64,000 nt of DNA, taken from assembly GCA_016195025.1 (NCBI GenBank), contig JACQAL010000016.1, positions 62,001 to 126,000 on the forward strand, read 5' to 3'. Numbering within the stretch: the stretch's first letter is position 1; every line of letters begins with the position of its first letter. Both the position numbers and the translations under genes were made by a program. The stretch is from Bacteroidota bacterium (GTDB taxonomy: Bacteria; Bacteroidota; Bacteroidia; Palsa-948). Under the pieces are notes generated by a model. That model ran no database searches, was not told the DNA's origin, and saw only the letters and a program-made list of their open reading frames with translations. Below are positions 1 to 64,000 of this stretch, in pieces.

Positions 1-1
1 A

Positions 2-1234
2 ATCCGTTCCACCGATGGAGGAAACAGTTGGTCGTTCAATTATTCCGGAATGACAGTGAACTCAACTTACAGAGTTGCGCAGGGAACGAACGGAACTTTG
101 TATGCTGCTACTTCCGGCATTCACGATATGTACCAGAGCACGCGCTTAGCCGATGCGCAATTGGATGCCGCAGATGCAAGCGGAAAAATTTCTTACTCCA
201 CGGATAATGGTTTAACGTGGACGCAGCTTCATTCATTCGGCCATCCGGTTTTCTGGATTGCACTCGACCCGAATAATTCCAACCGCGCCTATGCGAGCGT
301 GATTCATTACGCAAGCGGAAGCGGAATTGGCGGAGTTTACATTTGCAATGACTTGAATAATCTTTCCACTTCCACCTGGACAAAACTTCCTGACCCACCG
401 AACACAGAAAAACATCCCGCGTGTTTGGTTGTGCTCAAGGATGGAAAATTAGTTGCAACTTTTTCCGGCAGAAGAAATTCTTCGGGAACTTTTACTGCGA
501 GTTCAGGTTGTTTTATCTATGACCCGGTCGCAAATTCCTGGACAAATGTTACCGACAACGGAATGAAATACTGGACAAAAGATATTGTGGTTGACCCGAA
601 TGATGTAACGCAAAACACATGGTATGTTGGTGTCTTCAGCGGATGGGGAGGGCCTCCGAATGGTTTGGGCGGCTTGTACAAAACCACCAACCGCGGAACA
701 TCGTGGACAAAACTTACGGGAACAACTCTTGACAGAGTAACTTCCTGCACCTTCAATCCAATGAACGCAAATGAAATTTATCTCACCACCGAAACGCAGG
801 GATTGTGGATGAGCAGCAATATAAATTCTCCTTCTCCAACTTTCAGCAACGTTGCGAATTATCCTTTCAGACAACCGGAAAGAGTTTTCTTCAATCCTTC
901 CAACACAAACGAAATGTGGGTTTCAAGTTTCGGAAACGGAATGAAAATGGGATTGATGAATCCGAATGGAGTTGCAGAGTTCAGCAATAACAATGAAGAA
1001 AGTTTTTTTGTTTATCCGAATCCTTCTAATGGAGCATTCGAAATTAAAAATGAAATCCCGATAGCTATCGGGATAAAAATTAAAAATGTGGAAGTGTACG
1101 ATGTGTTTGGAGAAAAAGTTTATTCTGAAAAAATTCTAAATACTAATTCCTTAATCCTGAATCTGGATTTATCGAATGGAATTTACTTTTTGAAAATCGG
1201 AAATTCGGTTAAGAAAATAGTAGTGCAAAAATAA
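2..1234 (+). CDS. T9SS-sorted protein with BNR/Asp-box repeats (5' end outside window)
   Basis: The reading frame is open from base 2, so the gene begins upstream; the first ATG at 50 is not the true start. Visible Asp-box (BNR) motifs include STDGGNSW at the window edge, STDNGLTWTQ and KTTNRGTSWTKL, as in sortilin/neuraminidase-type beta-propellers. The last ~75 residues form a type A T9SS sorting domain (YPNPSNG, VEVYDVFGEKVY, LSNGIYFLKI, ending KIVVQK), so the protein should be exported by Sec, cross the outer membrane by T9SS and be anchored or released. A 20-bp palindrome inside the sorting domain encodes IPIAIGI. The ligand or substrate of the propeller is unknown. Confidence 0.85.
   Translation: MRSTDGGNSWSFNYSGMTVNSTYRVAQGTNGTLYAATSGIHDMYQSTRLADAQLDAADASGKISYSTDNGLTWTQLHSFGHPVFWIALDPNNSNRAYASVIHYASGSGIGGVYICNDLNNLSTSTWTKLPDPPNTEKHPACLVVLKDGKLVATFSGRRNSSGTFTASSGCFIYDPVANSWTNVTDNGMKYWTKDIVVDPNDVTQNTWYVGVFSGWGGPPNGLGGLYKTTNRGTSWTKLTGTTLDRVTSCTFNPMNANEIYLTTETQGLWMSSNINSPSPTFSNVANYPFRQPERVFFNPSNTNEMWVSSFGNGMKMGLMNPNGVAEFSNNNEESFFVYPNPSNGAFEIKNEIPIAIGIKIKNVEVYDVFGEKVYSEKILNTNSLILNLDLSNGIYFLKIGNSVKKIVVQK
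1043..1088. repeat. Perfect palindrome with flanking direct repeats inside a coding region
   Basis: Bases 1055-1074 read ATCCCGATAGCTATCGGGAT, a perfect 20-bp palindrome in frame within the T9SS tail. The same 10-bp word ATTAAAAATG lies on both sides (1043-1052 and 1079-1088), 36 bp apart, i.e. exactly 12 codons. This looks like a small insertion with target duplication, but the A-rich flanks could match by chance. Confidence 0.7.
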
Positions 1235-1240
1235 TTTTCT

Positions 1241-1256
1241 CCCTTTAGGGTTTGGG
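1241..1256. repeat. Short GC-type palindrome plus G-tract after a stop codon
   Basis: CCCTTTAGGG followed by TTTGGG lies just after the stop codon of the preceding gene. It has the palindrome-plus-G-run layout of the GC-rich elements at 56443, 59814, 60189 and 61965, in a shorter form, and may act as a weak terminator. Confidence 0.4.
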
Positions 1257-1264
1257 TATCTGAT

Positions 1265-1828
1265 TTACACCGTAAGAATTTCTTTTTCTTTTCCCTCAAG
1301 ATATTTATCCACTTTTCCTATATATGAATCTGTCAGCTCCTGAATTTTTGCTTCCGCTTCTTTTGTTTCATCCTGAGTGAGCGCGGGCTTGGTTATTTTT
1401 TTTACCGCTTCATTTCCTTCCTGGCGCGCTTTGCGGATGCTCACCTTCGCATTCTCTCCTTCTGCTTTCGCTTTCTTCACCAAATCCTTTCTGCGTTCTT
1501 CCGTAAGTGCGGGAACATTTATAATCACTGCTGTTCCGTTGCTTCCCGGATTGAAACCAAGATTTGCTGCCTGTATCGCTTTCTGAATTGGTTCTATCAT
1601 GTTTTTTTCCCAGGGCTGAATCATCAGCGTGCGCGCTTCAGGAGCATTCACGTTAGCCACTTGATTCAATGGAGTCATGTTCCCGTAATAATCCACACGG
1701 ATACCATCCAGCATGGAAGGATTTGCTCTTCCCGTTCTGATTTTTGCGAGTTCCGTTTCAAGATGAGAGATGGCTTTGTCCATCTGTTCTTTTGTAGAAT
1801 CGATTGCGATTTGTGCGTTGGGGTTCAT
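1265..1828 (-). CDS. frr: Ribosome recycling factor
   Basis: A 187-residue protein of normal RRF length. It splits post-termination 70S ribosomes together with EF-G in the cytoplasm. The family signature RTGRANPSMLDGIRVDYYG (residues ~32-50) is present, followed by TPLNQVANV, FNPGSNGTAVIINVPALTEERR and a basic helical C-terminal half. The usual upstream partner pyrH is not adjacent; the next gene upstream is nrdA, separated by a terminator, so frr seems to have its own promoter (TAATTTTG at 1868-1875, or a box in the four-box TTCGT element at 1834-1864). The start ATG is the only sensible one. Confidence 0.97.
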   Translation of the reverse strand: MNPNAQIAIDSTKEQMDKAISHLETELAKIRTGRANPSMLDGIRVDYYGNMTPLNQVANVNAPEARTLMIQPWEKNMIEPIQKAIQAANLGFNPGSNGTAVIINVPALTEERRKDLVKKAKAEGENAKVSIRKARQEGNEAVKKITKPALTQDETKEAEAKIQELTDSYIGKVDKYLEGKEKEILTV

Positions 1829-1833
1829 GGGTT

Positions 1834-1864
1834 ACGAATAACGAATTGGCTACGAATATACGAA
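1834..1864 (-). promoter_or_regulatory. Four-box TTCGT element upstream of frr
   Basis: On the minus strand four TTCGT boxes (plus-strand ACGAA at 1834, 1841, 1852, 1860; spacings 7, 11, 8) lie 5 nt before the frr start. The 8-nt-spaced pair creates TATATTCG, a match to TAnnTTYG. The same layout precedes the genes starting at 23274, 24682, 26000 and, more loosely, 53718. Confidence 0.5.
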
Positions 1865-1867
1865 TAT

Positions 1868-1875
1868 CAAAATTA
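1868..1875 (-). promoter_or_regulatory. Bacteroidetes -7 box for frr
   Basis: The minus strand reads TAATTTTG, matching the Bacteroidetes -7 consensus TAnnTTTG. Transcription would start near 1861, giving a leader of about 33 nt made mostly of TTCGT boxes. Confidence 0.5.
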
Positions 1876-1889
1876 TACAAAACAAAAAA

Positions 1890-1911
1890 CCCTGACACTT
1901 TTTGTCAGGGC
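1890..1911 (-). terminator. Intrinsic terminator after nrdA
   Basis: On the minus strand a CCCTGACA stem with loop AAAAG and TGTCAGGG is followed by TTTTTTG. It sits 31 nt after the nrdA stop and separates nrdA from frr. Confidence 0.85.
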
Positions 1912-1941
1912 TTTTGAATTTTACTCTTGAATCTTTTGCTC

Positions 1942-4404
1942 TTAACCGGAACAACTCTCGCACGCATCCGGATTATCGAGCGAGCATGCGATTTGAGATA
2001 TAGAATCTTTTTCTTCGGATAACATTACATTATTTTCTTCACCAATAAAAGTATTTGCTCTTTCAGAAGCAACCACTACTTGTTGTTCAACTTCTGCGCC
2101 TTCACTGGCAACCGCTACTGCCGCTGCTACCGGCTGTTGCAACTTCGACTGGTCAACAGTAAATTTAATTGCGTCAGCCGCAGATTTTGTGCGCAGATAA
2201 TACATGCCGGTCTTCAAACCTTTTTTCCATGCATAAAAGTGCATGGAAGTAAGTTTAGCGAAGTTGGCATTCTCAATAAATAAATTCAGCGATTGCGATT
2301 GACAAATGTATGCTCCGCGGTCAGCCGCCATATCAATGATGGCTTTTTGTTTCACTTCCCAAACGGTTTTGTAAAGTACTTTGAGGTCTTCCGGAATTTC
2401 TTCGACGTTCTGAACAGAACCGTTTCCGGCAATAATTTTATTTTTCAGCGTTTCGTTCCATAATTTTCTTTTCACTAAATCTTTCAGAAGATATTTATTC
2501 ACCACCACAAATTCTCCGGACAAAGTTCTGCGCGTGTAAATGTTGGATGTGAACGGTTCGAAGCATTCATTGTTGCCGAGAATTTGCGAAGTGGAAGCAG
2601 TGGGCATTGGCGCAAGCAGAAGGGAATTTCTCACTCCGTATTTTTTCACCTCGGTTTTCAATTCTGTCCAGTTCCAGCGCGAAGAAGGAGTTACATCCCA
2701 CATATCGTACTGGAAAATTCCTTTCGACACAGGCGAGCCCTCGTAGGTTTCATACGCTCCGAATTGTTTTGCCTGCTCTTTTGATTCCGTCATCGAAGCG
2801 AAATAAATCGTCTCGAAAATTTCCGCGTTGAGTGCGCGCGCTTCTTCCGATTCAAAAGATAATCCTAAGAGACAGAAAGTATCCGCCAATCCCTGAATTC
2901 CCAAACCAATCGGGCGATGGCGCATATTTGATTTTCTTGCTTCGGGAACGGGATAATAATTTTCGTCAATGATGCGGTTGAGATTTTTTGTAGCCGCACG
3001 CGTCACCTCATACAAGCGCTGATGGTCAAATTCACCATTGATAACAAATCTTGGCAACGCGAGCGAAGCAAGATTGCAAACCGCCACTTCATCCGTAGCA
3101 GTGTACTCAATAATTTCCGTGCAGAGGTTGGAAGATTTTATCGTTCCGAGATTTTGCTGATTCGATTTGCGGTTTGCCGCATCCTTATATAACAGGTAGG
3201 GATTTCCGGTTTCAATCTGCGCCTGCAAAATTGCATTCCAGAGTTCGCGCGCTTCAATTGTTTTTCTTCCTTTTCCTTCCGCTTCATATTTTTCATAGAG
3301 CGTTTCAAATTTTTCTCCCCAGGAATCATAAAGCCCGGGCGCTTCGTTCGGACAGAACAAAGTCCATTTGCCGTTTGCTTCCACGCGCTTCATAAATAAA
3401 TCCGAAATCCAGAGAGCGAGAAACAAATCGCGCGCGCGGTTTTCTTCTTTGCCGGTATTTTTTCTCAATTCGAGGAAATCAAAAATATCAGAGTGCCATG
3501 GCTCCAGATAAATTGCAAAACTTCCTTTTCGCTTTCCTCCGCCCTGGTCAACATAACGCGCGGTGTCGTTGAACACGCGCAGCATCGGAATAATTCCGTT
3601 CGATGTTCCGTTCGTTCCGCGGATGTAAGAACCCGTTGCGCGGATGTTGTGAATGCTTAAACCGATTCCGCCTGCGCTCTGGGAAATTTTTGCGCATTGT
3701 TTGAGCGTGTTGTAAATTCCTTCGATGCTGTCGTCCTGCATTGTCAAAAGAAAACACGAAGACATCTGTGGCTTGGGAGTTCCCGCGTTGAATAAAGTTG
3801 GCGTAGCGTGCGTGAACCAACGCTCGCTCATCAGGTTGTAAGTTTCGATTGCGGAGTCAATATCTTTTTTGTGAATGCCGATGGCAACGCGCATCAGCAT
3901 ATGCTGCGGGCGCTCGGCAACTTTTCCGTTTAACTTCAGAAGATAAGAACGCTCCAACGTTTTAAATCCAAAATAATCGTAACCAAAATCTCTGTCATAT
4001 ATAATAGTAGAGTCAAGCACCTCGGCATTCTGCATAATAATTTCGTAAACATCTTCGGCAAGCAGCGGGGCTTTCTTTCCGGTCTTCGGGTCAATGTAAT
4101 TGAAGAGCGCTTCCATTGTTTTTGAAAACGACTTCTGCGTGTTCTTGTGCAGGTTGCTCACCGCAATTCGCGAAGCAAGCGAACCGTATTCAGGATGAGT
4201 TGTTGTGAGCGAAGCCGCGACTTCCGCAGCAAGATTGTCGAGTTCCGATGTGGTTACTCCATCGAAAATCCCTTCAATCACTTTCATCGCCACTTTTACC
4301 GGTTCAACGGTTGTGTCCAAGCCGTAACAAAGTTTTTGGATTCGCGCAGTGATTTTGTCAAACTTCACTGATTCTTTTCTGCCATCACGTTTTACTACAA
4401 ACAT
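1942..4404 (-). CDS. nrdA: Ribonucleoside-diphosphate reductase, alpha (catalytic) subunit
   Basis: An 820-residue class I large subunit that reduces NDPs to dNDPs. An N-terminal ATP-cone (residues ~1-93, [16 protein letters not shown]) gives allosteric activity control. The 10-stranded barrel carries Cys217 (MSSCFLL) and the active-site loop NLCTEI with Asn426, Cys428 and Glu430. The C-terminal tail ends DACESCSG with the redox pair Cys815/Cys818 that is re-reduced by thioredoxin or glutaredoxin. A low-complexity Ala/Val/Glu linker (~750-790) precedes this tail. It lies 118 nt downstream of nrdB on the same strand, so the two are probably cotranscribed or coregulated. Confidence 0.98.
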
Positions 4405-4522
4405 TTTTTAAATCTTTTTTGTTTAATCGAAAGTTAGTGATTATTTTTTTATTTTCCTATGAAAAGGGAAAAGATTTCCTCTGTCGATTGTTAATTTCGT
4501 TTAAGGTTTTTCTTTTAAAAAT

Positions 4523-5497
4523 TTAGAACTCCTCGTCCAGTGAAAAGATGTTGTCCTTTTTGTCTGCGCGAACGCCCGCTTTCTGGTATTCCGCAACACG
4601 CTTCTCAAAAAAGTTTGTCTTGCCCTGCAGTGAAATGGTTTCCATAAAGTCAAACGGATTTGTCACGTTATATGCTTTTTCACATCCGAGCGCATTCAAT
4701 AATCTGTCGGCCACAAACGAAATATACTGGCACATCATATCCGCATTCATTCCGATAAGTTTTACGGGGATCGCATCGCGGACAAATTCGTGCTCAATTG
4801 TTACAGCGCTCGTAATAATTTCTCTCACTCTTTCTTTCGGCAATTGATTTTTCAATTTCGAGTAAAGCAGGCAAGCGAAATCGCAATGCAAACCTTCATC
4901 GCGCGAAATAAGTTCATTTGAAAAACTTAAGCCCGGCATCAACCCGCGTTTCTTCAGCCAGAAAATGGAACAGAAACTTCCTGAAAAGAAAATTCCTTCC
5001 ACCGCAGCAAAAGCAATGAGGCGCTCTGCAAAACTTCCGTTGCCGATATATTTCAAAGCCCACTCCGCTTTTTTTCCAACGCAAGGAACAGTATCCACCG
5101 CGTGAAAGAGATAATCTTTTTCTTTCGCATCCTTTATATAGGTATCAATGAGCAGCGAGTAAGTTTCGGAGTGAATGTTCTCAATCATAATCTGAAAACC
5201 GTAGAAGCAGCGCGCTTCGGGCCACTGCACTTCGCGCATAAAATTCACCGCGAGGTTTTCGTTCACGATTCCATCGCTTGCCGCAAAAAACGCGAGCACG
5301 TGCTTGACGAAATGCTTTTCATCGTTGTTGAGTTTGTTTTCCCAATCCTGAATGTCGGGCGACAAATCAATTTCTTCAGCAGTCCAGAAACTTGCTTCGG
5401 CTTTTTTGTACATATCCCAGATGTCGTGGTGCTGGATGGGGAACAACACGAAGCGGTCTTTGTTCTCCTGTAGGATTGGCTCTGATTCTTTGCTCAT
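4523..5497 (-). CDS. nrdB: Ribonucleoside-diphosphate reductase, beta (radical) subunit
   Basis: A 324-residue ferritin-like subunit that houses the diiron/tyrosyl radical site. The helix with Glu106, His109 and the likely radical Tyr113 (ENIHSETY) is visible. Other parts of the metal site include [10 protein letters not shown] near residue 37 and TIEHEFVRD near residue 230. The C-terminus [10 protein letters not shown] is the acidic tail that docks on NrdA. Gene order is nrdB then nrdA, unlike the nrdA-nrdB order of E. coli. I see no obvious paired NrdR box, though the upstream gap is very AT-rich and cannot be read confidently. Confidence 0.97.
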
Positions 5498-5551
5498 TTT
5501 GAAGTGAAAATTTTTTGTTGTTATCTGAATTTTTTCTTGTCGGGGGCTGAA

Positions 5552-5585
5552 AAACCCCGCACAAAATTTTTTCTATGCGGGGTTT
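5552..5585 (-). terminator. Intrinsic terminator downstream of dprA
   Basis: AAACCCCGCA (5552-5561) pairs with TGCGGGGTTT (5576-5585). On the minus strand the stem is followed by TTTTTCAG. It lies between the end of dprA and the start of nrdB. It also resembles the AAACCCC/GGGGTTT palindrome at 58323-58339. Confidence 0.7.
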
Positions 5586-5735
5586 CAATGTTGAAGCAAA
5601 TATTTCGAAAAATATTTTTACAAAAACATTTTTTCAATCAACATTTCAACTAAGTTTTGAACAAGCGATTATTTTTCTTTGTTTGAAAAGTTTTTGAAGA
5701 AAAATTTTTCTAATTCAAAAAAATATTTAGTTCAA

Positions 5736-6851
5736 CTAATTATTCAACTCATATATTTTTCCCGGAAGCAACTTTATCACTCCTGAAAATTCTAAATTAA
5801 GAAGAAGTGATGCGGTTTTGCTCATCGGAAGATTGCTTGCTATGCTTAATTCGTCTATGTGCACGCCTTTTTTCTCTTTCAATAAATTTACGATTAATTC
5901 TTCTTCGCCCGACAGGTTTTTGAAAAGTTCCTGTTGGATTTGTTTTGGTTTTTTGGATTCCACATCCCAGTTCAAAGTTTTTATCACATCCTCTGCCGAT
6001 TGAATCAGCATCGCTTTGTTCGCTTTGATAAGCAGATTGCAACCTTCGGAAGAAATTTCATCCAACCTTCCCGGCACTGCAAACACTTCGCGGTTGTACG
6101 AGTTGGCAATGTCGGCAGTAATCAGCGAGCCGCCTGATTTTTTTGATTCAATCACGATTGTTGCATCGGAGAGCCCGGCAACAATTCTGTTTCTTCTCGG
6201 AAAAAATTCGGGGACCATTTCTGTTTTAGAAATAAATTCGGTGAGCAGTCCGCCTTGTCCGGTCATTTGCTTTGCCGTTTGAGTATGAACCTCGGGGTAG
6301 AGCAAATCCAATCCATGCGCGAGAACTGCAACGGTGGATAAATTATTTTTCAGCGATGCGCGGTGCGAAACAATATCAATTCCATACGCAAGCCCGCTGA
6401 CTATGAGCGGAGAAAACGGAGAAAGTTCTTCAATAATTTTTTCTGTAATCTTTTTTCCGTATGAAGTAGCGCTTCTTGTCCCTACAATGCTGATAATTTT
6501 TTCCGCATTCAAATCAGCGTTACCTTTATAATAGAGTATAACCGGAGCATCTTCGCATTGCTTCAACCGGAAAGGAAAAGTTTTCTCCGTGAAAAAAAAC
6601 GGAGTGATGTTTTCTTTTTCAATAAATTTAATTTCTTCTTCGGCTCGCTTCAGTGCATCTCTTTGAATTTCTCCGTTTGAAATCACGTCCATCAGAATAG
6701 TTCCGATACCGGGAATTTTTTCCAGTTTATTTTTTTTTGCTTTAAAAACTTCTTCCGCGCTTCCGCAATAAGCAACAAGATTTTTTGCGGTAATGCTTCC
6801 AACGCCCGGCAAAAGGGTTATACCTATATTATATATGAGTTGGTCTTTCAA
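5736..6851 (-). CDS. dprA: DNA-processing protein DprA/Smf
   Basis: A 371-residue protein that binds incoming single-stranded DNA and loads RecA during natural transformation. An N-terminal helix-hairpin-helix region (KIPGIGTILMD, ~45-55) precedes the Rossmann-fold DprA core, with IVGTRSATSYG, SGLAYGIDIVSHRASL, AVLAHGLDLLYP and ITADIANSYNREVFAVPG. A C-terminal winged-helix domain (~300-371, VHIDELSIASNLPMSKTASLL) is present. The start is close to a divergently transcribed TonB receptor. Together with yifB (a comM relative) at 15460 it hints at competence, although no uptake genes are in this window. Confidence 0.96.
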   Translation of the reverse strand: MKDQLIYNIGITLLPGVGSITAKNLVAYCGSAEEVFKAKKNKLEKIPGIGTILMDVISNGEIQRDALKRAEEEIKFIEKENITPFFFTEKTFPFRLKQCEDAPVILYYKGNADLNAEKIISIVGTRSATSYGKKITEKIIEELSPFSPLIVSGLAYGIDIVSHRASLKNNLSTVAVLAHGLDLLYPEVHTQTAKQMTGQGGLLTEFISKTEMVPEFFPRRNRIVAGLSDATIVIESKKSGGSLITADIANSYNREVFAVPGRLDEISSEGCNLLIKANKAMLIQSAEDVIKTLNWDVESKKPKQIQQELFKNLSGEEELIVNLLKEKKGVHIDELSIASNLPMSKTASLLLNLEFSGVIKLLPGKIYELNN

Positions 6852-6874
6852 GATTTTCTCTTTGAATCTTTTTT

Positions 6875-6882
6875 TACTTTTG
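6875..6882 (+). promoter_or_regulatory. Bacteroidetes -7 box for the TonB receptor
   Basis: TACTTTTG matches TAnnTTTG and lies 36 nt before the receptor ATG. A TTTG at 6861 is too close to be the -33 box. Confidence 0.4.
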
Positions 6883-6918
6883 TTCTAATTAAACGGAATA
6901 GTCCGCAAATTTATAATA

Positions 6919-9390
6919 ATGCTAAAACGATTACTTCCTCTATTATTCTTTTTTCCATTTTGCTTTCTTGCGGCACAGGATATTTCCACTTTGCAGGAAG
7001 GAACTCTGAAGGGAAAAATTGCCGATGCAAAAACAGGAGATGGACTTGGCGGTGTAAGTATTTACATTGATGGGAAAGGCGCAACGGTTTCCGATACAAG
7101 CGGAAATTATAAAACACAATGCCCCACCGGAACTCATTCAGTGGAATTTAAATTTATCGGCTACAGCACTGTGATTCATAAAGTAGATATTAAAGAAAAT
7201 GAAACCATGTTGCTTAACCTTTCGCTTTCTGTTGAAGCAACAGAACTCGGCACCGTGGTGGTTTCCGCAGGAAAGTTTGAACAAAAGTTAGAAGAGGTTA
7301 CTGTTTCTATGGAAGTGATGAAACAGGAACTGGTGGAAAATAAAAATACAACAAGCATGGAAGATTTCATGCAGCAATGCCCGGGCGTGAATATTCTTGA
7401 CGGGCAGGCAAACATTCGCGGAGGAAGCGGCTTCAGTTACGGAGCCGGAACACGTGTTTTGGTTCTGGTGGATGATTTGCCGCTCATCACTGCCGATGCA
7501 GGCGATGTGAAATGGGATTTTATTCCCATAGAAAATATTGAGCAGGTGGAAGTAATCAAAGGCGCGTCATCGGCTCTGTTCGGTTCTTCAGCAATGAACG
7601 GTGTAATTAATTTCCGTACAAAATATCCCAAAGATACTGCGCATACCAGCGTGAGTTTATCATCGGGCTTTTACGATAATCCCAGGCGCGACACGCTTCG
7701 CTGGTGGAAAAATCAAAATCCTATTTTCAGCAACGCTTCTTTTTTTCATTCACGACAGATAAAAAATCTGGATGTGACTGTAGGAGGTAATGCCTTTTCC
7801 GATGGAGGTTACCGCCAGCTGGAATCCACGCAACGTTATCGCGCCAATTTCGGATTGCGTTACCGGTTTCAGAAAATAAAAGGATTAGCGGTGGGCCTGA
7901 ACGGAAACTACATGGACACCCATGGCGGCTACTTTATTTTATGGAAGAGCGGTGACTCTGCTTACTATCCCCGTGGCGGCAGTGTCAGTGACTATCACAC
8001 TGTTCGCGCTACGATAGATCCGTATATCACCTACTTTACTCCGAACGGAAACAAGCATAGTTTACGCACGCGTTATTATTTCACGAACAATACCAATAAT
8101 ACCAACCAGCAATCCATTTCAAAAGTTTTGTACGGAGAGTACCAGTATCAACTTCACCTGAAAAAAGAACTGACCATTACAAGCGGAATTTCAGAAACCC
8201 ATTCAGAAGTTATTTCGGAATCTTCTACTACCGATTCGCTTGATGCCAACGGAAAACCCACAGGGAAACAAATCACCGTTGCTCCTTTATATGGAAACCA
8301 TTCCAGCACCAACACGGGTGTGTTCACACAGCTCGATAAAAAATTTAACCGGCTGATAGTTTCGCTGGGCCTGCGCGGAGAATATTTTAAAGTGGATACG
8401 GCCCAAACAAAATATTCTTTTACGTTGGGAAAAAATACAAGCACACTTCCGGTTTACCCGGTGATGAGAGCGGGAGTGAATTACCATCTCTTTTCTCATA
8501 CATGGCTCCGTTCTTCCTACGGGCAGGGTTATCGCTTTCCCAGCGTGGCAGAAAAATTTATTTCCACGAACGTGAACGGGCTGCAAATTCTTCCCAACCC
8601 GCAACTTCAACCGGAAACAGGATGGAGCGCAGAAATAGGTGCCAAGCAGGATTTTAAAATCAGGAACTTCCGCGGCTATGTGGATGTGGCGGGTTTCTGG
8701 CAGGAATATAAAAACATGATGGAATTTACTTTTGATTATTGGTGCCCGCAAGACAGCGTAAAGAAACTTACGGGTGGAAATCTTAATTTCTTGGAAGAGT
8801 CCAATTTGCTTGCGTATGTGCTTAAAAGTTTTGGCGCAAAGTCAATCAATGTGGGACACACGCAAATTAAAGGCGAAGAAATTACAATGACAGGCGAAGG
8901 AATGATTGGCAAAGTGAAATTATCTATGATAGGCGGATACACGCACATTCACCCCATTGACTTGGATTACGATTCTACCAAATCGGGCGGCACCTATAAA
9001 GGAAACATTTTGAAATACCGCTACGAGCACACGGCAAAATTTGATGTGCAGGCGGACTATAAAAAATTCAGCACAGGAATAAGCATGCGCTACAGCAGTT
9101 TCATGAAAAACATTGATGAAAGTTTTCAGAAGGAATTGCTCGTAGATGTTACGCAAGCGGTTTTTCCCAACTACCACACGAACTTTTATGTGTTGCCTGG
9201 GCTGAAAGAATACCGCGAGAAACATAACAAAGGAGATGTGGTGTTTGATTACCGCATATCCTATTGGATTTCGAAAACCGTGAAAACTTCTATTGTGGTA
9301 AATAATGTTTTCAACCGCGAATACATGGGGCGCCCGGGCGATGTGCAGCCGCCACGAACCTATGCAGTTGTGCTGAGCGCGAAGATTTAA
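6919..9390 (+). CDS. TonB-dependent outer-membrane receptor with carboxypeptidase-D-like domain
   Basis: An 823-residue protein with signal peptide (MLKRLLPLLFFFPFCFLAAQ). A CarboxypepD_reg-like beta-sandwich follows (~28-105, GKIADAKTGDGLGGVSIYIDG), then the plug (~120-230, MEDFMQQCPGVNILDG, NIRGGSGFSYGAGTRVLVLV, QVEVIKGASSALFGSSAMNG) and a 22-strand-type barrel ending GDVQPPRTYAVVLSAKI. It should import a ligand across the outer membrane using TonB/ExbBD energy. No SusD partner or substrate-binding neighbour is next to it, so the ligand (iron chelate, vitamin or peptide) cannot be told. The downstream gap holds only T9SS tail fragments. Confidence 0.93.
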   Translation: MLKRLLPLLFFFPFCFLAAQDISTLQEGTLKGKIADAKTGDGLGGVSIYIDGKGATVSDTSGNYKTQCPTGTHSVEFKFIGYSTVIHKVDIKENETMLLNLSLSVEATELGTVVVSAGKFEQKLEEVTVSMEVMKQELVENKNTTSMEDFMQQCPGVNILDGQANIRGGSGFSYGAGTRVLVLVDDLPLITADAGDVKWDFIPIENIEQVEVIKGASSALFGSSAMNGVINFRTKYPKDTAHTSVSLSSGFYDNPRRDTLRWWKNQNPIFSNASFFHSRQIKNLDVTVGGNAFSDGGYRQLESTQRYRANFGLRYRFQKIKGLAVGLNGNYMDTHGGYFILWKSGDSAYYPRGGSVSDYHTVRATIDPYITYFTPNGNKHSLRTRYYFTNNTNNTNQQSISKVLYGEYQYQLHLKKELTITSGISETHSEVISESSTTDSLDANGKPTGKQITVAPLYGNHSSTNTGVFTQLDKKFNRLIVSLGLRGEYFKVDTAQTKYSFTLGKNTSTLPVYPVMRAGVNYHLFSHTWLRSSYGQGYRFPSVAEKFISTNVNGLQILPNPQLQPETGWSAEIGAKQDFKIRNFRGYVDVAGFWQEYKNMMEFTFDYWCPQDSVKKLTGGNLNFLEESNLLAYVLKSFGAKSINVGHTQIKGEEITMTGEGMIGKVKLSMIGGYTHIHPIDLDYDSTKSGGTYKGNILKYRYEHTAKFDVQADYKKFSTGISMRYSSFMKNIDESFQKELLVDVTQAVFPNYHTNFYVLPGLKEYREKHNKGDVVFDYRISYWISKTVKTSIVVNNVFNREYMGRPGDVQPPRTYAVVLSAKI

Positions 9391-9402
9391 AATACGGCTC
9401 GG

Positions 9403-9498
9403 TTACTGTATCACCACTTTTTCAGTATAAATCTTGCTCTCGCCCTGCACCTTCACAAAATAAATTCCTTTGGGCTGGGAAGATAAATCAATGGTTGA
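9403..9498 (-). pseudogene. Orphan T9SS sorting-domain tail, copy 1
   Basis: Minus-strand translation ends TIDLSSQPKGIYFVKV ... IYTEKVVIQ followed by a stop codon, a textbook end of a T9SS type A domain. The frame upstream enters a heptad repeat and hits a stop at about 9526, so no gene body is attached. It is the 3' scrap of a lost secreted-protein gene. Confidence 0.75.
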
Positions 9499-9551
9499 TG
9501 GTTGATGGTTGATGTATTTCCATTAGCCATTAACCATTTTACATTATCCAT
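9489..9551. repeat. Heptanucleotide repeat array in opposed halves
   Basis: Nine consecutive 7-bp words keep perfect phase. The first four are of the type TGATGGT (9489-9516). The next five end in CAT (TTTCCAT, TAGCCAT, TAACCAT, TTTACAT, TATCCAT; 9517-9551) and are roughly the reverse complement of the first type. It overlaps T9SS scrap copy 1 and lies in the gap after the TonB receptor. Confidence 0.75.
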
Positions 9552-9555
9552 TCTG

Positions 9556-9600
9556 TTATTGTATCACCACCTTCTCCGTATAAACTTTTTTGGTTTTACA
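9556..9600 (-). pseudogene. Orphan T9SS tail, copy 2
   Basis: The minus strand reads KTKKVYTEKVVIQ then stop, nearly the same ending as copy 1. It is cut off upstream by the stop codon of copy 3. Confidence 0.65.
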
Positions 9601-9603
9601 GAT

Positions 9604-9700
9604 TTATTGCAATACTATTTTGCCGTTGTAAATTTTGTCTCCCTTGGTGACTTTAATCATATAGAGCCCTGCGGGCTGGTCAGATAAGTTTAATTCCGAA
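9604..9700 (-). pseudogene. Orphan T9SS tail, copy 3
   Basis: Minus-strand frame LSELNLSDQPAGLYMIKV followed by TKGDKIYNGKIVLQ and a stop, again a T9SS type A ending. Upstream of it the frame no longer resembles a sorting domain. Confidence 0.7.
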
Positions 9701-9823
9701 AGCGGCAGCACTGTAAAAAAAGTTTCTGTGGAAACAGCAAACACAATTACCCCTGCAGAAGAATTGCAAGCCATTCCTGTGAACGTAATAGCAGGAGGAA
9801 ATTAATTTTCCCGGAAAAAAATT
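9701..9823. other. Rest of the gap: unrecognised open frame
   Basis: A plus-strand frame without start codon runs from the TAG at 9661 to a stop at 9802-9804 (KKVSVETANTITPAEELQ, ending VIAGGN). It may be another gene scrap; I recognise no family. Confidence 0.25.
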
Positions 9824-10663
9824 TCAAAAGCCATACGCTTTATACTCTTTCGTGAATTCTTCTTCGGAAATTTTACAGTTCACCTGCAAATCGTGGTACT
9901 CATACGATTCGAATAAACCCTTGTCATCATATACTTTTATTACACGCGGCACCAGCAGTTCTTTGTCAATATATAAAATGAGTTTATTTCCATATACATT
10001 CGGAACTTTTATTTTTTCATTGGCTTTCACATCGCGGTAATTTTTTTTATTGTTCAACTCAAGGAGCATATAATCGCTCACTTTAAATTTTTTGCCAATG
10101 CTCACAAGCGTTTCATCTTTCTGCACCGTATATTCTTCGTATTTGAAAAACGGATACTCTGCCGTAATCAAGTAGCATTCATGCCCGTCCCATTCAATCG
10201 TGCCAACGCACTTAAAATAGTCATCAAATTTTTCCCCGGCAATCTCCATTGAATTTTTTATAATGCCTGCAAAATAATTAAAGCCCACTTCGTGAATGGT
10301 GTGATGCTGGTTTTCGCGCATGATATTTCCCATCGGGTCGAGGTTGAGATTTATATAGGGAAAACCATCGGGATTCACCAGCGCATTGCCGTTATTTTTT
10401 CCTTCGAGCCATAAAAGTTCCGGCCCTTTCAGCCAGATATAAATTTTTCTCGGAGAAGCATTCATCTTTATTTGCGACTCGGTGGCAATAAGTTTTCCGT
10501 TGAACCGTTCAAGGCAGGAGAGATGAAATTTCATGGTTTCTATTTTCGCAACAGAGGAAAGAATATTCTGAAGAAGTTCTTTGCAGGATGAATTGGAAGA
10601 AAAATGCGAAGCAGAAAAAAAACAGCAGGCGGTAAGTAAAAGAAAAATTCTTTTCAGAACCAT
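9824..10663 (-). CDS. DUF1571-type exported protein with LysM motif
   Basis: A 279-residue protein with an N-terminal signal peptide (MVLKRIFLLLTACCFFSASHF). The ~30-140 region (KMNASPRKIYIWLKGPELLWL, NALVNPDGFPYINLNLDPMG) and the C-terminal segment resemble the DUF1571 family, an outer-membrane-lipoprotein-like fold. A LysM-like segment (EYTVQKDETLVSIGKKFKVSDYML, ~173-195, with KIKVPN later) is inserted, which would allow peptidoglycan contact. It is followed on the other strand by kdsB, a divergent arrangement. Function is not known; an envelope role is inferred from the signal peptide and LysM. Confidence 0.75.
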   Translation of the reverse strand: MVLKRIFLLLTACCFFSASHFSSNSSCKELLQNILSSVAKIETMKFHLSCLERFNGKLIATESQIKMNASPRKIYIWLKGPELLWLEGKNNGNALVNPDGFPYINLNLDPMGNIMRENQHHTIHEVGFNYFAGIIKNSMEIAGEKFDDYFKCVGTIEWDGHECYLITAEYPFFKYEEYTVQKDETLVSIGKKFKVSDYMLLELNNKKNYRDVKANEKIKVPNVYGNKLILYIDKELLVPRVIKVYDDKGLFESYEYHDLQVNCKISEEEFTKEYKAYGF

Positions 10664-10714
10664 TGGACGAAACTACGAAAATTCAAATTCTTATCTTCAT
10701 TTACTATTTACGCC

Positions 10715-10722
10715 TACCTTTG
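10715..10722 (+). promoter_or_regulatory. -7 box immediately upstream of kdsB
   Basis: TACCTTTG, then four bases, then ATG. The transcript would be leaderless or nearly so. Confidence 0.55.
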
Positions 10723-10726
10723 CGCC

Positions 10727-11473
10727 ATGAAGATTCTTGGCATCATTCCCGCACGCTATGCTTCCACGCGCTTTCCCGGCAAACCGCTGGCAGATGTAAA
10801 AGGGAAACCGATGATTCAACGCGTGTATGAGCAGGCAAAAAAATGCAAAGCGCTTTCGGAAATTATAGTTGCCACCGATGATAAAAGAATTGAAGCGGCA
10901 GTAAAAAAATTCAAAGGGAAAGTGGTGCTCACATCGGCAAAACACGAAAGCGGAACCGACCGCTGCTACGAAGCATTAAAAAAAATAGGAGAAAAAAATT
11001 TTGACGCTGTAATAAATATTCAGGGCGATGAACCATTCATTAACCCCGAACAGATTTCAAAAGTGGCAAACTGTTTTAAAGATGCAACTGTTCAAATTGC
11101 AACGCTGATAAAAAAATTGGAAAGCATTCACGAACTCACCAATCACAACGCCATAAAAGTTATCGTCAATAAAAATAAAGAAGCAATTTATTTCAGCCGC
11201 ACCGCCATACCGTATTACAGAGGAGAAGATTTTTCGGAGTGGCCGAAACTGCATACTTACTACAAGCATATTGGAATTTACGGTTACCGTACGGATGTGC
11301 TCGCGCAAATAACAAAACTCGAACGCTCATCGCTCGAAATTGCCGAATCGCTGGAACAATTGCGCTGGCTCGAGAACGGATATAAAATAAAAGTTGAACT
11401 CACCGAAAATGAATCCTATTCCATTGACACGCCAGAAGATTTAACAAATGCATTAAAGAAATTTTCTAAATGA
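10727..11473 (+). CDS. kdsB: 3-deoxy-manno-octulosonate cytidylyltransferase
   Basis: A 248-residue enzyme that activates Kdo with CTP for lipid A core synthesis. The nucleotidyltransferase signature IIPARYASTRFPGKPLADV is at residues 5-23, VATDDKRI at ~48, and NIQGDEPFI at ~104. Length is normal. Its stop overlaps the start of the next gene by 4 nt (ATGA), so the two are translationally coupled. It fits with the heptose-LPS genes further on (GT9, gmhA). Confidence 0.97.
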   Translation: MKILGIIPARYASTRFPGKPLADVKGKPMIQRVYEQAKKCKALSEIIVATDDKRIEAAVKKFKGKVVLTSAKHESGTDRCYEALKKIGEKNFDAVINIQGDEPFINPEQISKVANCFKDATVQIATLIKKLESIHELTNHNAIKVIVNKNKEAIYFSRTAIPYYRGEDFSEWPKLHTYYKHIGIYGYRTDVLAQITKLERSSLEIAESLEQLRWLENGYKIKVELTENESYSIDTPEDLTNALKKFSK

Positions 11474-12534
11474 AAGTTATACCTTCGTCTGAGATGAATG
11501 TCGGGGAATATATCTGCGAACTTTTAGTTGAACACGACTGTGTGATTATTCCTTCCTTCGGAGGATTTGTCTGCAATTACTCTCCGGCAAAAATTATTTC
11601 AGGAAAAAATTTATTCGTTCCGCCTCGTAAAAAAATTTCTTTTAACCGGAACCTGAAGAACAATGACGGCTTGCTGGCAAATAAAATTTCACAGGAAGAA
11701 AATATTTCTTATAGAGAAGCAACTGATTTTATGTTTTCTTTTGTTGAAAATCTGAACGGAGCAATTGCTTCTGAAAAACATTTTGAATTAAAAAATATCG
11801 GAAAATTTTATTTGGGAGAAGAAAATATATTGCTGTTTGAACAGGATGAAACAGCAAATTACTTGCCCGCTTCGTTTGGAATGACAGCTTTCTATACTCC
11901 TACCATTAAGCGCGAAACCTTAGAAAGAAAAATTAAAACAAAACTCGAAGACAGAAAAATTACTTCTTCAAAACAAGATACTTTATCACGAAAAAGAATT
12001 CCTCTTGCACGATATGCGGCTGTTGCTGCTTTTTTATTGGTAGTTGCTTCGCTTGTTTTTATTTTTCTGAAAACCGATATGCTGAAAAATACAAACCTCG
12101 CCAACCTGAATCCTTTTGCAGAAAAGATTATTCCACTCTACCATTCTTCGGAAATTAATTTGCCTGCATATAAAAATAAAAATAGTGCCGAAAATATTTT
12201 TGTCAATGACACTATGCACTATCTGAATATGATGCTGGATGAAAAAATTCCGGTTGTGGTAAATTTGCAGGAAGATAAAACCATTGTCAAAAAAACCGGG
12301 AACATCAAACTAAAAACATCAAACCGGTTTTATATTATCGGAGGAGCATTTTCTATTCCCGAAAATGCACAGCGATTAAAACATAAACTCGAAAAACTCG
12401 GATACAGCGCTTCTATTCTTGAAAAAAAATTACAGTTGGTTTCTTACGGAAATTATTCTTCACGCGAAGAAGCATTGAGCGCGCTCGAAAAAATTCGCAC
12501 CGTTCAGGCAGATGCATGGCTTATGAAAAATTGA
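11470..12534 (+). CDS. HU/CCDC81-type domain protein with membrane anchor and SPOR domain
   Basis: 354 residues. Residues ~8-130 resemble the paired prokaryotic CCDC81-like HU domains (EYICELLVEHDCVIIPSFGG; FSFVENLNGAIASEKHFELK). One transmembrane helix lies at ~177-199 (ARYAAVAAFLLVVASLVFIF). The C-terminal ~70 residues match a SPOR domain (FYIIGGAFSIPENAQRLKHK, VSYGNYSSREEALSALEKIR), which binds denuded glycan strands at division sites. The cytoplasmic HU-like part could contact DNA or a partner; this combination is common in Bacteroidetes. It overlaps kdsB by 4 nt and is followed 7 nt later by a lipoprotein gene. Confidence 0.8.
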   Translation: MKVIPSSEMNVGEYICELLVEHDCVIIPSFGGFVCNYSPAKIISGKNLFVPPRKKISFNRNLKNNDGLLANKISQEENISYREATDFMFSFVENLNGAIASEKHFELKNIGKFYLGEENILLFEQDETANYLPASFGMTAFYTPTIKRETLERKIKTKLEDRKITSSKQDTLSRKRIPLARYAAVAAFLLVVASLVFIFLKTDMLKNTNLANLNPFAEKIIPLYHSSEINLPAYKNKNSAENIFVNDTMHYLNMMLDEKIPVVVNLQEDKTIVKKTGNIKLKTSNRFYIIGGAFSIPENAQRLKHKLEKLGYSASILEKKLQLVSYGNYSSREEALSALEKIRTVQADAWLMKN

Positions 12535-12541
12535 TTTTCAG

Positions 12542-13338
12542 ATGAGATTTTTTTTCTTTCCATTTTTCTTTCTTTGCTTGCATATTCGTGCAAGCCGCCC
12601 GTTCCTGTATATTTTGACAAACCTATCGGAATAAAAATTCAGGGCTTCGATACAACATTGGCAGGCAACTATTTTCCGCTCGATGATATTTTAGATAAAA
12701 GCATTCATGAGTTTTCGGAAAAATATGAAATCCGATACGATAAAATTATTTTTAAGAACAAAAATTCCATTAAGCCAAATGAAAAAGAAATTAACTACGA
12801 TGAAATAAAGGAACTCATAGGCAAAGATTCCTCTAAGGAAAAGAAGGAAATAAAATGCGACAGTTCATTGGCAAAGTTTAATAAACTGGCAGTTGATAAA
12901 ATGGAAAGTGAAAAAAGCGCGCACGATGTGGCGGGCATTATCAAAATCATGTATGACAAAGCCATTGCTATTTCTGTTGATTCAGCGGGGGTGAATCATT
13001 ATGACACGCTGGCAAAACTGGACATGAACACAGTTCTTACAAAATACTCCGGAAAATATTTTTTGAACTTTAAAACTCCTTTTGGCTGGGAAATTCTGCA
13101 AATGGAAACATGGGAAGAAAAATTTTTGAGTGTGCGCCCTTTTTATTTTACTTCTTACGATAATTGCGCGCAGACGGTTGCCGCCCTCACGGCTTCCACA
13201 AAAAATATTTATCCCGGCTTGAACCCTGTTGTTCTTGATAAAAAAGTGATTGGCTTTCGCGCTTCCATGAATCCAAAATTAATTTTGGAAGCATTTAAAA
13301 AATCCGAAAGCCCGATGCTGCTGATGCGGGTGAAATAA
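12542..13338 (+). CDS. Putative lipoprotein with a frameshift in a T8 tract of its signal peptide
   Basis: The frame containing the body of the protein is open from 12535 but has no ATG before residue 100; the nearest ATG (12542, 7 nt after the previous stop) is in another frame. Adding one T to the run of eight T at 12548-12555 joins them and gives MRFFFLSIFLSLLAYSCKPP, an ideal lipoprotein signal with lipobox LAYSC. The body (~250 residues) is Lys-rich and unrecognised; IGFRASMNPKLILEAFKK is near the end. Either a sequencing/assembly slip, a decayed gene or a phase-variable start. A TTG start at 12574 would leave no signal peptide and is unlikely. Confidence 0.65.
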
Positions 13339-13341
13339 ATT

Positions 13342-13890
13342 TTATTCTTCTCCTGTTTTTTTTCTTCGCTGATTCCTGTAAATAACAATGGCGAGGTAAA
13401 TCATCGCGATAAAAAGAAAAAGCCCGATAATTCCCCAGATAAAATTCAACGTATCTTTCATTACTACTATGAAAATAATTGCCACTAAAAAAATAGTCGC
13501 CACTTCATTCCACATTCGTAATTTGAAAGACGAATATTTTATTTCATCGCGCTGAAACTGCAGATACATTACATGACATTGAATATGGTAAAGCGTGAGC
13601 CCGAATACAAAAGCAAGTTTGAGAATAAACCAGGGGGAAGAAAAATAATATTCGAACTTTGAAAATGCCATCCAGAATCCAAAAACATAAGTGCCAATCA
13701 TGCTCGGCCAGGCGATTCCATACCACAACCGCTTCTCCATAATTTTATATTGCCTCTGCAAAATATCTTTTTCAGAAATCGGTTTCTTCTCCGCCTCCGC
13801 ATGATAAATAAACAAACGCACGAAATAAAACAACCCGGAGAACCAGGTAACAATAAAAATAATGTGGAGCGCTAAAAGATACGGATTCAT
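13342..13890 (-). CDS. HemJ-type protoporphyrinogen oxidase / CopD-like membrane protein
   Basis: 182 residues with four to five transmembrane helices. The N-terminal helix ALHIIFIVTWFSGLFYFVRL has the conserved His and Trp of the HemJ family (UPF0093), which oxidises protoporphyrinogen IX in haem synthesis; LWYGIAWPSMIGTYVFGFWM and LYHIQCHVMYLQFQ also fit. The length is typical. There are no other haem genes nearby, so this rests on sequence pattern alone. Divergent from the thioesterase gene. Confidence 0.75.
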   Translation of the reverse strand: MNPYLLALHIIFIVTWFSGLFYFVRLFIYHAEAEKKPISEKDILQRQYKIMEKRLWYGIAWPSMIGTYVFGFWMAFSKFEYYFSSPWFILKLAFVFGLTLYHIQCHVMYLQFQRDEIKYSSFKLRMWNEVATIFLVAIIFIVVMKDTLNFIWGIIGLFLFIAMIYLAIVIYRNQRRKKTGEE

Positions 13891-13894
13891 GAAT

Positions 13895-13902
13895 CAAAGT
13901 TA
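13895..13902 (-). promoter_or_regulatory. -7 box of the HemJ-like gene
   Basis: The minus strand reads TAACTTTG, four bases, then ATG, the same spacing as at kdsB and pspC. Confidence 0.5.
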
Positions 13903-13910
13903 AGTATTTC

Positions 13911-13918
13911 TATCTTTG
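13911..13918 (+). promoter_or_regulatory. -7 box of the thioesterase gene
   Basis: TATCTTTG matches TAnnTTTG. It overlaps an upstream in-frame ATG at 13916, which argues that translation starts at 13934 instead. Confidence 0.5.
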
Positions 13919-13933
13919 ACAAAATTTTTTACT

Positions 13934-14446
13934 ATGAAATCAAAATCACCCAAAGAAACCTATACTACTACCACTGAAATTGTTCTTCCCAACGACACAA
14001 ACGCATTGGGAAATTTACATGGCGGCAAGTTAATGCTGTGGATGGATGTTGTTTCGGCAATTTCCGCCAGCAGGTTATGCAACCAGGTGGTAGTCACTGC
14101 TTCGGTAAATAATATTTCTTTTCGCGAAGGAATAAAACTCGGAAGCATTGTTACGCTCGAAGCAAAAGTTTCCCGTTCATTTCATACTTCTATGGAGGTG
14201 GTGATTGATGTTTGGGTGGAAGACCGTTTGACAGGTAATAAGAAAAAACATAACGAAGCCATTTTCACTTTTGTTGCGTTGGATAAGAATGGCAAACCTA
14301 TTCCTGTTCCGGAAGTTGTTCCTGAAAACGAGGAAGAGAAAAAAAGATTTGCGGGCGCATTGCGAAGAAGGCAATTAAGTTTGATTCTCGCTGGGAAAAT
14401 GAAACCTGATGACGCTACCGAACTGAAAGCGCTTTTCGTAAAATGA
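13934..14446 (+). CDS. Acyl-CoA thioesterase (hotdog fold)
   Basis: A 170-residue YciA/BACH-type acyl-CoA hydrolase. The hotdog helix region NALGNLHGGKLMLWMDVVSA carries the catalytic Asp, followed by TASVNNISFREGIKLGSIVTL. It would release CoA from acyl-CoA in the cytosol. A C-terminal extension (PEVVPENEEEKKRFAGALRR) is common in this subgroup. The start at 13934 was preferred because the upstream ATG overlaps the promoter. The gene converges on the GT9 gene, and their stop codons lie within one palindrome. Confidence 0.9.
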   Translation: MKSKSPKETYTTTTEIVLPNDTNALGNLHGGKLMLWMDVVSAISASRLCNQVVVTASVNNISFREGIKLGSIVTLEAKVSRSFHTSMEVVIDVWVEDRLTGNKKKHNEAIFTFVALDKNGKPIPVPEVVPENEEEKKRFAGALRRRQLSLILAGKMKPDDATELKALFVK

Positions 14447-14461
14447 CAACTTAGTTGTCAT
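14443..14461. terminator. Palindrome shared by two convergent stop codons
   Basis: ATGACAAC (14443-14450), TTA, GTTGTCAT (14454-14461). The TGA of the thioesterase and the stop of the GT9 gene are both inside it. It joins directly onto a PERSRR element. U-tracts are absent, so terminator activity is uncertain. Confidence 0.45.
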
Positions 14462-15446
14462 TCTGAGCGAAGCGAAGAATCTCCTCTTCATTTATTTCAT
14501 TCATGCATTTGAAATGTTTCTTCGGACATTTTGAAAAACCGAGTTTGGAACATGGGCGACAAGAAAGATTTGAGATTTGGGATTTGAGATTTGGGATTTG
14601 AGATTTTCCATAGTAAGGATACATTCCGAACTCGGGAATGGTATTTCCCCACACAGAAACAATTTCTTTTTTGAAAGCGGCAGCAATATGCATGAGTCCG
14701 GTATCGTGAGCAATAATTTTTTTTGCTTGCTTAACCAACGAAGCCGATTGATTGAGATTAAATCTGCCACATGAATTAAATACTGCCGACTGCCGGCTGC
14801 CGACTGCTGACTTGATTTGTTCTCCTTTCTCTTCATCTTCTTTCCCGCCCAGCAAAATTACCGGTAGGTTTATTTTTTGAATAATGGAAATAATTTTTTC
14901 TTTAGGCAATTGCTTGGTAAAATATTTTGCACCGATTACAAACCCAACATATCCATTTTGAAATTCTGCAGGAAGCGTTTTTAAATCCACTTCATCCTTT
15001 GTTGGAATAAAATAATCCAGTCCTCTTTCATCATTTTCTATTCCCAAAGATTTCACCGTTGAAAAATACCGGTCAACAATATGAATGTTCGGAAGTTTGT
15101 TGATTCGAAAATTCACCATCAGCCATTTTTCAATATTCAATTTGGAAAAAGATTTTGATTTCTTTTTAAGGATGGACTTCACTTGTGCCGAGCGCAGATT
15201 ATGATGAAGGTCAATTATGAAATCATAATTTTCTTTTTTCAGTTCCGCAGAAACTTCGGATACATTTTTTTCGATGGTATAAATTTTATTGAGGTACGGA
15301 TTACTCTCAAGAATCGGAGAGAATTGTTTTTTGGTAATGTAATGCACCTCGGCACTGTTCGCTTGTTGTTTAATACAGCGGATAATCGGTGTAGTTAGAA
15401 CTATATCTCCGATGGAACTGAAGCGTATGATAAGTATCTTAGTCAA
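14451..15446 (-). CDS. Glycosyltransferase family 9 (heptosyltransferase)
   Basis: A 331-residue GT-B enzyme of the ADP-heptose:LPS heptosyltransferase family. MTKILIIRFSSIGDIVLTTP is the N-terminal signature; VILLGGKEDEEKGEQI, AHDTGLMHIAAAFKKEIVSVWG and the cysteine cluster CRPCSKLGFSKCPKKHFKC fit. It should add heptose to the LPS core, consistent with gmhA and kdsB nearby. Three stretches are written by interspersed repeats: KSAVGSRQSAVFN (heptads at 14782-14809), KSQIPNLKSQISNL (heptads at 14567-14607) and the C-terminus EEILRFAQNDN (PERSRR element). All keep the frame open and avoid the catalytic motifs. Confidence 0.9.
   Translation of the reverse strand: MTKILIIRFSSIGDIVLTTPIIRCIKQQANSAEVHYITKKQFSPILESNPYLNKIYTIEKNVSEVSAELKKENYDFIIDLHHNLRSAQVKSILKKKSKSFSKLNIEKWLMVNFRINKLPNIHIVDRYFSTVKSLGIENDERGLDYFIPTKDEVDLKTLPAEFQNGYVGFVIGAKYFTKQLPKEKIISIIQKINLPVILLGGKEDEEKGEQIKSAVGSRQSAVFNSCGRFNLNQSASLVKQAKKIIAHDTGLMHIAAAFKKEIVSVWGNTIPEFGMYPYYGKSQIPNLKSQISNLSCRPCSKLGFSKCPKKHFKCMNEINEEEILRFAQNDN
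14454..14479. repeat. PERSRR element, copy 1 (encodes a C-terminus)
   Basis: GTCATTCTGAGCGAAGCGAAGAATCT family. On the minus strand it codes the last residues ILRFAQNDN of the GT9 protein. Confidence 0.75.
14567..14607. repeat. In-frame heptad array (GATTTGA/GATTTGG)
   Basis: Five perfect 7-bp words strictly alternating GATTTGA and GATTTGG (14567-14601) plus a partial sixth. It lies in the coding region of the GT9 gene, encoding a KSQI-PNL-KSQI-SNL pattern next to the Cys cluster. Confidence 0.9.
14782..14809. repeat. In-frame heptad array (ACTGCCG)
   Basis: Four 7-bp words: ACTGCCG, ACTGCCG, GCTGCCG, ACTGCTG. Inside the same GT9 gene, encoding SAVGSRQSAV. Confidence 0.85.
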
Positions 15447-15459
15447 GATAGAATTTTAA

Positions 15460-16998
15460 TTATCCTCCCCAATTATCTCTATCTAAACTCCTGTATTGAA
15501 TGGCTTCGGCAAGGTGAGAGGTTTTTATTTCTTCGGAAGAATCCAAATCGGCAATGGTGCGTGATACTTTAAGAATTCTATCGTAAGCGCGGGCAGACAA
15601 ACCAAGTTTTTCCATCGCGTTCTTGAGAAGTGTTTGTCCGGCTTCATCTATTTTGCAAATTGTCCGCAGCGTATTTGCATTCATCTGCGCGTTGCAGTAG
15701 GTTCCGGAATTTTTTTCAAAACGCTTCGATTGAATTTTTCTTGCATTGATTACCCGCTCGCGGATTTTTTCACTCGGCTCGGCTTTTCGTTCACTGGAAA
15801 GTTCGGAGAAAGCAACGGGAGTAACTTCAATATGAATGTCTATTCTGTCAAGCAGCGGTCCGGAAATTTTATTCAGATATTTCTGCACAACACCGGGCGC
15901 GCACACGCAATCTTTTTCGGGATGATTGTAGTAACCGCATGGACAAGGATTCATAGCGGAAACCAGCATAAAACTTGCAGGATATTCCACTGAAAATTTT
16001 GCGCGGGAAATTGTAACTGTTCTGTCTTCGAGCGGCTGGCGCATAACTTCCAAAACATTTCTTGAAAATTCCGGAAGTTCATCCAAAAATAAAACTCCGT
16101 GATGCGCCAAAGAAATTTCTCCCGGCTGAGGAAAACTTCCGCCTCCAACAAGCGCCACATCTGAAATCGTGTGATGAGGCGAACGGAACGGACGAGCCGT
16201 AATGAGTGAAGTTCCTTTTCCCATTTTTCCCGCCACCGAATGAATTTTTGTTGTCTCGAGTGCTTCTTCAATGGTGAGCGGGGGAAGAATGGTCGGAAGG
16301 CGTTTTGCAATCATTGTTTTTCCCGCGCCCGGAGGGCCAATCATAATCACGTTATGTCCTCCAGCAGCAGAAATTTCCAAAGCGCGCTTGATATTTTCCT
16401 GTCCTTTCACATCGGCAAAATCCAAATCTGATTTTCCGAGGCGGGAATAAAATTCTTCAGCAATATTTATTTTCGTCTGCTCAAGATTTTTTTCTCCGTT
16501 GAAAAAATCAATTACGTCTTTTATGTTTTCCACTCCGTAAACTTCCAGTTCGCCAACGGCTGCGGCTTCCTGCGCGTTTTGTTTCGGAAGAATAATTCCC
16601 TTGAATCCTTTTTCTTTCGCCTCAATGGCAATCGGCAAAACTCCTTTTATCGGACGAACTTCTCCATCCAAAGAAAGTTCTCCCATGATAATGTAATCGC
16701 TTAACTGTTCGCTTTTGATTTTATCGTCCGCGGCAAGAATTCCGATGGCGGTTGTTAAATCATAAGCCGAACCTTCCTTTTTAATATCGGCAGGCGCCAT
16801 ATTGATGGTAACTCCTTTGCCCGGAATTTTATGCCCGATATTTTTTAATGCTGCGCCAATGCGATGCTGGCTTTCTTTCACAGCTACATCCGGGAGGCCA
16901 ACCATAAAAAAGAAAACTCCTCCTGAAATATTTGTTTCAATGGTAACAAGCGTTGCTTTTATTCCGTGAACTGCGCAGCCGAAAGTTTTGACGAGCAT
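15460..16998 (-). CDS. YifB/ComM-family Mg-chelatase-like AAA+ ATPase
   Basis: 512 residues. An N-terminal Lon-protease-like domain (~20-170) is followed by an AAA+ core with Walker A GPPGAGKT (~218-225), LFLDELPEF (Walker B) and a C-terminal helical domain ([19 protein letters not shown]). ComM, the best-studied member, is a hexameric helicase that promotes branch migration during transformation, so a link to dprA is plausible. A four-cysteine cluster ([15 protein letters not shown]) is typical. Its start overlaps gmhA's stop by one base. Confidence 0.95.
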
Positions 16999-17570
16999 CA
17001 GATATTTTCTTCAACGAAGTGAATGAGCGAGTGAATAACCTTGATGTGAATTTCCTGTGCGCGGTCTGCGTATTTTGAATAAGGCGCGCGGATTTCAATA
17101 TCGCAGAGAGAAGACATTTTTCCTCCGTCTTTTCCTGTGAGTCCTATAACCTTCATTCCCTTTTTCTTTGCGGATGAAATTGCGTTCAAAACGTTTTTTG
17201 AATTTCCGCTGGTGCTGATGGCGAGAAGAACATCGCCTTTGTTTCCTACGGCCTCGATGAAGCGGGAGAAAACAAAATCGTATCCGTAATCATTCGCCAC
17301 GCAGGAAATATGCGAAGGGTCGGAAATTGAAATTGCGGGAAGCGCTTTTCTATTTTCTCGGAATCTTCCTGAAAATTCTTCGGCAAAATGCATAGCATCG
17401 CACATCGAACCTCCGTTTCCGCAGGAAATAACTTTGTTTCCCTTCTTGGATGAAGCAACTAAAAGACTTCCTGCTTTTTCAATCGCAGAAAAATTTTTAT
17501 GGTCAGAGACAAACTTTGCAAGAATGTCGGTGGCTTCGGAAAAATTTTGGTGGATTATATTTTTTTTCAT
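16998..17570 (-). CDS. gmhA: Sedoheptulose-7-phosphate isomerase
   Basis: A 190-residue SIS-domain protein that makes D-glycero-D-manno-heptose 7-phosphate for LPS heptose. [20 protein letters not shown] is the phosphosugar-binding signature, with [14 protein letters not shown] and [12 protein letters not shown] at the end. The length matches the family. It abuts yifB and is separated from serS only by a repeat element that therefore forms its whole 5' region. It supplies the pathway for the GT9 enzyme next door. Confidence 0.95.
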
Positions 17571-17573
17571 CTT

Positions 17574-17646
17574 GTTCGGCTCCGAAGGAGTCGCATATTA
17601 ATAGTGCAAATATATCTATTCATCTCCGACCTCTTCGGGGTCGAAC
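17574..17646. repeat. Paired palindromes filling the serS-gmhA gap
   Basis: CGGCTCC-GAA-GGAGTCG (17577-17593) and CGACCTC-TTC-GGGGTCG (17627-17643) flank an AT-rich spacer; the outer ends GTTCG (17574) and CGAAC (17642-17646) are inverted. The unit looks like a two-hairpin BIME-type element and fills nearly all of the 80 bp between the serS stop and the gmhA start. Confidence 0.7.
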
Positions 17647-17650
17647 ATCA

Positions 17651-18922
17651 TTACGAAATTATTTCAAAGCCCGTGTATGGCACTAACGCTTTAGGAATTT
17701 TAATTCCATTATCCATTTGATTATTTTCCAGAAGCGTGGCGACAATTCTTGGCAACGCAAGCGCGCTTCCGTTAAGCGTATGCGCGAGTTGCGGTTTTCC
17801 ATTTGCTTCGCGGAAACGAATTTTTGCCCGGTTGCTCTGAAAATTTTCAAAGTTGGAAACCGAACTTACCTCCAGCCATTTTTGCTGTGCGGCAGAGTAA
17901 GTTTCGAAATCGTACGTAAGCGCGGAAGCAAAACTCATATCGCCTCCGCAAAGTTTCAGAATCCGAAAAGGCAAACCAAGTTCGCGAACGATACCTGCAA
18001 CATAATTTTTCATTTCCTCCAGTGCGTCATACGATTTATCAGGATGAGCTATTTGAACTATTTCAACTTTATCAAACTGGTGCAAGCGATTTAATCCGCG
18101 AACATCTTTTCCGTACGAGCCTGCTTCCCTGCGGAAACAAGGAGTGTACCCGCAATTTTTGATTGGCAATTTTTCTGCTTGCAGAATTTCGTTGCGATAA
18201 ATATTTGTAATGGGAACTTCAGCCGTTGGAATGAGATAAAGTTTATCGAGTGGAACGCTGTACATCTGTCCTTCTTTATCGGGAAGCTGTCCGGTGCCGA
18301 AACCGGAATCTTCATTCACAAGAATTGGCGGCTCGACTTCTAAATATCCTGCAGCAGTTGCCTTGTCGAGAAAAAAATTTATGAGCGCGCGCTGAAGTTT
18401 TGCGCCTTTACCTTTATATACTGGAAATCCTGCGCCCGTAAGTTTCACACCCAATTCAAAATCTATCAAATCATATTTCTGCGCAAGTTCCCAGTGAGGT
18501 TTTGCGTTAGTAGAAAGTTTTGGTAATTCTCCTTCTGAAAAAACATTCTCATTATCCGCGGGAGTTTTTCCTTTCGGAACTTTTGAGCTGGGAAGATTGG
18601 GAAGCAGAACCAGAACTTTATTTAATTCTTCTTCGGCAGAAGCAAGTGAGGTTTCTAATTTCTTCGCGGATTCTTTTAACGTAGTGCTTTTACTTTTTAA
18701 TTCATTCGCTTCGGCTTGCTTTCCTGTTTTAAAAAGTTCTCCGATTTGTTTTGCCAAAGTATTTGCTTCTGCATTCAATCCATCCAATTCGGTTTGAATT
18801 TTCCTGCGGTCGTTATCAAGCGATAGAATTTTTTCTACGTGCACCTTCGAGTCAAAATTTTTTACCGCCAGCCGTGTGATGACTTCTTCTTTGTTTTCGC
18901 GTATGTAATTTAACTGAAGCAT
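17651..18922 (-). CDS. serS: Serine--tRNA ligase
   Basis: A 423-residue class II synthetase of usual length. The N-terminal coiled-coil arm (~30-110) binds the tRNA variable arm. Class II motifs are visible: motif 2 FRREAGSYGKDVRGLNRLHQ and motif 3 LNGSALALPRIVATLLENNQ. It charges tRNA-Ser in the cytoplasm. It has its own -7 box (TATTTTTG). Confidence 0.98.
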   Translation of the reverse strand: MLQLNYIRENKEEVITRLAVKNFDSKVHVEKILSLDNDRRKIQTELDGLNAEANTLAKQIGELFKTGKQAEANELKSKSTTLKESAKKLETSLASAEEELNKVLVLLPNLPSSKVPKGKTPADNENVFSEGELPKLSTNAKPHWELAQKYDLIDFELGVKLTGAGFPVYKGKGAKLQRALINFFLDKATAAGYLEVEPPILVNEDSGFGTGQLPDKEGQMYSVPLDKLYLIPTAEVPITNIYRNEILQAEKLPIKNCGYTPCFRREAGSYGKDVRGLNRLHQFDKVEIVQIAHPDKSYDALEEMKNYVAGIVRELGLPFRILKLCGGDMSFASALTYDFETYSAAQQKWLEVSSVSNFENFQSNRAKIRFREANGKPQLAHTLNGSALALPRIVATLLENNQMDNGIKIPKALVPYTGFEIIS

Positions 18923-18929
18923 TGAATTG

Positions 18930-18937
18930 CAAAAATA
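18930..18937 (-). promoter_or_regulatory. -7 box of serS
   Basis: The minus strand reads TATTTTTG, seven bases before the serS ATG. Confidence 0.5.
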
Positions 18938-18952
18938 AAAATCTATCCTACA

Positions 18953-20218
18953 CTAATCGTTGAATCGCGGATTCACTACATTGTTATATATGGAGCCGAA
19001 CGTGTAAGTGATTCCAAAATTTCCCCAGAAACTATAAGCGGTTGCAAGCTGGCGCTGCTGCAAAAGAATTTCTGCGAGCGAAGCGCCTGCTTTCGGCAGA
19101 GAAATCTGGTCGTGGATGAGCGACACGCTTCCGCCCAGCCGCACCGACATTCCTTTGAACACACGGATATTCACCCACGGGCGAAAATAAATATTGTTCA
19201 GCGAAAAATCATTCATATAATTCGAAGCGGCAAGCGAAGCGGAAACCGAGCCCCATTTTTGTTTTAACTCCAGCGCAACGGCAAGGCGCTCGCCCCATAA
19301 TCCTTCGCGCGTTTTATTAAAAATGGTTGTGTCGTAATACATCGAATAAGAATATCCGATCGAATATAAAATGCGGAGCTGCTTGCGCGTTGCCTGCGAG
19401 TAAGGAAATAAATCATATTCTATAGCAGGAGAAAGCCCGCCCTTGAAAGCAAGGTTGCTGTAGTCGGCATTTTCCGCTCGCAAAAATCCTCCGGCAGACC
19501 AATGGTCGCTAATACTTTTCACAAGAAGATTATTAAAATTGTTGGAGCGGTTAATACTGCGCACCGTGGTGGTGTCATCTATTTTATAATAACTTTCTCT
19601 ATAATTATTTCCAATTCCAAAATGAATTTTCCAATCCTTGGTGACCTTGTCAACAGAAAAAGAAGTCCACGATGAAATGGAATAATACGTTTGCTGCCCG
19701 TTAAAAAATCCGCTCGCGTCCAGGTTGCACACCCAGTTTCTCCATTTGTCTTTTACATTTTCTGCCGAAGGCGGGTTGTTCATAGTAATCTCAATAAATT
19801 TTGCAAGCGGAGTTTTTGAAACATAGCGCATCAATCCCATTTTCATTGTGGCTGCCTGCCCCTCGCGGATTTCATCTTCGGTGGCATCAGCTTTATAATT
19901 GTAAACAAGCGTATCGTTCACGCCCGAAAAATTTTTCTGCCCTATGAAAAAAAAGGAATATGCACCGCCTCCCGATGCCGTGCGCTGAAATGAAAAAAGA
20001 ATATGCACGTGCGCTTCTTTGCGCTCGCGCACATAATTTACGAAAGTGATTCCCCTGCGGAAATAATCAATATCGCACCAGTAGCAGTCAATGAAAACTT
20101 TTATGGCGTCTTTCCTCAGCGAATCGGTTTTGGGAATTGTATCCTGCGAAAAAAATTTTCCGTTTCCCGTGAAAAGAAAAAGCGTGGCAAGAAAAGGGAA
20201 GCGGAAAATTTTTTTCAT
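18953..20218 (-). CDS. Exported beta-barrel-like protein of unknown function
   Basis: 421 residues from MKKIFRFPFLATLFLFTGNG, a signal peptide ending at ~FFSQ. A longer start at 20263 is rejected because it lies inside the rpmA terminator. The body has alternating aromatic/polar strands (YYSISSWTSFSVDKVTKDWK, NYRESYYKIDD, ILYSIGYSYSMYYD) that suggest an outer-membrane beta-barrel, with a short soluble N-terminal part (FIDCYWCDIDYFRRGITFVN) containing a Cys pair. I do not recognise a named family. Downstream of rpmA but behind a terminator. Confidence 0.65.
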   Translation of the reverse strand: MKKIFRFPFLATLFLFTGNGKFFSQDTIPKTDSLRKDAIKVFIDCYWCDIDYFRRGITFVNYVRERKEAHVHILFSFQRTASGGGAYSFFFIGQKNFSGVNDTLVYNYKADATEDEIREGQAATMKMGLMRYVSKTPLAKFIEITMNNPPSAENVKDKWRNWVCNLDASGFFNGQQTYYSISSWTSFSVDKVTKDWKIHFGIGNNYRESYYKIDDTTTVRSINRSNNFNNLLVKSISDHWSAGGFLRAENADYSNLAFKGGLSPAIEYDLFPYSQATRKQLRILYSIGYSYSMYYDTTIFNKTREGLWGERLAVALELKQKWGSVSASLAASNYMNDFSLNNIYFRPWVNIRVFKGMSVRLGGSVSLIHDQISLPKAGASLAEILLQQRQLATAYSFWGNFGITYTFGSIYNNVVNPRFND

Positions 20219-20231
20219 CGGTAAAAATAAA

Positions 20232-20260
20232 AATCTCCTGACTGTAGCAGCCAGGAGATT
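20232..20260 (-). terminator. Intrinsic terminator of the rplU-rpmA operon
   Basis: On the minus strand AATCTCCTG pairs with CAGGAGATT and is followed by TTTTATTTTTA. It is 21 nt after the rpmA stop. Confidence 0.9.
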
Positions 20261-20281
20261 CACAATAGTTTTCGCTCGGCT

Positions 20282-20539
20282 TTATTTAGCAGGTTCTACC
20301 GATACAAACGAACGGTCTTTCGCTCCGCGCTTGAAAGTTACGATTCCATCTGTCAATGCAAAAAGCGTGTGGTCAACACCGATTCCAACATTTTTGCTGG
20401 GATGATGATGCGTTCCGCGCTGGCGCAGAATAATATTTCCGGATTTTGCAAACTGCCCTCCGTGAATTTTTATGCCGAGGCGCTTGCTGTGCGACTCCCG
20501 GTTATTTTTGGTTTTACCTTCACCTGCTTTATGTGCCAT
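20282..20539 (-). CDS. rpmA: Large ribosomal subunit protein bL27
   Basis: An 85-residue protein. The N-terminus [20 protein letters not shown] and [13 protein letters not shown] are diagnostic of L27, whose tail reaches the peptidyl-transferase centre. The N-terminus is the short Gram-negative type without a cleaved extension. It follows rplU by 39 nt on the same strand, the conserved order. Confidence 0.98.
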
Positions 20540-20578
20540 GACTTAAGAAATTATAAATTAAAAATTATAGATTATAAA

Positions 20579-20890
20579 TTATGACTTGATATCCTGAATT
20601 TCGATTTTGGTTAAGTACTGTCTGTGCCCGTTCATCTTCGCGTAGCCCTTGCGTCTTTTCTTTTTAAAGACCATCACTTTATCGGCTTTCAGATGTTCAA
20701 CAATTTTCGCGCTGATGGAAGCGCCTTTCACGTTAGGCATTCCCACATCCACTTTCCCTTCGTTATCCACGAGGAGAACTTTGTCAAAGTTCACTGAATC
20801 GCCTTCGTTTCCTTCGAGGCGGTGAACAAAAATCTGCTGGTTCTTGTGAACCTTGAATTGCTGTCCGGCAATATCTACTATAGCGTACAT
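20579..20890 (-). CDS. rplU: Large ribosomal subunit protein bL21
   Basis: A 103-residue protein. MYAIVDIAGQQFKVHKNQQI at the start and KKRRKGYAKMNGHRQYLTKI near the end are L21 signatures. First gene of the rplU-rpmA operon; a possible -7 box TACCTTCG lies at ~20908-20915 on the minus strand. Confidence 0.98.
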   Translation of the reverse strand: MYAIVDIAGQQFKVHKNQQIFVHRLEGNEGDSVNFDKVLLVDNEGKVDVGMPNVKGASISAKIVEHLKADKVMVFKKKRRKGYAKMNGHRQYLTKIEIQDIKS

Positions 20891-20996
20891 TTTCTTTTTG
20901 TTTTAAAAGGGGAGCGAAGGTAACAAATTTTCCTGAAGTGATTGTATAGATTTTTAGAAGGTAGTTTACGTCAATTCTCACTATGAAAAATGGCTT

Positions 20997-21608
20997 TTAT
21001 TTCTTCTTTATCAGATTTAAATTCCAGCCCAATCCGAAGGAGAAGCGGAGTTCGGAAAGCGAAAGAGGAATCGTTACGTTTGATAAATCTTTACCGTAAA
21101 CATATCTTCCTTCCATGAATAAATGAAAAAACTTTTGGAAATAAAAATTAAATCCGATTGCAGAGGAAATTAAAGGATTAACATGAATATTGCTTTGTCG
21201 CCATTCATATTGTTCAAAGCCCCAAGAATAAGTGTAGTTAATTCTTGCAATTGAAACTCCCGGTTCAAATGCAAAATACGGATCAAAATGATTTTTTGTT
21301 TTGAAATGAAAAGATGCTCCTGCAAAAGTGGAATGATTAAAATCAAAAGGATTGTTGCCATTATTATCTTTCGCTTTCAGAAAATAATAACTGTCGCCAC
21401 GCAAAGAAATATTATCGGCAACGTAATATTCTAAATTCCCGTGAAGAGAAATGGTGGATGCATTTTCTTTGAGAAGAATTCCCGGGGAAATTGTCGCCAT
21501 CGAACGAATCAATCCTTTGCGGATATATTGTTCGCTTTCCTGCTGCGAGAAACAAAAAGAGCCTTCGACTACGCTCAGGATGGCAGCTAATAGAATAATT
21601 TTTTTCAT
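20997..21608 (-). CDS. Small outer-membrane beta-barrel protein
   Basis: A 203-residue protein with signal peptide MKKIILLAAILSVVEGSFCF..Q and a body of amphipathic strands (ASTISLHGNLEYYVADNISL, HFKTKNHFDPYFAFEPGVSI, LRFSFGLGWNLNLI at the end), as in OmpX/OmpW-like 8-stranded barrels. The signal peptide contains the PERSRR-encoded LSVVEG. It lies 20 nt after another barrel gene, probably one operon. Function unknown. Confidence 0.7.
   Translation of the reverse strand: MKKIILLAAILSVVEGSFCFSQQESEQYIRKGLIRSMATISPGILLKENASTISLHGNLEYYVADNISLRGDSYYFLKAKDNNGNNPFDFNHSTFAGASFHFKTKNHFDPYFAFEPGVSIARINYTYSWGFEQYEWRQSNIHVNPLISSAIGFNFYFQKFFHLFMEGRYVYGKDLSNVTIPLSLSELRFSFGLGWNLNLIKKK
21562..21585. repeat. 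PERSRR element, copy 2 (in a signal peptide)
   Basis: CCTTCGACTACGCTCAGGAT; on the coding strand it writes ILSVVEG in the hydrophobic/cleavage region of the signal peptide. Confidence 0.8.
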
Positions 21609-21628
21609 TTGAAATATTTTTATTACGC

Positions 21629-22282
21629 CTACTTGCTTTTCCTTCCCCAGAGTTTTGCAACATAAATATTCACGCTGAGATTAATCAGCAAGTGCCCGTC
21701 CAAACCTAAATCCCCTTTTTCAATTTTAATATCATTTCCTTGTGTCGCATCATTGTAAAAAATTGTTGTGCGAATATCTTTTCCAAGATGCAACATATAT
21801 TGCGCAGTGAGCGAGATATCAAAATTATCTGCGAGATTATAGTGCGCTCCAATTCCCCCTTGCACAGCGGAACTAAACCTGCTCTGCGGCATATTGTAAT
21901 CCGTGTAGTAGCCATTTTTCTCCACGCGTGTCCAATCAAAACAATGTCCGGCTAAAATATACGGAGTGAATTTTCCTTTTACGGTTTTATAGTTGAACGG
22001 ATAACACAGCACCGACCAGCCGATGTGATAATCGGTTCGCCTGGCAAGCCCGCCAATATCGGTGGTGATATAATCGGCAAACCAATCGGAATTCATCCGC
22101 GAGCCAAAGCGCAAACGAAACTGCCCGCCAGTTCCCATTCCTAAATATCCCGCATCGCTGAACGCACTGATGGTGCTGCGCATTCCGAGCATAAGTTTGC
22201 CGGTTTCTTTTTTTGAAATGGAATCTTTTTGTGCAAGCGCAATTATGGGGAGCAGAAAAAACAAAAGCAAAATTTTTTTCAT
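21629..22282 (-). CDS. Small outer-membrane beta-barrel protein
   Basis: 217 residues; signal peptide MKKILLLFFLLPIIALAQ. The strands LMLGMRSTISAFSDAGYLGM, GGQFRLRFGSRMNSDWFADY and VKGKFTPYILAGHCFDW suggest an 8-stranded barrel. It ends ISVNIYVAKLWGRKSK-like with basic residues. Promoter box TATCTTTG lies 18 nt upstream. Paired with the next barrel gene. No named family recognised. Confidence 0.7.
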   Translation of the reverse strand: MKKILLLFFLLPIIALAQKDSISKKETGKLMLGMRSTISAFSDAGYLGMGTGGQFRLRFGSRMNSDWFADYITTDIGGLARRTDYHIGWSVLCYPFNYKTVKGKFTPYILAGHCFDWTRVEKNGYYTDYNMPQSRFSSAVQGGIGAHYNLADNFDISLTAQYMLHLGKDIRTTIFYNDATQGNDIKIEKGDLGLDGHLLINLSVNIYVAKLWGRKSK

Positions 22283-22300
22283 TGGATTTTAATTTGGTTG

Positions 22301-22308
22301 CAAAGATA
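22301..22308 (-). promoter_or_regulatory. -7 box of the barrel-gene pair
   Basis: The minus strand reads TATCTTTG, 18 nt before the ATG at 22282. Confidence 0.5.
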
Positions 22309-22326
22309 AACGAATTGAAAGCGGAT

Positions 22327-23274
22327 TTATTTTACCTTCAATTGCCGGTCAATAATTTCCAAACCTTCTCTGAATGAATGCGGATTATATCCAAGCACTT
22401 TCTTTGCCTTATCCAAAATGAAGCCAGTTCTTGGCGGGCGTTTGGCGGGCTGATTTAATTCTTCGGAAGAAACGGGGTTGATAAACGATTTGTCCAGCTT
22501 CCAGAAATCTGCAACTTCATACGCCAACTCAAGAATGCTTTTAGTTTCTATTCCCGAGATGTGAAAAATTCCTTCCGCGCCTTTCATTGCGGTGAGAATA
22601 CAACCCTGCGCCAAATCTTCTGAAAGAGTTGGGGAACGGAACTGGTCGGTGATTACATTTATTTTTTTCTTCTGCTCCAGATTATTTTTCACCCACAGAA
22701 TAAGATTGCTTCTGGTTCTGTCATCCACTGTTCCGAAAATAATTATTGTGCGAATGATGGACCATTTTAGTTTGCTCGCCATCACAATTTTTTCAGATTC
22801 AAGTTTTGTGAACGCATAATAATGAAGCGGGTTTGGTTTATCGGTTTCATCATATTCGCTTCCTTTCATTCCGTCAAAAATAAAATCGGTAGAAAGATGT
22901 ATAAAATGAGCTCCGAATTTTTCCAAAACATCTACCATATACTGACCAGCTGTTGTATTTGCGAGCATCGCTTCTTCGCGTTTGGTTTCACAGGCATCCA
23001 CGTTGGTCATTCCCGCTGTGTTGATGACAACATCGGGTTTGTATTTGGAAAATATTTTTTCTATTTCGGATTTATTTGTGATGTCGAGTTTCTCGTAGAT
23101 GTAGCCGTCTTTTCTTTTCAAGCGGTTTTCTCCTCGTGCGCAGGCAATAATTTGAACTTCGGATTTTATTTTTTTCTGAATATCATCAGGAATTCTGCAA
23201 AGCGGGTCGCCAAGCAAACCGTAAATTATTTTTTGCCCGAGCATTCCGTTTGAACCGGTGACCAAAATTTTCAT
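22327..23274 (-). CDS. dTDP-4-dehydrorhamnose reductase-like SDR protein
   Basis: A 315-residue RmlD-family sugar-nucleotide reductase. The Rossmann motif TGSNGMLGQK is at residues 7-16; the catalytic YxxxK is within YYAFTKLESEK, and NTAGMTNVDACE is typical. It probably reduces a nucleotide 4-keto sugar for O-antigen or exopolysaccharide, but no rmlABC genes are adjacent. A four-box TTCGT element sits right before its start. Confidence 0.88.
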   Translation of the reverse strand: MKILVTGSNGMLGQKIIYGLLGDPLCRIPDDIQKKIKSEVQIIACARGENRLKRKDGYIYEKLDITNKSEIEKIFSKYKPDVVINTAGMTNVDACETKREEAMLANTTAGQYMVDVLEKFGAHFIHLSTDFIFDGMKGSEYDETDKPNPLHYYAFTKLESEKIVMASKLKWSIIRTIIIFGTVDDRTRSNLILWVKNNLEQKKKINVITDQFRSPTLSEDLAQGCILTAMKGAEGIFHISGIETKSILELAYEVADFWKLDKSFINPVSSEELNQPAKRPPRTGFILDKAKKVLGYNPHSFREGLEIIDRQLKVK

Positions 23275-23277
23275 TGT

Positions 23278-23308
23278 GCGAATAGCGAATTGACTGCGAA
23301 TCTACGAA
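23278..23308 (-). promoter_or_regulatory. Four-box TTCGT-type element upstream of the RmlD-like gene
   Basis: Plus-strand cores GCGAA at 23278, 23285, 23296 and ACGAA at 23304: spacings 7, 11, 8, identical to the frr copy. It creates TAGATTCG on the minus strand and ends 3 nt before the start codon. Confidence 0.5.
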
Positions 23309-23340
23309 TAGAAATTCAAAGGAATGGCAGCGGGATTTTG

Positions 23341-24348
23341 TTAAACAAAAATTTCTTTCAGCTTGGAAATTTGTTCTGAAGTGCCGAGCACAAAAAGTTT
23401 TGCGTGGGGAATTAATTTTGTTTCGGGAGAAGGATTGATGACAAATTCTCCCTGCGCAGTTTTAAATCCGATAATGTTTGCTCCGCTGCGACTGCGAACG
23501 TCCAGTTCACTGATGGTTTTATTTTTGAAACTCTCCGGGAGTTTTTCAAAAGTTATTTCTTCCAGATTAATATCAACGCCAACTCCCGTAACGTAATCAA
23601 TAAACTCCACCACATCGGGCTTCATCACGAGCGATGCCATGTGTGCGCCACCCACCATATCGGGCATAATCACGTGATTTGCTCCGGCAGTTTTTAATTT
23701 CTTGTCGGAATTTTCACCCGAAGCGCGTGAAATAATATTCAGTTTCGGATTCAGCGCGCGCGCGGAAAGTACAATGAATAAATTATCCGCATCAACGGGA
23801 AGCGAAGTGATGAGCGCACTCGCACGCTGAATTCCCGCCTGTAAAAGAATTTCATCCTGCGTTGCATCTCCTTTCAAAACCAGGTGCGGATATTTTTCCT
23901 GCATTGACTGAATGGGTTCATCTTTTTGTTCAATCACCACAAAAAGTTTTCCGTGTTCGCGCAGCACGCGCGATGCCTGCTTGCCGTTGCGCCCGTAACC
24001 GCAAATGATAACGTGATTCTCTAATTGTTCCAACTGGTTTGCCAATCGTTTCGATTTAAAATATTCGCGGAACTCTCCATCGGCAATATAGCGCGTGATG
24101 GATGTAATCGCGTAAGCAAAAGTACCAAAACTCGTGATGATGAGAAAGGCGGTGAACAATCTTCCGGCATCGGACAGCGGATGAACTTCGGTAAAGCCCA
24201 CTGTTGCCACCGTGATGATGGTCATATAAAATGCTTCGATGAAGGTGAAATGCTCTATGAGAATGAAGCCGATGATTCCGATAATAAGAATGACAAATAA
24301 AATTGCAAGCGGAATATAAAGGCGGGAGAATTGGCGGAAGTGATTCAT
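23341..24348 (-). CDS. Potassium channel protein with RCK/TrkA-N domain
   Basis: 335 residues. Two transmembrane helices flank a pore loop (VILIIGIIGFILIEHFTFIE; TIITVATVGFTEVHPLSDAG, selectivity filter TVGF). A TrkA-N/RCK Rossmann domain follows (VIICGYGRNGKQASRVLREH, LKGDATQDEILLQAG), and then a TrkA-C domain (~250-335, ISELDVRSRSGANIIGFK). It should conduct K+ under ligand control in the inner membrane. Inverted copies of a four-box repeat lie between it and pspC. Confidence 0.92.
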   Translation of the reverse strand: MNHFRQFSRLYIPLAILFVILIIGIIGFILIEHFTFIEAFYMTIITVATVGFTEVHPLSDAGRLFTAFLIITSFGTFAYAITSITRYIADGEFREYFKSKRLANQLEQLENHVIICGYGRNGKQASRVLREHGKLFVVIEQKDEPIQSMQEKYPHLVLKGDATQDEILLQAGIQRASALITSLPVDADNLFIVLSARALNPKLNIISRASGENSDKKLKTAGANHVIMPDMVGGAHMASLVMKPDVVEFIDYVTGVGVDINLEEITFEKLPESFKNKTISELDVRSRSGANIIGFKTAQGEFVINPSPETKLIPHAKLFVLGTSEQISKLKEIFV

Positions 24349-24353
24349 TCAAT

Positions 24354-24388
24354 CTACTAATTTACTAATGGGCACTAATGTACGAATG
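24354..24388 (-). repeat. Four-box element upstream of the K+ channel gene (TTAGT variant)
   Basis: Plus-strand cores ACTAA at 24356, 24364, 24374 and ACGAA at 24382: spacings 8, 10, 8. It starts 6-8 nt before the channel's start codon, like the TTCGT elements, and is the reverse complement of the copy at 24414-24444. Confidence 0.6.
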
Positions 24389-24413
24389 AAAACCAAAATC
24401 CATTGGCTGTTAA

Positions 24414-24444
24414 TTAGTAGATTAGTAGTGATTGGTAAATTAGT
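24414..24444 (+). repeat. Inverted copy of the four-box element
   Basis: TTAGT, TTAGT, TTGGT, TTAGT at 24414, 24422, 24432, 24440 (spacings 8, 10, 8). Together with 24354-24388 it can form a long imperfect hairpin between pspC and the channel gene. Confidence 0.65.
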
Positions 24445-24451
24445 AGATACT

Positions 24452-24682
24452 CTAAAAATCCCAAACGCTTGGGCGCTTGTGTTTTTTCGGCTTGAAATAT
24501 TCTTTGTTCTCGAGAAGAAATGCCATCACAAAATAAACGATGATGGGCGAGCCGAAGGTGAAGAAAGAAATATAAACAAAGTAAAGCCGGACTTTGGTGG
24601 TTTTAATTCCCATTTTCTCCCCGAGCCAGGTGCACACACCGAAGAGAGGCGTTTCAATAAATTTCCGGAAGCGGTTGAGCAT
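24452..24682 (-). CDS. PspC-domain small membrane protein
   Basis: A 76-residue protein with the PspC pattern (FGVCTWLGEKMGIKTTKVRL) followed by one hydrophobic helix (YFVYISFFTFGSPIIVYFVM) and a basic tail. In enterobacteria PspC helps sense envelope stress; here only the domain is shown. Start supported by TAGATTTG four bases upstream. Confidence 0.85.
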   Translation of the reverse strand: MLNRFRKFIETPLFGVCTWLGEKMGIKTTKVRLYFVYISFFTFGSPIIVYFVMAFLLENKEYFKPKKHKRPSVWDF

Positions 24683-24686
24683 AGCA

Positions 24687-24723
24687 CAAATCTACGAAAA
24701 ACGAATTGATACGAAAATGCGAA
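24687..24723 (-). promoter_or_regulatory. -7 box and four-box TTCGT element of pspC
   Basis: On the minus strand TAGATTTG (24687-24694) is 4 nt from the ATG. ACGAA/GCGAA cores on the plus strand at 24694, 24701, 24711, 24719 have spacings 7, 10, 8. Confidence 0.5.
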
Positions 24724-24731
24724 AGTGAGAA

Positions 24732-26000
24732 TTATTTCAGCAGCGCATTTCCAATTCCGCAACTCAAGCATTTCTTGTTTGAACAATATTCGTTTTTAAG
24801 CTGCAGCAATGCTTGTGTTTCATAGGAAGATTTTGCAGGCAGCCCGATTGATTTCCATTTTGAAATGATGGAATTATTTTCCGCATCTAATTTTTCAAGA
24901 AAGATTAATGCATTGTCACAGTATTTCTCTTCACCTTTTTCTTTGCCGTATATAAACAGGAAGGGAACAATAGTATTTATGATAATTGTGTTAATGGAAT
25001 CTTTTCCTATTTTTTTTATTCGCTTTGAAGAAAATTTATCAAACTGATAATGTGTTTGCCAGTATTCGCTGGTTTCGGTTTCAAGCAGAATGATGATTTG
25101 TTTTACTGAGCCCGCTTCCAGAATTTTTGAAAAGAGATGCGAAGATTTATAAATAAGATTTGCAAATTGTGAAATGCGAATGGTTGGAAAATTTGGCGGA
25201 TGCAATCGCATAAATTTCCAGAGGGAAGAATCAATGGGTTTGAGTTTGAATTTACTTTTCAGGAATTTAAATTCTTTTTTGAGTTCATTGGGATAATCAT
25301 CTTTGAAATCTTTTTCTAACATTCCTGCTGTTCCGAAAAGCAAAGATTCAATCTGCAATAAGTTGTTCTTGTGTTTTGAGAGAACGGAAACAGGCAATTG
25401 TTTCGACAGCAATTCAAATGGATCTGAATTTATTTTCTGTCCGAAGTTGCGGGCGAGCATCTGATAAAAAGTTTCTTCCCAGTTATTTTTATTCTGCTTC
25501 AGCGAATCGGTAATAATTTTTGATTTTCGTTCGAGACGTTCAACCAATAATCTGTCGAGCCAATTATTCAGCGTGAATTTATCTACAGAAGCAATTTGCT
25601 TTTCACAGGGAATCCAGTCCTTGCTCGATTTGAATTGCAGATATTTTCCGTAAATATTTTGAGGGATTTTATTTTTCAATTCCAACGTTGGAATTAATTC
25701 TCCATTTCTCCTATGAAGTTTTTCATCTGCTTCATGCACCACGTGAAGAATAATATTGTCGTATGCTTTATCGGTGGTGTGTTTGTGTTTATGCCAGTCG
25801 GAAGCGCTGGTGTGAATCTCCACGTTGCCCGCCCATTCAGTTCCGGCAATTTTAATTCTCGCGTTAAAAAAATCAGGACCTGAATCTGAATTATGCTCAC
25901 CAACCTTCAGGATTTTAATTTCTTCTCCCGAAGTGGTTTGTAAATCTTTATTATCAAACAAACGGAACTTCCAGATATGCCAGAGGAATTCTTCGGTCAT
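24732..26000 (-). CDS. DUF2851 family protein
   Basis: 422 residues from MTEEFLWHIWKFRLFDNKDL. The upstream ATG at 26039 is rejected since the intervening DNA is a repeat/promoter element. The family motifs VGEHNSDSGPDFFNARIKI and WAGNVEIHTSASDWHKHKHT are clear, and the C-terminus carries CSNKKCLSCGIG, a Cys cluster. DUF2851 is common in Bacteroidetes; its fold suggests a nuclease-like or DNA-related role, but I would not assign a function. It is followed upstream by pyrF. Confidence 0.85.
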   Translation of the reverse strand: MTEEFLWHIWKFRLFDNKDLQTTSGEEIKILKVGEHNSDSGPDFFNARIKIAGTEWAGNVEIHTSASDWHKHKHTTDKAYDNIILHVVHEADEKLHRRNGELIPTLELKNKIPQNIYGKYLQFKSSKDWIPCEKQIASVDKFTLNNWLDRLLVERLERKSKIITDSLKQNKNNWEETFYQMLARNFGQKINSDPFELLSKQLPVSVLSKHKNNLLQIESLLFGTAGMLEKDFKDDYPNELKKEFKFLKSKFKLKPIDSSLWKFMRLHPPNFPTIRISQFANLIYKSSHLFSKILEAGSVKQIIILLETETSEYWQTHYQFDKFSSKRIKKIGKDSINTIIINTIVPFLFIYGKEKGEEKYCDNALIFLEKLDAENNSIISKWKSIGLPAKSSYETQALLQLKNEYCSNKKCLSCGIGNALLK

Positions 26001-26003
26001 GGT

Positions 26004-26033
26004 ACGGATAACTAATGAATACGAATTTACGAA
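26004..26033 (-). promoter_or_regulatory. Four-box element upstream of the DUF2851 gene
   Basis: Plus-strand cores ACGGA 26004, ACTAA 26011, ACGAA 26021 and 26029: spacings 7, 10, 8. The last pair forms TAAATTCG on the minus strand. It begins 3 nt from the start codon. Confidence 0.5.
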
Positions 26034-26042
26034 AAGCAAATA

Positions 26043-26837
26043 CTATAATAAGGAAGACATCTCCTTCTGCGTCTTCATTGCTTCTTCTCTTGCTTTGGTT
26101 GCAAAATTTTCTTTGTCGCTCGCGTAAATAATATTTCGGGAAGAGTTTACGAGAAGTCCGCATTGCTTGTTCATTCCGAATGTGGCAACCTCTTGTAAAC
26201 TTCCGCCCTGCGCGCCAACACCCGGCACCAATAAAAAATGTTCGGGGACAATTTTTCTTACATCAGCCAGCATTTCCGCTCGCGTTGCGCCAACTACATA
26301 CATCATGTTATGGGCATTTCCCCATTGTTGAGATTTTTTCAGAACGGTTTTGTATAAATTATTTTCAGTTTGAAAATCATTCGCTCCTTTATTAGAAGTA
26401 AGCGCAAGCAAAATCACCCACTTGCCTTCGTACTGCAAGAACGGAGTTACGGAATCTTCGCCCATATATGGAGCAACGGTGATAGAATCAAAATCCATAG
26501 AACCGAAAAATGCCTGCGCGTACATAGAGGAAGTATTGCCGATGTCACCGCGCTTGGCATCTGCAATCGTAAAAATATCTTTGAAGTTTTTTAAATAGTC
26601 AGCAGTTTTTTCCAGTGATTCCCATCCTGCGCTTCCGATAGATTCATAGAAGGCAATATTCGGTTTGTATGCCACGCATAAATCGTGAGTAGCGTCAATG
26701 ATTTGTTTGTTGAATTCAAAAATCGGGTCGGAAGATTTGTGAAGGTGCTTGGGAATTTTTTTCAGGTCGGTATCGAGCCCGATGCAGAGGAAAGATTTTT
26801 TGCTTTTTATGTTTTCGTAAAGTTGTTCTCGCGTCAC
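26043..26837 (-). CDS. pyrF: Orotidine 5'-phosphate decarboxylase
   Basis: 264 residues, the longer (type 2) OMP decarboxylase. The catalytic [15 protein letters not shown] motif (Asp93, Lys95, Asp98) and [10 protein letters not shown] at the N-terminus are diagnostic; TNKGANDFQ and VPGVGAQGG complete the barrel. It makes UMP in pyrimidine synthesis. Confidence 0.97.
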
Positions 26838-26867
26838 TTTTTATCTGGCTCTCTATTATAGTAAAAC

Positions 26868-28460
26868 TTACCGCGGCAAAACCATAATCTTTCCGCTCGT
26901 GGAGGAGTTACCCGCCTTCACGGTATAGAAATAAACTCCTGCCGGAACTTTTGCGCCCGAAGAATTTCTTCCATCCCAGTTTAGGGTATATGCGCCTGCG
27001 GAATTAAATCCGGCAGAAAGATTTTTCACTTCGCTTCCGAAAACAGAATACACCGAAATGGAAGTTTCGGCCGGGTAGTTAAGTTCATAGCCAATCTTCA
27101 CAAAATCATTGAACGGATTCGGGTAAGCGAAGACGGAACTGAGCGAAGCCAAAATATTATTCACCGAACCCGGAGGATTCAAAAGCGAATCATTCGTGAA
27201 CAAACTTCCTATGTCAATATTCTCATCGCCCGTTTGATAAATCAAATACTGGAAGGAATCGAAAAGCATTTCATCGGTAGTGCTTGTGCCCGCCACAACA
27301 TTTTGCGGAGGGTTGTTCGGATTGTTCGGGTTTGCCGTAGTATTATCATACATGTGGCTGGAATGAATCGTATACCCTACAGGAAGTTTCACCAGGTTCT
27401 TGAAGGTGTAAAATCCCTGCCAGTTGAAATCCCAGTTGTTGATTCGAATCAGTGGAATGGTGTTGGTTCCGTTATCGGCATAATTCAGCATGGTTTTGCA
27501 AATGAGATGCGAGTGGGGAAAAGTTGCGTAAACAGAAAGCGGAACCGTCAAGCCACCACTGTTAGGATATTTTGCCGTATAAGACGGAGTGGTGTTGGCA
27601 AGAATAAACATGCTCCAGTTCTGCAGCAGAGTGGAAACATACATGGTGCGGATTCCGGTTGCGCTCAGCGGATAAAAGTACAAGCGGATTTGCGTGCTGT
27701 CTTGTTTTCCTCCGGAACCGGCAGGATAATGAATCTGCATTATTATTTTTGAACCGGCTTTTAATTTTATTCCTGCCTTTAATGGCGCTTGCCCGGGAAA
27801 AATGGTGGGGAAACTTCCGGGCGCATACACTCCCAAATCAAATTGCCCCGGCTCGGTGAAACATCCTCCGCTGAGGTCGCTGTTTACAGTTCCGGTAGTG
27901 TCCACTTTGATTACCACGTGATGAACAATGGGCGCGTTTCCCGGAATCACTTCGAAAGCGCGAATGATTCTGTCCTGCGCTAATCCGGTGGGAAGCGCAA
28001 AACAATTATACGCATCGGTGGAACCGGTGGCATTGCTGGTGAACGTGGGAATTTTCAGAATCAAATCGGGAGTGCCGTTCAATTTATATTTTGTATACGT
28101 GGGCGCAGGCGGGGCTTTGGTGGTGTCACCTTGCGAACATCCCTGGTTTATCCAGTTAATGATGGTGCTTTTTTCTGTACTCGTGATAATCCGCTCATGA
28201 AGAAAGCGCGTGTAATTTGTATCGGGCGACCAGGGCGGCATTTTTCCGCTGTTCAAATCGGCTTTAATCTGCGGGCACCAGGGAGAAGTTTCACTCCAGT
28301 TCATCATGGAAAAAGGCGCTCCGCCATTCTGGTGATGGCACGAGGTGCAGCGGCTGTAAAAAATTCCCGCCACGTCTTTGTATTCCAGAGTTTGCGCGAA
28401 CCCTTCGACTCCGCCCAGGGTGACAACTGCGATGAAAACAAAAGAGAAAAGTTTTTTCAT
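26868..28460 (-). CDS. Secreted haem-c / copper-monooxygenase-like protein with T9SS tail (paralog 1)
   Basis: 530 residues from MKKLFSFVFIAVVTLGGVEG. After the signal peptide comes a small cytochrome-c-like part with haem-binding CTSCHH (~35). The middle shows features of copper type II ascorbate-dependent monooxygenases: IVHHVVIKVDT, MQIHYPAGSGGKQDSTQIRL and FPHSHLICKTM. The C-terminus is a T9SS type A domain (YPNPFNDFVKIGYEL, PAGVYFYTVKAG). Probably extracellular oxidation, substrate unknown. A close tandem paralog follows upstream. The signal peptide includes the PERSRR-encoded VTLGGVEG. Confidence 0.82.
   Translation of the reverse strand: MKKLFSFVFIAVVTLGGVEGFAQTLEYKDVAGIFYSRCTSCHHQNGGAPFSMMNWSETSPWCPQIKADLNSGKMPPWSPDTNYTRFLHERIITSTEKSTIINWINQGCSQGDTTKAPPAPTYTKYKLNGTPDLILKIPTFTSNATGSTDAYNCFALPTGLAQDRIIRAFEVIPGNAPIVHHVVIKVDTTGTVNSDLSGGCFTEPGQFDLGVYAPGSFPTIFPGQAPLKAGIKLKAGSKIIMQIHYPAGSGGKQDSTQIRLYFYPLSATGIRTMYVSTLLQNWSMFILANTTPSYTAKYPNSGGLTVPLSVYATFPHSHLICKTMLNYADNGTNTIPLIRINNWDFNWQGFYTFKNLVKLPVGYTIHSSHMYDNTTANPNNPNNPPQNVVAGTSTTDEMLFDSFQYLIYQTGDENIDIGSLFTNDSLLNPPGSVNNILASLSSVFAYPNPFNDFVKIGYELNYPAETSISVYSVFGSEVKNLSAGFNSAGAYTLNWDGRNSSGAKVPAGVYFYTVKAGNSSTSGKIMVLPR
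28401..28425. repeat. PERSRR element, copy 3 (in a signal peptide)
   Basis: CCCTTCGACTCCGCCCAGGG. It encodes VTLGGVEG, and the following ACTGCGATGAA is shared with the paralog's copy. Confidence 0.8.
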
Positions 28461-28494
28461 AGTGATATATTTAAAACTCACCCCGACTTCGTCA

Positions 28495-28531
28495 CCCCTC
28501 TCTTTATAAAAGAGAGGGGTTGAGGGGAGAG
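28495..28531. repeat. GC-rich palindrome element between the two paralogs
   Basis: CCCCTCTCTTT-ATA-AAAGAGAGGGG (28495-28519, 11-bp arms) then TTGAGGGGAGAG. It has the same palindrome plus G-tract layout as other GC-rich elements and may double as a terminator for the gene ending at 28532. Confidence 0.75.
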
Positions 28532-30136
28532 TTATCTCGGCATTAAAACAATTTTTCCGCTGTTCTCCGATTTCCCCGCACGGATAACGTAAAAATAAAT
28601 TCCATCGGGAACTTTTACTCCTTCATCGTTCGTTCCGTTCCATTCCACATCATTGGCGCCTGCTTTCACATCTTTGCTAAGAAGAGTTTTTACTTTGCTT
28701 CCGAAAATAGTATAAACTTCCACCGTAACTCTGGAAGAGTTTCTCAACTGGTAGCCGATATGAATTTTATCGGCAAACGGATTCGGGTAAGCAAACGAAG
28801 TAAGGCCGGAAGCAAAATAAAATTCATTCACAGAGGTGGGAGGAGGATTCAGCAAGGAATCATTCGCCAGCAATCCGCCTATGTCAATATTTTCATCGCC
28901 ATTCTGGTAATACATCCACATGAATGCATCAAACAACATTTCATCTTTTGTGGTTTGCCCGGCAGTAACCAATTGCGGAGGGCTATTCGGATTGTTAGGG
29001 TTTGCCGTAGTGTTATCGTAAACGTGAGACGAACGCAACGTATATCCCACAGGAACTTTTACCAAATACTTATAAGTATAATATCCCTGCCATTTGAAAT
29101 CCCATTTGTTTTCGCGAATGAGCGGAATTGTATTTGTTCCGTTGTCGGCATAATTCACCAAACTGGTGCACACTTCGTGGCAATGCGGAAAAGCAGAATA
29201 CAACGAAAGCGCAGCCGTCAAGCCACCGCTCGAAGGATATTTTGCAGTGAATGTCTGCGTGGTGTTGGCAGGAATAAACAGCGACCAGTTCTGCAAAAAT
29301 ACCGTGCTGTAAGTTTCGCGGATGCCGGTGGTGCTAGTGGGATAAAAGTATAAACGTATTTGCGTGCTGTCTTGTTTTCCTCCGCTGCCCACCGGGTAAT
29401 GAATTTGCAGCACAAGTTTAGAGCCCGCCTTTATGCGCATTCCCATTTTCAGCGGAGCAACTCCGGGAAAAACAGTGGGTCCTGCACCGGGAGCATATCC
29501 TCCTATTCCAAATTGTCCCGGCTGATTATAGCAAGTGCCGGAAGTGTTATCGGTAACCGTTCCGGTTGTATCCACCGAAACCACCACGTGGTGCACAATG
29601 GCCGGGTTTCCCGGAATAATTTCAAACGCGCGCAAATACCTGTCTTGCGTCAAACCGGTGGCAAGCGCAAAACAATCATACGCATCGGCAGAACTGGCAT
29701 TGCTGGTGAAGGTGGGAATCTTCAGTATCAAACTCGGAGTTCCGTAAAGTTGGATTTTTGTATACACAGGCGCAGCAGGCGCTTTGGTAGTATCTCCTCC
29801 CTGGCATCCATCGGTTATCCATTGAAGAATGGTTGCCTTTTCAGAAGTGGTGATAATGCGCTCGTGAAGAAAGCGCGTGTACGTTGTGTCGGGCGGCCAC
29901 ACCGGCATTTTGCCGCTGTTCAAATCGGCTTTAATCTGCGGGCACCAAGGAGAGGTCTCCGAATAATCCATCATGGAGAAAGGCGCGCCTCCACCATTGT
30001 GGTGGCACACGGTGCAGCGGTTGTAAAAAATTCCGGCAACGTCTTTATAAACTAATTGTGCGCTGGCAGTGAAAGTCCCTTCGACTCCGCTCAGGGTGAC
30101 AACTGCGATGAATAAGAGGGGGTAAAGTTTTTTCAT
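28532..30136 (-). CDS. Secreted haem-c / copper-monooxygenase-like protein with T9SS tail (paralog 2)
   Basis: 534 residues, co-linear with the neighbour at 26868: haem motif CTVCHH, then IVHHVVVSVDT, LQIHYPVGSGGKQDSTQIRL, FPHCHEVCTSLVNYADNG, and a T9SS tail (YPNPFADKIHIGYQL, VPDGIYFYVIRAG). Clear tandem duplication. The signal peptide MKKLYPLLFIAVVTLSGVEG carries the same repeat element. A promoter with TTG-N19-TAACTTTG lies upstream, so both genes may form one unit. Confidence 0.82.
   Translation of the reverse strand: MKKLYPLLFIAVVTLSGVEGTFTASAQLVYKDVAGIFYNRCTVCHHNGGGAPFSMMDYSETSPWCPQIKADLNSGKMPVWPPDTTYTRFLHERIITTSEKATILQWITDGCQGGDTTKAPAAPVYTKIQLYGTPSLILKIPTFTSNASSADAYDCFALATGLTQDRYLRAFEIIPGNPAIVHHVVVSVDTTGTVTDNTSGTCYNQPGQFGIGGYAPGAGPTVFPGVAPLKMGMRIKAGSKLVLQIHYPVGSGGKQDSTQIRLYFYPTSTTGIRETYSTVFLQNWSLFIPANTTQTFTAKYPSSGGLTAALSLYSAFPHCHEVCTSLVNYADNGTNTIPLIRENKWDFKWQGYYTYKYLVKVPVGYTLRSSHVYDNTTANPNNPNSPPQLVTAGQTTKDEMLFDAFMWMYYQNGDENIDIGGLLANDSLLNPPPTSVNEFYFASGLTSFAYPNPFADKIHIGYQLRNSSRVTVEVYTIFGSKVKTLLSKDVKAGANDVEWNGTNDEGVKVPDGIYFYVIRAGKSENSGKIVLMPR
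30077..30100. repeat. PERSRR element, copy 4 (in a signal peptide)
   Basis: CCCTTCGACTCCGCTCAGGG followed by TGAC. It encodes VTLSGVEG of paralog 2. Confidence 0.8.
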
Positions 30137-30176
30137 GAAATAAATTTAGGTTGTGGTAAGACGAATTTAATGCGTT

Positions 30177-30207
30177 CAAAGTTACAAAAATATTATTCAG
30201 AAACAAT
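30177..30207 (-). promoter_or_regulatory. Promoter of the haem/copper gene pair
   Basis: The minus strand shows a TTG, exactly 19 bases, then TAACTTTG. This is the full Bacteroidetes -33/-7 arrangement; the ATG is 40 nt downstream. Confidence 0.6.
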
Positions 30208-30272
30208 TTCGTTTTTTCCCCAAAAATTATGTCTCTATCGAAGTTCATTTTTATATTCGCAGCGGAAATTTT

Positions 30273-30692
30273 ATGCCCGCTATTTTAATTCGTTCCGCTG
30301 CCGAAAAAGAGTTGCCTGTGATTGAGCGGCTTGCCAGAAGTTTTGATTTGGATTGGGAAAACGTTTCGTGGAAACAATTTCTGGTTGCGATGAAAGGCAA
30401 CCGCATTATTGGCTTTGGCAGGTTGCGCTCGTATGAAAAATTTTCGGAAGTGGCAACCGTGGGAGTTATTCCGGAGGAAAGGAACAAAGGCATAGGAAGT
30501 TCCATTGTGAAAGAACTTCTTCGTCTTGAACCAAAAGAAATTTTCGTAACGTGCGTGATTCCGCATTTCTTCGAACGGCTGGGTTTTACACCGGTGAAAC
30601 AATATCCGCCCGTGCTTCAAAAAAAAGTTGACTTTTGCAAATGCTATAATTTTTCGGAAGAAGAAATTTTTGTTATGCGAAAGATAAAATAA
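30273..30692 (+). CDS. GNAT-family N-acetyltransferase
   Basis: 139 residues. The acetyl-CoA binding motif A is seen as VGVIPEERNKGIGSSIVKEL (~68-87), with an N-terminal MPAILIRSAAEKELPVIERL. The substrate is unknown. The stop TAA overlaps the ATG of the next gene by one base, so the two are coupled. Confidence 0.88.
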   Translation: MPAILIRSAAEKELPVIERLARSFDLDWENVSWKQFLVAMKGNRIIGFGRLRSYEKFSEVATVGVIPEERNKGIGSSIVKELLRLEPKEIFVTCVIPHFFERLGFTPVKQYPPVLQKKVDFCKCYNFSEEEIFVMRKIK

Positions 30693-32785
30693 TGGCAAAG
30701 CAGAAACCTAAAAATATTTCCCAGCAGAAAAAACAAGCGCAGCCGTTTGCTCCTGCGCTTGCGTCCGTTCAGCCGCTTTCTCCGCTGAAGACCTTTTTTC
30801 ACCAGTCGGTTTTCATTGTGCTGGTGGGTTTTGCCATTTACTGGAATTCCTTCAACAATAAATACGCGCTTGATGACGACATTGTGATGCGCCTGAATGA
30901 ATATGTGCAGCAGGGATTTTCGGGCATCGGAAAAATAATGAGCACCGATTCGTACGATAGTTTTTTCCGCTCCATGGGTTCGGCAGGCGAACTGCAGGGA
31001 GGAAGATACCGCCCGCTCTCCATTGTTACGTTTGCCATTGAACAGCAACTGTTCGGTGACTGCTACGGAAACCGCTATACCGAAGCGAGCGATTCGCTGC
31101 GCGCGCTTCAGCAAAATCCCAGCCCGGCAACCGTGGGAATCATCAACCGCCTCATAGGAGAAAAGGCGCAGATAGAAAATAAAATCGGGCAGGCGCACGA
31201 AGCCATTGCCAAGCCCCGCCATATCACGAGCGTGGTACTGTATATTTTTTCGGTGGTGCTTTTGCTCTGGCTGCTGCGCGATTATATTTTCAAATATGCC
31301 AACCTGAAATTCATTCACCCGCACGATTTGGCTTTTCTCACGTCCATAATTTTTCTTGTGCATCCCATTCACACCGAAGTGGTATCGAACGTAAAAAGCC
31401 GCGATGAAATTCTTTCGTTCCTTTTTATTGTGCTCGCTTTTATTTTTGTTTTCAAAAACGAAGAGAAAAAAGAAACCAAAACGCTCGCGCTCGGAATGCT
31501 TTTTTATTTTCTTGCACTGCTTTCAAAAGAATGGGCAATTACGCTGGTGGCGCTGATTCCGCTGGCACTTTATATTTTCAGAAAGCAAACCCTCTGGCAA
31601 ACCATAAAAACTTCTCTTCCTTATTTTGCGGTGGCGGCATTTTACATGATTCTCCGCTATAAATTTGTGGGCGCAGGCAGGCAGGGAGAAATCACCGAAG
31701 TGCTGAACAATCCGTATGTGTATGCAAACCCCACTCAGAAACTCGCCACTGAAATTTTTGTTCTCGTAAAATATCTGCGCCTGCTGATTTTTCCACATCC
31801 GCTCTCTGCCGATTATTCGTGGAAGACAATTCCCTACAATACTTTTGGCGATGGGCTGGTGTGGCTTTCCATTTTCGTTCACACAGGAATTGTTTTTTAC
31901 CTGTTAAAGTTTATTAAAGAAAAACACTGGCTCGGCTTTGCCATTGCGTTTTATCTCTTTCATCTTTTTCTTGTTTCCAATCTTGCCATGCCCATTGGCG
32001 CCACCATGGGCGAGCGGCTGATTTACCATTCATCGCTCGGCTTTGCAATGGCGGCAGCATTTTTTCTGCTATGGCTTCTTGAAAAAATGAAACTCACATT
32101 CACCATAAAGCCCTGGGCATATATTGCGCTGGTGATTTTGCTGGTGATTCCCATGGGATTCAAAACCATTGAGCGCAACCCGAACTGGGAAACCGACAAC
32201 ATTCTTTTCACGCACGATGCATGGGTGGTGCCCAACAGCGTGCTGGCAAACGGCAACGCGGGCAAAGCATTTATTGAAGGCGCGCAGAAAGACAGCACGC
32301 ACCGCCTTGCCATGCTCGACTCGGCAATTTATCATCTTGACAAAGCCGTTACGCTTCATCCTAAATATGTGAACGGATATCTGAATCTCGGGCTCGCCTG
32401 GTTTCAGAAAAAAGATTTGGACAAAGCCGAATATTACTGGAACATGGCGCGCAGGTATTTTCCAACGCATCCGTTCTTCCGCCAATCCTACGACCCTGCG
32501 CTGGTGGGCGCATTCATTGAGCGCGCAAAACAGGAAGGAAGAAAAGGAAATCTTCCGCTGGCAATTCAGTTCATTGCGCGCGCGCTGAAGTACGATAGTT
32601 TGAATGCCGAAACCTGGTACCACTATGGCGGAGCGAATTTTCAAATCGGAAACCTGAACGAAGCGTACCGCGGATTTACCAAATCGCTTCAACTGAATCC
32701 CAACAACACGGAAGCGCGCAGCGGCTTTGAAGCGCTGAAGGCGAGAATGCAGCAGATGCAGCAGCCGGTGAATGGTAAACAGTAA
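30692..32785 (+). CDS. GT-C type membrane protein with TPR repeats (TMTC-like)
   Basis: 697 residues. About ten transmembrane helices (from FFHQSVFIVLVGFAIYWNSF) follow a basic N-terminus. HPIHTEVVSNVKSRDEILSF matches the conserved loop of eukaryotic TMTC and bacterial O-mannosyltransferase-like proteins, and YALDDDIVM resembles their first acidic loop. The C-terminal ~200 residues carry TPR units (HPKYVNGYLNLGLAWFQKKD; DSLNAETWYHYGGANFQIGN). Likely a lipid-linked-sugar-dependent glycosyltransferase; acceptor unknown. Coupled to the GNAT gene upstream. Confidence 0.78.
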   Translation: MAKQKPKNISQQKKQAQPFAPALASVQPLSPLKTFFHQSVFIVLVGFAIYWNSFNNKYALDDDIVMRLNEYVQQGFSGIGKIMSTDSYDSFFRSMGSAGELQGGRYRPLSIVTFAIEQQLFGDCYGNRYTEASDSLRALQQNPSPATVGIINRLIGEKAQIENKIGQAHEAIAKPRHITSVVLYIFSVVLLLWLLRDYIFKYANLKFIHPHDLAFLTSIIFLVHPIHTEVVSNVKSRDEILSFLFIVLAFIFVFKNEEKKETKTLALGMLFYFLALLSKEWAITLVALIPLALYIFRKQTLWQTIKTSLPYFAVAAFYMILRYKFVGAGRQGEITEVLNNPYVYANPTQKLATEIFVLVKYLRLLIFPHPLSADYSWKTIPYNTFGDGLVWLSIFVHTGIVFYLLKFIKEKHWLGFAIAFYLFHLFLVSNLAMPIGATMGERLIYHSSLGFAMAAAFFLLWLLEKMKLTFTIKPWAYIALVILLVIPMGFKTIERNPNWETDNILFTHDAWVVPNSVLANGNAGKAFIEGAQKDSTHRLAMLDSAIYHLDKAVTLHPKYVNGYLNLGLAWFQKKDLDKAEYYWNMARRYFPTHPFFRQSYDPALVGAFIERAKQEGRKGNLPLAIQFIARALKYDSLNAETWYHYGGANFQIGNLNEAYRGFTKSLQLNPNNTEARSGFEALKARMQQMQQPVNGKQ

Positions 32786-32855
32786 GCAGCCGCGCGGTTA
32801 AAAACTTTTTTTTGCAAACTTTATTTTCTTTTCTATAATTGCAAAAACATTTTTT

Positions 32856-33311
32856 ATGACTAAATTTTTTATTTCCCTGCTGATGATGAGCGCGCTTGTC
32901 ATGCTGAGTAGAGTCGAAGCATCTGCGCAGGCGCCAAAGAAAATGCCGCTTGACGGGCAAAAATTCATTGCCGAAATCAAAGAAGAGGGAAAGAAAAAAC
33001 CCTGGGAGCCCGATGAAGTGGCGTTCAACTCCGGCAAATTCAAATGCCCCATTTTTGCCGACCAGGGCTGGGGATTTGAAAAAGCAGGCAAGTACCAGAT
33101 CCTGCACGACTCCACCACTGCCGATGGGCAGAAAGTTTATTCCTGGATGGGCGATCTGGTGAACGAGCAGAACGAAAAACTCTCCTGGAGCGGAACCATT
33201 ATGGGCGATGCCATTGAAGGCAACATTGAACTGATTAACAAAAAAGGAAAAACCGAAAAGAATTTTGCTTTCACCGGCAAACTGAAAAAGAAACCGGGGC
33301 AGAAGCCGTGA
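32856..33311 (+). CDS. Small secreted protein of unknown function
   Basis: 151 residues; signal peptide MTKFFISLLMMSALVMLSRV..ASAQ. The body (PLDGQKFIAEIKEEGKKKPW, IMGDAIEGNIELINKKGKTE) is Lys-rich and beta-prone; GKFKCPIFADQGWGFEKAGKY has one Cys. No family recognised. The signal peptide contains the PERSRR-encoded VMLSRVEAS, here in the opposite element orientation relative to the window. Confidence 0.7.
   Translation: MTKFFISLLMMSALVMLSRVEASAQAPKKMPLDGQKFIAEIKEEGKKKPWEPDEVAFNSGKFKCPIFADQGWGFEKAGKYQILHDSTTADGQKVYSWMGDLVNEQNEKLSWSGTIMGDAIEGNIELINKKGKTEKNFAFTGKLKKKPGQKP
32898..32924. repeat. PERSRR element, copy 5 (in a signal peptide)
   Basis: GTCATGCTGAGTAGAGTCGA then AGCATCT. It encodes VMLSRVEAS at the cleavage region of the preceding gene's signal peptide. 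Confidence 0.8.
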
Positions 33312-33322
33312 GCGTGTTACCG

Positions 33323-33358
33323 CTCCGATGTAATACGGAGTCCGTCATTCTGCGGACT
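33323..33358. repeat. Two adjoining palindromes
   Basis: CTCCG...CGGAG (33323-33340) and AGTCCG...CGGACT (33339-33358). The second reads into the T9SS scrap and accounts for its extra C-terminal SAE. REP-like, function unknown. Confidence 0.5.
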
Positions 33359-33422
33359 GCACAATAATTTTCCTTGTAATAATTCCCTCTGCGGTTTTTC
33401 CGCTAACGGCTACAAAATAACT
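33345..33422 (-). pseudogene. Orphan T9SS sorting-domain tail fused in frame after a stop
   Basis: The minus strand reads SYFVAVSGKTAEGIITRKII then VQSAE and stop. It begins directly after, and in the same frame as, the stop codon of the GT-C gene (33423-33425). It lacks the front half of a sorting domain. It marks a recombination scar where an unrelated gene replaced the body of a T9SS protein. Confidence 0.75.
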
Positions 33423-35261
33423 TTAAGGATTTTCAGGCGGTTCAAACATTTCTATAGACAAATCGTCTATGACATACATTCCTTTGCCCCCATTCCAGAC
33501 ATATACCTGCAACCTGTCATTATATGACCTGATTTCAGGTGTAAGATAATCGGCTTTCAGTTCATGCCAGATATAAAGGTGTGAAGTGTCAGTTACAAAG
33601 GGAAAGGTAGAATACTGATATGCTTTGTTATTATGCAGAATATTTATAACAAGCATCGCATCTGTAGTTTTTATGGGTAGCAGCGGCATAATTTTCATTT
33701 TTATCCGAACCCAGAAAAAATATTTATCGGAAAGGTTTTTGAGTTGTTCGTCATAAAGGTTGAAAAATTCTGAAGCAGAATCTATTTTACCCGTTGTACT
33801 TGAAAAATTAATGGTTGTGTCCCTAAAGGAAATATTTTTAATTGCCTGTTTATCTTTTTCAAAGTCATTGCTGAAAATAGTTTTCTTTATTAGCAACTTT
33901 TCATTTTTAAGTTCAGAATCTCGTGAAACAAGAAGCAAGCTGTCTGCTCCTGTTGGAACAGAAGTTTTAAAAAAAACTTTCCAGTAATATTTATTCGTCA
34001 TGCGGTCTCCATCTATGATTCCATGGGAATATTGCCATATTTGAAATAAATTTAAAAACATAAGAAATAAAATCAGAATGCCTGAGCCTATTCTAAGGAT
34101 ATTTTTCCATTTGAAGCACCATTGAATAAAAAACCCAAGGGCAATACACAAAAGGGGATATATCTGTATCATAGTGCGCTGGCTGAAACAGGTGGCATAC
34201 CACCAGTATGTCCACGATGAAACAACTAATAGGAAAAGAATGAAGAAAGAAAAAAGAGAAAGAAAAAGTTCCCGTTTATTTTTATAAATATAAATAAATC
34301 CTGAAAGTGCAAATGCCATGACAGGAGTATACAATAACCACCCCTTGCGATAACTGAAAAGAAACTGTAATAGATAAGGAGGAAAATCAAATCCTTCACC
34401 AGCATTTGCTCCATAACTGTCGAAAAAAAAATATCCTGTTATGTTTTTCCAATAGCCCAGTTGAATACATGCAAATAAAAAAATTATGGCTGCTGCTGCT
34501 ATCAAGTGAGAGAGATAATTTCTAAAAACAGAAGAGATTTTTTGTTTCAGGTCTTTTACGTTTTTTATTCCCCATAAAACAGGAATGATAATAGATAAAA
34601 CTTCCGTTGGACGTATTATGGCAGAGAGTCCAAGCGTAATACCGATAATGATTGCCGAAGAAAACCTATGTTCTGCGTGCCACTTGATAGTATGCCATAG
34701 CATGATTGTGAAAACGGTGAACAGATAGGTATGAACAAGCAGGATTCCCCAGTGCGTTGTCATGTGTAGAAAATTTGTTCCGAAATAAAAAACAAGCAAA
34801 ACAATAGCAGTAATTTTGTCACTGAAAAAATATAAAAGAAGTAAACGGAAATAATAAAGCCCGATGAGCAAAAACAGCACGCTCCAGCAAAGAATGGCAT
34901 ATTGATAAGGAGGTGAAAATCCATCCATGGGATAATTGAATAGATAGGCGTATAAATGCCCTATAAAAAATCCCGGGCTGTAAAGAATTGCAAGACCGGA
35001 AGTATACCGGAGCGCGTATGAACCGTCTGTAAGTTGAATTCCCTGGTAAAAATATTGTATCGGCTGATAACTATGAATTAGGTTTTCGACCACGGAAAAA
35101 TTTTTCATTCCCAAATCGTGATAAATAAATATCAGCGGGAGATAGAGATAATAACCGAACTGATCCCATGCGATAAGATGCCCAGGCGGTTCATAAAAGT
35201 TAAAAAACAAAACTGTAATTACAACAAGAAAAAGAGCGAGAATAGAAAATTTATTTTTCAT
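33423..35261 (-). CDS. Polytopic GT-C-like glycosyltransferase with C-terminal soluble domain
   Basis: 612 residues from MKNKFSILALFLVVITVLFF; the two upstream ATGs in frame (35300, 35285) are less likely. About eleven helices to residue ~420 (WILLYTPVMAFALSGFIYIY-type segments), with loops typical of GT-C enzymes (EPPGHLIAWDQFGYYLYLPL; IIRPTEVLSIIIPVLWGIKN). The last ~190 residues are soluble and beta-rich (KMYVIDDLSIEMFEPPENP-like end), perhaps carbohydrate-binding. The gene is visibly AT-richer and poorer in GCG/CGC runs than its neighbours, suggesting foreign origin. Probably transfers a sugar from a lipid carrier in the inner membrane. Confidence 0.68.
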   Translation of the reverse strand: MKNKFSILALFLVVITVLFFNFYEPPGHLIAWDQFGYYLYLPLIFIYHDLGMKNFSVVENLIHSYQPIQYFYQGIQLTDGSYALRYTSGLAILYSPGFFIGHLYAYLFNYPMDGFSPPYQYAILCWSVLFLLIGLYYFRLLLLYFFSDKITAIVLLVFYFGTNFLHMTTHWGILLVHTYLFTVFTIMLWHTIKWHAEHRFSSAIIIGITLGLSAIIRPTEVLSIIIPVLWGIKNVKDLKQKISSVFRNYLSHLIAAAAIIFLFACIQLGYWKNITGYFFFDSYGANAGEGFDFPPYLLQFLFSYRKGWLLYTPVMAFALSGFIYIYKNKRELFLSLFSFFILFLLVVSSWTYWWYATCFSQRTMIQIYPLLCIALGFFIQWCFKWKNILRIGSGILILFLMFLNLFQIWQYSHGIIDGDRMTNKYYWKVFFKTSVPTGADSLLLVSRDSELKNEKLLIKKTIFSNDFEKDKQAIKNISFRDTTINFSSTTGKIDSASEFFNLYDEQLKNLSDKYFFWVRIKMKIMPLLPIKTTDAMLVINILHNNKAYQYSTFPFVTDTSHLYIWHELKADYLTPEIRSYNDRLQVYVWNGGKGMYVIDDLSIEMFEPPENP

Positions 35262-35311
35262 CGTGCCTTCATTAATTAGCTTCTTCATGCAAATCTTCAT
35301 TTCACAAAAGT

Positions 35312-35342
35312 AAAAAAGGTGAACTCATCATTCACCTTTTTT
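35312..35342. terminator. Bidirectional intrinsic terminator
   Basis: AAAAAAGGTGAA (35312-35323), 7-nt loop, TTCACCTTTTTT (35331-35342). On the minus strand it follows the gene fragment at 35364-35450. Confidence 0.8.
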
Positions 35343-35363
35343 AAAAACATTATTTATTTTATC

Positions 35364-35450
35364 CTAATTGCATGGTGTTGGTTCTATAGTGAATTCCGCT
35401 CCTGCTGGAACTGTAAGTTCACCATTTATTGTTATTGAATTAACCGCTCC
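35364..35450 (-). pseudogene. 3' fragment of a secreted-protein gene
   Basis: The minus-strand frame GAVNSITINGELTVPAGAEF then TIEPTPCN and stop, followed by a strong terminator. It looks like the last repeat of a beta-rich surface protein whose body is gone. It lies at the right edge of the AT-rich GT-C insert. Confidence 0.55.
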
Positions 35451-35568
35451 TCATCCGCGCAGTTAACAATTTTTAACAGGAGCAATGCAATAAATATTTC
35501 CCTTCCTTCGTTTCAGCATTTAAAAAACCACCGCATGCAGCATCACTACTCAGAAAAAAAGAATCGCA

Positions 35569-35910
35569 ATGCTTGTGCCTCTCACATTCAGGGATGCAAA
35601 CGGTTTTCCCTACCAAAAAGACGGAGCCGATGTGCTCTACGCAAAAGCGCGGGGGCAAAACTGCGAACTCTATTTTGAAAATGAAAAAGAGCCGCTCATC
35701 TACGGCTATCCTTTAAACTATTTTCATGACAAGGTGTGGAGCATAAACTGGTTCAGGCGGCTCGACCGTTTTCTTCTCGTAAAAGTGATAAAAATTAAAA
35801 AGCGAGCATGGCTCAAAGCGCAATTTTACAACAACATTATTCTTGTCCTCACCCGCAAAGGAAACAAACGGCTGAAAGCGTATCTGAAAAAACACCCTCC
35901 GGCAGAATAG
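35569..35910 (+). CDS. Stand-alone LytTR-type DNA-binding protein
   Basis: 113 residues. The whole protein aligns by eye with the LytTR domain: VLYAKARGQNCELYFENEKE (strand pair), INWFRRLDRFLLVKVIKIKK in place of the typical FFRIHRSYLVNLNHIK, and IILVLTRKGNKRLKAYLKK for the last strand/helix. There is no receiver domain. It may regulate its neighbours; the 21-bp hairpin-like repeats that start right after its stop (35911 on) are candidates for repeated binding sites, but that is speculation. Confidence 0.65.
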   Translation: MLVPLTFRDANGFPYQKDGADVLYAKARGQNCELYFENEKEPLIYGYPLNYFHDKVWSINWFRRLDRFLLVKVIKIKKRAWLKAQFYNNIILVLTRKGNKRLKAYLKKHPPAE

Positions 35911-35952
35911 TTACTGTCGTTTCAGGAGAAACTACTGTCGCTTCGGGAGAAT
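35911..35952. repeat. Two 21-bp units after the LytTR gene
   Basis: TACTGTCGTTTCAGGAGAAAC and TACTGTCGCTTCGGGAGAATC in tandem (phase 21); the first contains the inverted pair GTTTC/GAAAC. Same period as the array at 36087-36275. Confidence 0.6.
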
Positions 35953-36017
35953 CGCGCAACATTCTCCCTTCTGTTTGCGTCAAAGAGGTGGAATTAACAA
36001 ACAAGCAAAAAGAAAAA

Positions 36018-36317
36018 ATGAAAACAAGAGTTACATATCAGAGAACGGCAGAAGCTTCTGAAACGTTTCAGAATAATCCTGAGGCAACGCAGCATTTCTC
36101 TGCGGTAACGCGAAATTTCTCTGTGCTGACACGGGAACTTTCAGTGCTGACGCGAGGTTTTCTCGCGGTAACGCGAAATTTCTCTGTGCTGACGCAGGAA
36201 CTTTCAGTGCTGACGCAAGGTTTTCTCGCGGTGACGCAGAATTGTTTGGTGGTGTCGCCAGATTTTCTGGCGGCTTGTAAAAAGCAAAAATCAATTAAAA
36301 AACAAAACATAAATTAA
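36018..36317 (+). CDS. Small protein of tandem heptapeptide repeats
   Basis: 99 residues if the A-rich ATG at 36018 is used (MKTRVTYQRTAEASETFQNN). The frame is open further upstream to 35808 but that part overlaps the LytTR gene. Residues ~24-86 are nine heptapeptides of the type FSVLTRE / LSVLTRG / FLAVTRN, each from one 21-bp unit, ending in a Lys-rich tail. It could be a beta-solenoid-like repeat protein. However, all three frames on both strands stay mostly open, as expected of a 21-bp repeat, so coding is not proven. It is 11 nt from the next gene. Confidence 0.4.
   Translation: MKTRVTYQRTAEASETFQNNPEATQHFSAVTRNFSVLTRELSVLTRGFLAVTRNFSVLTQELSVLTQGFLAVTQNCLVVSPDFLAACKKQKSIKKQNIN
36087..36275. 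repeat. Nine tandem 21-bp units, many with hairpin symmetry
   Basis: Units start at 36087, 36108, 36129, 36150, 36171, 36192, 36213, 36234 and 36255. Several are near-palindromic: CGCGAGGTTTTCTCGCG, CGCCAGATTTTCTGGCG, CGCAG...CTGCG. Units 2-4 and 5-7 form a 63-bp duplication with only a few changes. An 18-bp perfect palindrome TTCTGAAACGTTTCAGAA lies just before, at 36056-36073. Confidence 0.9.
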
Positions 36318-36328
36318 ATTCAACAACA

Positions 36329-37141
36329 ATGAAAACGAAAAAAACAAGGGCTCGTATCTCAACCAGCCCCAAAAAATTCGACCCGTTCATCAGCACCACT
36401 GATGACCATTTGTTAGCCATTGAGCCAACCACCGGAAATCCCTACTGGCAGTTCCTGGGGCTGAGCAGCGCCAACGCCACCGACTGGCATAACAAGCGTT
36501 TGTACTGGGATGCACCCAACACAGGATTGTTCGCCCTCTACAGCAACCCAGCCACCAGCACCAGTGTTATAAAAAAGAAAGTGGAAACATTCATTAAAAA
36601 CTTCCGCACCTTTGCAAATCCTCTTTTGAATATCATCGCATCCAGCCCGAACGCAACGGGCGTGGAAGAAAAAATTTTCAACCTCGTGCTGAATGCCAAC
36701 CGCGCAAAACCCAGCCACACGCATACCAAAATTGAAGACCAGTGTTTCACCAAATGGGAAGGCGGAAACGGGGGAAACAAACGCGCGGCATCGCATAAAG
36801 AAGACGAGGCGAAAGGGCGCGCATCGGTTCCCGAAGGAGCAGACGGAGTGCAGTATGCCTACGTGATTATGGATGAAAACCCGAAAACAATTGCGCAGCG
36901 CACAGCTGCTGTTGTTTCCGCCAATGCAAAATCAACGGTTCCTGTTCCGCTTCCGCAGCCCGTTCCCCAGCATCCCGATGACGGCACCAGGCAGGAATTT
37001 TTTTCAGGCGCCACGCACGATTTTAAATTCGGTGCCGCTGCCGAAGGAAAATATTTATGCGTATGGAGCCGCTGGTTCAACTCCAAACACCCCGAACTGG
37101 CAGGCGACTGGAACGAAATGCAAACGGTGCTGATTGGATAA
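36329..37141 (+). CDS. Cytoplasmic-looking protein of unknown function
   Basis: 270 residues, no signal peptide: MKTKKTRARISTSPKKFDPF. A central helical part (SVIKKKVETFIKNFRTFANP) is followed by a Lys/Glu-rich linker and a beta-rich C-terminal domain with VQYAYVIMDENPKT and CVWSRWFNSKHPELAGDWNE, recalling a fibronectin-like module. No family recognised. It is close behind the heptapeptide ORF and has a good terminator, so it ends a small transcription unit with it and perhaps the LytTR gene. Confidence 0.7.
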   Translation: MKTKKTRARISTSPKKFDPFISTTDDHLLAIEPTTGNPYWQFLGLSSANATDWHNKRLYWDAPNTGLFALYSNPATSTSVIKKKVETFIKNFRTFANPLLNIIASSPNATGVEEKIFNLVLNANRAKPSHTHTKIEDQCFTKWEGGNGGNKRAASHKEDEAKGRASVPEGADGVQYAYVIMDENPKTIAQRTAAVVSANAKSTVPVPLPQPVPQHPDDGTRQEFFSGATHDFKFGAAAEGKYLCVWSRWFNSKHPELAGDWNEMQTVLIG

Positions 37142-37150
37142 AATGCCGAG

Positions 37151-37181
37151 AACAGCAGGCGGCAAAAATCTGCCTGCTGTT
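37151..37181 (+). terminator. Intrinsic terminator after the unknown protein
   Basis: AACAGCAGGC (37151-37160) pairs with GCCTGCTGTT (37172-37181), followed by TTCTTTTTGG. Confidence 0.85.
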
Positions 37182-37191
37182 TTCTTTTTGG

Positions 37192-37266
37192 TTAATTCGT
37201 CTCCGGCACTTTCAGTAGTTCATCTAATTTATAGGAGTGAGAATAATTTCCGTTCTGCGGTTTTTA
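37192..37266 (-). pseudogene. Duplicated 3' end of the ompA-like gene
   Basis: About 75 bp nearly identical to 38803-38875, the last codons of the OmpA-family gene, with a few substitutions and a 2-bp insertion (TTATAGG versus TTAGG) that breaks the frame. It lies on the other side of the T9SS gene 37376-38776. Confidence 0.85.
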
Positions 37267-37375
37267 GCATCACCTTTTTGTTTGCTTTCAGGCAACCATT
37301 TCAGGTATTTCATCGTCTTCACTCTTGAAGGGCATAGATTTAATCATTCTTCACCCTCGGATAATATAAAAATTC

Positions 37376-38776
37376 ATGAAACAAAAATTATCTGCCAGCG
37401 GATTGATTCCGCGTTCAGCGGGATTCCTCTTTACACTATGCTTTTCCATTTGTGCATTTGCGCAAAATCAAAAAGCGCAAGACACATCGGAGGAAAAAAT
37501 AACCCGCCAGAAAATGAAAGAAGAAGGTTTGCCTTTTCCTGTGATTGATAAATTAATTCAGCAGAACAAAGAACTTGAAGCGGTCGGAAGAAAAGTTAAC
37601 TGGATAAGCATGAAACAAAATCCTTCCGCGAATTCCTCCTGTAGCGGAATGGGAGTTGAAAACGGTTGGGGTGTATGGCAATGGCAAATGGGAACCAACA
37701 GCGGAGGAAACCCTCCTGTGTTTACGAATCCGCCTGCTCTTAATCCCGCAGCACCCAACTTCAGCATTACTTCCGGACCCGGTATTGACCCCAATACCCC
37801 AGGCAGCCCAAGCAGTCCTTCCATCCCCTATGTATGCCCCGGTTTTGGAAATCATTCCATACAAATAGGAGCAACCTGTGCAGGAGACGGTGTTGTGGAA
37901 CGGCTTACTTATCCGCTAACTGTTACTGTTCAAGACACAAATTTTACTTATGCTTATGCCCTCGTGATAGAGGATGCCGGGCATCTTCCCAATGAGCAGC
38001 CCTTTGCCGGTATTTGTATTTATGATACAACCGGAAATCCTGTTCCTTGCGGATGTTTTACATATACTCCCGGAACATCGCTTCCCGGTCTTTACTCGGT
38101 GAATGGAAACGGTTGCGCCCCAAGCAGTATTGGCGAGTATAAACCATGGACAACTGTAGGAGTAAATCTTGCAGCGTATATAGGGCAAACAGTAACCGTT
38201 GTCATCATCAATGCCGACTGCATTTATGGCAGTCATTTTGCCTATTCCTATTGGGATTTTTTATGTAGTTCTTCTGTACCATTTCAGCCGCAATTTTGCA
38301 GCGGGCAGCAAATAACTTTATGCGCCCCTACTGACCCCAATATCAGTTATGCATATCAATGGTATTTAAACGGAAGCGCCATTCCTCCTCCTGCCGGAAC
38401 ACAAACATGTATTACTCCTTCGCCAACACAAGGAGATACTTTTTGGGTTCATGTAATGCAGCCAAGCGTGTGCAATTTTTATTTACTATTCACGCCTACA
38501 GATACCTGCCTGAGTGCAGCAAATGAAATTTCAGAAAATGAAATAACTGTTTTTCCGAATCCTTCTTCGGGAAGTTTATTTATTGATTTCGGAAATAAAA
38601 ATTCCGGCAAGGCAGAAATTTCTTTTAGCGATGTTATGGGAAGAATTGTTTACGCAACAACTGTTCCCGCAATCGGAAAACAAGCAATAGATGTTTCACA
38701 TTCAAGCGGAATTTATTTTCTGAAATTAAAAACTGCCTACGGAATTGTGGCGAAGAAAATTGTGATTGAGAAATAA
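37376..38776 (+). CDS. Secreted protein with T9SS type A sorting domain
   Basis: 466 residues; signal peptide ending at CAFAQ (MKQKLSASGLIPRSAGFLFT...). The middle is rich in Gly, Pro, Ser, Asn and Cys (MGTNSGGNPPVFTNPPALNP, GICIYDTTGNPVPCGCFTYT) and Ig/PKD-like stretches (ITLCAPTDPNISYAYQWYLN). The tail FPNPSSGSLFIDFGNK ... SSGIYFLKLKTA is a T9SS domain. Likely a surface adhesin or scaffold; no catalytic motif. It sits between a duplicated ompA 3' end and the intact ompA-like gene. Confidence 0.82.
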   Translation: MKQKLSASGLIPRSAGFLFTLCFSICAFAQNQKAQDTSEEKITRQKMKEEGLPFPVIDKLIQQNKELEAVGRKVNWISMKQNPSANSSCSGMGVENGWGVWQWQMGTNSGGNPPVFTNPPALNPAAPNFSITSGPGIDPNTPGSPSSPSIPYVCPGFGNHSIQIGATCAGDGVVERLTYPLTVTVQDTNFTYAYALVIEDAGHLPNEQPFAGICIYDTTGNPVPCGCFTYTPGTSLPGLYSVNGNGCAPSSIGEYKPWTTVGVNLAAYIGQTVTVVIINADCIYGSHFAYSYWDFLCSSSVPFQPQFCSGQQITLCAPTDPNISYAYQWYLNGSAIPPPAGTQTCITPSPTQGDTFWVHVMQPSVCNFYLLFTPTDTCLSAANEISENEITVFPNPSSGSLFIDFGNKNSGKAEISFSDVMGRIVYATTVPAIGKQAIDVSHSSGIYFLKLKTAYGIVAKKIVIEK

Positions 38777-38802
38777 TGCTGCAAACGTTTTTTATTTCGG
38801 TT

Positions 38803-39822
38803 TTAATTCGTCTCCAGCACTTTCAGCAGTTCATCTAATTTAGGAGTGAGAATGATTTCCGTTCTGCGGTTTTTGGCGCGGGCTTCTTTTGTTTTTGAAT
38901 CATCGAGCGGAAAATATTCTCCCCTGCCCGCTGCGGTTAAGCGCTTGGGGTCAACTGAACTGTTGGAAGTAATTATTTTCACTACGGAAGTGGCGCGCAC
39001 CGCGCTCAAATCCCAGTTGTCTTTCACATCGCCCATGCCTTTCATGGGCACATCATCGGTATGCCCTTCCACCATTACGTTTATATCGGAATTTGTTTCG
39101 AGCACCTTCGCCAGTTTTTTCAGCACCTCCTGCCCTTTGGGTTCTACCGCCCATTTGCCGGTGGCAAAGAGCAAACTTTCTTCCATGGATACATATACTT
39201 TCCCGTTCTTCTGCGTAATGGTCAAGCCCTTTCCTTCAAAGCCCGTGAGCGCATCGGAGATTTTTTTCTTCAGCGCATTCACCGCTTCGTCTTTCTGCTT
39301 GAGAATATCTTCGAGTTCTTTCACGCGCTGCTCGCGCTGCTTGAGTTGGTCGGTGAGCGCGTCCAAGTCCTTTTTCTTCTGATCAAGTTGGGTTTGCAGT
39401 TGCTTGAGGTCGTCTTCTTTGCGCTGCAACTGCTCCTGCGTGGAGGATAACTGCCCGCTCAGTTTCTGACTTTCGGAATTGCTTCCGGAAAGCAGCCGGT
39501 TGTATTTATCAAGAAGTTTCTCATTCAAATCATTTAACTTATCGTATTTCGAAACAAGGTTTCTGTAATTGGTGCCGGTGATGGAAGTGTCTTTCTGCAA
39601 TCCTGCCAATTGTTTTTCTTCTTCCGCCATTTTATTTTTCAGTTCCGAAAGTTCGGTTTCCATTTTCTGCGAAGATGATTTGCAGTTCGCTAAATCTTTT
39701 TCGCAGTTCTCGCGCTTGGTTTTTTCATCAAGGAATTTGCTTTGCGGAACGCAGGCGAAAAAGCCGGTAAGCAGCAAGCAGTAAGCAGCGGGCAGTAACA
39801 GGCGGGTGAAATGTTTTTTCAT
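38803..39822 (-). CDS. OmpA-family lipoprotein with coiled coil
   Basis: 339 residues. The lipoprotein signal ends LLLTGFFACVPQ (Cys ~25). Residues ~35-190 form a long coiled coil (Gln/Lys/Leu-rich), and ~215-330 an OmpA peptidoglycan-binding domain (VMVEGHTDDVPMKGMGDVKD, LSAVRATSVVKII, RLTAAGRGEYFPL, KNRRTEIILTP). It should tether the outer membrane to peptidoglycan. The signal peptide's core (LLLPAAYCLLLTG) is encoded by a heptad array. Its 3' end is duplicated 1.6 kb away. Confidence 0.93.
   Translation of the reverse strand: MKKHFTRLLLPAAYCLLLTGFFACVPQSKFLDEKTKRENCEKDLANCKSSSQKMETELSELKNKMAEEEKQLAGLQKDTSITGTNYRNLVSKYDKLNDLNEKLLDKYNRLLSGSNSESQKLSGQLSSTQEQLQRKEDDLKQLQTQLDQKKKDLDALTDQLKQREQRVKELEDILKQKDEAVNALKKKISDALTGFEGKGLTITQKNGKVYVSMEESLLFATGKWAVEPKGQEVLKKLAKVLETNSDINVMVEGHTDDVPMKGMGDVKDNWDLSAVRATSVVKIITSNSSVDPKRLTAAGRGEYFPLDDSKTKEARAKNRRTEIILTPKLDELLKVLETN
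39767..39801. repeat. Heptad array writing a lipoprotein signal peptide
   Basis: Five 7-bp words GTAAGCA, GCAAGCA, GTAAGCA, GCGGGCA, GTAACAG; reverse complement of the TACTGCT type. In frame in the ompA-like gene. Confidence 0.85.
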
Positions 39823-39865
39823 GATGTAAAAGTTTTACGGAAGGTGGGAAGTCGGAAAAATTGTA

Positions 39866-39883
39866 CCGAAGGAACTCCTTCGG
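39866..39883. repeat. Palindrome CCGAAGGAACTCCTTCGG
   Basis: Arms CCGAAGGA/TCCTTCGG with a 2-nt loop, preceded by GTA. Intergenic, upstream of the ompA-like gene. Related in sequence to the GACTCC-TTC-GGAG hairpin near gmhA. Confidence 0.6.
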
Positions 39884-39901
39884 AGGAAGCGGGCTGTTTC
39901 C

Positions 39902-39933
39902 CATTCTTCCATTCTTCCATTCTTCCACTCATC
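39902..39933. repeat. Octanucleotide tandem repeat
   Basis: Three CATTCTTC units and one CACTCATC. Intergenic; the rest of the 39823-40115 gap shows only AT-rich sequence and a possible -7 like TAACTTTA near 40095. Confidence 0.7.
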
Positions 39934-40115
39934 CAATCTGAAAGCAATAGTAGGGCTTTTTTCATAGGTGAAATTTCAGCAATATGCTCAATTATTAACA
40001 TATTCCTGCTAATAATTCAGCGCGCATGAAACATTTGGCATAGTTTTTCGTTTCATATTTAGAACGAGATATAGAATAATTGAATTTCGGCTGTGTAACT
40101 TTAAACTTTTTTGTT

Positions 40116-40838
40116 ATGACAGAACTCAGTAAAAACTGGCTTACCGAAAAGCACATTGACTTTGAATACAAGAAATACCTGCTGCTTGCTTATTTGCAGG
40201 ATGTGAAAAAAAAATTTGACGCCACCAAACTTTATCCCTGGCTGGCGGAAATCATTCAGCATTATAAGGAAGCGCTCGCAGTAAAAGAGAATAAGCAAAA
40301 CCTTCAGAAGAATTTCCCGCAGAAAATATCCGGAATAAATTCAGGCGGGCTCACGTTCGAAAATCTTTTAAGCGATGACGAACTGCTCCATGAGATTGAA
40401 CAGATTGTTGAGTTCGCCATTCCGCAGTTTGAAACGCGCGTGGAAGAAGGCAAATCCATTTACGATATTGTGGAAGAGCATTTATCCATTCTGCCCGTTG
40501 GAATCATTCCGCTGAAAACCGAATGCGGCTACATTTTTCTGAAAGGCGGAAAAAGCGCGGAGACCAACGCGTATGAATATCAAATCACTTTCTGGGAAAC
40601 GGCTTCGGAAAAATACAAAGCCATTCACACGCATTTTATAAGGGCATTTGAAAAAAATATTTCCTCTACGTTTCAATCCATGAAAAGCGATTTGATGCGC
40701 GGGAACAAACTTCTGCCGAACCCCGCGGCTTACGCAATTGAAAGCGAATTATCTCTTCCGCTCGAAGAAACTTTTTTACCCGTTGCCAAAAGAATGCTGG
40801 TGAGGTATCTCTCGCAGGAACCTAAGAAAGAGAGTTGA
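40116..40838 (+). CDS. Conserved-looking cytoplasmic protein of unknown function
   Basis: 240 residues from MTELSKNWLTEKHIDFEYKK; the longer start at 40080 has no support. No signal peptide or transmembrane helix. The N-terminal half is helical (LLAYLQDVKKKFDATKLYPW), the C-terminal half mixed (HLSILPVGIIPLKTECGYIF, AYEYQITFWETASEKYKAIH). I do not recognise a family. Converges on the peptide-binding lipoprotein gene with a long hairpin between. Confidence 0.7.
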   Translation: MTELSKNWLTEKHIDFEYKKYLLLAYLQDVKKKFDATKLYPWLAEIIQHYKEALAVKENKQNLQKNFPQKISGINSGGLTFENLLSDDELLHEIEQIVEFAIPQFETRVEEGKSIYDIVEEHLSILPVGIIPLKTECGYIFLKGGKSAETNAYEYQITFWETASEKYKAIHTHFIRAFEKNISSTFQSMKSDLMRGNKLLPNPAAYAIESELSLPLEETFLPVAKRMLVRYLSQEPKKES

Positions 40839-40843
40839 GTAAA

Positions 40844-40876
40844 AATCCTTCAAGGTTTTAAAAACCTTGAAGGATT
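40844..40876. terminator. Long perfect hairpin between convergent genes
   Basis: AATCCTTCAAGGTTTT, one base, AAAACCTTGAAGGATT: 16-bp arms. It fits a bidirectional terminator, and its CAAGGTTTT core resembles the CAGGTTTT-G-AAAACCTG palindrome inside the gene at 49097-50128. Confidence 0.75.
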
Positions 40877-40880
40877 AAGT

Positions 40881-42641
40881 TCAGGATTTTGGTTTACCTT
40901 CTTTTTCCGGCACAAAATAAACGCGCGATACATCGCGGTATTCCATGGCATTCACGTCAAAGTCCTTTACGTTAGTTTGCACAAGGCGGTAAATCTCATC
41001 GTAAAAAATCGGCATGATGGCGCCTTCGTCAATTCCCGTCTGGTCGGCTTGCAGGTAAAGTTGGAATCTTTTTTTATCATCCACCTCGCGCATGGCAGTG
41101 CTGAAAAGAGAATCGTACCTTGCATTTTTGAACCTCACCGAGTTCACATACGAGCGGTCGGAAAGGTTGGGCGGAATGTGCGGGCCATAAAGAAGCGTGA
41201 GAAAAGTTTCGGGGTCGGGATAATCTGCAATCCAGGCCGTGCGCCAGAACAGTGTCTGCCCGCTTTCAATTTTATCCAAACTCTGCGCGAAGGGAAGCGT
41301 TTCAATGTTCACATCAATGTTCAGGTTTTCTTTCAGCATGCTTTGAATCACCTGCGCGGTGAGCACGTTGCGGTCGCCTCCACCGTTGTTGATTTGCAAA
41401 ATAAGTTTCGGAAAATTTTTCCCGTTGGGAAATCCTGCTTCGGCTAAAAGTTTTTTCGCTTTGTCGGGGTCATACGAATATCCTTTCAGCGATTTGAAAT
41501 TATATCCCTGCGCTTCAAAAGCCGGAGCAGGCGGAACAATTCCGTAGTCGGCAGGAATGCCTTCGCCTTTCAACGTGTAGTCCACAATTTTTTTCCTGTC
41601 AATGGCATAATTGAAAGCAAGGCAAATGCGCTTGTCGTCAAACGGTTTTACGGGGTGCAGAAATCCATAGTAGAAAGTTGCCATGGCGGGGCTGATTTGA
41701 AGTTCGAAGGGCTTGTTCTCTTTTGCTTTTTCAAATTCGCCCAGCACATCCTGAAGGTTTTCGGTGGGAATGCGGTACATCATGTCAAGATTTCCTTTTC
41801 TGAATTCGAGAATCTCCTGCTTCTTTTCCTTCACGAAAGAAAACCGCACGGCATCCAAATACGGAAGTTGATTTCCATCGGCATCTTTCGCCCAGTAATC
41901 AGGATTCCTGTCGAGTATAACCGCTTCGCCTTCTTTCACGGTTTTCAGCATGAATGCACCGGTGCCCACGGCTTTTGTGCGCATACCGTCTTCGCCATAT
42001 TTTTCCAGCGCTTCTTTCGGAAACAAATAACAGCCGGGCATGGAAAGAATATTCAGGAAGCCGGCAAACGAATTGTTGAGCGTGATTTCAACCGTGTAAT
42101 CATCGGGTGTTTTCACTCCGCTCACTCCGCCTTCGAGCGGCTTTTTATCTTTTGTGGACTGGTAATATTCGTCTGCGCCTTTCACTCTTCCTCTGAAAGT
42201 AAGGTCGTACATTTGATTATGCGCGCTTGCCGTGCAGAGATTATCGAACGCCCATTTGAAATCTTTGGAAGTGGCGGCTCTTCCTTTTCCCCCGTCAAAA
42301 CAATCGGCATCGTGAAACTTAACGCCCTTGCGAAGATGAAAAGTCCACACGGTTGCATCGGCATTTTTCGACCACGATTCCGCCAGCGCGGGAACAATGG
42401 ATAAATCTTTTTGCGAGAGTTTAATCAGCCCTTCGTAAACCTGGTTGGCAATGCGGTGCGAAGTAACTTCGGTAATGTCGAGCGGATATAAATTGCGGAA
42501 GTCCTCCACTTCGTTCATGCGGAGAACGCCTCCGCCATATTTTCCTCCTTTGAGTTTGCGAAGACCGCCTTCGGTTTCCACGGGATTTCCGCAGGAAGAA
42601 ATGATTGCGCCAAGAATAAATAAGTAGAAAATTTTTTTCAT
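40881..42641 (-). CDS. ABC-transporter peptide-binding lipoprotein (SBP family 5)
   Basis: 586 residues from MKKIFYLFILGAIISSCGNP; lipobox ISSC. The DppA/OppA-type fold is clear: YEGLIKLSQKDLSIVPALAE, WTFHLRKGVKFHDADCFDGG, ICLAFNYAIDRKKIVDYTLK and GFPNGKNFPKLILQINNGGG. In Bacteroidetes such proteins are often outer- or inner-membrane-anchored. No permease genes are adjacent. It should bind a peptide, nickel or similar ligand in the periplasm. Confidence 0.92.
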   Translation of the reverse strand: MKKIFYLFILGAIISSCGNPVETEGGLRKLKGGKYGGGVLRMNEVEDFRNLYPLDITEVTSHRIANQVYEGLIKLSQKDLSIVPALAESWSKNADATVWTFHLRKGVKFHDADCFDGGKGRAATSKDFKWAFDNLCTASAHNQMYDLTFRGRVKGADEYYQSTKDKKPLEGGVSGVKTPDDYTVEITLNNSFAGFLNILSMPGCYLFPKEALEKYGEDGMRTKAVGTGAFMLKTVKEGEAVILDRNPDYWAKDADGNQLPYLDAVRFSFVKEKKQEILEFRKGNLDMMYRIPTENLQDVLGEFEKAKENKPFELQISPAMATFYYGFLHPVKPFDDKRICLAFNYAIDRKKIVDYTLKGEGIPADYGIVPPAPAFEAQGYNFKSLKGYSYDPDKAKKLLAEAGFPNGKNFPKLILQINNGGGDRNVLTAQVIQSMLKENLNIDVNIETLPFAQSLDKIESGQTLFWRTAWIADYPDPETFLTLLYGPHIPPNLSDRSYVNSVRFKNARYDSLFSTAMREVDDKKRFQLYLQADQTGIDEGAIMPIFYDEIYRLVQTNVKDFDVNAMEYRDVSRVYFVPEKEGKPKS

Positions 42642-42678
42642 ATTCATAAGGATTGAGAGTGCCCAAAACAGGCAGGTG

Positions 42679-42686
42679 CAAATATA
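42679..42686 (-). promoter_or_regulatory. -7 box of the peptide-binding lipoprotein gene
   Basis: The minus strand reads TATATTTG, 37 nt before the ATG at 42641. Confidence 0.45.
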
Positions 42687-42734
42687 AAATTTAATTTATA
42701 CATCAAAGGAGGTTATCAACTGCAATTCGACCGG

Positions 42735-43502
42735 TTAAAAATCAATTTCCAGCACAATAGGACAGTGGTCCGAATGTTTTGCTTCGGGCAGAATAAGCGC
42801 GCGCTTTAATTTTTTCTCCAGCGATAAACTGATGAGTTGGTAGTCAATCCGCCAGCCGAGGTTTCGCGCGCGTGCGCCAAAACGAAAACTCCACCAGGTA
42901 TAGTTATGCGGCTCTTTATTAAAATGGCGGAACGAATCAATGAATCCGCTCTGCATAAACTTGTCAATCCATTCTCTTTCCTCAGGAAGAAAGCCGGTTG
43001 TGTTTGCATTGGAAACAGGGTTGTGAATATCAATCGGCTTGTGGCAAATATTAAAATCACCGCAGAGAATAAGATTTGGTCTTTTCTTTTTTAAATCATT
43101 AATGTATTCCTGAAAGTCATCGAGGAATTCATACTTGAAATCCTGCCGCACATCGCCCATGGTTCCCGAAGGAAAATAAACGCTCATCACCGACACCTCT
43201 CCGAAATCCGCACGAAGAACTCTTCCTTCCTCATCATACTTTTTTATTCCGCAGCCATATTCCACACGGTCGGGTTTTCGTTTGGAAAAAATTGCAACTC
43301 CGCTGTATCCTTTCTTTTGCGCGGGGTACCAGTAAGAATGTTCGTGAAGTTTATCATGAATTTCTTTATCGAGTTGCTCCGGGTGCGCTTTGATTTCCTG
43401 CAGGCAGACAATATCTGCGTGGGCGCTCTTGAGCCAATCCAAAAATCCTTTTCGCACCGCAGCGCGAATGCCGTTTACATTATAAGAAATAATTTTTGTC
43501 AT
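42735..43502 (-). CDS. xth: Exodeoxyribonuclease III (AP endonuclease)
   Basis: A 255-residue EEP-family nuclease. MTKIISYNVNGIRAAVRKGF, VCLQEIKAHPEQL (metal-binding Glu), YFPSGTMGD, LILCGDFNICH and SDHCPIVLEID match the catalytic motifs of Xth. It cleaves abasic sites during base-excision repair. A -7 box TATATTTG is 8 nt upstream. Confidence 0.96.
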   Translation of the reverse strand: MTKIISYNVNGIRAAVRKGFLDWLKSAHADIVCLQEIKAHPEQLDKEIHDKLHEHSYWYPAQKKGYSGVAIFSKRKPDRVEYGCGIKKYDEEGRVLRADFGEVSVMSVYFPSGTMGDVRQDFKYEFLDDFQEYINDLKKKRPNLILCGDFNICHKPIDIHNPVSNANTTGFLPEEREWIDKFMQSGFIDSFRHFNKEPHNYTWWSFRFGARARNLGWRIDYQLISLSLEKKLKRALILPEAKHSDHCPIVLEIDF

Positions 43503-43510
43503 AGGGAAAA

Positions 43511-43518
43511 CAAATATA
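43511..43518 (-). promoter_or_regulatory. -7 box of xth
   Basis: TATATTTG on the minus strand, 8 nt before the xth ATG. Confidence 0.5.
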
Positions 43519-43565
43519 ACAATTGGTCGTTTGTATTCATTGAATTCCGATTTTTGCTCAATCCT

Positions 43566-43601
43566 ACGAATTACGAATGAAGACGAATTACGAATTACGA
43601 A
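43566..43601. repeat. ACGAA/TACGAAT heptads spanning a start codon
   Basis: ACGAA cores at 43566, 43573, 43583, 43590 and 43597 (spacings 7, 10, 7, 7). The last three encode TNYELRI at the start of the giant outer-membrane protein. On the minus strand it is a TTCGT element upstream of xth. Confidence 0.75.
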
Positions 43602-46600
43602 TTGCTTTTGCTTTTTTATTGTCTATTGTTTTTTGTTTACTGTCTATTACTTCTTTTTCCCAATCAAATTTGCGCATAAAAATAATTTCTCTTTCCAAAG
43701 ACACAACGCAACTTGATTCGCTCAGTATAATTCCCGGAACTGTTTCACTGAAAGATTCCAACGGGGCAATCATTGATTCTTCTAAATATAAAATTGACTA
43801 CGTAAATGCTTTGCTGATTCGAAAAGGAAAGTTTTCAGATACAATAAATATTTCTTACAAAGTTTTTCCCTTTCTCTTCTCCAAAAAATTTCAGCACAAG
43901 GATATTAGTAAAATTCAGAACAATCAATTTGGCGAACCGTACATTTACTCCTATGATAAAAAAAATGATGTTGACTTTTTCAAAACGGAAGGGCTCACAA
44001 AAAGTGGAAGCATTTCGCGCGGGCTGTCGTTCGGAAATAATCAGGATGTAGTTCTGAATTCAAATCTCAATCTTCAGCTCGCAGGAAAACTCAGCGAGAA
44101 CATTGACATTCTCATGGCTGCCACCGACCAGAATATTCCCATTCAGCCCGAGGGAAACACGCAGCAGTTGCAGGAGTTTGATAAAGTTTTTATTCAACTT
44201 GGCATAAAAGATTTACCCGCGAAAGGAAAAACCACTGTGACTGCCGGAGATTTCCAAATCGGTAAGCCGAAAGGATATTTTATGAACTTCAACAAAAAGT
44301 TGCAAGGATTAAGTTTCGAAACAAAATATTCTCCAACTCAATCCCTCCTAACTGTAAAAGCCAGCGCTGCCATTTCAAAAGGAAAGTTCGCAAGAAATAT
44401 TTCTGCGGAAAGTTCGAATGGAAATACTTTCAACGGAACGAAGCAGGAAAGAAATCAGGGTCCGTATAAACTTCGCGGAGCGGAGAACGAACAATTCATT
44501 ATTGTTCTCGCAGGAACGGAAAAAGTTTTTCTCGATGGAAGATTGCTCGAACGCGGGCAGGAAAATGATTACACGATTAATTACAACACTTCCGAAATTA
44601 TTTTCACTCCGAAAAATTTAATTACGAAAGACAAACGCATTGTGGTGGAGTTTCAGTATTCGGATAAAAATTATGCGCGTTCGCTCATTCACGCGGGAAC
44701 GGAATACGAAAGCAAAAAAGTGAGCGCGCGCATAAATATTTACAACGAGCAGGACAACAAAAACAAACCGCTTCAGCAGGAACTCACCGACCCGCAGAAA
44801 AAATTGCTCGCGGGCATTGGCGATAGTTTGCAATATGCAATCTGGCCTTCTGCCGACAGCATTGCGTTCAACGGAACGGAAGTTTTGTATCATAAGGAAG
44901 ACACAACCATCGGCACGCATTTCTATCCCGGAATTTTTGTTTACTCCACCGACAGCACGAAAGCGCATTACCGTCTGAGTTTTTCCTTCGTGGGCGCGAA
45001 CAAAGGAAATTATAATCTGAAACAATCGGCAGCGAATGGAAAAGTTTACGAATGGATTTTGCCCGATACAATTACGGGACAACTCAAAGGTTCTTACGAG
45101 CCGGAAATTCTTCTCATTGCACCAAAGCAAAAACAAATGATCACTGCCGGAGCGGATTTTCTCATCGGGAAAAATTCAAAACTTTCTCTCGAAGGCGCAG
45201 CGAGCAACAACAACATAAATACTTTTTCAAATCTTGATAAAGCAAATGACAAAGGGTTTGCGGGAAAAATGAATTGGGATATGGCTGTGCCGATTTTTCA
45301 TTCTTCCGATTCAACTCGCAGCGATACTGCAAAGGGAAAATATTCGCGATGGAATTTACTGACGAATATAAATTATGAGTTCGTCCAGAAAACTTTTTCT
45401 CCTATAGAAAGATTCCGCTCGGTGGAGTTTGAGCGCGACTGGAATTTGAATAATCTCACAGCAAAAGATGACCAGCACATCATTGGCGGAAGCATTGGCG
45501 TTGCGAAAAAAGAAAATATCATTGCCTATGATTATAAATCTTTTTTGCAGGGAGATGTTTACAACGGAGCGAAACATTCCGCCCGCACAAATCTTGGCTA
45601 CAAAGGTTTGCTCTTCACGTTCGATGGAAGTTATCTCGATTCGAAAAGTTTTGTCAACCGCACAAATTATCTGCGCAGCAAATCTTCCCTTTCGCAGAAA
45701 ATAAAAAACTTCACCCTAGGAATCCGCGAACAGCAGGAACAAAATCTGATTAAGTCAAAAAATGTTGATTCACTTGTAGCAGGAACGTTGCAGTATTACG
45801 AGTGGGAACCGTTCGCGGAGTTTCGCGATTCATCGAATAACAAATACACAATTAACTATAAGCAGCGAACGGATTACGCTTTAAAAAACATTGGCGTTAC
45901 AGGATTTCCTTCTTTGCAAAAAGCAACCTTCGCGGAAAATTACGGAGGAGGAATCGAGTTGTTCAGCAATCCGAATTCGCAATTCAGAATTACGGGGAGT
46001 TACCGCAAGCTCACCATTCTCGATACAAATATCACTTCGCAAAAGCCGGAGAACACGGTAGTGGGAAGAGCGGAATATAATTTTTCTCTGCTGAAAGGAT
46101 TTTTTTCTTCGAACACGTTTTATGAAATCGGTTCCGGCCTAGAATTGAAGAAGGAATTTATTTTTCTCGAAGTCGCGCCCGGAAAAGGAATTTATGTTTG
46201 GAAAGATTACAATGGTGACGGAGTAAAACAACTCAACGAGTTTGAAATTTCTCCTTTCCCGAATGAAGCGAATTATATAAAAGTGTGGACACCCACCGAT
46301 GATTACATCAGCGCGTTCACAAATCAGTTCAGCGAAGTTTTCACCGTGAAGCCCGCTGCAAAATGGTCGGATAAAAAAGGAGTACAAAAATTTATTTCCA
46401 GATTTTCTAATCAAACCGCTTACCGTACCGACCGGAAAACTACAAACAAAGATTTATCGGTTGCCTACAATCCTTTTCTCTCCGACACAAAAGACAATAC
46501 GCTCATCACGCTGAATTCCTCTATGAGAAATACGGTTTACTTCAATCAAACCGCGCCTGTTTTCGGAATGGATTACACGGTGCAGGATGTGCGCAACAAA

Positions 46601-47167
46601 ACACTTTTGGAAAATGATACTTCTTCGCGGCAGAATCTTTACAGCGAAACGCATTTGCGCTGGAATGTAAATCAGCAATGGACTTTTCAGAGTTCATACA
46701 AAGAAGGAACAAAAAAGAACAACTCAAAATTTTTTACCGCGCGCAACTACCGCATTTTCTACTATGAAACCGAACCGAAAATTTCTTTTCAGCCCAACGC
46801 TTCGTTCCGCGTAAGCGTGTCGTATAAATATTCCGAAAAGAAAAATACACTCGTGATTGGAACAAATCCGCAGGCGAAAACCACTGCGCAAAATTTCGGA
46901 AGCGAAATAAAATACAACGCGCTCAACAAAGGAAGTTTAACCGCGAAAGCAAATTTTATTCTCATTGCCTACAACGATGCCGAAAATACTCCGCTCGCTT
47001 TTGAAATGCTTGAAGGATTGAAGACCGGAAAAAATTATACGTGGAGCGTTGGCTATAGCCGAACACTTGCAAATAATATTCAGCTTACTCTATCTTACGA
47101 TGGAAGGCAATCTCCGGGCGTAAAAACAATTCATACGGGAAATGCACAGGTGAGAGCGTTCTTTTAA
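43577..47167 (+). CDS. Very large outer-membrane beta-barrel protein
   Basis: 1196 residues. The signal peptide core IVFCLLSITSFSQ follows a basic start. Beyond ~100 residues of soluble sequence, strand-like repeats continue to the end (NNQDVVLNSNLNLQLAGKLS, FDKVFIQLGIKDLPAKGKTT, RFSNQTAYRTDRKTTNKDLS, KTIHTGNAQVRAFF). Residues such as SGSISRGLSFGNNQDV recall the N-terminal part of SprA-like proteins, but it is half the size of SprA; I only call it a large barrel. The signal peptide is encoded by two different heptad arrays. Convergent with purF, overlapping by 4 nt. Confidence 0.7.
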   Translation: MKTNYELRIAFAFLLSIVFCLLSITSFSQSNLRIKIISLSKDTTQLDSLSIIPGTVSLKDSNGAIIDSSKYKIDYVNALLIRKGKFSDTINISYKVFPFLFSKKFQHKDISKIQNNQFGEPYIYSYDKKNDVDFFKTEGLTKSGSISRGLSFGNNQDVVLNSNLNLQLAGKLSENIDILMAATDQNIPIQPEGNTQQLQEFDKVFIQLGIKDLPAKGKTTVTAGDFQIGKPKGYFMNFNKKLQGLSFETKYSPTQSLLTVKASAAISKGKFARNISAESSNGNTFNGTKQERNQGPYKLRGAENEQFIIVLAGTEKVFLDGRLLERGQENDYTINYNTSEIIFTPKNLITKDKRIVVEFQYSDKNYARSLIHAGTEYESKKVSARINIYNEQDNKNKPLQQELTDPQKKLLAGIGDSLQYAIWPSADSIAFNGTEVLYHKEDTTIGTHFYPGIFVYSTDSTKAHYRLSFSFVGANKGNYNLKQSAANGKVYEWILPDTITGQLKGSYEPEILLIAPKQKQMITAGADFLIGKNSKLSLEGAASNNNINTFSNLDKANDKGFAGKMNWDMAVPIFHSSDSTRSDTAKGKYSRWNLLTNINYEFVQKTFSPIERFRSVEFERDWNLNNLTAKDDQHIIGGSIGVAKKENIIAYDYKSFLQGDVYNGAKHSARTNLGYKGLLFTFDGSYLDSKSFVNRTNYLRSKSSLSQKIKNFTLGIREQQEQNLIKSKNVDSLVAGTLQYYEWEPFAEFRDSSNNKYTINYKQRTDYALKNIGVTGFPSLQKATFAENYGGGIELFSNPNSQFRITGSYRKLTILDTNITSQKPENTVVGRAEYNFSLLKGFFSSNTFYEIGSGLELKKEFIFLEVAPGKGIYVWKDYNGDGVKQLNEFEISPFPNEANYIKVWTPTDDYISAFTNQFSEVFTVKPAAKWSDKKGVQKFISRFSNQTAYRTDRKTTNKDLSVAYNPFLSDTKDNTLITLNSSMRNTVYFNQTAPVFGMDYTVQDVRNKTLLENDTSSRQNLYSETHLRWNVNQQWTFQSSYKEGTKKNNSKFFTARNYRIFYYETEPKISFQPNASFRVSVSYKYSEKKNTLVIGTNPQAKTTAQNFGSEIKYNALNKGSLTAKANFILIAYNDAENTPLAFEMLEGLKTGKNYTWSVGYSRTLANNIQLTLSYDGRQSPGVKTIHTGNAQVRAFF
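43618..43652. repeat. Heptad array in a signal peptide (TGTCTAT type)
   Basis: Words ATTGTCT, ATTGTTT, TTTGTTT, ACTGTCT, ATTACTT in 7-bp phase encode the hydrophobic core LLSIVFCLLSIT. Confidence 0.8.
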
Positions 47168-49068
47168 TAAGCGCGAACTTTTTTCCCCTGCATATAATTT
47201 ATGAAGGAACGGTTGGCAACTTTATTTCCTCCGGGAGTGGGATAATCGCCTGTGAAATACCAATCGCCTTTGTGATTGGGGCAGGAAGCATGCAGCCCTT
47301 CGATGGACTGGTAAATGATTTGCACTTCGGCTTGCGTGCCGGCAGGCGTGAGCAGCTGCGTAATCTTATCTGAAATTTCCTGCGCGGTGAATGGTTTGTA
47401 AATTTCTTTCATCATATTTTTTATTTCAGCAAGCGGTTTTGAATTTTCAGCTATGGCTTTTTCTAAAACTTCATCGAGGAGATTGTCTTTGTATTTTTCT
47501 TTCAGCAACTCCACTACTGCTTTGAATGCCGCCAAGTCCCCGAGGCGCGCCATATCAATTCCATAGCAATCGGGAAAACGGATTTGCGGAGCGGAAGAAA
47601 CTATTACAATTTTTTTCGGACCGAGCCGGTCAAAAATACGGATGATGCTTTGCTTCAAAGTTGTTCCGCGCACTATGGAATCATCCAGCACAACCAAATT
47701 GTCAATTCCTTTTCGAATCACTCCATAAGTTGTATCGTATACGTGCGCCACCATGTCATCGCGGTGAGAATCGGCAGTGATGAATGTGCGGAGTTTCGCG
47801 TCCTTGATTGCAATTTTCTCCACGCGCGGGCGGAACGAAACAATATCTTTTATGCTTTTGCTTCCATTCTTCTTCGAAAAGTTTTTTTCGATTTCTTTTT
47901 CTTTCCATTCATCGAGGAAAGAATGAATGCCGTGCATCATTCCGATGAAAGCAACCTCAGCCGTATTCGGAATAAAAGAGAAAACAGTATTGCGCAAATC
48001 ATTGTCAATTGCTTTCAGTACAGCGGGCACGAGTTCCTTGCCAAGATTTTTTCTTTCCTGATAAATATCCGCATCGCTGCCGCGCGAAAAATAAATTCGT
48101 TCGAAGGAACAGGATTTTTTCTCTTTCGGCTCCAGCACTTCCTGCTCGGAAATTTTTCCATTCTTCTTTATTATAAGTGCGTGTCCCGGTTTTATCTCTT
48201 TGATCTTTTCCAGCGGAACATTGAAAGTTGTTTGAATGGTCGGTCGTTCGGAAGTCACCACGGCAATTTCATCATCGCAATAATAAAACGCAGGACGGAT
48301 TCCATTCGGGTCGCGGAGAACAAATGCGTCACCGTGACCGATTATGCCGGCCATCGCATAGCCGCCATCAAATTTTTTCGTAGCGTCTCTCAGAATTTTC
48401 GGAATGTCAATGTTCAGAATTATTTTCTCAGTGATTTCCGTATGGTTTAATCCTTCGCTATGGTATTTTTTAAATAGCAACTGATTTTCTTCATCGAGGA
48501 AATGTCCGATTTTTTCCATCACGGTAACCGTGTCGGCTTTTTCTTTCGGATGCTGCCCGAGCGAAACCAACTGCTGAAATAATTCTTCTGTGTTGGTGAG
48601 ATTAAAATTTCCTGCTACAACCAGATTGCGCGTCATCCAATTATTCTGGCGAAGAAAAGGATGGCAGTATTCAATTCCATTCTGCCCATACGTACTATAG
48701 CGCAAATGCCCGAGAAATAGTTCCCCTGTGAACGCAATATTTTTTTTCAGCCAATCAGCATCCGAAAGTTTTTCCGGTTTGTTTTTTTCCAAATCAATGA
48801 AGCGGGAATTTATCTTCTGAAAAATTTCATCGAGCGCGTTGTGCGAAGTGGAGCGGTAGCGCGAAATATATTTTGTTCCCGGCTCGACATCCAATTTCAA
48901 ATTCACAACGCCCGCGCCATCCTGCCCGCGGTTGCGCTGCTTTTCCATCAGCAAATAAAGTTTGCTGAGGCCGTAGAGTGCCGTGCCGTATTTGTCGTGG
49001 TAATACGAGAGTGGTTTGAGAAGGCGGAGGAGCACGATGCCGCACTCGTGCTTGATGGGTTCGCTCAT
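47164..49068 (-). CDS. purF: Amidophosphoribosyltransferase-family protein (long form)
   Basis: 634 residues, longer than E. coli PurF (~505) but usual for Bacteroidetes. The N-terminal glutamine amidotransferase has its nucleophile Cys in HECGIVLLRLLKPL (Cys9, after a leader). The PRTase motif NLVVLDDSIVRGTTLKQSI is clear. It catalyses the first step of de novo purine synthesis, PRPP to phosphoribosylamine. The extra residues include FIPNTAEVAFIGMMHGIHSF and a C-terminal domain ending YMQGKKVRAY. No other pur genes are adjacent. Confidence 0.9.
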   Translation of the reverse strand: MSEPIKHECGIVLLRLLKPLSYYHDKYGTALYGLSKLYLLMEKQRNRGQDGAGVVNLKLDVEPGTKYISRYRSTSHNALDEIFQKINSRFIDLEKNKPEKLSDADWLKKNIAFTGELFLGHLRYSTYGQNGIEYCHPFLRQNNWMTRNLVVAGNFNLTNTEELFQQLVSLGQHPKEKADTVTVMEKIGHFLDEENQLLFKKYHSEGLNHTEITEKIILNIDIPKILRDATKKFDGGYAMAGIIGHGDAFVLRDPNGIRPAFYYCDDEIAVVTSERPTIQTTFNVPLEKIKEIKPGHALIIKKNGKISEQEVLEPKEKKSCSFERIYFSRGSDADIYQERKNLGKELVPAVLKAIDNDLRNTVFSFIPNTAEVAFIGMMHGIHSFLDEWKEKEIEKNFSKKNGSKSIKDIVSFRPRVEKIAIKDAKLRTFITADSHRDDMVAHVYDTTYGVIRKGIDNLVVLDDSIVRGTTLKQSIIRIFDRLGPKKIVIVSSAPQIRFPDCYGIDMARLGDLAAFKAVVELLKEKYKDNLLDEVLEKAIAENSKPLAEIKNMMKEIYKPFTAQEISDKITQLLTPAGTQAEVQIIYQSIEGLHASCPNHKGDWYFTGDYPTPGGNKVANRSFINYMQGKKVRAY

Positions 49069-49075
49069 AAGCAGA

Positions 49076-49088
49076 ACGAAGATACGAA
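49076..49088 (-). promoter_or_regulatory. Half TTCGT element / -7 box of purF
   Basis: Plus-strand ACGAA at 49076 and 49084 (spacing 8) creates TATCTTCG on the minus strand, 8 nt before the purF start. Confidence 0.4.
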
Positions 49089-49096
49089 ATTTTAAG

Positions 49097-50128
49097 TTAA
49101 ACTCCTTTTATCCTTTCAACAAGTTTTGAGAAACCCATAAAGCGAGAAGTCCCCCACGAACTGCGTTTGACTTCAATTCCATAGGGAGCGGAAGGATTTT
49201 TTTTCAGCGCGAAAGAGAAAACAAAATTTTTCCGGTCAGCATTACAGGAAAATTCTCCGGAGAAAGCAAAACGCAAATCGTTGAAGCGAAGTTCATCATC
49301 GCAGCGCGTAAAGCAATAATAGCCGCGTGAAAAGCGGATGAGTTTTTGCACGGCTTCATTCGGAAGTAAATCTCCCGCAAGCGAATCGTTTCTCGGAATG
49401 AAAGAAAACTCTACGTCTTTTGTTTTGTCGAAGTGGGAATAAAATCCGAACCAATATCCGTTTGTGTCTTTTGCGAAAACATCCCATAAAATATTATTCA
49501 GCGGAGTGGGAGAAGAATAAAGTTCGGTGAAGTTATGATTTTGTTTTCGCAATGAATCAGAAAAAATTTTTTCTACATAAAGTTTATTGCTGATGGAAAA
49601 CAAAAGATAAATTGTGCTGAGATATAATCCGAACTTCGCCCAGAATTTTCTTTTCAAAGAATCTTTTTTCAGAATGAGAATAGCAATAAATCCAATCAGC
49701 AGCGGAAGCGTGTAAAGCGGTTCCACTATGAAAAGAGAAGTGAACTGCGCGCGGTAATGGCTGAACGGCTCGAAGATTCCTGTTCCGTAAAGCGTGCAGG
49801 AATCAAGAAGAGGATGGGCGATGAGTGCGATGAGAAAAAATAAAGTCCACTCGCGAAATTCAGGCCTTTCAGGTTTTGAAAACCTGCAAGATCTTGAAAA
49901 AATCCATCCGAGAATTGGCGCGAGAAGAATCGCAAATAAAAATGAATGTGTAATTCCCCTATGAATAAACAGCGCATCCTCCGGATTAAAAAGCGGAGTG
50001 AAGAAAACATCTATATCGGGAAGATTGTTGGCAAGTGCGCCCCAGAGCATTGCCTTCTTGCCAATTTTTTTTCCGAGCATTGCTTCGCCTATGCAGGCGC
50101 CAAGAACCGTATGTGAGAGCGTATCCAT
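49097..50128 (-). CDS. YdjM/LexA-binding-type membrane metal-dependent hydrolase
   Basis: 343 residues. MDTLSHTVLGACIGEAMLGK, NNLPDIDVFF and HRGITHSFLFA are the metal-binding signatures of the YdjM (PF04307) family; four to five helices follow. The C-terminal ~150 residues are soluble. Function is not established. A palindrome-containing insert encodes CRFSKPERPEF in the loop after the second helix. Divergent from the AI-2E transporter gene. Confidence 0.85.
   Translation of the reverse strand: MDTLSHTVLGACIGEAMLGKKIGKKAMLWGALANNLPDIDVFFTPLFNPEDALFIHRGITHSFLFAILLAPILGWIFSRSCRFSKPERPEFREWTLFFLIALIAHPLLDSCTLYGTGIFEPFSHYRAQFTSLFIVEPLYTLPLLIGFIAILILKKDSLKRKFWAKFGLYLSTIYLLFSISNKLYVEKIFSDSLRKQNHNFTELYSSPTPLNNILWDVFAKDTNGYWFGFYSHFDKTKDVEFSFIPRNDSLAGDLLPNEAVQKLIRFSRGYYCFTRCDDELRFNDLRFAFSGEFSCNADRKNFVFSFALKKNPSAPYGIEVKRSSWGTSRFMGFSKLVERIKGV
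49866..49890. repeat. In-frame AT-type palindrome
   Basis: CAGGTTTT-G-AAAACCTG with flanking CTTT/CAAG. Encodes SCRFSKPE in the gene at 49097-50128; core shared with the hairpin at 40844-40876. Confidence 0.65.
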
Positions 50129-50161
50129 CGGGCAAAGTTCGTAATTTCGCCAGTAGAATTT

Positions 50162-51223
50162 ATGGAAATGAAAAAATACTTTTGGGGAATTCTGATAACG
50201 CTCGTTGCCGGGTTAATAGTTTGGTATTTTAAAACCATTTTTATTTATATTATCATAGCGGGAATTCTTTCTCTTATCGGGCAACCCATAGACAGATTCT
50301 ATACGAAACATCTTCGTTTCGGAAAATTCAAACTCTCTCCTACGCTCAGCGCAGCGCTGGCATTTCTCACGTTGTTTCTTGTTTTTTTTCTGCTCGCTAT
50401 ATTTTTTATTCCGCTTATAGCGGAAGAAACAAAAATAATTTCTTCATTGGATAGAGACACTATCCTTTTATCGCTTCAGAAACCGATTGACGGAATTGAG
50501 CGGGCGCTGAAAAGTTTTAACATAGATGCTGAAGGAATAAATCTACAGGCATATATTCAGGAAAAATTAATTCCCCTTCTCAGCGTGACGAATCTTTCTT
50601 TGTTTGTAAACCAACTGATTGGAACACTTGGAGATTTTTTCATAGCTGTTTTTGCCATTTCCTTTTTAACTTTTTTCTTTTTGCGCGATGAAGAATTAAT
50701 TATTCCCACCTTGTTTTCACTTGTTCCTTCAAGTTATTCTGAAAAAGTAAAAAGGGTTTGGCATGATTCGGAAAGTTTATTGAAAAGATATTTCATCGGA
50801 GTTCTTCTCGAAGTTTTGCTCGTCATCACTTTTCTTTCCATCGGGCTATGGGCTTGCGGAATACGCCATGCAATGCTGATTGCACTCTTTGCGGGACTAA
50901 TGAATGTGATTCCGTATGTTGGTCCGCTCATCGGCTGTGCGTTTGCATTGTTCATCGGACTTACGACAAATCCCGATATGAGTATGCTTTCTGTGATTGT
51001 AAAAATTCTGATTGTGTTTCCGGCCGTAAATCTTTCCGATGCTTTTTTTCTTCAGCCGTTAATTTATTCCAGTTCGGTGAAAGCGCATCCGGTGGAAATT
51101 TTCCTCGTAATTCTTGTAGGCGCTGCCATCGGGGGAATTGGCGGAATGATTCTGGCAGTTCCTTCCTATACAATCCTGCGTGTGTTTGCAAAAGAATTTT
51201 TAGCAAAGAAAAAAATTCAGTAA
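50162..51223 (+). CDS. AI-2E family transporter
   Basis: 353 residues with about eight transmembrane helices. The family motif around GLMNVIPYVGPLIGCAFALF and the C-terminal LQPLIYSSSVKAHPVEIFLV / VGAAIGGIGGMILAVPSYTI are diagnostic of the AI-2E (PerM/TqsA-like) family, which exports small molecules or couples Na+/H+. No quorum-sensing genes are nearby, so the substrate is open. Candidate -7 box TAATTTCG at 50136. Confidence 0.92.
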   Translation: MEMKKYFWGILITLVAGLIVWYFKTIFIYIIIAGILSLIGQPIDRFYTKHLRFGKFKLSPTLSAALAFLTLFLVFFLLAIFFIPLIAEETKIISSLDRDTILLSLQKPIDGIERALKSFNIDAEGINLQAYIQEKLIPLLSVTNLSLFVNQLIGTLGDFFIAVFAISFLTFFFLRDEELIIPTLFSLVPSSYSEKVKRVWHDSESLLKRYFIGVLLEVLLVITFLSIGLWACGIRHAMLIALFAGLMNVIPYVGPLIGCAFALFIGLTTNPDMSMLSVIVKILIVFPAVNLSDAFFLQPLIYSSSVKAHPVEIFLVILVGAAIGGIGGMILAVPSYTILRVFAKEFLAKKKIQ

Positions 51224-51421
51224 CGCCACAAGTTCCTGCTCAAAAACAAAAAATTAATTTTTCTTGAAGTATTTCATGAGTATTTGCCTTTTCGGCAACA
51301 TAATTGCCATGCAACAACTATTTTATACCATTCATCGAAAAAATTTAACGAAGAAATTATGGAAATCATTTTGAAATAAAATTTTTAAGCCGTATCTTTA
51401 AAGAAGAAAAAATTAAATTAT

Positions 51422-52393
51422 ATGAAAACGATATTGGTTCCAACCGATTTTTCCGAATGTGCGCTGTATGCATTGAATTATGCATGCTACCTTGCTGAAA
51501 AAACAAATTCAAGAATTATTCTTCTTCACGTGTTGAATGTTTTTCAAATTGATTCGCCTGTACGTGAGGGGGAATTATGGATGAAACGACAACAGACGGC
51601 AGAAAGATTAACAGAAGAAGTTCCGCTAATGCTGGAGCTTTTAAGATCGGTGAGAAGAAAAATGAATGCCTTGATGAATTTACCGCAATGCAAAAAAATT
51701 TCCATGATGGATTCCATTGAAACAGGAAATATTGGCACGCGTGTAAATGCTTCGGCAAAAAAAAATAATGCCGATATGATTGTGATGGGTACGCATGGCA
51801 CCAGCGGCTTGAATGAGATTTTTCTTGGCAGTAATGCCGAGCATGTGGTGCGCGATGTAGAAATTCCGGTGCTCTCCGTAAAAGAAGGACATGTGAAGCC
51901 GGAAATAAAAACAATTGTGTTTGCCACGGACTTTTCAGAAGAAACAAATTTGATTTTCCCTTCTATAAAAAACTTTGCTGAAATTTTTAATGCGGAAGTT
52001 CACTTGGTGAAAATATCTTCTGCGCCCAATTCGGCAAAGCGAGGTGAAATGAAAAAAATGCTCAGTAAATTTGTATCCGGCAATGAAAAAAATATTTCAA
52101 CTCATTTTTATTATCACCAGATAAAAGAAGCGGGCATACGATATTTTGCGGATGCAGTAAATGCCGATTTGATTACACTCGGCACGCACGGAAGGCATGG
52201 GCTTGCCCTGTTTTTCAGAGGAAGTGTTGCCGAAGATGTGGTAAATCATTCTCCTCTGCCGGTGCTTACAATAAATTTTCACAAGAAGCAACTGAAAAAA
52301 ATGCAATCGGGCAAAAAAATTAATGCCGAGGAAACGCTGGAAGAAACTAAAATTTCAGAAACACTTTTTTCAGGACACATTCCTGCTTTATAA
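51422..52393 (+). CDS. Tandem universal stress protein (UspA x2)
   Basis: 323 residues: two Usp domains. ATP-binding G-x2-G-x9-GS motifs occur in both (MGTHGTSGLNEIFLGSNAE, LGTHGRHGLALFFRGSVAE); ILVPTDFSECALYALNYACY and IVFATDFSEETNLIFPSIKN begin each domain. A Lys-rich tail follows. Likely ATP-binding stress-response protein in the cytoplasm. The 198-nt upstream gap is AT-rich with TATCTTTA (~51394) as a possible -7; I see nothing else in it. Confidence 0.93.
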   Translation: MKTILVPTDFSECALYALNYACYLAEKTNSRIILLHVLNVFQIDSPVREGELWMKRQQTAERLTEEVPLMLELLRSVRRKMNALMNLPQCKKISMMDSIETGNIGTRVNASAKKNNADMIVMGTHGTSGLNEIFLGSNAEHVVRDVEIPVLSVKEGHVKPEIKTIVFATDFSEETNLIFPSIKNFAEIFNAEVHLVKISSAPNSAKRGEMKKMLSKFVSGNEKNISTHFYYHQIKEAGIRYFADAVNADLITLGTHGRHGLALFFRGSVAEDVVNHSPLPVLTINFHKKQLKKMQSGKKINAEETLEETKISETLFSGHIPAL

Positions 52394-52401
52394 AGATGGA
52401 A

Positions 52402-53718
52402 TCAATACCTGTAATAATCCGGCTTGAACGGGCCTTCCTTTTTCACGCCAATATATTTTGCCTGCACATCGCTGAGTGTGTCTAACTCCACACCGATTTT
52501 TTTCAGGTGAAGTCGGGCCACTTTTTCGTCAAGCGCTTTGGGCAAAGTATAAACTTTGTTTTCGTATTTGGAAGAATTTGTCCAGAGTTCTAATTGCGCC
52601 AGCGTTTGATTCGTGAACGAATTACTCATTACAAAACTCGGATGACCCATTGCGCAGCCGAGATTTACTAATCGGCCTTCAGCAAGAACAATAATATCTT
52701 TTCCGTCAATTGTATATTTATCCACCTGCGGTTTAATTTCAACTTTTGTCTTTCCGTAATTTTTATTCAGCCACGCCATGTCAATCTCATTATCAAAGTG
52801 ACCGATGTTGCACACAACCGTATTGTGCTTCATGGATTTGAAATGTCTTTCTGAAATGATATTATAATTTCCTGTTGCGGTTACAACAATGTCGGCTTCC
52901 TTCACAGCGTCATCCATTTTTTTCACTTCGTATCCTTCCATCGCGGCTTGCAGTGCGCAGATAGGATCAATCTCTGTAACAATCACGCGCACTTTTGTTT
53001 CCTTCAAAGATTCTGCAGAACCTTTTCCAACATCACCGAATCCTGCAACCACTGCTACTTTTCCTGCGAGCATTAAATCAGTTGCTCTGCGAATAGCATC
53101 CACTAAAGATTCGCGGCAGCCGTACTTGTTATCGAACTTTGACTTAGTAACTGAATCATTCACATTGATGGCGGGAATAGGAAGCGTTCCTTTTTCCATG
53201 CGCTCATACAAACGGTGAACGCCTGTTGTGGTTTCCTCAGATAATCCTTTCACTCCTTTGATGAGTTCAGGATATTTATCAAAAACCATATTTGTCAGAT
53301 CGCCACCGTCATCCAGAATCATGTTGAGCGGTTTTCTCCCTTCTCCAAAAAATAAAGTTTGCTCAATGCACCAGTCGAATTCTTCCGCGTTCATTCCTTT
53401 CCATGCATACACAGAAATTCCTGCAGCGGCAATCGCAGCAGCAGCGTGATCTTGCGTAGAAAAAATATTGCAGGAACTCCAGGTAACTTCCGCACCCAAT
53501 TCTTTCAGCGTTTCAATCAGCACCGCGGTTTGAATCGTCATGTGTAAACATCCCGCGATGCGCGCGCCTTTCAAGGGTTTTTGTTTTCCATACTCTTCGC
53601 GGAGCGCCATCAACCCGGGCATTTCAACTTCCGCCAATTGAATTTCTTTTCTTCCCCATGCTGCGAGGGAAATATCTTTCACTTTATGCTTGATGAATTT
53701 TTCCACGATAGTTTTCAT
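52402..53718 (-). CDS. ahcY: Adenosylhomocysteinase
   Basis: 438 residues. It hydrolyses S-adenosylhomocysteine to adenosine and homocysteine with a tightly bound [63 protein letters not shown] (NAD fold) and the C-terminal [12 protein letters not shown] are all canonical. Length is normal for the bacterial form. The neighbouring metabolism is not in the window. Confidence 0.98.
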
Positions 53719-53746
53719 TGAGATTTGTTTTTAATATTTCCTGGTA

Positions 53747-53780
53747 ACGAATTTACGAATCTTGTTACAAATTTTACGAA
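53747..53780 (-). promoter_or_regulatory. Four-box TTCGT-like element upstream of ahcY
   Basis: Plus-strand ACGAA at 53747, 53755, ACAAA at 53767, ACGAA at 53776 (spacings 8, 12, 9). It includes TAAATTCG on the minus strand and lies 28 nt before ahcY, between the ssb stop and ahcY. Confidence 0.4.
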
Positions 53781-53788
53781 TCACTTTT

Positions 53789-54196
53789 TTAGAACGGAAG
53801 GTCATCATTCGCAGAAGGAGTCAGAATATCTTCGGAAGATTGCGATGAAGAATCTGCACTTCCTCCTTCAGATTTTTTTGCCGAGCCGAGGAATTCAAAC
53901 TCGCGCACATTAATTTTTAAATTACCTACTGCTTTTCCTTCCTTATTAATGTAGGCATCGGCATCGGGCGAACCTTCTACAAAAACTTTTGTTCCTTTAG
54001 TGATGTATTGTGCGATTGTTGTAACCTCTCTCCACATGGCGCAGCGTACGTAAGTAGTGCGCTCCTGTTTTTGTCCGTTGCGGTCTTTGAAGCGCTCGTT
54101 CACCGCCACATCAAAGTTGATGACGCTGCGTCCGCCTTCGAATGCGCGAACCTCTGCATCTTTAGTTACATTGCCGATGATTTGAATTTTTTTCAT
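53789..54196 (-). CDS. ssb: Single-stranded DNA-binding protein
   Basis: 135 residues from MKKIQIIGNVTKDAEVRAFE; the longer frame to 54247 overlaps the next gene and is rejected. OB-fold motifs VINFDVAVNERFKDRNGQKQ and WREVTTIAQYITKGTKVFVE are clear. The acidic C-terminal tip DDLPF that recruits partner proteins is present. A TATCTTCG box lies upstream on the minus strand. It is short; it may be a secondary SSB paralog. Confidence 0.95.
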   Translation of the reverse strand: MKKIQIIGNVTKDAEVRAFEGGRSVINFDVAVNERFKDRNGQKQERTTYVRCAMWREVTTIAQYITKGTKVFVEGSPDADAYINKEGKAVGNLKINVREFEFLGSAKKSEGGSADSSSQSSEDILTPSANDDLPF

Positions 54197-54240
54197 GTTG
54201 TAAAATTTAGGAGGCGAAGATAATAAAATCAGAAAATCAT

Positions 54241-54651
54241 TTAACAATACTGCTCAAAAGCCATTTTCAAATTTTCTGCAATCATGTCAGCGCTTCTTCC
54301 TTCGATGTGATGGCGCTCGATGAAGTGAACGAGTTTTCCATCCTTAAAAAGTGCAATAGATGGTGACGATGGCGGATAGGGCAAAAAATATTTTCGCGCC
54401 CGCGCGGTGGCTTCGGTATCAACGCCCGCGAAAACGGTGGTGAGTTTATCCGGTTTTTTATTTCCGTGAATGGCAAGTTTCACTCCGGGGCGCGCAGCAC
54501 CTGCGGCACATCCGCATACGGAGTTTACCATGATTAATACAGTTCCTTTTGAACTAACGGCTTTATCAACTGCGTCAGGAGTTGTTAAATCTTCAAAGCC
54601 AACGTTCGTGAGTTCGGCTTTCATTGGTTTTGTGATTGCTTCGGGATACAT
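54241..54651 (-). CDS. BrxA/BrxB-type bacilliredoxin
   Basis: 136 residues of the YphP/DUF1094 family. The active-site CGC (Cys46-Gly-Cys48 in VNSVCGCAAG) sits in a thioredoxin fold; LTTVFAGVDTEATARARKYF and ERHHIEGRSADMIAENL match. It removes bacillithiol from proteins in Firmicutes; in Bacteroidetes, some of which also make bacillithiol, a similar de-thiolation role is inferred. Confidence 0.9.
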   Translation of the reverse strand: MYPEAITKPMKAELTNVGFEDLTTPDAVDKAVSSKGTVLIMVNSVCGCAAGAARPGVKLAIHGNKKPDKLTTVFAGVDTEATARARKYFLPYPPSSPSIALFKDGKLVHFIERHHIEGRSADMIAENLKMAFEQYC

Positions 54652-54737
54652 ATTTTAATTTAAGTTACTGGTTAAAAGTTTAGTTAAAGTTAGAAAAAAA
54701 TCTTGATAAGTACTCTTTTAATATTAAATTTACACCT

Positions 54738-56570
54738 ATGAAAATCTGTAGAAAGATTTATTTTGTTATACATTTTTTATTTTTCTTTTCTTTAAGCGAG
54801 GCACAAACCACAATAATTCTTCAGGAAAATTTTACAAACTATCTTGGCACATCCGCCACCGTTCCCGCAGGATGGAATTTTTCCTACAACGGAAATTATA
54901 CTTCCTCCACTTTTTCAGGAAACAGCGGACCAAACTCATACAAGTTCGGAGCGACCGCAGCAAGAATCATCACGCCAAAATTTTCAAATGCCGATTCGGT
55001 TTTGTTCTGGCTGAAAGGTTCGGCAACCGACACGCTGAGTTTTCTTACGGTGGAAGAAACTTCCGACAGCATTTCGTGGAGTAGCATTTCAAAAATAATT
55101 CCGATTCCAACCACCGGAACAACTTTTCGTTTGCCGGTAAAAAATTCTTCCATTGAACTTCGTTTCACCTATACAAAATCGGCAGGCAATCTTGCGTTTG
55201 ATGATTTTGCTTTGCTTCGTGACAGCACGCTTGCTTCCGGTGGATGGATAAAAGTTTATTTCAATCACCCGGTGAATACTTCTGTTTCCACAGGAGCAAA
55301 TGCGATTTACTTAAATCAAACCATTGACGATACGCTTGTGCGATATATTGACAGCGCGAAATATTCTATTGATGTTGCCGTTTATAATTATTCCCAATCT
55401 CCAAGCATTGCAAATATTTCTGGTGCGATAAATAATGCGTATAGCCGCGGAGTAAAAATACGTTGGATATACGATGGCTCTTCGACCAACAGCGGGCTGG
55501 CTCAGTTGAATGCAAATATTAAAACTCTTGCAAGTCCCACTTCGGGAAATTACGGCATCATGCATGATAAGTTTATGGTAGTTGATGTAAACTCCCCGAA
55601 TCAGAAAGATGCAATTGTGTGGACGGCTTCGAGCAACTGGAACTACCAGCAGTTTTACAACGATGTGAATAATTATGTCATCATTCAGGATAAAAATATT
55701 GCGAATGCTTACACAACCGAGTTCAATGAAATGTGGGGAGGAACCGCGCTTGCTCCCGATACAATACTTTCAAAGTTTGGTCCGTACAAAACAAATAATA
55801 CGTTTCATGTTTTTTATGTTGGCGGAAAAAAAGTGGAAGTATATTTCCGTCCGACCGACAGTGCAGCTTCGCATCTTCTTTCTTCCATCAAAAGCGCAGA
55901 CAATGATTTGTATTTTGGAATTTATGCTTTCAATTACAACACCACTGCCGATTCCATTAAGAGCAGAATTCAAAAAGGAATTTACACAGCGGGAATCATG
56001 GATGCGTGGAGCCAAACTTACTCCCCATACACAACACTTCAGCCCATGATGGGAAGCAATCTGAAAATTTTTTCGAACACGCCCACGTTGTATCACAATA
56101 AATTTTTAATTGCAGACCCGTGCAATTCTCTTTCTGACCCGCTGGTTGTGACCGGAACTTATAACTGGACAAATTCTGCGGAAACAAAAAATGACGAGAA
56201 CATGTTAATTATTCACGATGATTCCATTGCGAATATGTTTTACCAATCGTTCTACCAGAACTTTTTAGATTTGGGCGGAACGCTTTCTGCTTGCACGCCA
56301 ACGGGCATCAATGAAATTTCAGAAGATGAAATAAAAAATTTTCCTAATCCATCCGAAGGAAAGTTCCAAGTCTCAATCCTCAAGTCTCAAGTCTCAAGTT
56401 TGGAAATCTATAATGTAATGGGAGAAAAAATTTATTCTTTGTCCCCCTCCGGAGGGGGTGCAGGGGGAGGACTTACAATTGATTTGTCTTCTCAGCCAAA
56501 CGGAATTTATTTCCTGCAAACAAATTCCGGTGGAAAACATTTCACAAGCAAAATAATTATCCAGCATTAG
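54738..56570 (+). CDS. Secreted phospholipase-D-like protein with T9SS tail
   Basis: 610 residues; signal peptide ends at LSEAQ. Residues ~25-160 are a beta-rich adhesion-like module. Two PLD/HKD motifs follow: MHDKFMVVDVNSPNQKDAIV (~277) and YHNKFLIADPCNSLSDPLVV (~455), each H-x-K-x4-D with later N/S residues. The T9SS domain has FPNPSEGKFQVSI ... PNGIYFLQTNSGGK. Likely an extracellular nuclease or phospholipase. The sorting domain contains a heptad array and a GC-rich palindrome, both in frame (QVSILKSQVSSLEI; SPSGGGAGGG). Confidence 0.88.
   Translation: MKICRKIYFVIHFLFFFSLSEAQTTIILQENFTNYLGTSATVPAGWNFSYNGNYTSSTFSGNSGPNSYKFGATAARIITPKFSNADSVLFWLKGSATDTLSFLTVEETSDSISWSSISKIIPIPTTGTTFRLPVKNSSIELRFTYTKSAGNLAFDDFALLRDSTLASGGWIKVYFNHPVNTSVSTGANAIYLNQTIDDTLVRYIDSAKYSIDVAVYNYSQSPSIANISGAINNAYSRGVKIRWIYDGSSTNSGLAQLNANIKTLASPTSGNYGIMHDKFMVVDVNSPNQKDAIVWTASSNWNYQQFYNDVNNYVIIQDKNIANAYTTEFNEMWGGTALAPDTILSKFGPYKTNNTFHVFYVGGKKVEVYFRPTDSAASHLLSSIKSADNDLYFGIYAFNYNTTADSIKSRIQKGIYTAGIMDAWSQTYSPYTTLQPMMGSNLKIFSNTPTLYHNKFLIADPCNSLSDPLVVTGTYNWTNSAETKNDENMLIIHDDSIANMFYQSFYQNFLDLGGTLSACTPTGINEISEDEIKNFPNPSEGKFQVSILKSQVSSLEIYNVMGEKIYSLSPSGGGAGGGLTIDLSSQPNGIYFLQTNSGGKHFTSKIIIQH
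56361..56395. repeat. In-frame heptad array in a T9SS tail (AAGTCTC)
   Basis: Five words AAGTTCC, AAGTCTC, AATCCTC, AAGTCTC, AAGTCTC encode FQVSILKSQVSS between the NPSEG motif and the second strand of the sorting domain. Confidence 0.85.
56443..56470. repeat. GC-rich element in a T9SS tail
   Basis: CCCCCTCC-GGAGGGGG followed by TGCAGGGGGAGG. Encodes SPSGGGAGGG in frame. Confidence 0.85.
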
Positions 56571-56575
56571 GAAAT

Positions 56576-56583
56576 TATCTTTG
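56576..56583 (+). promoter_or_regulatory. -7 box of the nucleoside-gate gene
   Basis: TATCTTTG five bases before ATG, again near-leaderless. Confidence 0.5.
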
Positions 56584-56588
56584 CTAAA

Positions 56589-57821
56589 ATGATTCTTAAT
56601 TATATTTGGGTTGCCTTTTTTCTGATTGCTTTCGTTGTCGGACTTATCAAACTTATTTTCTTTGGCGATACCGAAGTATTCGGAAAAATTGTGGACGGAA
56701 CTTTTTCTTCCGCAAGAACTGCTTTTGAAGTTTCACTCGGACTAACAGGCGCACTCACATTGTGGATGGGACTGATGAAAATCGGAGAACAAGCAGGCGC
56801 GATAAATTTTCTTTCGCGAATTATCGGTCCGTTCTTCAGAAGATTGTTTCCTGAAATTCCCAAAGACCATCCGGCATTCGGACAAATTATTTTAAATTTT
56901 TCTGCGAACATGCTCGGGCTGGGCAACGCTGCCACACCGCTCGGATTAAAAGCCATGCAGAGCATGCAGGAACTGAATCCCGAAAAAGAAACGGCAAGCA
57001 ATTCTCAAATTATGTTTTTGGTGTTGAACACTGCCGGCTTCACGCTGATTCCCGTAAGCATTATGGCGATACGCGCGCAGCAAAAAGCAGTTGACCCCAC
57101 CGATGTTTTTGTTCCGATACTGATTTGTTCTTACTGCGCAACGCTGATTGGAATCATTGCCGTTTCGCTCTGGCAAAAAATTTTAGATGGAGTAATGCTA
57201 CTATGGCTTACCATTGTCACAGCCATCATGGCTGGTGTGGTTTATTTTTTTTACTCGCTTCCTCCGGCAGAAAAAACATTGTTCTCGGGCGTGAGCGGAA
57301 ACATTATTTTGTTCTCCATTGTAGTGGCGTTCATTGGCGCGGGGGCGTACAAAAAAATAAATGTGTTCAGCGCGTTCATTGAAGGCGCGAAGGATGGATT
57401 TTCCACCGTGATAAAAATTATTCCTTACCTAGTTGCCATGCTCGTGGGCATTTCGGTTTTCCGCGCCTGCGGTGCGATGGATTATCTCATCAGCGGAATC
57501 TCCCACGCCATTGCTTATTGCGGATTGAATACCGATTTCACTCCCTCGCTCCCCATTGCATTTATGAAACCGCTGAGCGGTGGCGGCACACAGGGATTAA
57601 CCGTTGACGCCATAAAAACTTACGGAGTGGATTCTTTTGTAGGAAAACTTTCTTCCATCATGTACGCCTCGGCAGATACTACCTTTTACATTATTGCGCT
57701 TTACTTTGGCTCAGTGGGAATTAAAAAAACACGTTACGCAGTTGCGGGCGGTTTGATTGCAGATTTTGCAGGAGTGATTGCTGCGATTTTAGTGGCGTAT
57801 TTATTTTGGAAAGGAAAATAG
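56589..57821 (+). CDS. Nucleoside-recognition (SpmA/SpmB-like fused) membrane protein
   Basis: 410 residues with about ten helices. Two Gate/nucleoside-recognition halves correspond to SpmA (ARTAFEVSLGLTGALTLWMG, NFSANMLGLGNAATPLGLKA) and SpmB (FIEGAKDGFSTVIKIIPYLV, MYASADTTFYIIALYFGSVG). In Bacillus these are two spore proteins; the fused form is common in non-sporulating Bacteroidetes, where the role is unknown. It overlaps the longer frame of the next ORF. Confidence 0.92.
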   Translation: MILNYIWVAFFLIAFVVGLIKLIFFGDTEVFGKIVDGTFSSARTAFEVSLGLTGALTLWMGLMKIGEQAGAINFLSRIIGPFFRRLFPEIPKDHPAFGQIILNFSANMLGLGNAATPLGLKAMQSMQELNPEKETASNSQIMFLVLNTAGFTLIPVSIMAIRAQQKAVDPTDVFVPILICSYCATLIGIIAVSLWQKILDGVMLLWLTIVTAIMAGVVYFFYSLPPAEKTLFSGVSGNIILFSIVVAFIGAGAYKKINVFSAFIEGAKDGFSTVIKIIPYLVAMLVGISVFRACGAMDYLISGISHAIAYCGLNTDFTPSLPIAFMKPLSGGGTQGLTVDAIKTYGVDSFVGKLSSIMYASADTTFYIIALYFGSVGIKKTRYAVAGGLIADFAGVIAAILVAYLFWKGK

Positions 57822-57844
57822 TTCGTTTTAAAATCTTCAATTAC

Positions 57845-58144
57845 ATGAAGCAAGTATATAAAATAACATACCCAACTGGAAAAATTTACATTGGGAAAGA
57901 CAGTATTGGAAGTCACAGATATTTTGGAAGCCCGGATATGGATTTTATTAATAAAGATTTTGAGAACCTTTCCAAAGAAATAAAACTTGATTACTCTATA
58001 AGAAAACAAATACTCTGGGAGTCTGAAACCGCAAGCGAGAAAGAATTATCTGAAAAAGAAGTTGAATTTATTAAACTAAATAATTCGAATGATCCCAAAA
58101 TTGGCTACAATCAATGGCCAAAATTCAAAGGTTCGAATAAATAA
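57845..58144 (+). CDS. GIY-YIG-like small nuclease
   Basis: 99 residues from MKQVYKITYPTGKIYIGKDS; earlier in-frame ATG at 57806 would overlap the upstream gene. The opening VYKITYPTGKIYIGKDSIGS matches the GIY-YIG motif (YK-I ... YIG), and YSIRKQILWESETASEKELS contains Arg and Glu in suitable places. It is Lys-rich and AT-rich, unlike its neighbours, and may be a stray selfish or repair nuclease. Catalytic status uncertain. Confidence 0.7.
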   Translation: MKQVYKITYPTGKIYIGKDSIGSHRYFGSPDMDFINKDFENLSKEIKLDYSIRKQILWESETASEKELSEKEVEFIKLNNSNDPKIGYNQWPKFKGSNK

Positions 58145-58221
58145 TCCCCAGGAGGCGCGAAGTTGTATTTGATATTCGCGCGAAGTATAGAAGCGCTTTC
58201 CTGAAATTAAATTACCACCCC

Positions 58222-58361
58222 TGCCCCTCCTTGCCTCACCCCCAACCCCTCTCCTGAAGGAGAGGGGAGAGATTGTGTGAGGATTCTTTTACCCCGACAT
58301 AAATGTCGGGGCTATTAATATGAAACCCCTGCGGGGTTTTTCTTTTCTCCGTAGGAGAAAA
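58222..58361. repeat. Cluster of diverse palindromes in the 58145-58558 gap (first half)
   Basis: In order: a GC-rich element with CCCCTCTCC-TGAA-GGAGAGGGG-like core (58222-58271), CCCCGACAT-AA-ATGTCGGGG (58292-58311), AAACCCC-TGC-GGGGTTT (58323-58339) and TTTTCTCC-GTA-GGAGAAAA (58343-58361). No gene is present in this gap. Confidence 0.85.
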
Positions 58362-58367
58362 ATGTTA

Positions 58368-58391
58368 GTAGCCCCGTGCTTCAGCGCGGGG
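58368..58391 (+). repeat. REP-like element: GTAG head plus palindrome
   Basis: GTAG (58368-58371) directly followed by CCCCGTGC-TTCA-GCGCGGGG with one G-T pair. A GTAG or GGAG tetranucleotide 5' of an imperfect palindrome is the hallmark of REP sequences mobilised by RAYT transposases. Confidence 0.65.
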
Positions 58392-58468
58392 TGAAATAAA
58401 AACCCACACGTCATTCGGCTGTTTGCGTGAGGGATTGCAGCGGAAATCTTTTTTGTTTCAAAAAAATT

Positions 58469-58501
58469 GTAGCGTAAAGCCCGACCGCGCGTTTCGCGCG
58501 G
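58469..58501 (+). repeat. Second GTAG-headed palindrome
   Basis: GTAG at 58469, twelve bases, then CCGCGCG-TTT-CGCGCGG (58485-58501). Same orientation as the preceding REP-like element. Confidence 0.55.
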
Positions 58502-58537
58502 GCACGCCCAAGAAAATCCCCCGCCACTTCGTGTGCG

Positions 58538-58554
58538 CCCCCTTTGCAAGGGGG
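58538..58554. repeat. Palindrome CCCCCTT-TGC-AAGGGGG
   Basis: Resembles the palindrome in the PLP-enzyme gene (CCCCCTT-TG-AAGGGGG at 59814). It sits 4 nt from the stop codon of the glucosaminidase gene. Confidence 0.7.
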
Positions 58555-58558
58555 AATT

Positions 58559-59509
58559 TTATTTATGCTTCTTCAAATAAATTTTCTGTCCTGCGGTGGG
58601 TTCTTGTCCGTCCGTCATGTGATTGAGTTTGTAGAGGCGGGCAGTTTTAACTCCGTATAACTGGGAAATGTAATACATGGTTTCGCCAAAGCGTGCTGTG
58701 TGAAATTCTTCTTTGTGCGAATGCCTGCGCTTGGGCTGCAGGTACACCACGTTGCCCACTTCGAGGCAGGTTTGCTTTCCGGTTTCGTTATAGTTGTGCA
58801 ATTGCCAGAGGCGCATGTCGAGGTCGTACGCAATTTTGTAATACGTGTCGCCATCTTCCACCACAATATATTTTATGCCGTTGTTCATGAAAAGTTTTCG
58901 CGATGCAGAAATTTTTGAAGTGGTGGGTTTTATTATTTGCGCTTCTTCTTTTTTCTTTGCGTGTTTGTCAATTGCCATTTCCTGCATGCGGTCGTATTGA
59001 TACAGTTTTAAATCATCTATGAGTTTTATCAAACGGTCGGCATAGCTTGGATCGGTGGCGTAGCCGGCTTCGTGCAACCCTTCTGCCCATCCTTTGTAAT
59101 CTGTTTTCCGCAGCTCGAACAAAAAAGCATAGCGCCCTTTTGATTTCAGAAAACTGGAATGGTCATCGAAAGATCCTTCCACTTCTTTGTATTTGCGGAA
59201 GCATTCATCTTTTTTATCGTCATCCTGAATATAGGTTTCGCCTTTCCAATCATCGCCATGGCATTTTATTCCGAAGTGATTATTGGCGTACATCGCGAGC
59301 GCGCTATTGCCGTTATCGGATTCTAAAAGTCCCTGCGCGAGCGTGATGCTGGCGGGAATTCCGTTCACGAGCATTTCTTTTATTGCAGCGTCTTTATATT
59401 TCTCTACATAATCTGCACGGGTCATTTTGTATTCTGCAGGCTGGGAGAAGCAAGTTAAAAGTGACAAGTTAAAAGTTAAAAGTAAAATGCAAAATGCAGA
59501 ATGTCTCAT
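58559..59509 (-). CDS. Glucosaminidase-type peptidoglycan hydrolase with LysM domains
   Basis: 316 residues. After the signal peptide, residues ~30-180 form a mannosyl-glycoprotein endo-beta-N-acetylglucosaminidase domain (NGIPASITLAQGLLESDNGN with the likely catalytic Glu; HFGIKCHGDDWKGETY; FRKYKEVEGSFDDHSSFLKS; GYATDPSYADRLIKLIDD). Two LysM motifs follow (IVVEDGDTYYKIAYDLDMRL; ARFGETMYYISQLYGVKTAR). It should trim peptidoglycan at division. The whole signal peptide (SAFCILLLTFNLSLLTC) is encoded by eight heptads. Confidence 0.9.
   Translation of the reverse strand: MRHSAFCILLLTFNLSLLTCFSQPAEYKMTRADYVEKYKDAAIKEMLVNGIPASITLAQGLLESDNGNSALAMYANNHFGIKCHGDDWKGETYIQDDDKKDECFRKYKEVEGSFDDHSSFLKSKGRYAFLFELRKTDYKGWAEGLHEAGYATDPSYADRLIKLIDDLKLYQYDRMQEMAIDKHAKKKEEAQIIKPTTSKISASRKLFMNNGIKYIVVEDGDTYYKIAYDLDMRLWQLHNYNETGKQTCLEVGNVVYLQPKRRHSHKEEFHTARFGETMYYISQLYGVKTARLYKLNHMTDGQEPTAGQKIYLKKHK
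59452..59507. repeat. Eight in-phase heptads writing a signal peptide
   Basis: AAGTTAA, AAGTGAC, AAGTTAA, AAGTTAA, AAGTAAA, ATGCAAA, ATGCAGA, ATGTCTC. It ends at the start codon of the glucosaminidase gene; the hydrophobic core is entirely repeat-derived. Confidence 0.9.
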
Positions 59510-59581
59510 ATAACAAAAATAGTTTGGAAGAATGGAAAATCAGAGTGGCGATAAACTCATTATAAACACTGCGATGTTAAC

Positions 59582-59597
59582 TCCCTTTAGAGTTGGG
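59582..59597. repeat. GC-rich element at a stop codon
   Basis: TCCCTTTAGAGTTGGGG includes the stop codon of the PLP-enzyme gene (minus strand) and encodes its last residues LPQL. Confidence 0.5.
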
Positions 59598-60483
59598 GCA
59601 ACTTGCCTTGTAGTCCACCTGTGTGGATGGCGATAACGGTAGAATTCTTTGGAAAATAATTTTTCTTTATCAAATCATAAATGCCGAACATCATCTTGCC
59701 TGTGTAAACTTGTTCGAGCGGAATATTATTTTCTTTTTCAAAATCAGAAATGAATTTTAAAAGTTCGGGTGTGTGTTTTGCATAACCACCGAAGTGGTAG
59801 CTTGTATTGATTTCCCCCTTTGAAGGGGGTAAGGGGGATGTTAAAAGTTTTTCGATTTCATTTTTCAAAAACCCTCCATCTTTCAAAACCGAAAACCCAA
59901 TTGCTTTCTGATCTTTTCTGAGAGAAGAAATGACTCCTGCTATTGTTCCGCCAGTTCCAATAGGGCAACAAACAAAATCAAAGGGAATGTTAACATGAGA
60001 AATAATTTCAGAACACCCTTTTACTGCGAGAGAATTTGTTCCGCCTTCGGGAAGAAGATAAAAGTTAGTAAGTGATGAGGTGATTGAGTGAATTAGTTCA
60101 GAAGAGTTTTTGTTTTTGTATTCTTCTCTAGAAACGAAAATTAATTTCATCCCACAATCTTCAGCAAACTTTAGAGTTTGGTTTTTCTCCCCTCCTTCGG
60201 AGGGGTTGGGGGAGGCCAATTCATCTCCGCGAATAATTCCGATTGTTTTAAATCCAAATTCTTTTCCTGCAGCAGCAGTTGCTGTAATGTGATTGGAATA
60301 TGCTCCGCCAAAAGTGAGAAGCGTATCTTTCTTCTGTCTCTTCGCTTCTTCAAGATTGTATTTCAGTTTGTACCATTTGTTCCCGGAAATAGTTGGATGG
60401 ATTTTATCCAGCCGAAGAATGAACAGGTTAATTCCTGATTTTTCTATAGCGGGATTTGAAATTTTCTGCAAAGGAATTTCCAT
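59587..60483 (-). CDS. ACC deaminase / D-cysteine desulfhydrase-family PLP enzyme
   Basis: 298 residues, fold type II. The PLP-lysine region is HPTISGNKWYKLKYNLEEAK (Lys in NKWYKLK); TFGGAYSNHITATAAAGKEF, LLPEGGTNSLAVKGCSEI and CCPIGTGGTIAGVISSL match the D-cysteine desulfhydrase / ACC deaminase family. It would convert a small D-amino acid to pyruvate or a keto acid plus ammonia and sulfide. Three GC-rich repeat elements are inside the gene: ELASPNPSEGGEKN, LTSPLPPSKGEINT and the C-terminus. The inserts lie outside the PLP motifs. Confidence 0.88.
   Translation of the reverse strand: MEIPLQKISNPAIEKSGINLFILRLDKIHPTISGNKWYKLKYNLEEAKRQKKDTLLTFGGAYSNHITATAAAGKEFGFKTIGIIRGDELASPNPSEGGEKNQTLKFAEDCGMKLIFVSREEYKNKNSSELIHSITSSLTNFYLLPEGGTNSLAVKGCSEIISHVNIPFDFVCCPIGTGGTIAGVISSLRKDQKAIGFSVLKDGGFLKNEIEKLLTSPLPPSKGEINTSYHFGGYAKHTPELLKFISDFEKENNIPLEQVYTGKMMFGIYDLIKKNYFPKNSTVIAIHTGGLQGKLPQL
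59814..59839. repeat. In-frame GC-rich element
   Basis: CCCCCTT-TG-AAGGGGG then TAAGGGGGAT. Encodes LTSPLPPSKGE. Confidence 0.85.
60189..60215. repeat. In-frame GC-rich element
   Basis: CCCCTCC-TTC-GGAGGGG then TTGGGGGAGG. Encodes ASPNPSEGGE. Confidence 0.85.
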
Positions 60484-60496
60484 TCTCTAAATTACC

Positions 60497-60504
60497 TAAT
60501 TTTG
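60497..60504 (+). promoter_or_regulatory. -7 box of the DUF5522 gene
   Basis: TAATTTTG, five bases, ATG. Confidence 0.5.
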
Positions 60505-60509
60505 TTTCG

Positions 60510-60698
60510 ATGTCTGAAGAGAATTTTTCAAAACCAAATCTCGACCCCGAAGATTATTACATGAGCGAAGATGGCTATATCGTCTTCACGGAAAAATATC
60601 ATCTTAAGCGCGGCATCTGCTGCATGAGTGGCTGCAAGCATTGTCCGTATGGCTTTAATAAGAAAACGGGGAAAGTTGAAGGGAAGAAAAAAAGTTAG
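60510..60698 (+). CDS. DUF5522-type small zinc-like Cys protein
   Basis: 62 residues from MSEENFSKPNLDPEDYYMSE. A conserved cluster GICCMSGCKHCPYGFNKKTG (Cys-x3-Cys-x2-Cys with Cys also at the first position) looks like a metal-binding site. DUF5522 is common in Bacteroidetes, function unknown. It is 12 nt upstream of hutU, so it may belong to the same transcript. Confidence 0.8.
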   Translation: MSEENFSKPNLDPEDYYMSEDGYIVFTEKYHLKRGICCMSGCKHCPYGFNKKTGKVEGKKKS

Positions 60699-60709
60699 AC
60701 ATTAGCGTA

Positions 60710-62737
60710 ATGACCACAAAAGAATTTCAAAAAATAATTAAGCAGGGAATTCCCGATAAACTCCCAGGAGTTCAAACGTATGATGTAACGCTCAACCACG
60801 CTCCGAAACGAAAAGATATTTTATCGGCAGAAGAAAAAAAACTTGCAGTAAGAAACGCGCTGAGATACTTTCCAAATAAATTTCATTCTGTCCTTGCAAA
60901 AGAATTTGCAGAGGAGTTAAAAGAATACGGACGTATATATATGTATCGTTTTCGTCCGGATTATAAAATTTACGCGCGGCCGATTTCAGAATATCCGTTC
61001 AAGTCAAAGCAAGCGGGAGCAATCATGCACATGCTTTCGAATAATTTGGATTACGCAGTTGCGCAACATCCGCACGAACTAATTACGTATGGAGGAAACG
61101 GTGCGGTGTTTCAAAACTGGGCGCAGTACTTGCTCACGATGAAATATCTGGCAACGATGACGGATGAACAAACACTCGTAATGTACAGCGGACATCCGCT
61201 TGGATTATTTCCTTCGCACAAAGATGCGCCTCGCGTTGTTGTCACGAACGGAATGATGATTCCGAATTATTCGAAACAAGATGACTGGGAAAAATTTAAT
61301 GCACTAGGCGTTACGCAATACGGACAGATGACTGCAGGTTCATTTATGTACATCGGTCCGCAGGGAATTGTGCACGGAACTACGATTACGATTCTAAATG
61401 CAGGAAGAAAAATTTCCAAAGGAGAAACTGATCTCGCAGGAAAAGTTTTTGTTTCCTCCGGTCTGGGCGGAATGAGTGGCGCTCAGCCGAAAGCAGCCGT
61501 AATTGCAGGAGCAATTGCTGTGATTGCCGAAGTAAATCCGAAAGCAACACACACTCGTCATTCGCAAGGATGGGTGGATGAAGTTTTTTCTGACTTGGAT
61601 AAACTCATAGCTAGAATTGATGTTGCAAGAAATAATAAAGAAGCTGTGTCGCTCGCCTATCAAGGCAATATTGTTGACTTATGGGAAAAGTTCGCAGAGA
61701 AAAATATAAAAATAGAATTAGGTTCTGACCAGACATCTTTACATAATCCATATTCGGGAGGATATTATCCCGCAGGAATTTCTTTTGAAGACGGGAAAAA
61801 AATGATGACTGAAAATCCTGCGCAATTTAAAATTGAAGTTCAGAAAAGTTTAGTGCGGCAAGTAAATGCAATAAATAAACTTGTTTTGCGAGGAATGTAT
61901 TTCTTCGATTACGGAAATGCTTTTCTTTTAGAAGCGGGAAGAGCAGGCGCTGATGTATTTAAATCCTCCCCCAATGGGGGAGGACAAGGAGGGGGCTTCA
62001 AATATCAGAGTTATGTTCAGGACATCATGGGACCAATGTGTTTTGATTTTGGATTCGGTCCGTTTCGTTGGGTTTGTACTTCTGCCGATCCGAAAGATTT
62101 AGAAACAACGGATAAGATTGCGATAAAAGTTTTAGAAACTATTTACAAAAAATCTCCTGAAGAAATCAAACAGCAACTCGCAGATAACATCCGATGGATA
62201 CAGGAGGCGCAGAAAAATAAATTAGTGGTCGGTTCACAGGCAAGGATTTTATATGCCGATGCAGAAGGAAGAATAAAAATCGCCAAAGCATTCAACGATG
62301 CAATAAAGAAGAAAAAAATTTCGGCTCCTGTAGTTTTAGGAAGAGACCATCACGATGTTTCGGGAACCGATTCTCCTTTCCGCGAAACAGCAAATATTTA
62401 TGACGGCTCGCAATTCACCGCTGACATGGCGGTACAGAATTTTGTTGGTGATTCTTTTCGCGGAGCAACCTGGGTTTCGCTTCACAACGGTGGAGGTGTG
62501 GGTTGGGGAGAAGTAATCAACGGTGGCTTCGGGATGGTGCTTGATGGAACTAAAGATTCTGAACGAAGATTGAAGTCGATGCTTTTCTGGGATGTGAACA
62601 ACGGAATTGCCCGAAGAAGTTGGGCGAGAAACAAAGAAGCCATCTTCGCTATAGAAAGAGAAATGAAACGCAGCAAAAATCTGAAAGTTACTTTGCCGAA
62701 TATTGTGGACGATTCTCTTCTGAATCCGCTCTTCTGA
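60710..62737 (+). CDS. hutU: Urocanate hydratase
   Basis: 675 residues, the long form (~670) known from eukaryotes and some bacteria rather than the ~557-residue proteobacterial form. YRFRPDYKIYARPISEYPFK, FVSSGLGGMSGAQPKAAVIA (NAD site), and YVQDIMGPMCFDFGFGPFRW with GSDQTSLHNPYSGGYYP are family motifs. It converts urocanate to imidazolonepropionate in histidine degradation. hutH and hutI are not in the window. A GC-rich element inserts SSPNGGGQGGG before YVQDIMGPMC. Confidence 0.95.
   Translation: MTTKEFQKIIKQGIPDKLPGVQTYDVTLNHAPKRKDILSAEEKKLAVRNALRYFPNKFHSVLAKEFAEELKEYGRIYMYRFRPDYKIYARPISEYPFKSKQAGAIMHMLSNNLDYAVAQHPHELITYGGNGAVFQNWAQYLLTMKYLATMTDEQTLVMYSGHPLGLFPSHKDAPRVVVTNGMMIPNYSKQDDWEKFNALGVTQYGQMTAGSFMYIGPQGIVHGTTITILNAGRKISKGETDLAGKVFVSSGLGGMSGAQPKAAVIAGAIAVIAEVNPKATHTRHSQGWVDEVFSDLDKLIARIDVARNNKEAVSLAYQGNIVDLWEKFAEKNIKIELGSDQTSLHNPYSGGYYPAGISFEDGKKMMTENPAQFKIEVQKSLVRQVNAINKLVLRGMYFFDYGNAFLLEAGRAGADVFKSSPNGGGQGGGFKYQSYVQDIMGPMCFDFGFGPFRWVCTSADPKDLETTDKIAIKVLETIYKKSPEEIKQQLADNIRWIQEAQKNKLVVGSQARILYADAEGRIKIAKAFNDAIKKKKISAPVVLGRDHHDVSGTDSPFRETANIYDGSQFTADMAVQNFVGDSFRGATWVSLHNGGGVGWGEVINGGFGMVLDGTKDSERRLKSMLFWDVNNGIARRSWARNKEAIFAIEREMKRSKNLKVTLPNIVDDSLLNPLF
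61965..61995. repeat. In-frame GC-rich element in hutU
   Basis: CCTCCCCC-AAT-GGGGGAGG then ACAAGGAGGGGG. Encodes SSPNGGGQGGG. Confidence 0.85.
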
Positions 62738-62769
62738 TTTTTGTACTTTTACTTTCTTAATTTCTTCCC

Positions 62770-63588
62770 ATGAAAAATCAAAAACCAAAAATTGCCATCC
62801 TTGGCGCAGGTAACATCGGATTGTCACTCGCGAAAGGATTGGTGCAGGCGGGCAAGTACAAAGCAAAAGAAATCACCATCACGCGCAGAAATAAATCTCA
62901 CTTCGGAGAAATTTCTAAACTGGGATTTACGGTGAGCGATAAAAATCCTTCTGCTGTTGCAGCAAATGAATTAATTGTGATTTCGGTTTTACCTCAGCAG
63001 TTAAATAATCTGCTTGATGAAATAAAACCTGCAGTTGATCCGAAGAAACATGTTTTGGTTTCTGTTGTATCGGGCGTGACTTCGAAAGATTTCAGTTCAC
63101 GATTAGGAAAACAAGTAGAAGTGATTCGCGCGATGCCGAATACAGCCATTGCCATTCAGCAATCCATGACTTGCATTGCTTCTTCCAGCGCTTCGAAAGA
63201 AAATATGTCTTTGGTAAAATCTATTTTTGATACGGTAGGAATCACTATAGAAATTCATGAAGAGTTGATGACATCAGCCACTGCTCTCAATGCTTGCGGC
63301 ATTGCATTTTTCCTCAGAGCAATTCGTGCTGCATCACAAGGCGGAGTGGAAATTGGTTTTCACGCGGAAGACGCGTTGCGCATGGCGGCACAAACTGCGA
63401 AAGGCGCGGCTTCACTTCTTCTCGTCAACAATTCTCATCCTGAAAATGAAATTGACAAAGTAACTTCTCCGAAAGGCTGCACGATTGCCGGATTGAACGA
63501 AATGGAACATGCTGGATTTTCTTCCGCGCTCATAAAAGGAATCCGGGTTTCTCAGCAGAAAGCGGGGGCGTTGTATCCGAAAGATTAA
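62770..63588 (+). CDS. proC: Pyrroline-5-carboxylate reductase
   Basis: 272 residues. It makes proline from P5C with NAD(P)H. The Rossmann start IAILGAGNIGLSLAKGLVQA, RAMPNTAIAIQQSMTCIASS and the C-terminal TSPKGCTIAGLNEMEHAGFS are P5CR signatures. It is 32 nt after hutU; an indirect link exists because histidine degradation yields glutamate. Confidence 0.96.
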   Translation: MKNQKPKIAILGAGNIGLSLAKGLVQAGKYKAKEITITRRNKSHFGEISKLGFTVSDKNPSAVAANELIVISVLPQQLNNLLDEIKPAVDPKKHVLVSVVSGVTSKDFSSRLGKQVEVIRAMPNTAIAIQQSMTCIASSSASKENMSLVKSIFDTVGITIEIHEELMTSATALNACGIAFFLRAIRAASQGGVEIGFHAEDALRMAAQTAKGAASLLLVNNSHPENEIDKVTSPKGCTIAGLNEMEHAGFSSALIKGIRVSQQKAGALYPKD

Positions 63589-63589
63589 G

Positions 63590-64000
63590 ATGAATGTAAT
63601 TGTCATTGGCGGAGGTGCTGCAGGATTTTTTGCAGCGCTCTCCTGCAAAAAACATCATCCGGATTTTTCCGTAACTATTCTTGAAAAGTCCGAAAAGCTT
63701 TTATCTAAAGTAAAAGTATCCGGTGGAGGAAGATGTAATGTTACCCACGCTTGTTTTGAAAATTCTCAACTCGCAAAATTTTATCCGCGAGGCGGAAAGC
63801 AATTGAAGAAATCTTTTTTCCAGTTCAGCACGAAAGATACCGTGGAATGGTTTGAAAGCCGTGGCGTGAAATTAAAAACGGAAGAAGACAATCGGATGTT
63901 TCCGGTTACAAATAATTCCCAAACAATTATTGATTGCTTAATGAACGAAGCAAACAAACTCGGAGTTAGAATTCAGAAAGGAATTTCAATTTCTACTATC
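63590..64000 (+). CDS. HI0933-type NAD(P)/FAD-dependent oxidoreductase (cut by window end)
   Basis: It begins MNVIVIGGGAAGFFAALSCK, one base after the proC stop, and runs out of the window after 137 codons. The FAD-binding GxGxxG is at the N-terminus and VSGGGRCNVTHACFENSQL is typical of HI0933/YhiN-like flavoproteins. Function in the family is unclear. Confidence 0.9.
   Translation, partial: MNVIVIGGGAAGFFAALSCKKHHPDFSVTILEKSEKLLSKVKVSGGGRCNVTHACFENSQLAKFYPRGGKQLKKSFFQFSTKDTVEWFESRGVKLKTEEDNRMFPVTNNSQTIIDCLMNEANKLGVRIQKGISISTI

Follow-up and report, generated by a model that had tools for sequence, protein, structure and literature searches.

The closest known case to the repeat described here is the CTCTT pentamer in the leader-peptide coding region of the Neisseria opa genes, for which phase variation is proven (PMC5354566, PMC3745409). 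Tandem 7-bp units are known as STRR in the cyanobacteria Calothrix and Nostoc, where those studied, as reviewed in PMC4692102, comprise few defined units over-represented in noncoding DNA. As cited in the same review, Lin and Kussell reported that simple sequence repeats are avoided in mid-gene and enriched near the N terminus in prokaryotic genes; the work as cited deals with repeats in general, read as phase variation, and not with signal peptides or period 7 (PMC4692102). TAACTGA repeats, which have one fixed unit, occur in Beggiatoaceae, some Cyanobacteria, and five Bacteroidetes, mostly in intergenic DNA and many of them just upstream of start codons; translation is named as a constraint on their strand, whereas no role in signal peptides is reported and the term is absent from the paper (PMC4679880). 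Slippage has been proposed for heptanucleotide repeats generally (Mrazek 2007, as reported in PMC4679880).

The rapid divergence of signal peptides is well known, whereas the origin of new ones is an open question. Here, we describe a heptad array that spells a signal peptide in the window, i.e., the whole 64-kb stretch that was analyzed from a genome of an uncultured Bacteroidota genus, along with similar arrays elsewhere in this genome and its relatives. Like the opa repeat, the reported array has a T/C-rich tandem unit that is not a multiple of three and lies inside the coding region of the leader, where copy number sets the frame. However, opa switching is proven and rests on perfect copies of a single unit confined to a single gene family, whereas the heptad arrays involve 7-bp units that vary by gene and species, are mostly degenerate, and occur in many gene families without demonstrated switching; the reported array in particular is not the near-perfect, fast-slipping kind. 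With the STRR, they share 7-bp tandem units dispersed over the genome, but they comprise many units and reach their highest density in coding signal peptides, unlike the mainly noncoding location of the former. The link to cyanobacterial STRR drawn in the initial annotation of this DNA thus survives only as an analogy, and we discarded it as a frame of reference: the genome is from Bacteroidota, and the orthologues of the gene concerned all lie in Bacteroidetes assemblies, with Bacteroidetes MAGs, groundwater ones among them, as closest relatives. Repeats in a leader, repeats near N termini, and heptads near gene starts are already known. Within the open-licence literature, the only literature covered, we found no report of changing heptads building signal peptides across many genes.

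Results

The gene at 58559 to 59509 (minus strand) encodes a 316-aa secreted cell-wall hydrolase with glucosaminidase (Pfam PF01832, E = 1.5e-35) and LysM (PF01476, E = 4.3e-12) domains. Its signal-peptide core, SAFCILLLTFNLSLLT, is a 7-bp tandem array that uses all three frames. On the minus strand from the ATG (59509 to 59507), the sequence reads ATGAGA CATTCTG CATTTTG CATTTTA CTTTTAA CTTTTAA CTTGTCA CTTTTAA CTT GCTTCTCCCAG. The array occupies codons 3 to 19 (59452 to 59503) and consists of about 7.4 degenerate units in two subfamilies, CATTTTG and CTTTTAA, with a lag-7 score of 24. Over the 58 bases originally claimed, lag-7 identity is 39/51, the highest value in the window; lags other than multiples of 7 gave 9 to 21 matches. 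TRF independently called period 7 at 59452 to 59487 and at 59484 to 59503. Codon shuffling of signal peptides never produced an array this strong, which rules out chance. The resulting N-terminal peptide is MRH-SAFCILLLTFNLSLLTC-FSQ, with ATG-AGA outside the array. The initial annotation was right in substance about the sequence, the coordinates, the peptide, and a heptad array spelling the signal peptide. Its description as eight words in perfect phase ending at the start codon needs correction, since ATGAGAC is not part of the array and the regularity resides in the spacing and not in the identity of the units. Directly behind the array, at 59441 to 59451 (minus strand), lies the c-region with the predicted cleavage zone between CFSQ and PAEY. 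This zone is kept across the genus, reading FSQP, FAQP, or LSQP in all five species. The arrangement of MRH, core, and CFSQ before P conforms to a Sec or lipoprotein signal peptide, and elsewhere the arrays terminate at xAQ/xSQ or at the Cys of a lipobox; cleavage sites directly follow the arrays in both the glucosaminidase orthologues and the other array genes. These assignments were made without SignalP, and the export function of the peptides is inferred in the absence of an export assay.

Because 7 leaves a remainder of 1, a unit containing TAA is tolerable in two of three frames. The glucosaminidase gene has TTTTAAC at offsets 28, 35, and 49, and the two deviating units, ATTTTAC (offset 21, 59482 to 59488, minus strand) and TTGTCAC (offset 42, 59461 to 59467), stand in frame 0, at the only places in the TTTTAAC stretch where TAA would be in frame; their codons are TTA and TCA, and they are spaced by 21 bp. 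An array elsewhere, at L064, reads TTCATTT TTAATTT TTAATTT TTCATTT TTAATTT; its first and fourth units, in which a stop would be in frame, have TCA instead. The replacement of in-frame stops with a 21-bp rhythm in both arrays indicates that such arrays are under the constraints of coding DNA. Stop triplets were present in 5/34 units in signal-peptide cores and 6/46 in mid-gene arrays but 41/66 on intergenic strands, and the predicted in-frame stops were mutated in all stop-containing signal-peptide arrays.

Heptad arrays were counted in 61 stretches of the same genome (the window plus 60 others; 1.14 Mb of 3.5 Mb), with genes derived from a codon-usage chain of open reading frames (ORFs), signal peptides flagged by hydropathy, and start sites that are approximate. 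Strong arrays, defined as lag-7 segments with a score of at least 13, numbered 102, whereas segments of such a score numbered 24 at lag 8, mostly intergenic, and 0 to 7 at each of lags 5, 6, and 9 to 13. For signal-peptide genes, the density of lag-7 arrays in the first 90 nt was 828 per Mb, compared with 199 in intergenic DNA, 118 in the first 90 nt of other genes, 48 in mid-gene, and 12 in the last 90 nt. Density in signal peptides is thus ∼17-fold that of all other coding DNA (odds ratio 17, p = 6e-20) and ∼4-fold that of intergenic DNA, in agreement with the initial proposal of a period-7 excess within 90 nt of the gene start. The same comparison with other coding DNA in the sister species G001 gave an odds ratio of 30 (p = 1.5e-8). 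Arrays with a score of at least 13 were found in 23 of 336 signal-peptide genes, against 0 in codon shuffles and 0 to 1 at lags 5, 6, and 8 to 13; about 7 to 10% of signal-peptide genes, belonging to many families, are affected. Six gene-start matches filed as non-signal-peptide proved by eye to be signal peptides or membrane anchors missed by the crude test, so that the separation is, if anything, understated, and genes with neither feature are nearly array-free in their first 90 nt. As a caveat, T-rich heptads are hydrophobic by composition, which eases their call as signal peptides. Arrays crowd gene starts on both sides, with 360 per Mb at positions −40 to 0 and 737 per Mb at +30 to +60. 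A 50-kb stretch of Escherichia coli contained no lag-7 array.

The units themselves are diverse. Some recur at several sites (AACCATC, AAATCTC, and ACTTTTC), but many different ones exist overall and only the spacing of 7 is common to them; TAACTGA is the unit of none of the coding arrays listed. The expectation that other signal peptides of this genome would be heptad-built was correct, although mostly with other units than the same 7-mers. A single dispersed unit family, the CTTTTAACTTTTAAC pattern, was rejected, since it occurs at seven places only in the genome and spacing, not unit, is what is shared. Some arrays are perfect, with 4 to 5 units, while most, including that of the glucosaminidase gene, are degenerate; examples of perfect ones lie at L176:14553-14590, L071:10883-10919, and L058:13912-13946. 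The strongest lag-7 array of the first sample is intergenic, with nine perfect GACCAGC units (L060:463-525).

Composition differs by place. In signal-peptide cores, the coding strand of the arrays is rich in T (T fraction 0.51; mean hydropathy, +1.46) and mostly free of stops, as in the heptad-built cores FLLFTFHFSLFTYSQ, FLIFNFSFLIS, ITFCLLPSAFCLAQ, and YLLLLTSYFLLA, whereas mid-gene arrays have an A fraction of 0.37 and a mean hydropathy of −0.62. A-rich arrays yield charged n-regions, exemplified by MIVKSKVKSQKSKV and MKIQNSKFKIQK, or, in cytosolic proteins, hydrophilic loops. Mid-gene arrays sit at tolerant places, among them the T9SS sorting domain (PF18962) and a glycine dehydrogenase loop that reads LNPKSQIPNPKS in the reported genome, heptad-like NQQPTTIK and NHQPSTIK in two sisters, and a palindrome-like dispersed repeat in a third. 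Hydrophilic arrays were also seen in four housekeeping-type genes (L067:652-684, L074:3308-3337, L047:3343-3372, and L077:18278-18303), namely, those for glycine dehydrogenase, assigned by Pfam, and for methionine synthase, dihydroorotate dehydrogenase, and glutamyl-tRNA synthetase, assigned by eye from N-terminal sequence only.

Other arrays within the window illustrate these placements. A 1,196-aa secreted protein has a second heptad-built signal peptide (43583 to 43646, plus strand), with ACGAATT units in the n-region and TTGTTTA-like units in the core; its G001 orthologue has CTTCTTG ×5 in their place. This protein, at 43577, had no Pfam or NCBIfam match, and the name PorU was dropped for that reason. 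An OmpA-family protein has a short array (MKKHFTRLLLPAAYCLLLTGFFAC; 39769 to 39788, minus strand) in its lipoprotein signal peptide, and its sister orthologue has a shorter, nonrepeat signal peptide. A secreted protein carries an AAGTCTC array (56361 to 56399, plus strand) within its T9SS C-terminal sorting domain (PF18962), and a glycosyltransferase-9 gene on the minus strand carries both an AAATCTC/AAATCCC array with a hydrophilic reading (KSQIPNLKSQISNL; 14566 to 14606) and an AGTCGGC array (14782 to 14812). The arrays at 20548 to 20582 (minus strand), L039:12913-12942, L057:2137-2169, L062:407-429, and L197:11935-11969 end 4 to 10 nt 5′ of the start codons of genes without a signal peptide, a placement reminiscent of the TAACTGA arrays of Beggiatoaceae. 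The window further contains a 63-bp tandem repeat of 2.3 copies with a 21-bp substructure (36079 to 36237).

Orthologues were compared across six species, which share 64 to 82% identity over four concatenated proteins. In line with the proposal that the mature part would be conserved while the signal peptide changes, the mature glucosaminidase is 76 to 87% identical in four sister species, and all four have another heptad in the signal peptide (AATTCTC, CATTTTC, CTTATGC, and CTTTTGA); orthologues from distant families have ordinary, nonrepeat signal peptides. Four more genes, encoding a type I phosphodiesterase, an M1 peptidase, GldD (TIGR03512), and the 1,196-aa protein, followed the same trend, with an A-rich n-region array plus a T-rich core in GldD of 4/6 species. 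Across the five genes, an array with a score of at least 10 was kept in 13 of 21 readable sister orthologues, whereas 8 to 10% of signal-peptide genes at large have one and an array was present in only 1 of 12 orthologue pairs where the reported genome has none. Units of orthologous core arrays differed at 2.48 of 7 positions, compared with 2.51 between unrelated genes (permutation p = 0.45), and were identical in 1 of 27 orthologous pairs. The position of the array is thus conserved and its sequence is not. The five genes were chosen for having an array in the reported genome, and only 27 pairs entered the comparison of unit distances, which makes it a small test. With one assembly per species, copy-number variants within species, and hence slippage itself, could not be observed.

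Loci from other Bacteroidota (1.24 Mb around distant orthologues) contained 8 signal-peptide arrays, among them those of likely orthologues with differing units in the MAGs of L086, L087, and L088. An ACTTTTC array was present in 22 of 395 genomes of the class, a count without a valid reversed control: reversing ACTTTTC yields merely a rotation of itself, and we used the class-wide places but not the control counts. The ACTTTTC loci that were read lie all in signal peptides in four genomes of this genus and mostly outside plausible gene starts in other genera, with L247 as a clear signal peptide. Heptad arrays are thus widespread in the class, and their placement in signal peptides is unusually frequent in this genus. 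At about position 1500 of L260 (genome G304, another family), a start codon with a signal-peptide n-region, reading MKKLFLIFFTFHFSL and then a stop, is out of frame with the mature part ...SAQGLWTKK behind an ACTTTTC array; this may represent either a phase-OFF allele or an error of sequencing in this single, incomplete assembly.

Discussion

We consider it probable that 7-nt slippage repeatedly overwrites signal peptides under loose selection on frame and hydrophobicity, with the mature protein conserved. The array, its genome-wide enrichment, the differing units of orthologues, and the coding-strand and stop-triplet filters are observed directly; slippage as their generator is inferred. Replication slippage of 7 nt would generate arrays at many places in the genus, especially around gene starts, and those in coding DNA would survive only at sites that accept nearly every sequence of suitable hydropathy without stops. 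A T-rich heptad may work as a core in any frame because each frame reads Phe, Leu, Ser, Ile, Thr, or Cys, and A-rich arrays would likewise provide Lys/Gln/Ser-rich n-regions. Three units would make 21 nt, i.e., a 7-residue repeat, a period at which slippage could expand, contract, mutate, and rehomogenize the core. Selection would retain only the frame, the absence of stops, and the hydrophobicity of the core, and new heptads would overwrite the export signal time and again while the mature protein stays. If any T-rich, stop-free heptad is acceptable, the presence of the arrays, their strand, the avoidance of stops, and the lost identity of units are all explained. The initial annotation had suggested that repeat expansion created or replaced the signal. 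Replacement is well supported, since orthologous arrays have another unit at the same place, whereas creation from nothing was not demonstrated and is the less likely course because distant relatives have ordinary signal peptides.

The arrays might instead be passive debris, formed preferentially near slippage-prone or open 5′ ends and simply not purged from signal peptides, with nothing favoring them. We regard this as possible but less convincing. It accommodates the crowding of arrays just before start codons (360 per Mb at −40 to 0) and the arrays in glycine dehydrogenase loops and T9SS sorting domains; where a gene has neither signal peptide nor membrane anchor, its first 90 nt are nearly array-free. 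The debris reading does not readily accommodate a density ∼4 times the intergenic one, although the stop and hydropathy filter should lower it, nor the repeated hits in the same signal peptides of sisters (13/21 versus a background of ∼10%, and 1/12 pairs where the reported genome lacks an array). The excess over intergenic DNA in itself could reflect a mutation bias at start sites rather than selection, since arrays also crowd positions −40 to 0. That a mobile or horizontally spread repeat family akin to the TAACTGA repeats was inserted into signal peptides is very improbable: AACCATC, AAATCTC, and ACTTTTC do recur at several sites, and this genus does have dispersed, palindrome-like repeats that have entered genes, yet the many units have only their spacing in common, orthologous sites carry unrelated units, and the arrays showed no sign of a longer element common to them. 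A compositional accident, by which T-rich, low-complexity signal-peptide DNA would merely appear periodic, can practically be dismissed. Signal-peptide cores are indeed T-rich, but codon shuffles that keep composition gave 0 arrays at score 13, lags 5, 6, and 8 to 13 gave 0 to 1, and the 50 kb of E. coli had none; the shuffles and the other lags refute composition as the cause of period 7.

Phase variation of these arrays follows from the arithmetic of a 7-nt unit and is possible but unproven. It is unlikely, in our view, that they are kept as contingency loci in which unit gain or loss (7 being +1 in frame) switches secretion, as in Neisseria opa. The frame logic fits every array, some are perfect with 4 to 5 units, and L260 of G304 offers one candidate OFF state. 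However, degenerate arrays, which are the majority and include the reported one, slip little, many of the affected genes are housekeeping-like secreted ones (GldD, M1 peptidase, and the cell-wall hydrolase), and the single OFF case, known from an incomplete assembly only, could be due to faulty sequencing. Equally doubtful is the broader proposal that 7-nt slippage is a standing engine that builds, rewrites, and can frame-switch export signals across Bacteroidota, so that a new heptad array could take the place of the signal peptide in any secreted protein, with perfect arrays doubling as secretion on/off switches.

Period 7, which cannot arise from codon structure, marks overwritten signal peptides and makes their turnover countable gene by gene. 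A frame-breaking repeat can still code, here owing to the hydrophobic reading that a T-rich heptad gives in each of the three frames. The arrays also constitute a concrete set of candidate frame-switch loci in nonpathogenic Bacteroidota.

Rickettsia palindromic elements are a mobile palindromic family tolerated inside ORFs at permissive protein sites. The heptads resemble them as repeat DNA in permissive protein sites but share no sequence with them. Two in-frame, G/C-rich palindrome-like repeats in the PLP-dependent (ACC-deaminase-related) gene neighboring the glucosaminidase gene, at 59809 to 59840 and 60188 to 60216, which read SPLPPSKGE and SPNPSEGG, are reminiscent of the Rickettsia elements. 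Repeats of the same kind are present in the L233 signal peptide (FSPLLWRGTGGEA) and in the glycine dehydrogenase loop of genome G005.
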